Positions 1-32,058 of a stretch of DNA of 32,058 nt are shown one piece after another (position 1 is the first letter of the stretch; each line of letters begins with the position of its first letter). The stretch is from NCBI GenBank assembly GCA_003165795.1, contig PMWW01000125.1, positions 19,167-51,224 on the forward strand, read 5' to 3'. The notes beneath the pieces were generated by a model. The model was not told the DNA's origin and ran no database searches. It saw only the letters and a list, made by a program, of their open reading frames with translations. Source of the DNA: Acidobacteriaceae bacterium. GTDB lineage: Bacteria; Acidobacteriota; Terriglobia; Terriglobales; Acidobacteriaceae. The translations under genes and the position numbers were made by a program.

Positions 1-122
1 GCGTTCTCGCTGAGATCGCCCATGGCAACGGCCTTCTTCAGCTCTTTGGGCAGCTCGTGATTGAGTTCGTGCTCGAGGAGAGTGATCTCCTCGGACAGCT
101 TCTTCTTAATGTGTTCAGGCAT
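1..122 (-). CDS. greA: Transcription elongation factor GreA, N-terminal part (runs off the window)
   Basis: GreA/GreB factors enter the RNA polymerase secondary channel and stimulate cleavage of backtracked transcripts. Only the first 40 codons are visible, because the gene continues to the left of position 1. The translation starts MPEHIKKKLSEEI and reaches KKAVAMGDLSENA. The GDLSEN motif is the hallmark at the tip of the GreA N-terminal coiled coil, where the acidic D and E residues support Mg-dependent RNA cleavage. The start is the ATG at 122-120. A perfect TATAAT lies about 55 bases upstream on the same strand. The gene diverges from a CarD-family regulator, so two RNA polymerase-binding proteins share one control region. 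GreA is preferred over GreB from this short piece, but the two cannot be fully separated without the C-terminal domain. Confidence 0.85.
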   Translation of the reverse strand, partial: MPEHIKKKLSEEITLLEHELNHELPKELKKAVAMGDLSEN

Positions 123-177
123 ACTTCGGAGCTATGGATGTTTTCGGCCGCCGGACGTTACCCGAAGGCATCTAAGG

Positions 178-183
178 ATTATA
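178..183 (-). promoter_or_regulatory. Candidate -10 box of the greA promoter
   Basis: On the minus strand this reads TATAAT, preceded by GCG. It lies about 55 bases before the greA start. The region 16 bases further upstream (TATTTT) is a poor -35 match, so only the -10 is convincing. Confidence 0.4.
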
Positions 184-284
184 CGCGACTAGCAGTTTCA
201 AAATAGTACCGTGGGACGCCAGGTGGGGACGATGGGCGCCGCATTGCAGTCCGGAAACAGACATTTGCTGGGAAACCGCGCCAA

Positions 285-314
285 TTGACCAGCTTCGCGA
301 AACCAGCGTATAAT
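285..314 (+). promoter_or_regulatory. Candidate sigma70 promoter of the CarD-family gene
   Basis: TTGACC at 285-290 is separated by 18 bases from TATAAT at 309-314. The predicted transcription start near 321 would leave a leader of about 60 bases before the ATG at 382. The leader contains GGAG and CTCC blocks that could pair. This is the best consensus promoter I found in the window. Confidence 0.65.
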
Positions 315-381
315 TGAAAGATTATAGTAGTGGTTCTCCTCATAACCCAGGCCAGCTCTGGGAGCAGCAACTCCGGCCCTC

Positions 382-912
382 ATGAATAACCAGAGTTTCA
401 GCATCGGAGACAAGGTCGTTTACCCGAACCACGGGGTAGGCGTCATCGAGCAGATCAGCAGTCGGACGATCGGCTCTCAAATCGAAAGATTCTACCTTCT
501 CAAAATAGCCGCCAGCAGCCTGAAAGTCATGGTCCCCTTTCACAATGTGAATAGCGTTGGACTAAGGCGAGTGGTGCGCAATGGCGAGGTGCAGCGAATC
601 CTGGACTTTCTCACCGACGGCAAATGCGAAAACCATGCCGACTGGAAATACCGTTTCAAAGAAAATTCGGACAAGATGCGGACCGGTTCGCTGCTTGACG
701 TTGCCGAAGTTTTGAAAGGCCTGCTGCTGCTCGCCCAGGGCAAGGCCCTTAGTTTCCGCGAAAAGAAAATGCTGGAGCGCGCACGCTACTTGTTGGTGAG
801 CGAACTGGCGATGTCGAAAAACTGGGAAGAACCCGAGATCGAGGACATCCTTAATAAAGCGTTGGCGAAATCTAAGTTGCGCTTTCCGGAAGCCTCGAGC
901 ATGGAATCCTGA
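382..912 (+). CDS. CarD/CdnL-family transcriptional regulator
   Basis: This 176-residue protein is a stand-alone CarD-type regulator, a family that binds the RNA polymerase beta subunit and stabilises open promoter complexes. The first 65 residues form the RNA polymerase-interacting domain. They begin with FSIGDKVVYPNHGVGVIEQI, a typical CarD/TRCF opening with the YPxHGVG signature, and continue through FYLLKI and LKVMVPFHNV. The rest is helical and basic, consistent with the CarD C-terminal DNA-contacting domain, including the RTGSLLDVAEVLKGLLLL and LSFREKKMLERAR helices. The length matches the family (about 160-180). The gene has its own consensus-like promoter and diverges from greA. The ribosome binding site is weak. 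Global growth or stress control is inferred from the family, not seen here. Confidence 0.9.
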   Translation: MNNQSFSIGDKVVYPNHGVGVIEQISSRTIGSQIERFYLLKIAASSLKVMVPFHNVNSVGLRRVVRNGEVQRILDFLTDGKCENHADWKYRFKENSDKMRTGSLLDVAEVLKGLLLLAQGKALSFREKKMLERARYLLVSELAMSKNWEEPEIEDILNKALAKSKLRFPEASSMES

Positions 913-1071
913 CTACTAATCCAAGACAATGACACCGGCGGGGAGTCATCCTCACCATTTTTCTGCCGGCCGTGACTTTGCCTTGCCTAACCATCGACCG
1001 AAATCATACAATGCAACCGCCTCGTGGCGACCAGCGAAACTCTGCTCGTGTTGCCGGCATCGGAAGGCCCA

Positions 1072-1341
1072 ATGTCAGGAACATTGCATATCTTTCGCCT
1101 CAAGGCTGAACCTCTGCAGTACCAGGTTAACTACAATCTTGGCGTCCATTCGTGGGTGAAGGTTTTCGACGCCCCGGGTCTGGATGAGTTTCTCCGCCAC
1201 AGTTGGGGACTGCCCGACAGCGAGCTCGACGCCATGCTGGGGGAACTGCGCACCGTAGGCCACACTGCCGAGGCCTTGGTTGACATGCCAGAGTCTCACC
1301 TCGCCGAGATGGGGTTTGCCGAATCGCCCAGCGAGGAGTGA
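1072..1341 (+). CDS. Small hypothetical protein (89 aa)
   Basis: I do not recognise a family. The reading frame opens upstream at a GTG (1024). The ATG at 1072 is better placed, four bases after a GGAAGG ribosome-binding sequence, and gives MSGTLHIFRLKAEPLQYQVNY. The product is soluble and acidic toward the C terminus (MPESHLAEMGFAESPSEE), with no signal peptide or membrane segment. It sits between the CarD-family gene and a repeat element. Codon use resembles that of its neighbours, which supports real coding. Function unknown. Confidence 0.5.
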   Translation: MSGTLHIFRLKAEPLQYQVNYNLGVHSWVKVFDAPGLDEFLRHSWGLPDSELDAMLGELRTVGHTAEALVDMPESHLAEMGFAESPSEE

Positions 1342-1368
1342 ATTACACTGGCCTCGCCTGCTGACGTT

Positions 1369-1511
1369 ACAGGCTGCGGAAAAAAGTCCAGTGCGACGGT
1401 GTTTTGAAGGGGCGCACCTTCAGGTGCGCCGTAGAAGCCCCTTATTTTTTGCCATTCCTCGTGGGCTTCAGCCCACGAGGAATCTGCTTTATCTGACTTT
1501 TCCTGCGGCTC
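1369..1511. repeat. Repeat family A, copy 1: palindromic element with imperfect terminal inverted repeats
   Basis: The left end AGGCTGCGGAAAAAAGTC (1371-1388) is an imperfect inverted match to the right end GACTTTTCCTGCGGCT (1495-1510). Inside lie two strong hairpins: GGCGCACCT and AGGTGCGCC at 1411-1430, and a 14-bp arm pair at 1454-1483 around TTCA-type loops. The segment from TGCGCCGTAGAA onward recurs at 17419-17505 with the same order of blocks. About 143 bp, no coding capacity: a MITE- or REP-like element. Confidence 0.7.
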
Positions 1512-1556
1512 GTTAGGTGTCCGCGGCACATCGCTGCCGGCAGCCCAGCAAGACTC

Positions 1557-1676
1557 CTACTCGCAGAAGACGCGGACACGCTTGCCCGACTTCGTCTCCA
1601 TGTCCACGTGAAGTTCATCGAGCGTTTCTTCGGTCTGCTGAGGGTCATTGCAACGACCGTCGTGGCTCGAGCAATT
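1557..1676 (-). pseudogene. Possible C-terminal gene remnant
   Basis: On the minus strand a frame ending in TAG at 1559-1557 reads DPQQTEETLDELHVDMETKS, followed by GKRVRVFCE and the stop. This looks protein-like, but no start codon or upstream body exists before the palindrome at 1695-1712. Family unknown. The remnant sits between two palindromic repeats in a stretch without intact genes. Confidence 0.3.
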
Positions 1677-1694
1677 TATTCTTTCGCAATGGAT

Positions 1695-1712
1695 GCGGCG
1701 CTGAAGCGCCGC
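1695..1712. repeat. Perfect short palindrome
   Basis: GCGGCGCT-GA-AGCGCCGC forms an 8-bp perfect stem. It lies between the family A element and the end of the SDR gene, and could act as a hairpin for either strand. No T-run follows, so I do not call it a terminator. Confidence 0.5.
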
Positions 1713-1788
1713 TCTACCCGACCTCGCGGGACTGCAACTCCGCCAAGTGCTGCCGAATACTCGCAGAGGCGGCCGCGCGAAGCGAGTC

Positions 1789-2565
1789 CTACCCGGCCAG
1801 GACCGCGCCGCCGTTTACGTTAAGAACCTCGCCGGTGATGAAACCGGCATGCTTGGTGCAGAGGAACAGGATTGGTGCCGCTATTTCGTCGGGAGTGCCG
1901 ACGCGGCCAACCGGGATGGCGGCGAAGACCCGTTGACGACGCTCGGCGTCGCCGAGCGTGCCGGCGGTCATATCCGTGGCGACCCAGCCGGGAGCGACGC
2001 AGTTGACATAGATGCCGTGCGGGGCCAGCTCGGTCGAGAGCCCCTTGGTCATGCTGATGACCGCTCCTTTGGTGGCGGCATAGTCGCAGTGCCCAGCTTC
2101 GCCCCGTTGGCCTGCGGTGGAACTGACCAGCACGATGTGCCCGCCGCGCGCCTGGCGCTTCATCTGCGCCACCGAGTGCTTAACCAGGGCAAAGGTGCTG
2201 TCAAGATTGGTGGCCACGGTGGTGCGCCACTGTTCTTCAGTCATCTTGTCGATGGCGACGTCGGCGGATTCCCAGATGCCGTGGTTCACTACCAGCACGT
2301 CGATTGCGCCGAAGCGCTCCACGGCCGATCGCACCAGCGGCTCAGCTCCAGCGGTGCCATGCAGGTCGGCATGAACGGCGTGGCAGAGATTGGCTCCGCA
2401 TTCCTCGACGATGCGCCCGGCTTCGTTCTTGGCACGCTGATAGTTGAAGACCACGCGAGCGCCGGCCTGCACGAACAGGCGGACGGTGGCTGCGCCAATC
2501 CCGCGCGAGCCTCCGGTGATGAGGGCAACTTTTCCGTCGAGCGACAATTTGGGTTCAGAGGACAT
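1789..2565 (-). CDS. SDR-family NAD(P)-dependent oxidoreductase (FabG-like)
   Basis: The 258-residue protein is a classical short-chain dehydrogenase/reductase with a single Rossmann domain. The cofactor motif TGGSRGIG is at residues 17-24, the catalytic serine at S149 (VSST), and the catalytic pair at Y162 and K166 (YAATK). The C terminus (FITGEVLNVNGGAVLAG) is the standard FabG-type ending. The usual NNAG motif is replaced by VNHGIW near residue 94, so the alanine-turn region is atypical while the catalytic residues are kept. Arg residues after beta-2 (NYQRAKNE) suggest NADP(H) preference. The length fits the family. The gene stands alone, flanked by palindromic repeats downstream. The substrate cannot be assigned: 3-oxoacyl-ACP reductase and many alcohol or sugar substrates are possible. 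Confidence 0.9.
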   Translation of the reverse strand: MSSEPKLSLDGKVALITGGSRGIGAATVRLFVQAGARVVFNYQRAKNEAGRIVEECGANLCHAVHADLHGTAGAEPLVRSAVERFGAIDVLVVNHGIWESADVAIDKMTEEQWRTTVATNLDSTFALVKHSVAQMKRQARGGHIVLVSSTAGQRGEAGHCDYAATKGAVISMTKGLSTELAPHGIYVNCVAPGWVATDMTAGTLGDAERRQRVFAAIPVGRVGTPDEIAAPILFLCTKHAGFITGEVLNVNGGAVLAG

Positions 2566-2764
2566 GATGAGGGAAAGTTAGCACAGCTCCCCAGCTCGAC
2601 ACCGAAAGGCATTGCAAGTAGATGTACAAGAATTGCGATTTCGGGTTAGACTGCTAACCGAGCCGCCTGTGACCATCGCCGTCCGATAACCGAAACTCCT
2701 CCCGATCCTGCGCCGTTTGCGCTGCCATCCCCAACTCTGTCCGCACAATTTATAGGAGTTTCAA

Positions 2765-3628
2765 ATGCCTGAAGTACACGTTGCTGTCGCCCAGCAGCTG
2801 CCCGATTTTGTCGACCTGGAATTTGCCCGCCGCCTGGAGATGGCGGAAACCATCCTGCCCGATTGCGTCGAGGCTTTGCGCCGCTACGGCCCGTCGATGC
2901 CTGTCGCAGCCGAAGAAATTGCCGGAGGCGTGGCTTTCTTCGGAGGCCTGGACTATCCCGCCAACCAGATCGTAGGCATGGGCCTCTACGGAGCAGTGAC
3001 CGCGGATGACATGGATCGCGTGGAGCATTTCTTCCGCAGTCGCGGCGTCGCATCGACCATCGTGGTTTCGCCGTTGGCCGACATGTCACTGCCGGCATTG
3101 CTGGGCGAACGCGGCTACCGTATCGCTGAGTTCAATTCGGTGCTCATCCGACGAATCAACTCAGAGGAGCCATTCGACCCACCTCCTGGCATCGTCATCG
3201 ACCGCGTCACTCCGCAGACCGTATCGCCTTGGATGCGCGCCATCGCCAAGGGCTTTTCCCAGGAGATCACCGTCGCCGAAGAAGTGTTCGGCGGCTTCGC
3301 CGCATTGCCCGGCGCACTGACGTTCCTGGCGCGGATCGAAGATAAAGTGGTGGGTGGTTGTGGCGGGTGCGTCATTCCCGAGGCGCGGATCGCTGCGCTG
3401 TTTGGCACGGCCACGCTACCTGAGTTTCGGCAGCGCGGGGTGCAGAGCGCGCTGATCGCCCTCCGGCTGCACGAAGCTGCCAAAGCAGGCTGCGAGTATG
3501 CCGTGGTCAGCACCAACCCGGGCAGCGGCTCGCAACGTAACATGGAGCGCCGCGGCTTTCGCGTGGCTTATACCAAGCTGGTGATGACGCGCGAGTGGCC
3601 CGAAACCGCGACCGGCGAAATGTCATAG
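2765..3628 (+). CDS. GNAT-family N-acetyltransferase
   Basis: A 287-residue protein with a C-terminal GNAT fold. Residues about 190-270 carry LTFLARIEDKVVGGCGG (beta-4), then ALFGTATLPEFRQRGVQSAL, where RQRGVQ is the acetyl-CoA pyrophosphate-binding R/Q-x-x-G-x-G/A loop. A conserved late helix follows (SQRNMERRGFRVAYTK, with the usual N...R/G...GF ending). The first half is a divergent domain, possibly a degenerate second GNAT repeat. The ATG at 2765 is preceded by TAGGAG at a good distance. The gene is followed by an MmcQ-like gene in the same direction, 124 bases on. The acceptor substrate is unknown. Confidence 0.85.
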   Translation: MPEVHVAVAQQLPDFVDLEFARRLEMAETILPDCVEALRRYGPSMPVAAEEIAGGVAFFGGLDYPANQIVGMGLYGAVTADDMDRVEHFFRSRGVASTIVVSPLADMSLPALLGERGYRIAEFNSVLIRRINSEEPFDPPPGIVIDRVTPQTVSPWMRAIAKGFSQEITVAEEVFGGFAALPGALTFLARIEDKVVGGCGGCVIPEARIAALFGTATLPEFRQRGVQSALIALRLHEAAKAGCEYAVVSTNPGSGSQRNMERRGFRVAYTKLVMTREWPETATGEMS

Positions 3629-3739
3629 CGAAAGGTTCGCGCGCAGATCGAGCCAGCCTTCAGGCCGAGGTCGAGCCGGTATTAATGTCGGAGCGGCTTT
3701 GGCCTGGAGGTGCATCAACGTGGGGTCCGGCGGCATCCT

Positions 3740-3747
3740 TAGGAGGA
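3740..3747 (+). promoter_or_regulatory. Ribosome binding site that fixes the MmcQ/YjbR-like start
   Basis: TAGGAGGA lies five bases before the ATG at 3753. It rules in this start over an earlier in-frame ATG at 3699. Confidence 0.7.
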
Positions 3748-3752
3748 CGGCG

Positions 3753-4187
3753 ATGGACATTGAAGCGATTCGGCGGTATTGCCTGCAGTTTCCCCACACC
3801 ACGGAAAACGTGCAATGGGGCGCGGACCTGTGTTTCAAGGTGGATGGCAAACTGTTCGTGGTGACCGTGCTCGATCCCGGTCCGCCGGTACGGCTCAGCT
3901 TCAAGTGCACTCCAGAAATTTTCACGGAGCTGTGCGAACGTCCGGGGGTTCGTCCCGCGCCCTACCTGGCCCGGGCGCAGTGGGTCGCCCTGGAGCAGCT
4001 CAATACCCTGCCCGACTCCGAGTTGCGAGATCTGATCGCCGAATCCTATCGGCTGGTGTGGGAGCGATTGCCCAAGAAGCGGCGCGAGGAGTTGCAAGGC
4101 GCAGGCCCGAAATCAGCCAGGCGAAAAGCCGCACCGGGAAAATCAGCGGCGAAAACCAAACGCGCCCAGCCGGCGCGCCGGAAATGA
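3753..4187 (+). CDS. MmcQ/YjbR-family protein
   Basis: This 144-residue protein opens with MDIEAIRRYCLQFPHTTENV, the typical N terminus of the MmcQ/YjbR (CyaY-like fold) family. It continues with a conserved W near QWG and the KVDGKLFVV strand, then ends the domain at about residue 115 with DLIAESYRLVWERLPKK. The remaining roughly 30 residues are a lysine/alanine-rich basic tail (KSARRKAAPGKSAAKTKRAQ) that may bind nucleic acid. The start is chosen for the TAGGAGGA just upstream. The stop overlaps the start of the next gene by four bases (ATGA), which indicates translational coupling. The family has a double-wing, DNA-binding-like fold. Its biochemical role is not established. Confidence 0.85.
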   Translation: MDIEAIRRYCLQFPHTTENVQWGADLCFKVDGKLFVVTVLDPGPPVRLSFKCTPEIFTELCERPGVRPAPYLARAQWVALEQLNTLPDSELRDLIAESYRLVWERLPKKRREELQGAGPKSARRKAAPGKSAAKTKRAQPARRK

Positions 4188-4726
4188 ATCGCATGTCTGG
4201 CGTACCCCGCGCGTGGTTGTGGGGCGCGCTCCTAACCGCGATCCTCTTACCATGTTGCGGGCTGGCTGCAGCCCAGTCCAGCGCTGGGTCCAGCAAAGCG
4301 ACTGCATCGGCGTCTACCAGTGCGCTGGAGCGCGAATTTTTTGCCGCCATTCGCGATGGCGACACGAAGAAGTTTCTGGCGTATGTTCCGGAAGGCGGCG
4401 TCAACTTCGGGCCGCAAGTCCAACACGTCACTCGCGGCGACGTGGAACAACAACTGCTCTCCCATCGCGGTCTCTACTGCCAACTTTTTGATTCGTCCTG
4501 CATCGATGCGGCAATTAAGTTGGACGCCAGCGAACGGGCTTGCTCGTATCGCGAGCTGCTCGCGCACTCCCTGGTGCGAACCGCCGCCACCGAGACGACG
4601 CGCAATGGAGTCCGGCAGGCCATTCTGGTCGCGGAAGTGAAGAACGACCAATGTCCCAGCGAGCGGCTGGTCGATTTCATCTTTAACTTTGAAGCGGGCG
4701 GCTGGAAGTTATTTTCGATTCCTTAG
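4184..4726 (+). CDS. Secreted hypothetical protein, possibly NTF2-like
   Basis: A 180-residue protein whose ATG overlaps the stop of the preceding gene (ATGA), so the two are probably co-translated. Residues 1-31 are a signal peptide: basic start, hydrophobic run WLWGALLTAILLPCCGLAAA, then AQ. Two cysteines inside the hydrophobic run do not form a proper lipobox, so signal peptidase I cleavage is more likely. The mature part has an ALEREFFAAIRDGDTKKFLA helix followed by strand-like segments and ends WKLFSIP. That pattern is compatible with an NTF2/SnoaL-like fold, but I cannot confirm it. Several cysteines in the mature part (CQLFDSSC) suggest a disulfide outside the cytoplasm. Function unknown. 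Confidence 0.75.
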   Translation: MNRMSGVPRAWLWGALLTAILLPCCGLAAAQSSAGSSKATASASTSALEREFFAAIRDGDTKKFLAYVPEGGVNFGPQVQHVTRGDVEQQLLSHRGLYCQLFDSSCIDAAIKLDASERACSYRELLAHSLVRTAATETTRNGVRQAILVAEVKNDQCPSERLVDFIFNFEAGGWKLFSIP

Positions 4727-4830
4727 CGGCAGCCGGCGATTCTTGCCGCTAAACCGAGTCGAGGGCTTATTTTGTTATATCCCACATTGAAGTACCCGCA
4801 AGTGGGACACCGCCAATAGTTAGCTTCGGA

Positions 4831-4869
4831 GCAGAAAGATACGGCCTGGCGCGCGGTGAACAGGCCGTA
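4831..4869 (-). terminator. Rho-independent terminator of the PNGase A-like gene
   Basis: On the minus strand a perfect 9-bp stem, TACGGCCTG and CAGGCCGTA (4869-4840), is followed by ATCTTTCT. It lies 25 bases after the stop codon of the leftward gene at 4894. Confidence 0.6.
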
Positions 4870-4893
4870 CATGTCCCATGGAGTAAGGGCCAA

Positions 4894-6612
4894 TTACTTG
4901 CCCTTGCGACCACCTCCGCAGCTCCCGCCCTGTACTGAAGTAAGCACTCCGGCGGCGGCGGTGAGGGTCTGGTCCCAGCAGGCGCCATTGGAATTGGAGT
5001 ACTGGTAAGTCTCCGAGTTCGCCTGCCCGGTGGTGGTCGCATTGCCCGACGCGTCGACGAAGAGCGTGTCGGTCGGAGTCACCGCATCGTAGAAGGTGCT
5101 GGAGTAGATGGGTGTGCCGTTCAATTCCACCAGTTCGCTCTTGTTGAATCCCTGCTGGAGTTTGCTGAACTGCTGAAACGACCCGTTCGGGAAGCCAGTG
5201 TAACCGTAGGAAACCGTCAAGGGCCAGGTGAACTGTTTGGTGTTGGTGGTCACGTTGCTGCCGTCTTGCGTCGTAGTGGCGGAGGAGATCGAGGTTGTCT
5301 GCCCCACGTACTGATCGTCCACCGAACCATCTTCGTGGACGTAATACTTTTGCCAGTTGGTGAAGTCGATGCTCTGTACGACCTTGGTATCCACCGTGCC
5401 ATGCGAGGTATTGGCGTAGCCCTCGACTGTGAATCCGCGGTCGGAAGTGACCGACAATGTGCCATAAGCAATCGTGCCGTTGGTACTAATGTTCTCGGTC
5501 ACTACCGGCTGCGGCGTGCCGATGGTGTTGGTGGTCACGGCTCCGGTCACCTGAGTGGAACCATGGTCCTCATACAACAGCACCGAGGCAGTAGCGGAGA
5601 AGTACTGGTCCGCGTTATAGACGCTGACCGCGACCGTGTGCTGCTGACCATTGCTTAACACGCCGGCGAAGGGGGTCAGGTCCACGCGATACGGTTCGAA
5701 GTTGAGCGTATGAACACCGGGAATCGGTTGCCAGAGGAAAGGATCGATTCCGCCGGTGAAGATCCAGGGATAAATTGGCGCTACGCCGGCAGGCTGGCCA
5801 TCGATGCTGACCTCGCCTTCGCGAAAGGCAGTCGAACCGCAGCTAAACAGCTCGCCGGCTACATCATTGGGAGCGCAGGTATACCAGAATTCGTCGTCCT
5901 GCTGGCTTTGCGCGAAGACGTCGAGATAGGCGCGCTCGACGTTGAGCGGGAAACTAAACGTCCCCGTGAGTTGGTCGGTGGGCGAGTTTAGAGTTACGGT
6001 TCCTCCGGTCGGACCTGCCGACATCGGCAACACCACATCGGCGGTAGTCGGCGGATTCTGACCCTGCGCCAGGGGATAGAACTGCAGCGCTGCGCTTCCG
6101 TGGTAATGGCTGGTGTATTGATTATTGACCAGATTGAACAGATCGACTTGACCGTTTTGCGCGGTCGTAAACAACGGGCTGTAGTCCGTCAGATTGCTTT
6201 CCGTGTGCCAGGTGCGTTCGAAAGTTTGCGATGGCTCGGCTGTTGTGCCGAAGAAAACATTTGCGCCACCGATCCAGACATTGGTGGTGCGATCGTACTG
6301 CACCCCAGGATCGACCGACCAATCCGCCTCAAACACTACCGCAGCCCAGGGGCCCGGGCAGTTGGCGGGAGGCGTGTAGCTGAAGTACTGGGGATTGAAG
6401 TTCGAAAAATCGAGATTGGTGAATAATTGCACCGTGCACGGCGTGGTGGACGGCCGCGGCACCGGTGCATTGGCGGTGATTGTATTCGGCGAACCGACCA
6501 CTGGATTGCCCGGCGCGACGTAGTTCTGCGCGACCGCCGCGCCGGTGAGCAGCAATGCCACGCCGATGGAGGCAACGATCCAGGCTGGCGGGAAACAGAA
6601 AGACTTATGCAT
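4894..6612 (-). CDS. Secreted PNGase A-like protein (peptide-N4-asparagine amidase A family)
   Basis: The 572-residue protein has a signal peptide (residues 1-28, ending GAAVA before QN), so it is exported. The N-terminal domain carries signatures of the plant-type PNGase A family: NLDFSNFNP near residue 66, WAAVVFEADWS near 89, VQYDRTTNVWIGGANVFFG around 104-122 and TTAEPSQTFERTWH around 123-136. These are followed by LTDYSPLF. PNGase A enzymes release N-glycans from glycopeptides by hydrolysing the glycosyl-asparagine amide. The later half is Thr/Ser/Asn-rich and beta-strand-like. The C terminus (CGGGRKGK) has no anchor motif. The ATG at 6612 has AAGGAG eight bases upstream. A good terminator follows, so the gene is probably monocistronic. 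Family membership is fairly sure; activity is inferred. Confidence 0.8.
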   Translation of the reverse strand: MHKSFCFPPAWIVASIGVALLLTGAAVAQNYVAPGNPVVGSPNTITANAPVPRPSTTPCTVQLFTNLDFSNFNPQYFSYTPPANCPGPWAAVVFEADWSVDPGVQYDRTTNVWIGGANVFFGTTAEPSQTFERTWHTESNLTDYSPLFTTAQNGQVDLFNLVNNQYTSHYHGSAALQFYPLAQGQNPPTTADVVLPMSAGPTGGTVTLNSPTDQLTGTFSFPLNVERAYLDVFAQSQQDDEFWYTCAPNDVAGELFSCGSTAFREGEVSIDGQPAGVAPIYPWIFTGGIDPFLWQPIPGVHTLNFEPYRVDLTPFAGVLSNGQQHTVAVSVYNADQYFSATASVLLYEDHGSTQVTGAVTTNTIGTPQPVVTENISTNGTIAYGTLSVTSDRGFTVEGYANTSHGTVDTKVVQSIDFTNWQKYYVHEDGSVDDQYVGQTTSISSATTTQDGSNVTTNTKQFTWPLTVSYGYTGFPNGSFQQFSKLQQGFNKSELVELNGTPIYSSTFYDAVTPTDTLFVDASGNATTTGQANSETYQYSNSNGACWDQTLTAAAGVLTSVQGGSCGGGRKGK

Positions 6613-6838
6613 GTCAGTATCACTCCTTGGCTCAGGACGCGGCTTAGGTGCGCGTAGACGGACTGCAGTAGGATAGTGCCTTTTGCTGCTTCACTACAAG
6701 AGACTAGGACGTTAGCCGGAGCCTCACGACAAGGCGCAGGTTTTAGAAATAATGTTCCTAATTTCGACAACCTTAATGCTTGCGGATTTCCGACGAGCAC
6801 TGACATTCATGGCGAACTAATCCGGTCGGAACGATGAA

Positions 6839-7774
6839 TCAGATTTCTAACTTACCGGTGAGTTCGCTGATCTTTTCAATGCGATGCTCCAGGCACCACT
6901 TTTCCAAAGAATCCACCAATGTTTCGCAGGCGCAAGGGTCCCAGAAGTTGACGGTGCCGACTTCGACGGCGCTGGCCCCGGCGAGCAAGAACTCGACCAC
7001 GTCTTCTGCCGTGCTGATACCGCCCAACCCCACCACCGGAATCTTGACCGTCTTGGCCGCTTCCCAAACCATGCGCAACGCAATGGGTTTGATGGCGGGA
7101 CCGGACAGCCCGGCGGTGACATTCGATATGCGCGGCTTGCGCGTTTCGGCGTCAATCGCCATGGCGACAAAGGTGTTCACCAGCGAGATGGCGTCTGCGC
7201 CCGCATCTTCCGCCGCTCGCGCTACGTCGGGAATGCTGGTCACATTGGGCGACAGCTTCACAATCAACGGCCGGGTAGCGATCTTCTTCACTGCGCTTAC
7301 TACATCGAACAACATCTTGGGATCGGCGCCGAAACTCATGCCGCCGCACTTGGTGTTGGGACAAGAGACATTCAACTCGTAGCCGGCGATGCCTTCGCCG
7401 TCATTGAGAATCCGCACCACGTCTTCGTACTCATCCTGCGAATGGCCGAAGACATTGCACAGAAAAACGATGTTGTCGATTTTGCGCAAGAGCGGAAGCC
7501 TCTCTTCCAGAAAGGCGCGAGCGCCGATATTTTGCAGACCGATCGCATTCAACATTCCGGCCGCAGTCTCAAACAAACGCGGCGGAGGATTGCCTGCCAT
7601 GGGCTCGCGCGAAAGTCCCTTGGTCACGAAGCCGCCCAGCCGGTTCAGCGTAACTACGTCTTCGAATTCCACGCCGTAGCCAAAGCTTCCGCTGGCGGCG
7701 AGGACGGGATTCTTGAACGTGATGCCGGCGACGTTGACGCTCATGTCAAGAGCGGGCTTGGGGGCGGGACTCAC
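6839..7774 (-). CDS. pyrD: Dihydroorotate dehydrogenase, class 1B catalytic subunit
   Basis: The 311-residue FMN protein oxidises dihydroorotate to orotate in pyrimidine synthesis. It opens with VAGITFKNPVLAASGSFGYG and has GFVTKGLS and MLNAIGLQNIG. The active-site loop ELNVSCPNTKCGG carries the catalytic base C138, a cysteine as in class 1 cytosolic enzymes. FMN phosphate-binding segments GLGGIST and AVEVGTVNF come late. The sequence is closer to the NAD-dependent 1B type, which needs a PyrK electron-transfer subunit. No pyrK is in this window. The GTG at 7774 is chosen because GGGAG precedes it; an in-frame ATG at 7744 is the alternative. The gene begins 13 bases after the polysaccharide synthase gene, so the two are probably co-transcribed. 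Confidence 0.93.
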   Translation of the reverse strand: MSPAPKPALDMSVNVAGITFKNPVLAASGSFGYGVEFEDVVTLNRLGGFVTKGLSREPMAGNPPPRLFETAAGMLNAIGLQNIGARAFLEERLPLLRKIDNIVFLCNVFGHSQDEYEDVVRILNDGEGIAGYELNVSCPNTKCGGMSFGADPKMLFDVVSAVKKIATRPLIVKLSPNVTSIPDVARAAEDAGADAISLVNTFVAMAIDAETRKPRISNVTAGLSGPAIKPIALRMVWEAAKTVKIPVVGLGGISTAEDVVEFLLAGASAVEVGTVNFWDPCACETLVDSLEKWCLEHRIEKISELTGKLEI

Positions 7775-7787
7775 GCGTAGATCTCCC

Positions 7788-10700
7788 TCATTGCGCTTCG
7801 CGCTCGCGGGCGATCACGACCGGTTGCCTTACGTTGGCGGCGCGCTCCAGTTTGTCCCACGCGAAACCGCCGCCCTCCATGGCGCGCTTGAGCGTCTTGA
7901 GCAAAACCAGTGAGAACAACTGGCGATAAGCGAAGCGTTGCAGCCAGACGTGACCCAGCAGCAGGAAGTCGCGCTTGCCGCCCGGCTGTTGTCGCTCCAG
8001 AGTAAAAGCGATGGTGGAGGCGATGAAGTCGATCACCATGAACAGCGCGAAGTACACCACTAGCTTGTGGAAGTCGGCCGGGTTCGCCGATTCAGGATGG
8101 CGATACTTGTCCACGAAGTAAGTAATCATTCCCACCACGAACATGATATCGATGAATGGCGAGACCAGCGGAAGCAGGATCTGGAAGATCACCATATTGG
8201 GAATGGCAACCCGGCCCAGCGCTCCTTTTTGCTTGACTGCCTCGCGATGTTTCCACACCGCCTGCATGATGCCGAACGACCAGCGAAAGCGTTGCCGCAT
8301 CAATGCATTGGCTGTGCTGGGAGCTTCGGTGTACGCCAGGGCGCGGTCCTCGTAGTTCACCCAGTAGCCGGCCTGCAGCAGTGCCATGGTGAGATCGGCG
8401 TCTTCGGCGACGGTGTCGTGATGATAGCCTCCGGCGGCGCGGACAGCTTCCGTACGCCACGCCCCGATAGCTCCGGGGACGACGCTCACGGCGTTTAGGG
8501 TGTTCAGCGCTCGGCGCTCGAAGTTCTGGCTGGTGATGTACTCCAAAGCCTGCCAGCGTGTCCAAAGATTGACCCGGTTGCCGACCTTGGCGTTGCCGGC
8601 CATGGCCGCAACTTTGGGATTGCTGAAGTGCGGCACCAATTTCGAGATGGCATCGGGCGCGACGAGGGTGTCGGCATCAATGCCGATGAACAACTCCTCG
8701 GTGACCTGCTCGAGTCCGTAGTCCAGGGCATCGGCCTTGCCTGAATTGGCTTTGGTAAGGACGGTGACGCGCCCGGCCGCAATCTCCTTGGCGAAGGCCG
8801 CCCGAGTGACTTCCAGGGTTGCGTCCTTCGACCCGTCATCAATCACGATGACGCGCAAATTCTTGTAATCGGAATCGAGCACGGAGCGCACCGTACGCTC
8901 GATCACTTTCTCCTCGTTGAAAGCCGGCACCAGTACAGCGACCGCCGGGCGATAGTTGGGATCGAAGCTGGCCTTGCGGCGGTGGAAGCGGTCATAGATG
9001 GCGAGCGTCCCGATCAGCACCAGCCGTCCGGTCATCAGCACGTCGCCGACGAAGAAAACGAAGATGATGAAAGACTGCACCAGGCCGAAGAGGGAAAAGT
9101 TCAGACTATCGACCCAGGCTGCCCAGCGCTCATTGGTGGTGATGGCAGGCATCACGTCAGCGCGCGTCTTGCCCATCAGCTCCGAGACCTGAACTACCTG
9201 ATAGCCGCGGTCGTGCAGCCCATCCAGGATCATGCCGAGCGCTTCGACAGTTTGACTGCGATTGCCGCCGCCATCGTGCAGAAGAATGATGTTGCCACAG
9301 CGCAAATTTCTCGCCCCGCAAGGCGGCAGGTTTGCCAGCACATCGGCAGCGATGTCATCTGCCGAGCGCCGCGGATTGTCGCGCCAGTCGTTGGGATCGA
9401 TTTTTTCGCCAACCGTGATGTAACCCAAATCCTGCGCCAGTTCCAGGGGACGAACCTGGTCGGCGGTGTCGGGAGCTTCATCGATGGCGTAAGGCGGCCG
9501 CATGAGCACGGGTTTGACGCCGAACTTGCTTTCAAACAAGCGCTCCGTCAGGTTCAGCTCTACTTCGAAATAGCGCTTCGAGATGTTGCTGATGTCGGGA
9601 TGGGTGAAAGTGTGGTTCCCAATCTCGTGGCCTTCGTTGTAAATGCGGTTGGCGATGCCGGGAAATTTCTCCACCTGGGCGCCGATCAGGAAAAACGTTG
9701 CCTTGGCGTGCTTTGCCTTCAGGACATCCAGAATCTTCGGCGTCCAGGTAGGATCGGGACCGTCGTCGAAGGTGATTGCTACCTTTTTCTCCTGCGTCCC
9801 GCCATACATGTCCACGACGTAAGGCGAGGGCAACGTCTTGAACACCTCGTCGTTCACCAGATTGGTATTGGAATCGATGCTGATGCGGCGCTCGCCGGCG
9901 GAGGGTCGTGACTGAATGCGCAAAATTTCACCCTGACCTTCGATATCCACATCCTGACCTGGCGGCACGATGTCGAGCTTGGCCGGCGCATTGGCCTCGA
10001 AGGGCTTGTCCCACACCGCCCATAACGAACGATCTTCCGAGCCCAGCCGCCACAAGGCGAAGCTATCGATGCCCACAGCGTGCGCCGCCCGCATCTGGTT
10101 GAGCGCAGTCACGCCATCCAAGAACCACACATCGTGGCGAATATTGTTTTCGTCGGAATAGGCGAAGTGCGGATTCATCGCATCGTCGTCGAAGTTGATG
10201 TCGGTCTCGGCATCGGAGGTCTCAAGCCAGGCCTCCTGGGCGGTGACGTTGTGAATGTCTTCCGGCGGCGTGCCTTTCTTCTGACCCTTCTTCATCGCCC
10301 AGTCATACCCATAATTGGCGACGGCGCAGATGATTTTCTCCTTGGGGATCACCTTCAACGCGTCCTGCAGGTTCTTCACGAACCAGTCTTGGCCGGCCAC
10401 TGGTCCAGGATCGCCTCCGGGGTAATGCTGGTCGTAGTTCATCAGGATGAGGCCGTCGGAGATCTTGGCAATGTTCGGATAGTCGAAGGTCCTGTCGTTG
10501 ACCGGAACCGCGATGTAGAGCTTGAGCCCATTGGCGTGCAGGTCGTCATAAAGTTCCTGCACCAGCTGGCGGTAATCATTGCGCGAGGTTTCCGGAAAGG
10601 CCTCGATGTCGAGCGTGATGCCTTTGTATTGATCGCTTGCCAGAAACTTCATGAGCTCATCGCGGAAGCGCTGCCGGGCGGCGGGGTCGGCCATGAACTT

Positions 10701-11282
10701 GGCGGTAAGGTCCGGATTCCACTGATTGACGACGGGATCGAAATTGTTGACCAGCGGAAAAACTTCGGTCTGCGCCTTTTCGCCTTTGAGGAACGACATG
10801 ACTTTGTCGTCGACGCTGCGCGGCTTGCCCTTCTCGTCGATGACGTCGTAGAGGGCATTAAACTCCGTCACCGATTGCAGCCGCCCATCGGCGGTGAGCA
10901 CGTGCATCCACTCCGGAAAGAGCAGGTCGATCTGCGGATAGTACTCCTTCAGCGAAGCGAAGCTGGCCGCGTCCCACTGCACATAGAACGCGCCACGGAT
11001 GCCTTCGTCGGAGTTCAGCACCACCTGCGAAGCAGGTTGTTTGGTCTTGCGGTGGGTGTTCAGGCGGCGAGGCGGCTTGCGCTTCTGATTGTCCTTGAGG
11101 GCGTGGTAGGGCCGCTTGACTTCGGGCAGCGCGACCCCAGGTACCGACGATCCTCGCAACACGGAAACGACAAACAACACGACCAGCAGCGTAACCACGA
11201 TCACGCTGGAATCGATAACGAACCGCAAACGGCGCCACCGCTTGCGGTCAGGATCAAAAAATATCTGCTTCGATTGCGGCAT
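7788..11282 (-). CDS. Tri-domain membrane polysaccharide enzyme: GH18-like + NodB deacetylase + GT2 synthase
   Basis: A 1164-residue fusion. Residues 1-20 are basic and 23-43 form a signal anchor. Residues about 95-430 resemble GH18 chitinase/YaaH-type barrels: GITLDIEAF holds D225 and the acid E227, and GLILMNYDQHY is the later GH18 strand. Residues about 498-705 are a NodB/CE4 deacetylase: TFDDGPD (D506, D507), HTFTHPD (H557, H561) and RPPYA. Residues 730-760 are membrane segments. Residues 778-1010 are a processive GT2 synthase: VLVPAFNEE, DDGS, DAD (869-871), AEDAD (959-963) and QRFRW (997-1001). More membrane helices follow (1028-1058, 1073-1094). The likely product is a beta-linked, partly deacetylated GlcNAc polymer made inward and processed outside. 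Each domain keeps its catalytic residues. pyrD follows within 13 bases. Confidence 0.92.
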   Translation of the reverse strand: MPQSKQIFFDPDRKRWRRLRFVIDSSVIVVTLLVVLFVVSVLRGSSVPGVALPEVKRPYHALKDNQKRKPPRRLNTHRKTKQPASQVVLNSDEGIRGAFYVQWDAASFASLKEYYPQIDLLFPEWMHVLTADGRLQSVTEFNALYDVIDEKGKPRSVDDKVMSFLKGEKAQTEVFPLVNNFDPVVNQWNPDLTAKFMADPAARQRFRDELMKFLASDQYKGITLDIEAFPETSRNDYRQLVQELYDDLHANGLKLYIAVPVNDRTFDYPNIAKISDGLILMNYDQHYPGGDPGPVAGQDWFVKNLQDALKVIPKEKIICAVANYGYDWAMKKGQKKGTPPEDIHNVTAQEAWLETSDAETDINFDDDAMNPHFAYSDENNIRHDVWFLDGVTALNQMRAAHAVGIDSFALWRLGSEDRSLWAVWDKPFEANAPAKLDIVPPGQDVDIEGQGEILRIQSRPSAGERRISIDSNTNLVNDEVFKTLPSPYVVDMYGGTQEKKVAITFDDGPDPTWTPKILDVLKAKHAKATFFLIGAQVEKFPGIANRIYNEGHEIGNHTFTHPDISNISKRYFEVELNLTERLFESKFGVKPVLMRPPYAIDEAPDTADQVRPLELAQDLGYITVGEKIDPNDWRDNPRRSADDIAADVLANLPPCGARNLRCGNIILLHDGGGNRSQTVEALGMILDGLHDRGYQVVQVSELMGKTRADVMPAITTNERWAAWVDSLNFSLFGLVQSFIIFVFFVGDVLMTGRLVLIGTLAIYDRFHRRKASFDPNYRPAVAVLVPAFNEEKVIERTVRSVLDSDYKNLRVIVIDDGSKDATLEVTRAAFAKEIAAGRVTVLTKANSGKADALDYGLEQVTEELFIGIDADTLVAPDAISKLVPHFSNPKVAAMAGNAKVGNRVNLWTRWQALEYITSQNFERRALNTLNAVSVVPGAIGAWRTEAVRAAGGYHHDTVAEDADLTMALLQAGYWVNYEDRALAYTEAPSTANALMRQRFRWSFGIMQAVWKHREAVKQKGALGRVAIPNMVIFQILLPLVSPFIDIMFVVGMITYFVDKYRHPESANPADFHKLVVYFALFMVIDFIASTIAFTLERQQPGGKRDFLLLGHVWLQRFAYRQLFSLVLLKTLKRAMEGGGFAWDKLERAANVRQPVVIAREREAQ

Positions 11283-11552
11283 TATGCAAAGGTCAACTTA
11301 ATCGTAACCGCGGGCAGCAGCCAGAGCAACCGCATTGCCTTTTAGCCATCAAACGGTCAGCTTTGGCGCCGTAGCAGGCAGTAAGTACCCAATTCCAAGA
11401 ACACGAGTTCGACACGAGAGACTCGGCGTCGCTAACAGATTTCACGTTTCCTGTCACCCGGTGCGCCAGATGCGGAAAATGCGCACCTCTTAGGCTGAAT
11501 CTACCGGTCCAACAGCTGATGGCTGATAGCTCTTAGCTGCTATATTCGGCAC
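11283..11552. other. Divergent intergenic region of the synthase and GT39 genes
   Basis: No gene is supported here. It contains a small hairpin (GTGCGC at 11461 and GCGCAC at 11481), a CTGATGGCTGATAGC tandem-like stretch near 11515-11530, and a TATATT at 11541-11546 just before the rightward start. Confidence 0.5.
11541..11546 (+). promoter_or_regulatory. Possible -10 box for a leaderless GT39 transcript
   Basis: TATATT ends six bases before the GTG start at 11553, so a transcript from it would begin at or next to the start codon. No convincing -35 is seen, and no ribosome binding site precedes the GTG. Confidence 0.3.
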
Positions 11553-12998
11553 GTGCGCGAACCGGAAGGCAACTCGCTGAGGAGCAGGCAGCAGCGCTCT
11601 TTCTGGCGTCTGCTCCGAGAGTCTCGGGAGTATTTCCTGTTGATTACGTTAGCCGCATTTGCGCTGCGGCTGATCTTCTATTTTCGCTTCCCGCACGTTA
11701 CCGGGGATTCCCTGGTTTACGGTGACATCGCCAGGAATTGGCTCGACCACGGCATCTTTGGTCTGACCCATAGCGACGGCGTTCACCCCACGCTGATTCG
11801 CCTTCCCGGCTATCCGGCGTTCCTGGCGGTCTGTTTCCGTCTGTTTGGCAGCGAACATTACAATGCCGTTCTGCTGGTACAGATTGTCATCGACGTCGTC
11901 GCCTGCTTCGTCATCGCCGATCTGGCCCGCCGGACCGTGTCCGAACGCGCCGCTCGCTTTGCTTTCCTGCTGGCAGCTCTGTGTCCCTTTACCGCCAATT
12001 ACACGGTGGCTCCGCTGGCCGAGACGCTCAGCATCTTCTTCGTTGCGGTGGCGCTGGACGCGGCCGTGGCCGGATTCCTGGCGACGGACGCCGAGCGTCA
12101 GTCATGGCCTGCCTGGACGTGGTGCGGCATAGCAGTTTCGGCTGGGATCCTACTGCGGCCCGACGGCGGCATTCTGCTGGTCGCGCTGGGGGTGTTTCTG
12201 CTTTGGAGGATGTGGCAGCAGCCGAAGGAACGACAGCGCCTGTTCTGGGGAGGACTGCTGGTGCTGGCAATCTCGATTGCGCCGCTGGTGCCGTGGGCCA
12301 TCCGCAACTGGCATGACTTTCATCGCTTCCAGCCGCTGGTGCCAAAGTCGGCCAGCGATCCCGATGAGTTTGTCCCCGACGGCTTCGATAAGTGGGTGCG
12401 CACCTGGGCCGCCGACTACGTTTCCACCGAGGAAGTTTACTGGCAGGTTCCGGATGACCAAGTCGATCTGACCCTGCTGCCCTCGCGGGCCTTCGACAAC
12501 TCTGAGGAGCGAGAGAAAACCCAAGCCATCTTCGCCGACTACGCCAAGATACTCGTTGTCAATCCGGCGTTGAATGCTCGCTTCATGGACTTGGCGAAGG
12601 AGCGCATCCGGCGGAATCCGTTTCGTTATTACATTTGGCTGCCGTCGCTGCGCGTCGCCGACATGTGGCTGCGCCCGCGGACCGAGATGTTGCCACTCAA
12701 CTCGCGCTGGTGGGAATACGGTGACGACACGAAAGCGTGCGTGCTGGCTACACTCTGGGGCGTGTTAAATCTGCTCTTCATCGGGGCGGCGGTGATGGGA
12801 GTTGTCCGCGGTCCTCGGCCACGCTACCTCGCCATGATGCTGGTGTTTGTGCTGCTGCGCTCGGCTTTCCTCGGCACGCTCTCTAATCCCGAGCCGCGTT
12901 ACACGCTGGAGTGTTATCCGGTGGTGCTGTTGTTGGGCGGCGCGTGGATCTCGGGTTGGAAGAAGGAAACGCGAAATGATTCCGTTATACAGAAGTGA
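11553..12998 (+). CDS. Membrane glycosyltransferase of the GT39/ArnT-like (PMT) superfamily
   Basis: A 481-residue polytopic membrane protein. The first helix (residues 28-45) is followed by HVTGDSLVYGDIARNWLDHG, whose early acidic residues (D52, D58) match the first periplasmic loop of PMT-type enzymes that use polyprenyl-phosphate sugars. RLPGYPAFLAV is another family feature. About ten hydrophobic segments follow, and a central soluble loop (about 265-370) includes PLVPKSASDPDEFVPDGFDK. The start is a GTG at 11553 with no clear ribosome binding site. The end overlaps the next membrane gene by 23 bases, indicating an operon with 12976-13578 and 13591-13809. The acceptor (lipid or protein) is unknown. 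Confidence 0.82.
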   Translation: MREPEGNSLRSRQQRSFWRLLRESREYFLLITLAAFALRLIFYFRFPHVTGDSLVYGDIARNWLDHGIFGLTHSDGVHPTLIRLPGYPAFLAVCFRLFGSEHYNAVLLVQIVIDVVACFVIADLARRTVSERAARFAFLLAALCPFTANYTVAPLAETLSIFFVAVALDAAVAGFLATDAERQSWPAWTWCGIAVSAGILLRPDGGILLVALGVFLLWRMWQQPKERQRLFWGGLLVLAISIAPLVPWAIRNWHDFHRFQPLVPKSASDPDEFVPDGFDKWVRTWAADYVSTEEVYWQVPDDQVDLTLLPSRAFDNSEEREKTQAIFADYAKILVVNPALNARFMDLAKERIRRNPFRYYIWLPSLRVADMWLRPRTEMLPLNSRWWEYGDDTKACVLATLWGVLNLLFIGAAVMGVVRGPRPRYLAMMLVFVLLRSAFLGTLSNPEPRYTLECYPVVLLLGGAWISGWKKETRNDSVIQK

Positions 12999-13578
12999 CG
13001 AAGAGCACCCGCCTGCACAGGTTTCGCTGGGTTATCAAGCCCTGCGATTTGTCCTGCACCTGGGCGCTGTATACCTCATTGTTTGGTTCATCACGCCTTG
13101 GGTCGCGGGCCGATGGTACGACTGGGTATTGCCGCTATTGCAATCGCCTGAACATGCCGGTCGATTGCAATTCCTGTTTTCGCATGTGTTCGCGCTCACG
13201 TTTCTTCCCGGTCTCGTGACTGGATTTATCAATGCAAAATACCGGCACAGGGTGGCGTTATTTGTGTGGACTGTTCCGTCGCTAGTACTGCTTTACCGGC
13301 TCTTTACATTCCCGGCCACGGCACTTCAGGAATACTGGCCGACTGTATTCCACTACTACTTTGCCGGAGACTTTCTGCTGCCAGACTTTCAGAGCTACCG
13401 CGAACTTTTTACTCGTGTCGCAGCCAGTCCGGACTTTATGCGTGGTATGGCGCAGCTCCGCATAACCGGAGCGTTCTATGCGGGCATCGGATACAGCCTG
13501 GCCGCACTGGCGTCAATGTATCTTCGCAGCCCTCAGCCCGCGCAGGATTTGTCAGATGCATCCGACGAACTGTTGTAG
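12976..13578 (+). CDS. Hypothetical integral membrane protein (200 aa)
   Basis: I do not recognise a named family. The ATG at 12976 lies inside the end of the upstream glycosyltransferase gene, with AAGGA nine bases before it. An earlier in-frame start exists but would overlap more. The product starts with a soluble segment, then has hydrophobic stretches near residues 23-43 (LRFVLHLGAVYLIVWFITPW), 65-83, 90-108 and 165-188. Helices are separated by short polar loops and the tail is acidic (DLSDASDELL). It is part of a three-gene rightward membrane set and is followed 12 bases later by a small coiled-coil protein. Confidence 0.7.
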   Translation: MIPLYRSDEEHPPAQVSLGYQALRFVLHLGAVYLIVWFITPWVAGRWYDWVLPLLQSPEHAGRLQFLFSHVFALTFLPGLVTGFINAKYRHRVALFVWTVPSLVLLYRLFTFPATALQEYWPTVFHYYFAGDFLLPDFQSYRELFTRVAASPDFMRGMAQLRITGAFYAGIGYSLAALASMYLRSPQPAQDLSDASDELL

Positions 13579-13590
13579 AATACAGAAGTC

Positions 13591-13809
13591 ATGCAGGTGG
13601 CGATTCAGCTTTCGAACTGGCAGCTGGCGGTGCTCGTGGTTATGCCAGCGCTCGTCTCCATTGCCGGTTTTCTTAACAATAATAGCCGGATCGGCGATTT
13701 GAAAGCAGATGTGTTGCACCTGAATGGCCGCCTCGACCACCTCATCGGCGCAGTTAATGAGCTCGACAAGCGCACTGCGGTTATCGAAGATCGCCTCAAG
13801 ATCGACTGA
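13591..13809 (+). CDS. Small membrane-anchored coiled-coil protein (72 aa)
   Basis: The product has one hydrophobic segment (about residues 10-28, WQLAVLVVMPALVSIAGFL) and then a heptad-like amphipathic helix (about 34-70, DLKADVLHLNGRLDHLIGAV onward) predicted to form a coiled coil. It starts 12 bases after the preceding membrane gene with a weak AGAAG ribosome-binding sequence. It may be a small partner or scaffold of the upstream membrane proteins, but this is inference. Codon use matches the neighbours. Confidence 0.55.
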   Translation: MQVAIQLSNWQLAVLVVMPALVSIAGFLNNNSRIGDLKADVLHLNGRLDHLIGAVNELDKRTAVIEDRLKID

Positions 13810-13876
13810 GGCTCTACAGGGGTCTCCTACTTCCCAGAAGATGTAGCCCGCGAACTCCGACTACCTTATCGTTCTG

Positions 13877-14722
13877 CTAGCTCGTAATCAGGATGTTGTC
13901 GATCAGCCGCGTCGCCCCAAAATACGCCGCCACGGCCACCAGCGCGCCGGGCGCAACATCTACAACCGGATCAAGCGTCTCGGGATCGACGATGGCGAAG
14001 TAATCCAGCCGCGCGCCAGGTTCTTCTGCAATCACTTGTTGGCCGATTTCACTTAGCTTCGCGGCATCGCTCTCACCCTGGTCCGCGGATATCTGTAGTC
14101 GCATCAGCGCACGATGCAGTACTAGCGCCTGCTGTCGCTGCTCGGGCGTGAGGTAGACGTTGCGCGAACTCATCGCCAAGCCATCTCTCTCGCGCACAAT
14201 GGGGCAGACTACGATCTCGACATCCATGTCGAGGTCACTCCCTAGCTTGCGCAGTACAGTTACCTGCACGGCGTCTTTCTGGCCGAAGAAGGCGCAGTCG
14301 GGACGCACAATTTCAAACAGCTTGGTGACCACGGTGGCGACACCCTGAAAATGGCCTGGCCGCGACGCCCCGTCGAGCTTTCCGCTCAATCCTTCTACCT
14401 GCACGTAAGTCTTCGCACCGGCAGGATACATTTCGTCCACCGTGGGAACGAAGAGCAGATCAACTCCGACATCCTCCAGCAATCCAGCATCGCGCTCCAA
14501 CGTGCGCGGATATTTGCTGAGATCTTCCGCTGGGCCGAACTGCAGTGGGTTGACGAAGATGGAAACAGCGGTCGCATGGCAGCGCGACTTCGACGCGCGC
14601 ACCAACGACAGATGCCCTTCATGCAGCGCGCCCATCGTAGGTACGAAGCCCAGCGTCTTTCCGCGGCGCGTCAGTTGGCGGCAGATGGCTTTCATTTCGG
14701 CGATGGTCTGGATGCGTTTCAC
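13877..14722 (-). CDS. panC: Pantothenate synthetase
   Basis: PanC joins pantoate and beta-alanine using ATP, through a pantoyl-adenylate, to make vitamin B5. With the start used here the protein has 281 residues. The nucleotide-binding HIGH-type motif is PTMGALHEGH (H34, H37). Further family features are FVNPLQFGP, the FFGQKDAVQ segment, and the KMSKS-like loop AMSSRNVYL (about 184-192). I chose the GTG at 14722-14720 because it overlaps the stop of the upstream gene as GTGA and because MKRIQTIAEMK aligns with known PanC N termini. A TTG three codons earlier is possible. It is the last gene of the panB-X-panC set. Confidence 0.95.
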   Translation of the reverse strand: MKRIQTIAEMKAICRQLTRRGKTLGFVPTMGALHEGHLSLVRASKSRCHATAVSIFVNPLQFGPAEDLSKYPRTLERDAGLLEDVGVDLLFVPTVDEMYPAGAKTYVQVEGLSGKLDGASRPGHFQGVATVVTKLFEIVRPDCAFFGQKDAVQVTVLRKLGSDLDMDVEIVVCPIVRERDGLAMSSRNVYLTPEQRQQALVLHRALMRLQISADQGESDAAKLSEIGQQVIAEEPGARLDYFAIVDPETLDPVVDVAPGALVAVAAYFGATRLIDNILITS

Positions 14723-15402
14723 GGGCGCCAATGCGGCGGCGAATTCGCTGGAGGCGTCTTAGCCTGTGGGACAGGCTGTACCGGCAATTCTTCATCCGGC
14801 GCCACTGCCGGAGGCTCGGGCTCCGGCAACGTCCAGCTCCCCAGCACGCCGCTCAACACTGGCTCCCGCCGCGCTAGATTCTCGGGAGCGCACTTCAGCG
14901 CCACCGAATAGATTTCATTCTCCGGACCTTCGATGAAAACCAACTCTTCGACCCAGTCGCGTCCGGTTGATTTTTCTCGGTACTCAACTTTCAGCATCTG
15001 CGCCGGCTGGTGGTCCACGGTCCGCTGCTGCCGTTGCAGAGTTTCGAAACTTTGTCCGCTCTCGCGCAGACCGCTCGTGGCCTGCTGGATGATGCCGTTC
15101 AAGCCCAGGCCCTCTTCGTCGCCCTCGGGAGCAGGCGCAACCATCGCCACCGTGATCTCGTCCCACAGCGTCCGGTCCTGTTTCTGAGCAGGCGCAATCA
15201 CCACGCCGTGGCCGGCGAGAGCTTCGGTCAGCATTTCCCAGGAGCTCGGATAGCGGAAGCAGAATCCGCCATCGGATTGGCAATATTGTTTCCACGGAAT
15301 CGGCTTGTGGACCGGCGGTGGTGCGGCGGTTTGGCAGAGCGCGGTCGAGCCCAGGCAGAGCACGGCAGCCATCAAAATCAAACGGCAGAACGAGAACCGC
15401 AT
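14719..15402 (-). CDS. Secreted hypothetical protein between panB and panC
   Basis: A 227-residue protein with a signal peptide (residues 1-23, LILMAAVLCLGSTALC), so it acts outside the cytoplasm. The mature part starts with a proline-rich linker, then WKQYCQSDGGFCFRYPSSWE, a PsbP-like or DUF1795-like opening with a probable disulfide. A strand-rich domain follows up to about residue 195, then a Pro/Glu/Ala-rich tail (PEPEPPAVAPDEELPVQPVP). It starts five bases after panB and its TGA overlaps the panC start, so it is translationally coupled inside the pantothenate operon. No link to pantothenate chemistry is visible. Fold assignment is tentative. Confidence 0.75.
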   Translation of the reverse strand: MRFSFCRLILMAAVLCLGSTALCQTAAPPPVHKPIPWKQYCQSDGGFCFRYPSSWEMLTEALAGHGVVIAPAQKQDRTLWDEITVAMVAPAPEGDEEGLGLNGIIQQATSGLRESGQSFETLQRQQRTVDHQPAQMLKVEYREKSTGRDWVEELVFIEGPENEIYSVALKCAPENLARREPVLSGVLGSWTLPEPEPPAVAPDEELPVQPVPQAKTPPANSPPHWRP

Positions 15403-15407
15403 GACTT

Positions 15408-16295
15408 CTACAGTCGCACAGTCCGCTTGCGTTCGGCAATTTCCTCCAGGCTGGCCAGCGTCTCCTTGGGCAGATGGTACGACTCGGCGTCGGACGGGTA
15501 GCTGCCCGACTTCACATCGCCTTTGAACGCGGCCAAAGCGTTGCTAATCACAGTTCCGACGTCGGCATAGCGGCGCACGAACTTCGCCGGAGGCGCAAAC
15601 GTCAGCCCCAATAGATCGTGGAAAACCAGCACCTGACCATCGCACTCCGGGCCGGCTCCAATGCCGATGGTGGGGACCTCCAACTCATGCGTAATCATGG
15701 CCGCCACCTCGCGCGGAATGCCTTCCAGAACCACGCAACAGGCGCCAGCCCGCTCCAGGGCAAGGGCATCGTGCATCAGTTGCTCGACTGCCAGCAGCGT
15801 CTTGCCTTGCACCTTGTAGCCGCCCATGGCATGCACGGATTGCGGGGTCAGTCCAATGTGCCCGACCACGGGAATTTCAGCCTCCACCATGCGCTCGACC
15901 AACCCGGCCCGCTTTTCCCCGCCTTCAATTTTGACTGCTTCCGCGCCCGCTTCCTTGATGAAGCGCGAGGCGTTACGCAGCGATTCCCGTAGGCTGAGGT
16001 GGTACGAAGCGAACGGCATGTCTGCCACCAGGAAGGCCCGCTTCACGCCGCGCCTAACCGCCCGAGTGTGGTGCAGCATCTCCTGCATGGTGACGGGCAA
16101 AGTGTTTTCATAGCCCAGCATTACCATGGCCAGCGAGTCGCCCACCAGAATGATGTCGATGCCGGCGTCGTCGACCAGGCGCGCGCTGGCGTAGTCATAC
16201 GCAGTGAGGCAGGTGATGATTTCCTGACGTTGTTTCTTTTCGAGAAGAGTGGAAGCAGTGATCTTGGCGCGGAAGTCGCCGGTGGTGATGCTCAC
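15408..16295 (-). CDS. panB: 3-methyl-2-oxobutanoate hydroxymethyltransferase
   Basis: PanB transfers a hydroxymethyl group from methylene-tetrahydrofolate to alpha-ketoisovalerate, the first committed step to pantoate. The 295-residue protein has the TIM-barrel signatures ITCLTAYDYASARLVDDAGI, ILVGDSLAMVMLG (metal ligand D53), FLVADMPFASY, AVKIEGG, GHIGLTPQ and VLEGIP with the catalytic glutamate E191. GIGAGPECDGQVLVFHDLLG closes the site. I chose the GTG at 16295-16293 because GGAGG lies five bases upstream. The frame is open further upstream, but that part is not PanB-like. It leads the panB-X-panC operon. Confidence 0.95.
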   Translation of the reverse strand: MSITTGDFRAKITASTLLEKKQRQEIITCLTAYDYASARLVDDAGIDIILVGDSLAMVMLGYENTLPVTMQEMLHHTRAVRRGVKRAFLVADMPFASYHLSLRESLRNASRFIKEAGAEAVKIEGGEKRAGLVERMVEAEIPVVGHIGLTPQSVHAMGGYKVQGKTLLAVEQLMHDALALERAGACCVVLEGIPREVAAMITHELEVPTIGIGAGPECDGQVLVFHDLLGLTFAPPAKFVRRYADVGTVISNALAAFKGDVKSGSYPSDAESYHLPKETLASLEEIAERKRTVRL

Positions 16296-16467
16296 GATGT
16301 CCTCCAGTACAGTTCCGCAGATGCGGATACCGCCTGTTATTGGCCTAGTCACACGGGTGTGTGAGGGAGACGGCTGGATTCTACACCCTGCGGGAAGCCG
16401 GTCAATGCCTATTTCGATGTACACCGCTGCCGGGACGATGCGAAATCATGGCGGCTCGTCAGAATTA

Positions 16468-16557
16468 CTACTCCGCGCAAGTGTGGTCGTGAATGATCCG
16501 CCATCCCTCGGGGAACTTGCGGAAAACCAGCGTAAACACGCCGTGATCCGACGTACA
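16468..16557 (-). pseudogene. C-terminal remnant of a SnoaL/DUF4440-like (NTF2 fold) protein
   Basis: The minus strand reads GVFTLVFRKFPEGWRIIHDH, followed by TCAE and a stop at 16470-16468. This closely resembles the last two strands of SnoaL-type NTF2-like proteins, which typically end in a WRIVHDHxS-type motif. No N-terminal two thirds is found upstream, so this is a degraded gene just upstream of panB. The 16296-16691 stretch otherwise holds nothing I can call. Confidence 0.5.
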
Positions 16558-16691
16558 CTGATTACGTCTCAACTGGGTTGGATGGCGAATAGCGAATGAG
16601 GGTTTGCAGGAGGAGAGACACTATTTGTATTCGCGTTGTATTCGCGCGCTTACAACCTGACAAGCTGGGAACACATCCTGTGAACCACCTG

Positions 16692-17159
16692 CTAGGCGGG
16701 ACGCTTCTTGATGGCAGCTGATTGCTGCCAGGGACGTTTGGGCCTTTCCGATTCCGGCAGATCGCGATCACGCACGCGATCGTAAACGTACGCTTCGCTC
16801 ACCGTGCCGAGACTTTCGTTGTACAGGCTGATCATTCCGAGGCCTTCCTTCAGCTCCTCGGAAAAATCATGCAGCGCTTTGAGATGGTCGGCGGTAGCGG
16901 GGTATTCGGCTTTTGTGGTCTGCAAGACTTTCTGGTAGCCGTGGTCGACGAGCTTGGAAATCTCGCCGTTGATCAGGTAGCCGGGATAAGCAAAGATCTT
17001 CACGCCGCTGTTGTCAGTGCGTTCTATCGCCGCGGAACAATGATATTTCTTCAAGAAGACACGATGGCTGGCGCCCGGCGCCTCGAGCACGTCAAAGCTG
17101 TGATCTTTAAACCATGCAACCGCGTCCTCAAACAATCTAACCTTCAGCTTTTTTGCCAT
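16692..17159 (-). CDS. Hypothetical protein (155 aa)
   Basis: I do not recognise a domain. The soluble, charged product begins MAKKLKVRLFEDAVAWFKDH and contains FLKKYHCSAAIERTDNSGVK and IFAYPGYLINGEISKLVDHG, alternating strands and helices. A long helical middle follows (about residues 75-105) and the tail is basic (SERPKRPWQQSAAIKKRPA). No signal peptide or membrane segment is present. The balanced amino-acid composition and the codon use similar to the housekeeping genes support coding. It faces away from a decayed cysteine synthase start. Confidence 0.7.
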   Translation of the reverse strand: MAKKLKVRLFEDAVAWFKDHSFDVLEAPGASHRVFLKKYHCSAAIERTDNSGVKIFAYPGYLINGEISKLVDHGYQKVLQTTKAEYPATADHLKALHDFSEELKEGLGMISLYNESLGTVSEAYVYDRVRDRDLPESERPKRPWQQSAAIKKRPA

Positions 17160-17337
17160 TCCCGCAACCAGCCCTCACTTGGCGGAATCCGAACCGCCAT
17201 TCCCACATCGAATGCGATATCTGACGTGGAGGCCCAGGTTGCCCCGATGGCACACTTCTCGTCGCCTCCTTTTGCCAGGAATTCACACTTTCGCACACCG
17301 AACCGGCAAACAGCAACCTGCAGCGCATGAAAAAACT

Positions 17338-17418
17338 ATGAAGCGCACCCTGGGGTTCCCGGAAACGGGAATCTCGATCCTAAAGCGAATTGGTAACACG
17401 CCGCTGCTTCGGCTTTAG
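17338..17418 (+). pseudogene. 5' remnant of a cysteine synthase gene, cut at a repeat
   Basis: From the ATG at 17338 the frame reads 26 residues ending ISILKRIGNTPLLRL, then TAG. IGNTPLxRL is the characteristic N-terminal motif of the cysteine synthase/cystathionine beta-synthase PLP family. The homology stops exactly where repeat family A copy 2 begins (17419), so the body of the gene is missing. The intact JAMM peptidase gene downstream belongs to a family often linked with cysteine synthase and a sulfur-carrier protein. Confidence 0.6.
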
Positions 17419-17505
17419 CTGCGCCGTAGAAATACCTTATTCTTGTTGTCCCGCACCGACTTTAGTCGGCGAGGGACATGCTTTCCGACTTTTTCAGCAG
17501 CCTGT
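17419..17505. repeat. Repeat family A, copy 2 (left side missing)
   Basis: The element begins TGCGCCGTAGAA, as in the middle of copy 1, then has CCTTATT, a hairpin with arms GTCCCGCACCGACT and AGTCGGCGAGGGAC around TT, then TGCTTTCCGACTTTTTCAGC and AGCCTG at the right end. The block order matches copy 1 at 1421-1511, while the hairpin arms differ in sequence but keep pairing. Confidence 0.65.
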
Positions 17506-17584
17506 AGAGCCATGCCCTGATACCAAACGATTTTTTGTGGGATAGTTCTGGCAGGCTGCGGACGGCACCGCCCAGTCAATACTC

Positions 17585-18019
17585 ATGCTGAAACTCAAAC
17601 AATCGGATTACGACGAAATTCGCCACCACGGCGAACAGACTTATCCCCACGAATGCTGCGGCATTTTGCTGGGCATCGCTGACGGGGAAGAGCGCATGGT
17701 GCAAGCTACGGTCCGCTGCCACAATACGCGCACCGACTCGCCGCGCAATCGCTATCACATCGATCCTGGCGAACTGGTGCGGGCCCAACGCGCAGCCCAC
17801 GAGCGTGGCATCGACATTGTCGGCTTTTATCACTCGCATCCCGATCATCCCGCGCTCTGGTCGCAAACCGATTTTAACGAGGCCCACTGGATTGGCTGCT
17901 CCTACCTGATCACCAGCGTCGAGCAAGGACGGGCCGCTCTGACCAACTCTTTTGCGCTCACCGGCAGCAGCGAGGAAGACAAGGCGCTGGTGGACGAAGA
18001 AGTAGTGGTCGAATCGTAG
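17585..18019 (+). CDS. JAMM/Mov34-type metallopeptidase (Mec-like)
   Basis: A 144-residue single-domain M67 peptidase. The zinc site is canonical: HSHPDHPALWSQTD gives H83, H85, S93 and D96 (HxHx7Sx2D), with the catalytic glutamate E23 in YPHECCGILLG. Bacterial stand-alone members such as Mec cleave cysteine or other residues from the C terminus of ubiquitin-like sulfur carriers in CysO/ThiS-type cysteine or thiolation pathways. No such carrier or ThiF-like E1 lies nearby, but a cysteine synthase remnant sits 170 bases upstream, so a former sulfur-transfer cluster is plausible. No good ribosome binding site precedes the ATG at 17585. Confidence 0.9.
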   Translation: MLKLKQSDYDEIRHHGEQTYPHECCGILLGIADGEERMVQATVRCHNTRTDSPRNRYHIDPGELVRAQRAAHERGIDIVGFYHSHPDHPALWSQTDFNEAHWIGCSYLITSVEQGRAALTNSFALTGSSEEDKALVDEEVVVES

Positions 18020-18053
18020 GCCGGGATGAAGCAGCATTTAGCATTTGGCACTC

Positions 18054-18115
18054 AGGGAAGCTCTGACTAAGTCTGTACGTTGAAGGGGACGGCCCGAAGG
18101 CCGTCCGCAGGTATT
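18054..18115. repeat. Repeat family C, half copy
   Basis: AGGGAAGCTCTGACTAAGTC is followed by GAAGGGGACGGCC and GGCCGTCC in hairpin form. This matches the reverse complement of the right half of the full element at 18175-18302 block by block. Confidence 0.65.
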
Positions 18116-18174
18116 TGATGTGAAATAGGGGCATTGGCTCCGACAGCACTGCAGTGGACTTGATCGAATCATCG

Positions 18175-18302
18175 TTAGGGAGACTCTGATTAAAGTCACG
18201 GCAATTCCCTCAGCGGCTGAAGCCGAAGTGATTCTGCGGCATTTACGGACGGCCTCAAGGCCGTCCCCTTCGGGAAATCAGACTTAATCAGAGTTTCCTT
18301 AG
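18175..18302. repeat. Repeat family C, full 128-bp element with terminal inverted repeats
   Basis: The left end TTAGGGAGACTCTGATTAAA (18175-18194) and the right end, read on the minus strand as CTAAGGAAACTCTGATTAAG (18302-18283), form imperfect terminal inverted repeats of about 22 bp. An internal hairpin (GGACGGCC and GGCCGTCC, 18247-18266) and a GCGGCTGAAGCCG palindrome lie inside. No coding capacity. It fills most of the 384-base gap before aroC. Confidence 0.75.
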
Positions 18303-18384
18303 GTCTTGACACTCAAGTAGCCCTCAGGCCGCCCGTTGTTGCTAGTTGCTAGCCGGCCAACTGCCAACTGCCGCTTCCATCGGC

Positions 18385-18390
18385 TACAAT
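18385..18390 (+). promoter_or_regulatory. Possible -10 box before aroC
   Basis: TACAAT lies 13 bases before the aroC ATG, leaving a leader of only about 6 bases. No -35 or ribosome binding site is apparent, so aroC may be nearly leaderless or rely on another upstream promoter. Confidence 0.3.
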
Positions 18391-18403
18391 CACTTTTCTT
18401 ATT

Positions 18404-19582
18404 ATGTTGCGCTTCTCGACAGCCGGTGAGTCCCACGGAGAAGCTCTGGTGGCAATGCTCTCGGGCATGCCTGCCGGAGTTGCGGTCGATCTGGAGTTCG
18501 TCAACCACGAACTCTGGCGGCGGCAGCAAGGCTATGGCCGCGGTGGACGCATGCGCATCGAGCGCGACACAGCCCACATTCTCAGCGGCGTGCGTCATGG
18601 CAAGACCATCGGATCGCCCATCGCCCTGGTGCTGGCCAACAAAGATTGGCAGAACTGGACCGAGGCGCTGCCCGTCGAGGCAGGCGATCCGGCCAAACAC
18701 AAGCGGGTTGCTTCGCCCAGGCCGGGCCACGCCGACCTCGCCGGGGCCGTGAAGTACAACTTCTCCGAAGCGCGCTACGTTTTGGAGCGAGCGTCGGCAC
18801 GCGAGTCGGCGGCACGGGTAGCGGCGGGAGCGATCGCCAAACTACTACTGCGCGAACTCGGCATGGAAGTGTTGAGTCACGTGATCGCCGTGGGCAGCGC
18901 GCGGCTGGAGGCGCCAGTCGCATGGGATGCGATCGCAGCTCTCGCGGCTAAGGAAGACGTGTTGCTCGGGTGCATTGATCAGGAAGCTGAGTCGCGCATG
19001 AAGGAGCAGGTCGACATTGCACTGCGGACCGGCGATTCGGTTGGCGGCATTTTCGAAGTGGTGGCGCACAATGTTCCTCCGGGGCTGGGAACCTATGCAA
19101 ATTGGGACGAACGGCTTGACGCACAACTCGCGGCCGCGGTCATGTCGCTGCAGGCGGTGAAGGCAGTGGAGATTGGCGATGCGGTCCAGGCCGCGACTTC
19201 ACTGGGATCGACCGTGCATGATGAAATAGGATATGAGCGCGAAAGCCCTGGCTGCTTCACCGGATTTACCCGGCGCTCGAACCATGCCGGCGGGCTGGAG
19301 GGCGGCGTCTCCAACGGCGAAGACCTTCGCGTCCGTGGCTACTTGAAGCCGATTTCGACGCTGCGCCGTCCGCTAGCTTCGGTGGACTTCGCCAGCCGCG
19401 AGCCGGTGAAAGCTGCCTATGAGCGCTCCGACGTGTGCGTGGTTCCGGCTGCCGGAGTCGCCGCGGAAGCCATGGTGGCGTTTATCCTGGCGCGCTGCGC
19501 GCTGGAAAAATTCGGTGGCGATTCTCTGCTGGAGTTACGGCGTAATTTCGAAGGCTACTGCCAACAGCTGCGAAATTTCTAA
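18404..19582 (+). CDS. aroC: Chorismate synthase
   Basis: AroC converts 5-enolpyruvylshikimate-3-phosphate to chorismate with reduced FMN, the last common step of aromatic amino acid synthesis. The 392-residue protein opens with MLRFSTAGESHGEALVAMLS, has the RRQQGYGRGGRMRIE motif, GKTIGSPIALVLANKDW, the RPGHADLAGAVKYN signature, RASARESAARVAAGAIAK, and the late GGVSNGEDLRVRGYLKPIST and PAAGVAAEAMVAF segments. All hallmark motifs are present and the length is at the long end of normal. It starts an aroC-def-fmt block: def begins at the very next base after the stop. Confidence 0.97.
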   Translation: MLRFSTAGESHGEALVAMLSGMPAGVAVDLEFVNHELWRRQQGYGRGGRMRIERDTAHILSGVRHGKTIGSPIALVLANKDWQNWTEALPVEAGDPAKHKRVASPRPGHADLAGAVKYNFSEARYVLERASARESAARVAAGAIAKLLLRELGMEVLSHVIAVGSARLEAPVAWDAIAALAAKEDVLLGCIDQEAESRMKEQVDIALRTGDSVGGIFEVVAHNVPPGLGTYANWDERLDAQLAAAVMSLQAVKAVEIGDAVQAATSLGSTVHDEIGYERESPGCFTGFTRRSNHAGGLEGGVSNGEDLRVRGYLKPISTLRRPLASVDFASREPVKAAYERSDVCVVPAAGVAAEAMVAFILARCALEKFGGDSLLELRRNFEGYCQQLRNF

Positions 19583-20092
19583 ATGATCTATACCATTGTG
19601 AAATTCGGCGATCCGGTCCTGGAGAAGCCGTCCGCCCCGATCACGGAATTTGACGACGATCTGAGCAAGCTTGCCGACGACATGTTCGAGAGCATGTATG
19701 CCGCCCATGGTGTGGGACTGGCGGCTCCGCAGATCGGCATCAGCAAACGTATCGCCGTGATTGACGTCACCTTCAAGGAAGATCCCGAGTCGAAAATCGT
19801 GCTGGTCAATCCAGAGATTATCCATACTGAAGGCCGGCTCACCTCCAACGAAGGCTGCCTCAGTCTGCCCGAGTTCCGCGAGAAGGTTACGCGGCCGAGC
19901 AAGATCACGGCGCGAGCGCAGAACTTGAAAGGCGAGTTCTTCGACGTCACCGGAGAAGACCTGCTGGGGCGCGCGTTACTGCATGAAACCGACCACCTCA
20001 ACGGCAAGCTCTACATCAGCCTGCTCAGCGGGTTGAAGCGCGATCTGATGAAACGCAAGATTCGCAAGCTGATGAAGCAAGGCGAATGGTAG
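19583..20092 (+). CDS. def: Peptide deformylase
   Basis: Def removes the formyl group from N-formyl-methionine of new proteins. The 169-residue metalloenzyme has all three motifs: GVGLAAPQ (residues 43-50), EGCLS (90-94, metal ligand C92) and HETDH (134-138; ligands H134 and H138, catalytic E135). The usual Gln before the last motif is Leu here (LLHETDHLNG). A basic C-terminal tail (KRKIRKLMKQGEW) follows the domain. The ATG is directly adjacent to the aroC stop, and fmt, the enzyme with the opposite function, starts seven bases after this gene, so they form one transcription unit. Confidence 0.97.
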   Translation: MIYTIVKFGDPVLEKPSAPITEFDDDLSKLADDMFESMYAAHGVGLAAPQIGISKRIAVIDVTFKEDPESKIVLVNPEIIHTEGRLTSNEGCLSLPEFREKVTRPSKITARAQNLKGEFFDVTGEDLLGRALLHETDHLNGKLYISLLSGLKRDLMKRKIRKLMKQGEW

Positions 20093-20099
20093 CGCGGCC

Positions 20100-21038
20100 A
20101 TGATGGACCTGGTGTTTTGCGGGACGCCGCTGTTCGCCGTGCCCACACTGGAGAAGCTGGTGGGGGCCGGCTTTCGGGTCAAGCTGGTTGCGACACAGCC
20201 CGACCGTCCCAGCGGCCGCGGCATGGAAGTGGCTGCCTCGCCGGTAAAACGGACGGCGCTGGCGCTCGACCTTCCCATCACGCAGCCGGAGAAGATCAAG
20301 AACAACGACGAGTTTCGCGCGCAACTGGAGAGCATCGCGCCGGAAGCTATCGTCGTAGTCGGCTACGGACGCATCATTCCCCCATGGATGATCGACCTGC
20401 CCAAGCTGGGCAACATAAATCTCCACGGATCGCTGCTGCCGAAATATCGCGGCGCCGCGCCGATACAGTGGGCAATCGCGATGGGGGAGAACATCACTGG
20501 CGTGACCACCATGCGCATCGACGCGGGACTCGATACCGGCGACATCCTGATGCAAGCGGAAGAAACTATCCAGCCGCAAGACACGGCGCTGACGCTGGCG
20601 CCGCGATTGGCCCAGACGGGTGCGGAGTTGATGATCTCGACGCTTGCGGGCTTGAAGAACGGAAGCGCCACCGCGCAACCGCAAGACGACTCTAAGGCGA
20701 CGCTCGCGCCAATTTTGAAGCGGGAAGATGGGCTCATCGATTTCTCGCGCAGCGCGGTGGACACGTGGAATCGGCTGCGCGGATTTCAGCCTTGGCCGGG
20801 AGCGTTCGCCAGATTTCGCGGAAAAATGCTGCACTTGCACGCAGCAATGCCTGCAGCAAAGATTGGCGTGGTCGCTGCCGCACATTTTGTTGTCGAAAAC
20901 GACCGGCTGCTACTTGGCTTTGCCCACGGAACCGCGCTCGACGTGCAAGAATTGCAATTGGAAGGGAAGAAGAGAATGAGCGCGCGCGATTTCGTGAACG
21001 GATACCGGCCAAAGGATGAAGAGGCAGTTGGCAATTAG
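20100..21038 (+). CDS. fmt: Methionyl-tRNA formyltransferase
   Basis: Fmt formylates initiator Met-tRNA with 10-formyl-tetrahydrofolate. The 312-residue protein begins MMDLVFCGTPLFAVPTLEKL and has the catalytic triad N107, H109 and D145 in NINLHGSLLPKYRGAAPIQW and RIDAGLDTGD. The C-terminal tRNA-binding OB-like domain begins around residue 205 (ATLAPILKREDGLIDFSRSA) and includes NRLRGFQPWPGAF. Two adjacent ATGs (20100, 20103) could start it; the first is used. It follows def within seven bases and precedes rsmB in the common def-fmt-rsmB order. Confidence 0.97.
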   Translation: MMDLVFCGTPLFAVPTLEKLVGAGFRVKLVATQPDRPSGRGMEVAASPVKRTALALDLPITQPEKIKNNDEFRAQLESIAPEAIVVVGYGRIIPPWMIDLPKLGNINLHGSLLPKYRGAAPIQWAIAMGENITGVTTMRIDAGLDTGDILMQAEETIQPQDTALTLAPRLAQTGAELMISTLAGLKNGSATAQPQDDSKATLAPILKREDGLIDFSRSAVDTWNRLRGFQPWPGAFARFRGKMLHLHAAMPAAKIGVVAAAHFVVENDRLLLGFAHGTALDVQELQLEGKKRMSARDFVNGYRPKDEEAVGN

Positions 21039-21093
21039 CAGTTGGCAACCACCATCAGGGGTTAAATGATGTTGGTCCGCCAATGTTTTTTGT

Positions 21094-21130
21094 TTTGTCA
21101 TCCCGAGCGAAGCGGAGCGGAGGGATCTGC
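21094..21130. repeat. Repeat family D, copy 1
   Basis: TTTGTCATCCCGAGCGAAGC and the following GGAGCGGAGGGATCT match, in inverted orientation, a copy at 31966-32000. It lies in the fmt-rsmB gap beside AGTTGGCAA-type short repeats at 21026-21050. Confidence 0.5.
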
Positions 21131-21222
21131 GGTCCCCCACATCGCGCGAAGAGACTCACGTTTTGGGGAGCCTCTCTTTACCTGACTAAGCTGGTTGCTA
21201 ATGGCACGTTACTTCTTCTTTC

Positions 21223-22551
21223 ATGGCCATCTCACCTGCACGTTCGGCTGCCTTCGATATTCTGCTGCGGGTCGAACTGCGGAACGCCTACGCCAGCGAG
21301 TTGCTGCATTCCGGGCGATGGGAGCAGCTCAGCACCGCCGACCGTGGGTTGGCGACGGAACTGGTGATGGGCGTCCTGCGCTGGCGATCGCGCTTGGATG
21401 AGGCAATCGGCGCAGCTTCGGCGCGGCCTATCGGTAAGCTTGATTCCGAAGTACTGAATGCCCTGCGACTCGGCACTTATCAGTTGCAATATCTCAACCG
21501 GATTCCGGCCCATGCTGCCATCAACGATAGCGTGGAGCTGGTGAAACGCGCCCAGAAGCGGTCAGCCGCGCCGTTTGCGAACGCGGTGTTGCGCAAGATC
21601 GCCGCCGCGGGATTCGAACCCCATCCGGAATCGATCGCATGGACAGCTCCGTCGCTGGCGCGCGAGTTTGCCCATCCGCAATGGCTGGTTGAGCGCTGGA
21701 TAACCGCGTTCGGCAGGGAACGAGCTTGGGCGATTTGCCGCCAGGACCAGCAGATTCCCCACACTGCCGTCCGTCTCGATAGCGCCGAGATCGAGCCGGA
21801 GCTGCAAGCCGAGGGAATCGAACTGGCGCCGGGAGCGTTGCTGGCCAGCGCTCGCCTCGTCGTCAGTGGAGATGTCACCCGAACGCGTGCGCTGCAAGAG
21901 GGGCGCGTGATGATCCAGGATGAAGCCTCGCAACTGGTGGCGGCGCTAGTGGGCAGGGGCAGGCGAATACTCGATTGCTGCGCTGCTCCGGGCGGCAAGA
22001 CTGCGGCGCTGGCCGCGCGAAACCCCAATGCGGAGATTGTTGCCGCGGAACTGCACGCGCATCGCGCCGAGCTGATGCGCAAGCGCGTCCGCGCCGCCAA
22101 CGTTCACGTGATCCAAGGCGACGCTCTAAGCCTGCCCGGTTCCGGCGACTTCGATCGCGTGCTGGCCGACGTGCCTTGCTCGGGAACCGGGACGCTGGCG
22201 CGCAATCCGGAGATCAAGTGGCGACTGAGGCCGGAAGATCTCAGCGATCTGCACTCGCGACAGGTCGCCATCTTGCGCGCAGCTCTCCAGCAACTCGCTC
22301 CCGGTGGGCGTGCGGTGTACTCGACCTGCTCTGTGGAGCGCGAGGAGAACGAAGCCGTTGTCGAGGAAGTGTTACACGAGGCTGACGGCTATCGTCTGTG
22401 CGACGCTGGCGACGAACTGGACCGGCTGCGCTCCACCGGCGAGTTGGTGTGGAGCGATCTCGACTCGCTACTCAGCGGAAGATTCCTGCGCACGATTCCC
22501 GGCATTCAACCGTGCGCTGGATTTTTTGCCGCAGTCTTCGAAAGAGCGTGA
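21223..22551 (+). CDS. rsmB: 16S rRNA (cytosine(967)-C(5))-methyltransferase
   Basis: RsmB (Sun/Fmu) methylates C967 of 16S rRNA with S-adenosylmethionine. The 442-residue protein has an N-terminal NusB-like helical domain (about residues 1-135; RGLATELVMGVLRWRSRLDE, LNRIPAHAAINDSVEL) and a C-terminal Rossmann methyltransferase. The SAM motif is LDCCAAPGGKT (250-260), and the two catalytic cysteines are C319 (DVPCSGTGTLARNPEIKW) and C369 (YSTCS). Domain order and length fit RsmB rather than RsmF. The ATG at 21223 lacks a clear ribosome binding site. It is 184 bases after fmt, with repeat D between them. Confidence 0.96.
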   Translation: MAISPARSAAFDILLRVELRNAYASELLHSGRWEQLSTADRGLATELVMGVLRWRSRLDEAIGAASARPIGKLDSEVLNALRLGTYQLQYLNRIPAHAAINDSVELVKRAQKRSAAPFANAVLRKIAAAGFEPHPESIAWTAPSLAREFAHPQWLVERWITAFGRERAWAICRQDQQIPHTAVRLDSAEIEPELQAEGIELAPGALLASARLVVSGDVTRTRALQEGRVMIQDEASQLVAALVGRGRRILDCCAAPGGKTAALAARNPNAEIVAAELHAHRAELMRKRVRAANVHVIQGDALSLPGSGDFDRVLADVPCSGTGTLARNPEIKWRLRPEDLSDLHSRQVAILRAALQQLAPGGRAVYSTCSVEREENEAVVEEVLHEADGYRLCDAGDELDRLRSTGELVWSDLDSLLSGRFLRTIPGIQPCAGFFAAVFERA

Positions 22552-22611
22552 TGCAAACGTTCTTCATCAAGCCACAGCCAGAAGCGCACCGGCAACTGAC
22601 AACTGCAATAT

Positions 22612-22639
22612 AAAAGGCCGGCGCGCGGGCCGGCCCTAG
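22612..22639 (-). terminator. Rho-independent terminator of the HU gene
   Basis: On the minus strand GGCCGGC pairs with GCCGGCC around a 6-base GC-rich loop (22636-22617), followed by TTTTAT. It lies 24 bases after the HU stop codon and also sits between convergent rsmB and HU genes. Confidence 0.7.
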
Positions 22640-22659
22640 ACTGCAGAGAAATAATGCAG

Positions 22660-22953
22660 CTACTTCTTGGGTGCAATCGCGTCCTTGGCGGCCTTGGCTA
22701 CACGGAACTTCACCACCGTCTTGGCGGCGATTTTGATGGCTTCGCCAGTCTGCGGATTGCGTCCCATGCGTGCTTTGCGGTTGGACTTCACCAGACGGCC
22801 CAGACCCGGAACCACGAATAAGCCATTTTTCTTGGTTTCCTTGATCGCTATTTCGGCCAGCGATTCCAGAAACGCAGCGGCCTGCTTGTTGTTGAGTTCA
22901 TGCTTCTCGGCCATGAGGCGGACGAGCTGGGTCTTGGTCATGCCTGTTGCCAT
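22660..22953 (-). CDS. HU-family DNA-binding protein
   Basis: HU is a small dimeric nucleoid protein that bends DNA. The 97-residue product has the family hallmark ARMGRNPQTGEAIKI at about residues 61-75, where the Pro intercalates into DNA, and the helical N terminus MTKTQLVRLMAEKHELNNKQ. FVVPGLGRLVKSNRK is the core beta region. The tail is lysine/alanine rich. The start is the ATG at 22953 because AAGGAGG lies eight bases upstream; a longer open frame reaches 23016 but is not HU-like. A terminator follows directly, so the gene is monocistronic. HU and IHF cannot be fully separated by eye, but the homodimer type is more likely. Confidence 0.93.
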   Translation of the reverse strand: MATGMTKTQLVRLMAEKHELNNKQAAAFLESLAEIAIKETKKNGLFVVPGLGRLVKSNRKARMGRNPQTGEAIKIAAKTVVKFRVAKAAKDAIAPKK

Positions 22954-23143
22954 TCGTAAATCCTCCTTGAAGATGTGAGCAGTATAAGTGCTCAACTTGT
23001 GCGTATCGTATACCAAGCTCGGTCAGGTGAAAAGCACTTTTCGCCAGATTCCATGCGGTTTTTCCACAGGCCGCATCCGGAAAGCCACTGTCCATGCGGG
23101 TTTCGCGGACTCTCATCGCACAAAGATGCCATAATGTAAGAGG

Positions 23144-23830
23144 TTGGCGGCGGTCTCGGCGGTCAGCGAGGTGTTCGATTTGAGTTGTTCCATCTGCAAT
23201 CGTCGCAAGGAGAAGCGCTTCTGCCTGGCGGTGCATGGGCGCATTTGCCCGCAATGCTGCGGCGAGCAGCGTGAAGTTACGCTTGATTGCCCACCCGAAT
23301 GCCCGTACCTGCAACAGGCACGCCAGCACGAGAAACCAAGAACGTTTGAAGACCTGCCGGCGAGCCTAGTGTTCCCGGAAATCGAGGTTGCGGAGCAATT
23401 CCTGCACGCTCGGGAGACGCTGATCGCCGGTGTTCTGCAGACGCTGGGCAGGCTGTCGCGGTGCGATCGCGACCTGCACGATCGCGAAATCATTGGCGCG
23501 GTGGCGAACCTGGCGACGAGCTATCAGACGTTGGTCAGTTCCGGGCTGGTGTATGAAGAGGCCCTGCCCAATCCTGCGCAGCGGACGATTATCCAGACGC
23601 TCCGCCAAATTCTGCAGGAATTTCGCGAAGTGGAACACCAGCATCTTGGCCATACCACATTGCGGGATGCCGAAATACTCCAGACGCTGGTGTTCACGCT
23701 GCGGCTGGCGAACGTGCAGACCTCGGGACGGCCCCGCTCGCGCGGATTTATCGATTTCCTGAACGCACGTTTTGCCGAGCCAGAACCGTCGCCCGCGGCC
23801 GGGCCGGCGAGTCGCATCATCCTGGCTTAG
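23144..23830 (+). CDS. Hypothetical protein with an N-terminal cysteine-rich (probable zinc) domain
   Basis: A 228-residue protein. Its first 55 residues hold eight cysteines (C15, C18, C27, C35, C38, C39, C49, C53) as CSIC, FC, CPQCC and CPPECPYL, spaced like one or two zinc sites. The remaining part is helical (LFHARETLIAGVLQTL-like and IIQTLRQILQEFREVEHQHL) with no membrane segment. The end (FAEPEPSPAAGPASRIILA) is low-complexity. The start is uncertain: TTG at 23144 or GTG at 23171, neither with a good ribosome binding site. The cysteine pattern is intact under both. I do not recognise a named family. A regulatory or nucleic acid-binding role is only a guess. Confidence 0.7.
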   Translation: MAAVSAVSEVFDLSCSICNRRKEKRFCLAVHGRICPQCCGEQREVTLDCPPECPYLQQARQHEKPRTFEDLPASLVFPEIEVAEQFLHARETLIAGVLQTLGRLSRCDRDLHDREIIGAVANLATSYQTLVSSGLVYEEALPNPAQRTIIQTLRQILQEFREVEHQHLGHTTLRDAEILQTLVFTLRLANVQTSGRPRSRGFIDFLNARFAEPEPSPAAGPASRIILA

Positions 23831-23945
23831 CCGTCGATACCTCACGCTCGTTTCGGTTTGGCGATGCTCATCGCCAAGATTTCACCGCCAGGTACGGTAT
23901 TCTTCCGGTTTCATCTCTAGACTGGTAATATCGGTTTTCTTTTTT

Positions 23946-24725
23946 ATGCACGTTGCGCATTGGCCCATTTTGTTTGCCGCGGCGGTCACCGCCGGAGCCG
24001 TCAACTCCGTTGCCGGAGGCGGAAGCTTCATTTCCTTTCCGACGCTATTGTTCGTCGGCATCCCGCCGGTGAAAGCCAACGCCACCAACACCGTGGCTCT
24101 TTGGCCCGGACAGCCCGCCAGCGTCTGGGCCTATCGTCACGAGTTTCGCAGTTTGCCGCGGCGTGTCCTCGTGCCGCTCACGGTGACCGGCATCTTGGGA
24201 GGCATTCTGGGCGCTTGGGTCCTGCTGATCACGCCGCCATCGACCTTCATGAAGTTGGTGCCCTGGCTGCTCTTGATCGCCACCCTGATTTTCATGATGA
24301 GCGGAAGGATCACGCGCTGGGTGCGGCAGCGGGCCAATCACGGCGAGCATGCCGAGTTCGCCACCGGCCGCGGAATTGTTCTGCAGATGTTCATCGCGTT
24401 TTATCTGGGCTATTTCGGCGCGGGCGCGGGCATCCTCATCCTGGCTATGCTCGCACTGTTGGGCATGGACCACATCCACACCATGAATGCGCTCAAGGCC
24501 TGGCTGACCACGGTGTCCAACGGCGTGGCCATGATTTTATTTGCTTTGACGCCGCACGTGGTGTATTGGCCGCAAGCAATCCTCATGATCATTGGCGCCA
24601 TGATGGGCGGCTACTTCGGCGCCTACTTCGCGCGCAAGACCAAGCCGGAGCACGTACGGGCCATCGTAATCGTGATCGGCTTGGTCTTGACGGCATATTT
24701 CTTTGCGCGGCAGATTCGGGGCTAG
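23946..24725 (+). CDS. TauE/SafE-family membrane permease
   Basis: A 259-residue integral membrane protein of the TauE/SafE (DUF81) type, which exports or imports sulfite, organosulfonates and related anions. The first repeat carries the signature AGAVNSVAGGGSFISFPTLL near residues 15-34, then PPVKANATNTVALWPGQPAS. The second repeat has FIAFYLGYFGAGAGILILAM, ALLGM, NALKAWLTTVSNGVAMILF and GAMMGGYFGAYFARK. About seven to eight helices. The ATG at 23946 gives a start right at the first helix; a longer open frame upstream is not typical. No sulfur genes adjoin it, so the substrate is open. Confidence 0.88.
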   Translation: MHVAHWPILFAAAVTAGAVNSVAGGGSFISFPTLLFVGIPPVKANATNTVALWPGQPASVWAYRHEFRSLPRRVLVPLTVTGILGGILGAWVLLITPPSTFMKLVPWLLLIATLIFMMSGRITRWVRQRANHGEHAEFATGRGIVLQMFIAFYLGYFGAGAGILILAMLALLGMDHIHTMNALKAWLTTVSNGVAMILFALTPHVVYWPQAILMIIGAMMGGYFGAYFARKTKPEHVRAIVIVIGLVLTAYFFARQIRG

Positions 24726-24791
24726 GAAACGCTCTGAAATGCCTGTTTTGCGATAATGGATCTGGCGGGCAATCCGTTATGCTCGACTTGT

Positions 24792-24868
<77 letters not shown>

Positions 24869-25046
24869 CTTCTTTCAATTCAGCTAGCCCCGCCGCCTGG
24901 CCGTTCCAGGCTGTCGTTAAGTCGGCGCGGGCCGAGAGTACTTACAGTGATTCTTCTGGGATAATCGCTAATTACATCGCCCGACCTGAGCGGCGCTTAA
25001 TTTACGGGCCGGTCATAGGTATATTCCAAGCAGGAGCCTGCAAGCA

Positions 25047-26297
25047 TTGCTAACCCGCACTCCCGATCGCGAAAGCAGTCCTCCCATTGAGCCCAACTCT
25101 TCCCCCGGCAAGCGGTCGAGTAAGTTGAAAAAGTGGTACATCGTGGCAGCCGTTGGTTTGCTCAACGGGCTTCTCCTGTTCTTGGTGGTGAACCTGGCGC
25201 TGTACGCGATCATGGGAGCAAAACGCGCCCCAACGCCAACCTTAACCCCCACGGAACACTTGGATCGCGACCGGCTGCAGAAGGCGTATCCGGGTTGGCG
25301 AGAGGAGGATGTCAAGGACCTGCTGAATGAAACTCGGCGGGGAGGAAATGAGTTCGAATACGAGCCGTTTACGGCGTTCCGGGAAAGACCGTTCCGGGGA
25401 AAATTTGTAAACATCGACGCTGCCGGGTTCCGGCTCTCGAAGGACCAGGCGCCGTGGCCGCCGCGTCCGGGAGGTACGAACGTATTTGTGTTTGGGGGAT
25501 CGACGGCATTCGGGTACTACCTTCCCGATGACGAGACCATCGCCTCCTATCTGCAGCAACGTGCCACAACCGATCATTCCTCCGCGCCGATGGCGATCTA
25601 TAACTTTGCCCGGCCGGCCTACATCAGCGGCCAGGAATTGATTTTATTTCAGCAGTTGCTCAAAGCGGGATACGTTCCGCAAGTAGCAATATTTATCGAT
25701 GGCCTGAACGATTTTATTTTTGCCGACGGCCAGCCCCGCTTCACCGGTGATATGCGGCGTTTTATGGCCGGACAAGTGGACTCCAATCCGCTGGAAAACG
25801 TGCCCATGGTCCGCGCCGCACATTGGTTGAGCGATCGTTGGGCAAAACCTAAACCCGCCGAGAAGGTGGACTACGCTGATCCCTCGGTGCTGGACAACGT
25901 GATCGACCGGTGGCTGACTAACCAGAAAATGATCAGGTTGATCGGCGCCGGCTTCGGAGTGCGTACGGTTTTCGTGTGGCAGCCAATTCCCATGTACAAG
26001 TACGATCTTCGTTACCATTTGTTCTTGCACTCCGACAAAGCATTTGCCGGATTTGTCCGGGGCGAATACGGTTATCCGCTGATGAACGATCTGTGGACGC
26101 ACGGGCAGTTGGGCCCGGATTTTCTGTGGCTGGCTGACATACAAAAGGACAAACACGAAAACCTATACGTGGATTCAGTGCACTACAACGCAGCCTTCTC
26201 GAAAGCGATTGCCGACCACATCTACAGCTTTCTGCGCGAACCACCGCAGCAGGCCCAGACCAAGGACGGTCACCGCTCGGACCTCCCGCAGCACTAG
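25047..26297 (+). CDS. Membrane-anchored SGNH/GDSL-like hydrolase
   Basis: The 416-residue protein has a basic, proline-rich start, then one transmembrane segment (about residues 31-55, YIVAAVGLLNGLLLFLVVNL) and an extracytoplasmic domain. Block I is VFVFGGSTAFGYYLP (S152), block II-like is YNFARPAYISGQELILF, block III is FIDGLNDFIF with D218-N221-D222, and the block V pair is VDSVHYN (D376, H379). Together these fit an SGNH hydrolase nucleophile, Gly/Asn oxyanion and Asp/His pair. Such anchored members often deacetylate cell-wall or exopolysaccharide sugars. The start is a TTG at 25047 preceded by CAGGAG; another start is possible. No genes are coupled to it. Confidence 0.8.
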   Translation: MLTRTPDRESSPPIEPNSSPGKRSSKLKKWYIVAAVGLLNGLLLFLVVNLALYAIMGAKRAPTPTLTPTEHLDRDRLQKAYPGWREEDVKDLLNETRRGGNEFEYEPFTAFRERPFRGKFVNIDAAGFRLSKDQAPWPPRPGGTNVFVFGGSTAFGYYLPDDETIASYLQQRATTDHSSAPMAIYNFARPAYISGQELILFQQLLKAGYVPQVAIFIDGLNDFIFADGQPRFTGDMRRFMAGQVDSNPLENVPMVRAAHWLSDRWAKPKPAEKVDYADPSVLDNVIDRWLTNQKMIRLIGAGFGVRTVFVWQPIPMYKYDLRYHLFLHSDKAFAGFVRGEYGYPLMNDLWTHGQLGPDFLWLADIQKDKHENLYVDSVHYNAAFSKAIADHIYSFLREPPQQAQTKDGHRSDLPQH

Positions 26298-26938
26298 CTA
26301 GTGCGGGCCATCTACAGACATCAGAGGCAGACTACCAAACGTCGAAGGCGAATATGAATACGATGCTGAAGCCACTTTTCATTTGTTCTGCCTTATATCT
26401 TCACAACTACTGGATTCTGTTCCAAGAGATTGTGAACGTCTTAAATGAAGAAGATCGAGTTTTCACAACTTCATGGCGCGAGTTGGGAAGCAAGCTGTGA
26501 AATGAGAGGCGGGTGGCCCAGGTTTAACGATCTTTGCGTGAACCATTCCCACTGTGTTGGTGATGCCCGCAAGATCAAAAGCCTTGGCCACGCGGCAGCA
26601 CCACACCAGGTTCACTGTTCCAAAAACTGGCGACAGACGGGACGTTCACCAATCTCTATTTGTCGAAAAATCGGGGAACCTTCCCTCTGTCCCCGGTTTT
26701 CTCCCCATGATCTCTGACGTCGGCTTACGCCCCAGCGTCGGCGTAGGAGCTGGTGCGCAAAGCACCGTTCGGCTTGTACGTACTGATGATGACGCCCGAG
26801 CCCACAGCCTTTGTGCTGACGAGCGCGAGTTCGCGTGGCGGAGTTCTGAGAGGATAATGCCATAGAATCGGACATCACCAGAATTCACATCGCGAAACAC
26901 GTGAGTAATGCCGTGGAAAGGACGATGTTGAATACTAC
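26298..26938. other. AT-richer intergenic stretch with gene debris
   Basis: No intact gene is supported. A 48-codon frame at 26354-26500 (MNTMLKPLFICSALYLHNYW and so on) ends just before GGCGGGTGGCCCA at 26507-26519, the end motif of repeat family B. A CGGGGA/TCCCCG hairpin lies at 26672-26695. A minus-strand frame ending near 26739 (ALVSTKAVGSGVIISTYKPN) may be another scrap. Confidence 0.45.
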
Positions 26939-27328
26939 TTACATCAAGGAGTGAATCTCCCATGCGACCACGAGAGAGATAGCCGATTCTTGTTCTTCAC
27001 TTTCGAACTCTTGTATTAAAGCATCAACATTGTGCTTGTATTCGAGCACATATGGTTTAGAGGCAAACTCAGCTGAGTGCTGCATATCCTGCACGCCAAG
27101 AGGGTCAGTATTCTTATCGAAAACGTGATTCTGAAGGGGCTCTTTAACTACGTACTTATAAATACCATCGTACTGCTCGTGAGAGCTTGTAGGCATCAGC
27201 TTCAAACCACGTATTACGCCTCCCGCGACGAGTTGGTTAAACAGAACGATCACATCCTGCTCAGGCTTCGGCAGGGAAGTTATAGACACCTCTTTCATTG
27301 GGCTAAAAAAAATCGGATTCTTGATCAC
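26939..27328 (-). pseudogene. Fragment resembling a PD-(D/E)XK-type C-terminal domain
   Basis: This 129-residue frame begins at a GTG directly after a stop codon and starts abruptly within what looks like domain sequence (SPMKEVSITSLPKPEQDVIV). It contains EQYDGIYKYV with D54 and, after a variable insert, PYVLEYKHN with E96-x-K98. The D...ExK order, with a beta-strand before ExK and a helix after (VDALIQEFESEEQ), matches the PD-(D/E)XK nuclease pattern. The ending AISLVVAWEI fits the next strand. I think it is the C terminus of a larger protein whose front part is gone. The stretch is visibly AT-richer than the housekeeping genes, suggesting transfer. It could still be a small gene of its own; the full family is not recognised. 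Confidence 0.45.
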
Positions 27329-27334
27329 TAATTA

Positions 27335-27525
27335 GGATGCCCTATAAACGATTTTCTTCACCTCGGCATAGATTTCTGGTCACCCAATTTTGGCAGTTTC
27401 TGCCGTCGAAGGGACTTTTGCAACAGCCCCAGGCGATTACACCCACGATCCTGCCACGGTCCCGATTACGTGTGCAATGGGGATTTATCACCAACTGACA
27501 CGGAGTCTGCAGCAAGGACGCCCCG
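27335..27525. other. Gap with a repeat-end-like sequence
   Basis: GACTTTTGCAACAGCCCC at 27413-27430 resembles the right end of repeat family A (GACTTTTTCAGCAGCCTG) at 14 of 18 positions. A GGCAG/CTGCC mini-hairpin lies at 27392-27404. Nothing else is supported. Confidence 0.35.
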
Positions 27526-28818
27526 TTACGGGGTAATCTCCCAAAGCACACCTACGCCGTACTGTCCCCCTTGGGATGTGCCATACAGGTTTCCATCTGC
27601 ATCCATCAGCAAATCACCCCCCGGACAACTTCCGTCTCCGAATCCGGTAAATTCGTGCAGGCCGGTCAAGGTCCATCCGCTCAGTGACGGGCTCACCTTG
27701 TAAACGGTGCCTGCTCCCCATGGACCTTGCTGGCACGTAGTGCCGTACAGACTACCCGATTGGTCCATGATCACACCGCCTGAAGGACCAATATTTGGAG
27801 GAAGGATACCTGCGGGAAAAGCGTATAGCACGGTAAAAATCCAACTACCATTGGAAGGCGTCAATTCGTAAACCGTCCCTGCACCATTTTCACCGTATGG
27901 TCCTTCATCTTCGGTTGTACCGTACAAGTTACCCCTTGCGTCAAACATCAGGTTGCCTAGCGGCCAGCAACCGTCGGTTTCAGATTGAAAGGTATGGAGC
28001 ACCTGCGCCGTCCACTGACTTCCCCCGGAGGGGCTTAACTCATAGACAACGCCGCAGCCGTTGGCGCCGGTAGACGTCGTTCCGTAGAGATTGCCTGCCC
28101 CGTCAAGAACAAGGCCCGTCTCTGGCATTATGCCAACTCCAAAACTGTAAAGGATGTTTTCTGTCCATCCACCCGCGGCTGGCGTCAACTGATACACGAC
28201 GCCGAAGTTGTGAGAGCCACCAGCTTGCGCCGTGCCGTAGACATTTCCGGCGCTGTCGAGAATGACGCCCCCTGCCGGGCTGTCACCATCAAGTCCCCCG
28301 GTAAAAGAATGCAGAACGGCTTCAGTCCACGGCCACGTGACCCGAGGAGGAACTTCACTTGGGGAAGTCAGAGAGTAAACCGTGCCGCCGCCAGCCGGCC
28401 CTCCCCCTTCGTTCGTTTGACCGTACAGGACGCCCTTCGGGCCGATGATCAGTCCGCTGCTGGGCCAGGATCCGTCTGCACCACTACCAAATCCCCAGAG
28501 CGGAGCCAGCGCCCACTGACCGTTTTTGTAGCTCATTTTATAGGCGTTGCCATTTCCAAATGCGCCACCGAGGACAGTGGTTCCAAAAATATTGCCCGCG
28601 TTGTCCATAATCAAGGCGCCATTGGGAATGGTTCCGTCTCCTCCTCCAGTAAAACTATGGATTACTTTAAAGGTCTGCGCTTGCACGGGACGCGCCGTGA
28701 GACTTACGAACAAGCATAGTGATATGAGGGGGAGCAGCGTTAGCACTGCCACTGTCGTATTCGTGGGCCTGCTGCTCACTCCGAAGCTCGAACTATGAGA
28801 ATGTGCCTTGTTGGGCAT
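27526..28818 (-). CDS. Secreted GloVer-repeat protein 1 (predicted seven-bladed beta-propeller)
   Basis: A 430-residue exported protein: signal peptide 1-47 (VAVLTLLPLISLCLFVSLTA, cleavage near VQA before Q). The mature part is built of seven repeats of the Gloeo_Verruco (TIGR03803-type) kind. Each ends in a G-N-x-(Y/F)-G-T-T/S box (GNIFGTT, GVLYGQT, GNVYGTA, GNLYGTT, GNLYGTT, GSLYGTT, GNLYGTS), with VLYSF/VLHSF strands and DG-x-P turns between. Repeat length is about 50-60 residues. Seven repeats suit a seven-bladed propeller. The ATG at 28818 has AGGAGG upstream. No anchor or enzymatic motif is visible. It is paralogous to the protein at 29880-31181. Confidence 0.85.
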   Translation of the reverse strand: MPNKAHSHSSSFGVSSRPTNTTVAVLTLLPLISLCLFVSLTARPVQAQTFKVIHSFTGGGDGTIPNGALIMDNAGNIFGTTVLGGAFGNGNAYKMSYKNGQWALAPLWGFGSGADGSWPSSGLIIGPKGVLYGQTNEGGGPAGGGTVYSLTSPSEVPPRVTWPWTEAVLHSFTGGLDGDSPAGGVILDSAGNVYGTAQAGGSHNFGVVYQLTPAAGGWTENILYSFGVGIMPETGLVLDGAGNLYGTTSTGANGCGVVYELSPSGGSQWTAQVLHTFQSETDGCWPLGNLMFDARGNLYGTTEDEGPYGENGAGTVYELTPSNGSWIFTVLYAFPAGILPPNIGPSGGVIMDQSGSLYGTTCQQGPWGAGTVYKVSPSLSGWTLTGLHEFTGFGDGSCPGGDLLMDADGNLYGTSQGGQYGVGVLWEITP

Positions 28819-29055
28819 AGTCGTTTCCTCCTGTCTCTACATATCCAATTGCTCCGAAAAACGAGAGGCGACCAAAATTTTGAGGGTGAAGGCGCATGGG
28901 AGGTCTAGTTCACGACAGGCGGAATGGATGAGAAACGGGTGACAAGGCCGTCCCCAGCACGAACACCGACCAAAATTTCATCACAGGCGCATGCCTTTTG
29001 TCAGTGATTATTGCCGCAGACGCAAGTGACAAACGCGTGAACTGGGTCGAGTCTC
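28819..29055. other. Intergenic region upstream of GloVer protein 1
   Basis: I see no gene and no strong repeat here, apart from the ribosome binding site of the leftward gene (28825-28832) and scattered AT-rich patches. Confidence 0.4.
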
Positions 29056-29268
29056 CATTAATCCTCGCGCAAACGCTACTCTGGCCCTGGTTGGCGACTT
29101 CGCTGGCCCGCCCGTGTTGTCGCCCGACGGCGCCTCAGTCGCCTTTGTGGCCACCGGCTCCGACGGCAAGAGCATGATCTGGGTGCGTCCCTTGAATGCG
29201 GCGGAAGCACATATGCTCGCCGGGACCGAGGGAGCGACCTTTCCCTTCTGGTCGCCCGATAGCCATCA
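29056..29268 (+). pseudogene. PD40/TolB-like beta-propeller gene fragment
   Basis: The frame reads INPRANATLALVGDFAGPPV, then LSPDGASVAFVATGSDGKSM, IWVRPLNAAEAHMLAGTEGA and TFPFWSPDS. SPDGxxxAFVA...IWVRPL...LxGTEGATFPFWSPDS is the repeat typical of PD40 (WD40-like) domains at the C-terminal side of acidobacterial kinase or TolB-like proteins. Only one and a half repeats remain, and the sequence runs into non-homologous DNA at about 29268, after which repeat elements begin. No start or end of a full gene is present. Confidence 0.65.
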
Positions 29269-29393
29269 CGGGCTGTTAGGCCGGGGTTGCTTGGGCGGGG
29301 ATTTTTGTGGGCTGGGCCGCAGCGGTATCACGGACCCGACCATACTCTCCGCCGCGACCGACAAAAGTCAAAATCCCCACCCAACCAAAGGAA

Positions 29394-29453
29394 GGTGGGA
29401 TGGGGCACCGTATGGTTCATGCACTCATCAAAATGCTTGGCTGGGCCAGCCGC
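29394..29453. repeat. Repeat family B, copy 1
   Basis: The block GGGGCACC, GGTTCATGCACTCATCAAAA and TGCTTGGCTGGGCCAGCCGC matches copy 2 at 29627-29700 and, inverted, copy 3 at 31287-31352. It begins within the downstream end of the PD40 fragment region. Confidence 0.6.
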
Positions 29454-29506
29454 AGCAGCTGAAAACCGTGGCCTGAGGCTTCGCGAATGAGTGGAGACTG
29501 CACCAT

Positions 29507-29537
29507 CCCACACATTCGAAAACCGCGAATGTGTGGG
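29507..29537. repeat. Hairpin with 12-bp arms
   Basis: CCCACACATTCG and CGAATGTGTGGG are perfect inverted arms around 7 bases. It is followed by CCACCCG, the same ending as family B copies, so it is probably a related REP-like unit. Confidence 0.55.
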
Positions 29538-29626
29538 CCACCCGTCCGGTGTCTTGCTCCTCAGCTTTGACGAACCCAGGGACGAAGCCAGCGGTACTCG
29601 CACCGCCCAGGAGAAGTTTCGCTTGA

Positions 29627-29700
29627 CAATGCCTTCCCTCTTATCGAGGGGCACCCCATTGTTCATTCACTCATCAAAATGTTTGGCTGTGCCACCCGCC
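29627..29700. repeat. Repeat family B, copy 2
   Basis: TGCCTTCCCTCTTATCGAGG is followed by GGCACCCCATTGTTCATTCA, CTCATCAAAATGTTTGGCTG and TGCCACCCGCC. It matches copy 1 directly and copy 3 in inverted orientation, except for the core described in the findings. Confidence 0.65.
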
Positions 29701-29879
29701 CTTGTTCTTTCCAGAAATGAAAATGGCCGTACCTGAAGGCACGGCCTGGCATTGCTCTAAGAACATCACTTCAACATTCGTTTCGCGCGCTCGCTTCGTT
29801 CATACAGCCCCGATGGTCGACCAAGGCCAAGCGATGCCTTACAAACCCCGCGCTGGTTTTCCAAGTAAAAAGGGTTCCC

Positions 29880-31181
29880 TTAATAGAACCACTGATAGAC
29901 TACTCCTTCATTGTAAGTCCCACCCTGGTAGGCAGTCCCGTAAACATAACCAACAGGGCCGATCGATGGGCCGGCGTACGGCATGCCACCGTCGGTACCA
30001 CCTGTGAAGTCGTACGCCTCACCGTAGTCCCCATCAATCAGAAAGAAGAGTTTGCCGGCACCGTATGTGCCTGCGGTTGGCGAAGTTCCCCAAACCGCAC
30101 CCACCACATCGACGGCTAAACTGTCAAATATACAGGTACTATCATTGAAGGTATGAATGGGTAAATAAACCCATTGTCCCCCAGCGAACTCCAACACAAA
30201 GACGGTTGAAATACCACCGCCGGAAAAACGCACGCGTTGGCTTATTGCCTTCCCCCCAAGACCGCTGCGGTCACCCAAGGAAAGGCCCAATTGACAAGTT
30301 CCGCCCCACAAATTGCCGGAGCTGTCCCACGCTAAGCCAGCGACCGGCGGCGATCCATCGGTGGGTTGGAAACTATAGAGCACGGTTTCGTTCCAGCCTG
30401 ACGATGAGGGGGTCAGTTGGAATACTACGCCTAAGTGATAGGAAGGATCCCCCCCCGCAAAGGCGGTGCCGTATAAATTGCCGGCAGAGTCGATTACCAC
30501 CCCGCTCTCAGGCGTTCCGCCATCTGTGCCACCGCTGAAGCTGTACAACACGCTTTCTACCCAGCCACTGCTGGTAGGGCTTAATTCAAAGACAGTGCCG
30601 TTGCCAGAAGAACCCCCCTGGGAAGTCGTGCCGTACAAATTGCCGGCACTGTCAAGGACCAGTTTGCCGATCGGCGCCGCCCCGTCAGGCGCACCTGGGA
30701 ACGAGTCCAACAGGGTTTCGTTCCAGGGAGCGATGGCTGTAAGAGGCGCTGTAGGTGACGGCCGTAACATATACACTACCCCTTGATTTGTCGCTCCACC
30801 AGACGCTGTGGCTCCATAAACTACCCCGTTTGGCGCCAGGGTTACTGCGCCACTCGGCGAGGCGCCGTCTGTTCCATGAAACGTATAAAGGGGAGAGAAG
30901 ATCCAGCCGGAATTTACGTACCTTATTTCGTAAACCGAACCTGGGGATCTGGTTCCTCCCTCGGCCGTTCCGAAGAGGCTTCCCCCTGGATTGAGAGTCA
31001 CGCCGGTGATCGGATTGGCCCCATCCGATGCGCCCGTGAAATTGTAAAAGACGTTATACTGGGCCGCTGCCGACAAGGCGAGCATCGCCGTCAGCACTAA
31101 AACTAGCACACAGGTTATGGCGAGCGAGCGAACGACAGGCGCTAACCTATTAGCACCAACTGCGTATTGTTTGCTGAACAT
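29880..31181 (-). CDS. Secreted GloVer-repeat protein 2 (predicted seven-bladed beta-propeller)
   Basis: A 433-residue paralogue of the 27526-28818 protein. Signal peptide 1-40 (LAITCVLVLVLTAMLALSAA, cleavage after AAA before Q). Seven repeat boxes are visible in order: GSLFGTA, GVVYGAT, GNLYGTT, GNLYGTA, GNLWGGT, GAVWGTS, GYVYGTA. Preceding strands such as VLYSFSGGTDGGTPESGVVI and ILY/VLYSF turns are shared. The fifth and sixth repeats are the most divergent and hold an insert (LGDRSGLGGKAISQRVRFSG) and cysteines. The ATG at 31181 is preceded by AAAGGGGG. The two GloVer genes are separated by a PD40 fragment and family B repeats. Function unknown; surface display or secretion as a binding scaffold is possible. 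Confidence 0.83.
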   Translation of the reverse strand: MFSKQYAVGANRLAPVVRSLAITCVLVLVLTAMLALSAAAQYNVFYNFTGASDGANPITGVTLNPGGSLFGTAEGGTRSPGSVYEIRYVNSGWIFSPLYTFHGTDGASPSGAVTLAPNGVVYGATASGGATNQGVVYMLRPSPTAPLTAIAPWNETLLDSFPGAPDGAAPIGKLVLDSAGNLYGTTSQGGSSGNGTVFELSPTSSGWVESVLYSFSGGTDGGTPESGVVIDSAGNLYGTAFAGGDPSYHLGVVFQLTPSSSGWNETVLYSFQPTDGSPPVAGLAWDSSGNLWGGTCQLGLSLGDRSGLGGKAISQRVRFSGGGISTVFVLEFAGGQWVYLPIHTFNDSTCIFDSLAVDVVGAVWGTSPTAGTYGAGKLFFLIDGDYGEAYDFTGGTDGGMPYAGPSIGPVGYVYGTAYQGGTYNEGVVYQWFY

Positions 31182-31286
31182 TATTGCCCCCTTTGGTGAC
31201 TACAACAACGGCACCATGGTAGTACCGTCTCGCCTGTGCGCACCGTTGTGAGATGACTTTTGTCTGAAGCGTTCCCGAATCGGGAC

Positions 31287-31352
31287 GGCGGGTGGCCCAG
31301 GCAAGCACTTTGCTGAGTGAAAGAACAATGGGGTGCCTTCTCTCTTATCGAG
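31287..31352. repeat. Repeat family B, copy 3 (inverted)
   Basis: GGCGGGTGGCCCAGGCAAGC is followed by ACTTTGCTGAGTGAAAGAAC, AATGGGGTGCC and TTCTCTCTTATCGAGG. The first part is the inverse of copy 2; the core CTCTTATCGAGG is in the same orientation as in copy 2. Confidence 0.6.
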
Positions 31353-31411
31353 GCGCACCCGACACCCGGCAGGCACGAACATGCAAAGAACGCCATGGCA
31401 CGAGTGTGCAA

Positions 31412-31996
31412 ATGGGAAATGAGCAAGCCGATGCATTTTGCACAGTCATTCGATTGAGCACACCTTCAACGTTTCAGCTGTCCACCGATGAGGGCTGGAG
31501 GATCATCAAAAGGCTGCTCGAGTGGATACGCGTGAAGTGTCGTCATTATTGGCTTCTGCAAGGAATCGCCGGCTTCGGCGCAGCATATCGCGGCACGCTC
31601 TTCGTTAGGGATGGCAACCAGATTTCGTACCAGAACGTAGCCCTGTATGGTCCCAATGTCGTTGTCAACCCGCTGAGTTTGGAACTCTGGTCGTCGATGG
31701 CCTTCGAACTCGAAACCAAAGCAGAACTGCCTCTGGCCGATTCGATCTACTGTGACTCGCTGCTGAGCATCGTGGCAGGTGATGTGTTAAGAGCCCTTCT
31801 TGCGGCGGGTGTCGCGATGGAGGTCGCGCTTACGAGGCTGCTCGTGGACGTCAGCGCCGCCCAGCCCTCCAGCCCGGCGAAGATCAGCTTCATGGCCACC
31901 TGGCCGGTCAGTATCCCACATTGTGGTATATACTACATTGTGGGATGCTTGCCGCCGGGCGCAAGAGCTCCCTCGACTCCGCTAGGCTCGGGATGA
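31412..31996 (+). pseudogene. Truncated hypothetical gene with a repeat-derived tail
   Basis: The frame from the ATG at 31412 encodes 194 residues. Residues 1 to about 150 look protein-like (GWRIIKRLLEWIRVKCRHYW, GTLFVRDGNQISYQNVALYG, LLSIVAGDVLRALLAAGVAM). The last 30-40 residues come from the hairpin at 31913-31946 and the family D repeat at 31966-32000, and are not natural domain sequence (PPGARAPSTPLGSG). I infer that the original C terminus was lost to repeat DNA. I do not recognise the family. It could be a young functional gene with a new tail, but a remnant is more likely. Confidence 0.45.
31913..31946. repeat. Hairpin around GTATATAC
   Basis: ATCCCACA (31913-31920) pairs with TGTGGGAT (31939-31946). 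Between them lie GTATATAC and two copies of ACATTGTGG, one in each half. Confidence 0.5.
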
Positions 31997-32000
31997 CAAA
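31966..32000. repeat. Repeat family D, copy 2 (inverted)
   Basis: On the minus strand this reads TTTGTCATCCCGAGCCTAGC and GGAGTCGAGGGAGCT, matching copy 1 at 21094-21130 with a few changes. Confidence 0.5.
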
Positions 32001-32030
32001 TCGGAAGGCTAGTGGCCAACTGCCAACTGC

Positions 32031-32058
32031 TAAGAAGACTCTGATTAAGTCACAGCAA
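32031..32058. repeat. Repeat family C, left end of a further copy (cut by the window edge)
   Basis: TAAGAAGACTCTGATTAAGT followed by CACAGCAA matches the left terminal repeat and adjoining bases of the full element at 18175-18204. The short motif CCAACTGCCAACTGC lies just before both copies (32016 and 18356). Confidence 0.65.

Follow-up and report, generated by a model that had tools for sequence, protein, structure and literature searches.

A GH18–CE4–GT2 fusion protein from an Acidobacteriaceae bacterium as a candidate single-chain exopolysaccharide synthase

Introduction

A 32,058-nucleotide stretch of an Acidobacteriaceae genome (contig PMWW01000125.1; hereafter the window) encodes one membrane protein in which a GH18 hydrolase domain, a CE4 deacetylase domain and a GT2 synthase domain are fused. 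We propose, with confidence a little better than even, that it acts as a synthase-dependent exopolysaccharide machine in one chain, built like MatB but carrying a GH18 domain in addition, and that it makes partly deacetylated poly-GlcNAc. As judged from sequence, the GT2 domain probably builds an N-acetylglucosamine chain, from which the outer domains would strip acetyl groups and which they would cut or hold. A β-1,6 linkage, as in PNAG, is somewhat more likely than a β-1,4 linkage.

In the best-known systems, biofilm polysaccharides are made, deacetylated and cut by separate proteins, and in the accessible text of PMC7112194 what the PgaB hydrolase does biologically is described as unknown. 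Placing three activities on one chain fixes their stoichiometry and offers a simple test system for the coupling of the steps. For Acidobacteriota, which are abundant in soil, the fusion would also be a candidate for the gene behind a poly-GlcNAc matrix.

The architecture is not new; it is widespread in several phyla, and a drawing of its domains was published in 2018 (PMC5762919). The protein drawn there, Sphingobacterium sp. HMA12 ORF2117 (1140 aa, four TM segments), carries GH18, deacetylase and GT2 domains in one chain like the window protein, a likeness taken from Table 1 and the Figure 1 legend of that paper. In the available portion of that paper, ORF2117 is solely an endoglycosidase candidate, unexpressed and drawn without product or mechanism. 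A search of the open-licence literature, as far as its text was accessible, returned no functional study or product of any GH18–CE4–GT2 chain; PMC10134812 had no bearing on such chains.

Domain organisation and membrane topology

The reading frame begins with ATG and contains no internal stops (Table 1). Pfam placed Glyco_hydro_18 at residues 196–414 (1.8e-16; 61.2 bits against a cut-off of 29.6), Polysacc_deac_1 at residues 495–600 (7.8e-34) and Glyco_tranf_2_3 at residues 779–1004 (2e-34), the latter two also above their curated cut-offs. AlphaFold2 modelling of the full chain recovered three domain folds (mean pLDDT 85.8, pTM 0.65). Both analyses bear out the preliminary description, which had seen one membrane chain with three intact-looking active sites: the catalytic residues are all present, and those it named (D225/E227, D506/D507, H557/H561, DAD 869–871 and QRFRW 997–1001) stand where it placed them.

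Table 1. Features of the fusion gene and its neighbours, in window coordinates.
Feature	Position	Strand	Basis
GH18–CE4–GT2 fusion gene	7788..11282	(-)	1164-aa ORF, Pfam domains, model
Predicted cytoplasmic N-terminal motif, residues 7–20 (IFFDPDRKRWRRLR)	11223..11264	(-)	conservation
Signal anchor / TM1, model helix 14–42, hydrophobic core 21–39	11157..11243	(-)	hydropathy, model
GH18 domain, residues 93–430, nearest 5jh8, YdhD, SleL	9993..11006	(-)	Pfam, fold match
GH18 catalytic D225-x-E227	10602..10610	(-)	alignment
CE4 deacetylase domain, residues 492–706 (D506, D507, H557, H561, R595, D632, H669)	9165..9809	(-)	Pfam, fold, alignment
TM2, long model helix 716–766	8985..9137	(-)	hydropathy, model
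GT2 synthase domain, residues 770–1020 (D815/D816, D869–D871, E960/D961, QRFRW 997–1001)	8223..8975	(-)	Pfam, alignment, fold
TM3 + TM4, model helices 1021–1061 and 1068–1094	8001..8222	(-)	hydropathy, model
Divergent PMT_2 / ArnT-like GT-C membrane glycosyltransferase, 481 aa	11553..12998	(+)	linked to fusion in Acidobacteriota
pyrD	6839-7774	(-)	13 bp downstream of fusion

Hydropathy analysis identified four strong hydrophobic segments (peak > 2.0) with positive-inside flanks, matched by helices in the model, and three further, weaker overlapping segments with peaks of about 1.2. By the positive-inside rule the N-terminus is predicted to be cytoplasmic; its motif retains F8 and R15 in all 76 three-domain sequences with letters at those positions. 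TM2 is predicted to return the chain to the cytoplasm. GH18 and CE4 are thereby predicted to lie outside the inner membrane and GT2 inside, the arrangement suggested earlier, and hydropathy and the full-chain model agree in predicting an external rather than a cytoplasmic deacetylase.

A comparable layout is that of Streptomyces MatB, in which CE4 lies outside, followed by a TM helix and an internal GT2 domain (PMC5972031); the window protein, by its predicted topology, likewise has CE4 outside and GT2 inside on a single chain. According to the accessible parts of that study, PNAG of S. lividans, detected with mAb F598 and dispersin B, requires both MatA and MatB, and MatA carries no known domain. 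Unlike the window protein, MatB is GH18-free and is partnered by MatA. As MatB depends on this partner, the evidence from MatB may not transfer to the fusion.

The GT2 domain

The motifs of processive GT2 enzymes (DD, DxD, ED and QxxRW) and the flanking TM helices were all found in the window protein. The GT2 sites are kept in 79 of 79 aligned three-domain sequences, and QRxRW in 77 of 77. In VIA-align comparisons, residues 738–1163 matched hyaluronan synthase 8snc with Z 32.8. This match is tied with that to mannosyltransferase 6yv7 (Z 32.7), which counts against the poly-GlcNAc reading, and 6yv7 outscores the hyaluronan synthase by sequence against the window GT2 domain.

Among GlcNAc-polymer enzymes, PgaC/IcaA ranks above NodC for the GT2 domain, both for the window protein and, by best E-value, across 30 relatives. 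The family GT2 profile gave 200 bits for E. coli PgaC versus 142 for a NodC; identity to the window domain is 30% over 317 aa for PgaC and 33% over 239 aa for rhizobial NodC. Of the NCBIfam models, PgaC_IcaA (TIGR03937) scored highest both with the window protein (175.2 bits, below its 422.3 cut-off) and with a Streptomyces CE4–GT2 protein, L094, a putative MatB orthologue (195 bits, below 422). None of the NCBIfam GT2 equivalog models reached its cut-off with the window protein, and the NodB and NodC equivalog models scored 118.9 and 99.9 bits against cut-offs of 240 and 550.

In a GT2 tree that included actinobacterial CE4–GT2 proteins and left out MatB itself, three-domain and CE4–GT2 proteins fell together on one side of a branch with SH-aLRT 97. 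PgaC and NodC lie apart from them, on long branches with the root open. The actinobacterial proteins, MatB-like in layout, fall on the window family's side of this branch. This grouping with MatB-like proteins, together with the association of the MatB locus with PNAG, makes partly deacetylated poly-GlcNAc the most plausible product. Use of the tree to discriminate β-1,4 from β-1,6 synthesis was dropped because of the long NodC and PgaC branches and the open root.

The CE4 domain

By sequence, the CE4 domain is of the NodB/PgdA type. It matches PdaB, PgdA and NodB models and barely matches PgaB; the family CE4 profile gave 131 bits for a NodB and 12.4 for E. coli PgaB, and rhizobial NodB is 38% identical to the window domain over 218 aa. 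Foldseek matched the domain to B. cereus Bc1960 (E 7.9e-15). The metal triad DD..HxxxH is present, as are the RPPY, DW and LLH motifs of the family. Residues D506, D507, H557, H561, R595, P597, D632 and H669 are kept in all 79 three-domain sequences. Among CE4–GT2 relatives, five of 29 are missing the metal residues (D507, H557, H561); in the wider family, therefore, not every member deacetylates.

The resemblance to enzymes of β-1,4 substrates (PgdA, NodB) counts against PNAG. GH18 chemistry is likewise β-1,4, and the two together make an awkward fit with that product.

The GH18 domain

Residues 93–430 fit GH18 enzymes by VIA-align (5jh8, Z 34.4), with matches to a chitinase and to spore-cortex hydrolases; cortex-lytic SleL is among the nearest solved folds. 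D225 and E227 align with the DxE of 5jh8, YdhD and SleL, so the catalytic acid is in place in the structural alignment. The domain also contains M281-N-Y283-D284 (MxYD) and the terminal W411, whose Tyr and Trp presumably play their usual GH18 roles.

E227 is retained in the window protein and in 67 of 77 scorable three-domain sequences, and hydrolysis is probably used there, to judge by this conservation. In the other 10 it is replaced (Q in six, S in three, P in one). The losses fall on three separate branches and take four or more changes on the CE4+GT2 tree; the GH18 domain itself remains. Cutting is therefore not essential everywhere in the family, and the trimming of the earlier description cannot be a required step for machines of this kind. 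None of the 79 three-domain sequences, by contrast, departs from the family at its CE4 and GT2 sites. These natural dead-site variants, one of them from Bryocella (L062), are near kin of intact ones and ready controls for the role of the hydrolase domain.

Distribution of the family

The preliminary description had mentioned similar fusions in other bacteria, and the same three-domain chain indeed recurs at ~30–88% identity across several phyla, which excludes a chance origin. Phylum searches scored the two best candidates per genome, and additional copies may be missed. In the three diderm phyla sampled, GH18 is present on every uncut CE4–GT2 match; in Actinomycetota it is present in one of 11 matching genomes. 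A strict monoderm/diderm rule for GH18 is broken by three-domain proteins in one genome each of Actinomycetota (G479; the phylum of Streptomyces) and Bacillota (G1663; the phylum of Paenibacillus), both small genomes in which contamination is possible. In Kocuria, a CE4–GT2 gene lies beside a separate GH18-like gene; at 22.9 bits, below the cut-off, this match was judged too weak for the pair to be a split three-domain protein.

Comparison with Pga systems

In E. coli pgaABCD, deacetylase, hydrolase and GT2 synthase act on one polymer as separate proteins, whereas here they are fused. The comparison with PgaB made in the preliminary description stands as a functional likeness but not as homology of parts: the CE4 domain is of the NodB/PgdA type (131 versus 12 bits), and the hydrolase is GH18, whereas that of PgaB is GH153 (PMC5933820, in its accessible text). 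Profile searches of the host genome (99.35% complete) returned no PgaB hydrolase domain (GHL13/GH153), with a positive E. coli control, and no PgaD. For PgaA nothing rose above the cut-off; the partial matches (best 44.1 versus 366.65 bits) were discounted, since that model also picks up 12 of 14 control genomes. A PgaB/PgaC-type operon in the host was therefore rejected, no standard pga operon having been found.

PMC7112194, in the part available, describes Gram-negative PgaB-like deacetylase/GT fusions in operons without detectable pgaA or pgaD. In these the GT is N-terminal and the canonical hydrolase domain is missing, whereas in the window protein the GT is C-terminal and GH18 N-terminal; fusions with a putative hydrolase at the C-terminus are mentioned too, in the legend of a supplementary figure. 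A hint, and only that, comes from the accessible text of PMC11883664, in which dispersin-like sequences of Acidobacteria fall in a clade and PNAG makers without a known locus are mentioned.

Proposed mechanism and alternatives

In the proposed mechanism, GT2 would polymerise UDP-GlcNAc and thread the product through its own membrane helices. As the polymer emerges, the CE4 domain of the same protein would take off some acetyl groups, and GH18 would grip and occasionally cut it in the periplasm, much as PgaB GH153 does.

The product might instead be a β-1,4 chitin- or chitosan-like polymer, with GT2 acting as NodC or hyaluronan synthase, CE4 as NodB, and a chitinase-type GH18 releasing or shortening the chain. 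NodB and NodC make short chitooligosaccharides; they are two proteins without a GH18 domain, unlike the fusion, yet the nodB–nodC gene order is that of CE4 then GT2 in the chain. This order, the CE4 matches and the chitinase and spore-cortex affinities of GH18 speak for such a product, which we nevertheless consider rather doubtful: the GT2 domain and its relatives score PgaC/IcaA above NodC, and in the available portion of PMC5972031 calcofluor staining of β-1,4 glycans was unchanged in a matAB mutant. A non-GlcNAc polymer, made by a GT2 domain that takes another sugar donor, is improbable. GT2 specificity is unreadable from sequence, no equivalog cut-off is reached, and 6yv7 is equal by fold and nearer by sequence; against this, the top-scoring family models describe GlcNAc-polymer enzymes, and the synthase is fused to CE4 and GH18, families whose substrates are mainly 2-acetamido sugars.

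A further possibility, compatible with the proposed poly-GlcNAc machine but rather doubtful, is that GH18 serves as a glycan-binding or peptidoglycan-facing guide through the wall and outer membrane, with hydrolysis optional or lost. Repeated loss of E227 from a persisting domain, the proximity of SleL and the tracking of GH18 with the diderm phyla sampled, with Actinomycetota mostly lacking it, speak for a guide. Against it stand the acid kept in the window protein and most relatives, where hydrolysis is probably used, and the three-domain proteins in genomes drawn from Actinomycetota and Bacillota.

Neighbouring genes

An ArnT-like gene stands divergently beside the fusion in 46 of 51 Acidobacteriota loci, and its GT-C product probably attaches a sugar, in this phylum, to what the fusion makes or else to some related glycan of the envelope. 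The machine had been called self-contained; three activities do share one chain, but outer-membrane exit is not part of it and the ArnT-like gene accompanies it in Acidobacteriota, which makes the term doubtful.

A joint reading, tentative and on the whole unlikely, would make GH18 an outer-membrane-related processing module, arisen separately from PgaB GH153 to do the same job, that holds and guides the polymer; in Acidobacteriota a dedicated ArnT-like enzyme would decorate it as well. Deacetylated poly-GlcNAc synthases would then bear a hydrolase-fold domain in diderms and mostly drop it in monoderms. If holding and guiding were the essential role, the active site would be free to decay repeatedly while the fold stays. 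Were this so, Acidobacteriota would produce a previously unrecognised modified poly-GlcNAc.

On the other side, pyrD had no match at loci elsewhere (flanks of none to ~9 kb) apart from one Verrucomicrobia genome (L084/L148), where the match was at 24%. Besides the window, it adjoins the fusion in five of six same-genus loci with more than 1 kb of downstream flank (L047–L050 and L052; L051 is the miss), and was judged to reflect local synteny rather than an operon partnership.

Domain organisation and predicted topology

Pfam searches of the fusion protein matched GH18, polysaccharide deacetylase (CE4) and GT2 domains, each above its curated cut-off, which bears out the preliminary description of three domains in one polypeptide. 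The catalytic residues that it named lie exactly where it placed them. Residues D225/E227 align with the DxE motif of chitinase 5jh8, Bacillus subtilis YdhD and B. cereus SleL, so the GH18 catalytic acid is present.

Hydropathy analysis revealed four strong hydrophobic segments (cores 21-39, 731-749, 1035-1053 and 1074-1092), besides three weaker, overlapping ones. The basic stretch RKRWRRLR precedes the first segment and DRFHRRK follows the second, which places the N-terminus and the GT2 domain on the predicted cytoplasmic side. An AlphaFold2 model of the full chain, based on an alignment of 30 relatives (mean pLDDT 85.8, pTM 0.65), contains helices 14-42, 716-766, 1021-1061 and 1068-1094, in agreement with the hydropathy segments. 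Neither hydropathy nor the model suggests a cytoplasmic deacetylase. For residues 93-430 the structural matches are to GH18 folds (5jh8, Z 34.4; SleL, Z 33.5), and the CE4 region matches deacetylase Bc1960 (Foldseek). For residues 738-1163, the hyaluronan synthase of Chlorella virus (Z 32.8) and mannosyltransferase 6yv7 (Z 32.7) score equally well.

The N-terminal motif is IF[FY]DPxRKRW-like and can be written F-x-D-P-x-x-K/R-R-W. Among 76 three-domain rows with letters there, F8 and R15 occur in all, across phyla, D10 in 67 and W16 in 61; the motif may serve as a contact for a regulator or for the GT2 domain. A two-domain (CE4-GT2) protein of Kocuria carries VFYDPSGKRW, and the motif was not seen, by eye and with a loose pattern, in the other 28 CE4-GT2 proteins. 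A separate GH18-like 'chitinase' gene (11203-12189 of locus L017) lies beside the Kocuria gene.

Features of the window
Feature	Positions	Strand	Remarks
GH18-CE4-GT2 fusion gene	7788-11282	minus	one ORF, 1164 aa
Predicted cytoplasmic juxtamembrane motif	11223-11264	minus	residues 7-20
Partner, PMT_2 protein (Pfam)	11553-12998	plus	481 aa; divergent from fusion
PNGase A-like protein	4894-6612	minus	PF12222, 4.2e-58
Long putative ORF	25047-26297		no Pfam match at E 0.01
Long putative ORF	27526-28818		no Pfam match at E 0.01
Long putative ORF	29880-31181		no Pfam match at E 0.01

Conservation of the active sites

Conservation was counted over 79 three-domain proteins (the window's and those of 78 loci), near relatives included and about 50 of them from Acidobacteriota. 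No substitution occurs at the CE4 metal and main motif residues or at the GT2 aspartates (79/79), and QRxRW is present in all 77 proteins with letters there. In the GH18 site, 73 of 77 rows have D225 and 67 have E227, which is replaced by Q (six), S (three) or P (one) in the other ten. Of the three domains, GH18 is the most divergent, with a median identity to the window of 46% versus 53% for CE4 and 70% for GT2 (69 intact rows, chosen by coverage).

Mapping E227 on a CE4+GT2 tree (53 three-domain rows, 11 lacking E227, the extra one being the pseudomonadotal genome G802) required at least four changes. These fall in three branches, as read from the tree: Bryocella/Granulicella with related genera, Rhodobacterales together with Rhizobiales, and Verrucomicrobia. 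The verrucomicrobial pattern requires either two losses or a single loss that was later reversed. GH18 domains with a dead site persist in full-size open frames. As the CE4 and GT2 sites are invariant while E227 is repeatedly lost from the least conserved domain, the alignments indicate that synthesis and deacetylation are fixed in the three-domain family and that cutting is optional. However, five of 29 CE4-GT2 proteins lack CE4 metal residues in the alignment, where misalignment is possible, and these would count against a simple rule.

Distribution and family trees

The fusion's own genome has one full-length copy. In Acidobacteriota, 54 of 297 sampled genomes matched (E <= 1e-60): by coverage, 51 are three-domain, one is cut by a contig edge and two are GT2 only. 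At E <= 1e-70, matches occurred in 9/398 Pseudomonadota genomes (eight cover the N-terminus; the ninth, G802, has a GH18 domain by profile), 17/296 Bacteroidota (all three-domain by coverage) and 11/346 Actinomycetota, of which one (G479) is three-domain and the other ten gave no match extending to GH18. A single Bacillota genome of 348 matched (E <= 1e-60; G1663, three-domain). A contig scan (best 80 of 508 relatives) added Verrucomicrobiota and one gammaproteobacterium, and plasmid matches added Deinococcus. All 29 CE4-GT2 proteins among the collected loci are from Actinomycetota. The sampled phyla comprise diderm and monoderm ones.

In a GT2-only tree of 116 rows (fourteen loci excluded, weak GT2 rows also removed), 67 three-domain proteins, 29 CE4-GT2 proteins and one Myxococcota GT2 share one side of a branch with SH-aLRT 97; PgaC, NodC and archaeal and Bacillota GT2s lie on the other. 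The CE4+GT2 tree (86 rows, 31 loci excluded) requires three changes of architecture. Exclusions covered the window's own copy, near-copies and truncated loci.

Sphingobacterium ORF2117 (1140 aa) shares this layout and appears in a 2018 drawing as a candidate endoglycosidase whose expression failed (PMC5762919). PMC7112194 describes fusions of a deacetylase to a GT in Gram-negatives where neither pgaA nor pgaD was detectable, and reports the hydrolase domain from Gram-negative pga operons only. The three-domain architecture is therefore not new. Literature on the fusion, PNAG systems and acidobacterial exopolysaccharides yielded no report of the product and, within those topics, none of the repeated GH18 acid loss, the membrane-type pattern or the GT-C partner.

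Likely product

The best guess is a synthase of the MatB type that carries a periplasmic GH18 domain in addition and whose product would be partly deacetylated poly-GlcNAc. According to PMC5972031, MatB is a CE4+GT2 protein, and Streptomyces lividans requires both MatA and MatB for PNAG, as judged with antibody F598 and dispersin B. PgaC_IcaA is the top NCBIfam model for the window protein at 175 bits, under the cut-off of 422; a Streptomyces CE4-GT2 protein also falls below it with the same top model (195 bits), so the window's score is not necessarily evidence against PNAG, provided that the Streptomyces protein is a MatB orthologue. Against PNAG stand the resemblance of the CE4 domain to NodB/PgdA and the chemistry of GH18, classically beta-1,4. 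Searches of the fusion's genome found neither a PgaB-type hydrolase domain nor PgaD, and no PgaA over cut-off. Deacetylation would most naturally precede cutting here, as in PgaB, whose GH153 domain is described in PMC5933820 as cleaving only deacetylated PNAG.

The divergent partner and gene neighbourhood

The partner is an ArnT-like GT-C glycosyltransferase; its model (pLDDT 88.9) has ArnT as its closest solved fold, at a low TM of 0.40. Of 51 Acidobacteriota loci with at least 600 bp upstream (window included, mostly one family), 46 carry the partner divergently next to the fusion (misses L021, L051, L053, L059 and L110). It adjoins the fusion or its relative in none of 89 other loci, a set that includes mere GT2 or CE4 relatives. 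Among the genomes of 41 relatives, 19 have both genes, four the fusion only (two of these 71-74% complete), one the partner only and 17 neither (Fisher p 6e-7, kinship ignored); the genes are side by side in 17 of the 19. The downstream pyrD is linked to the fusion within the genus only; the divergent pair thus persists where the other neighbours have changed.

PNGase A is a family of N-glycan-releasing enzymes; no other locus gave a PNGase A-like hit next to the fusion, within flanks that are often only 1.5 kb long. In Sulfitobacter (locus L016), a DUF3131 protein (12357-14891) directly follows a fusion with a degenerate GH18 site. On a Deinococcus plasmid (locus L013), a diguanylate cyclase gene (12324-13859) follows the fusion, comparable to dgcT adjoining pga in Escherichia coli, and c-di-GMP control of the Deinococcus fusion is possible by analogy.
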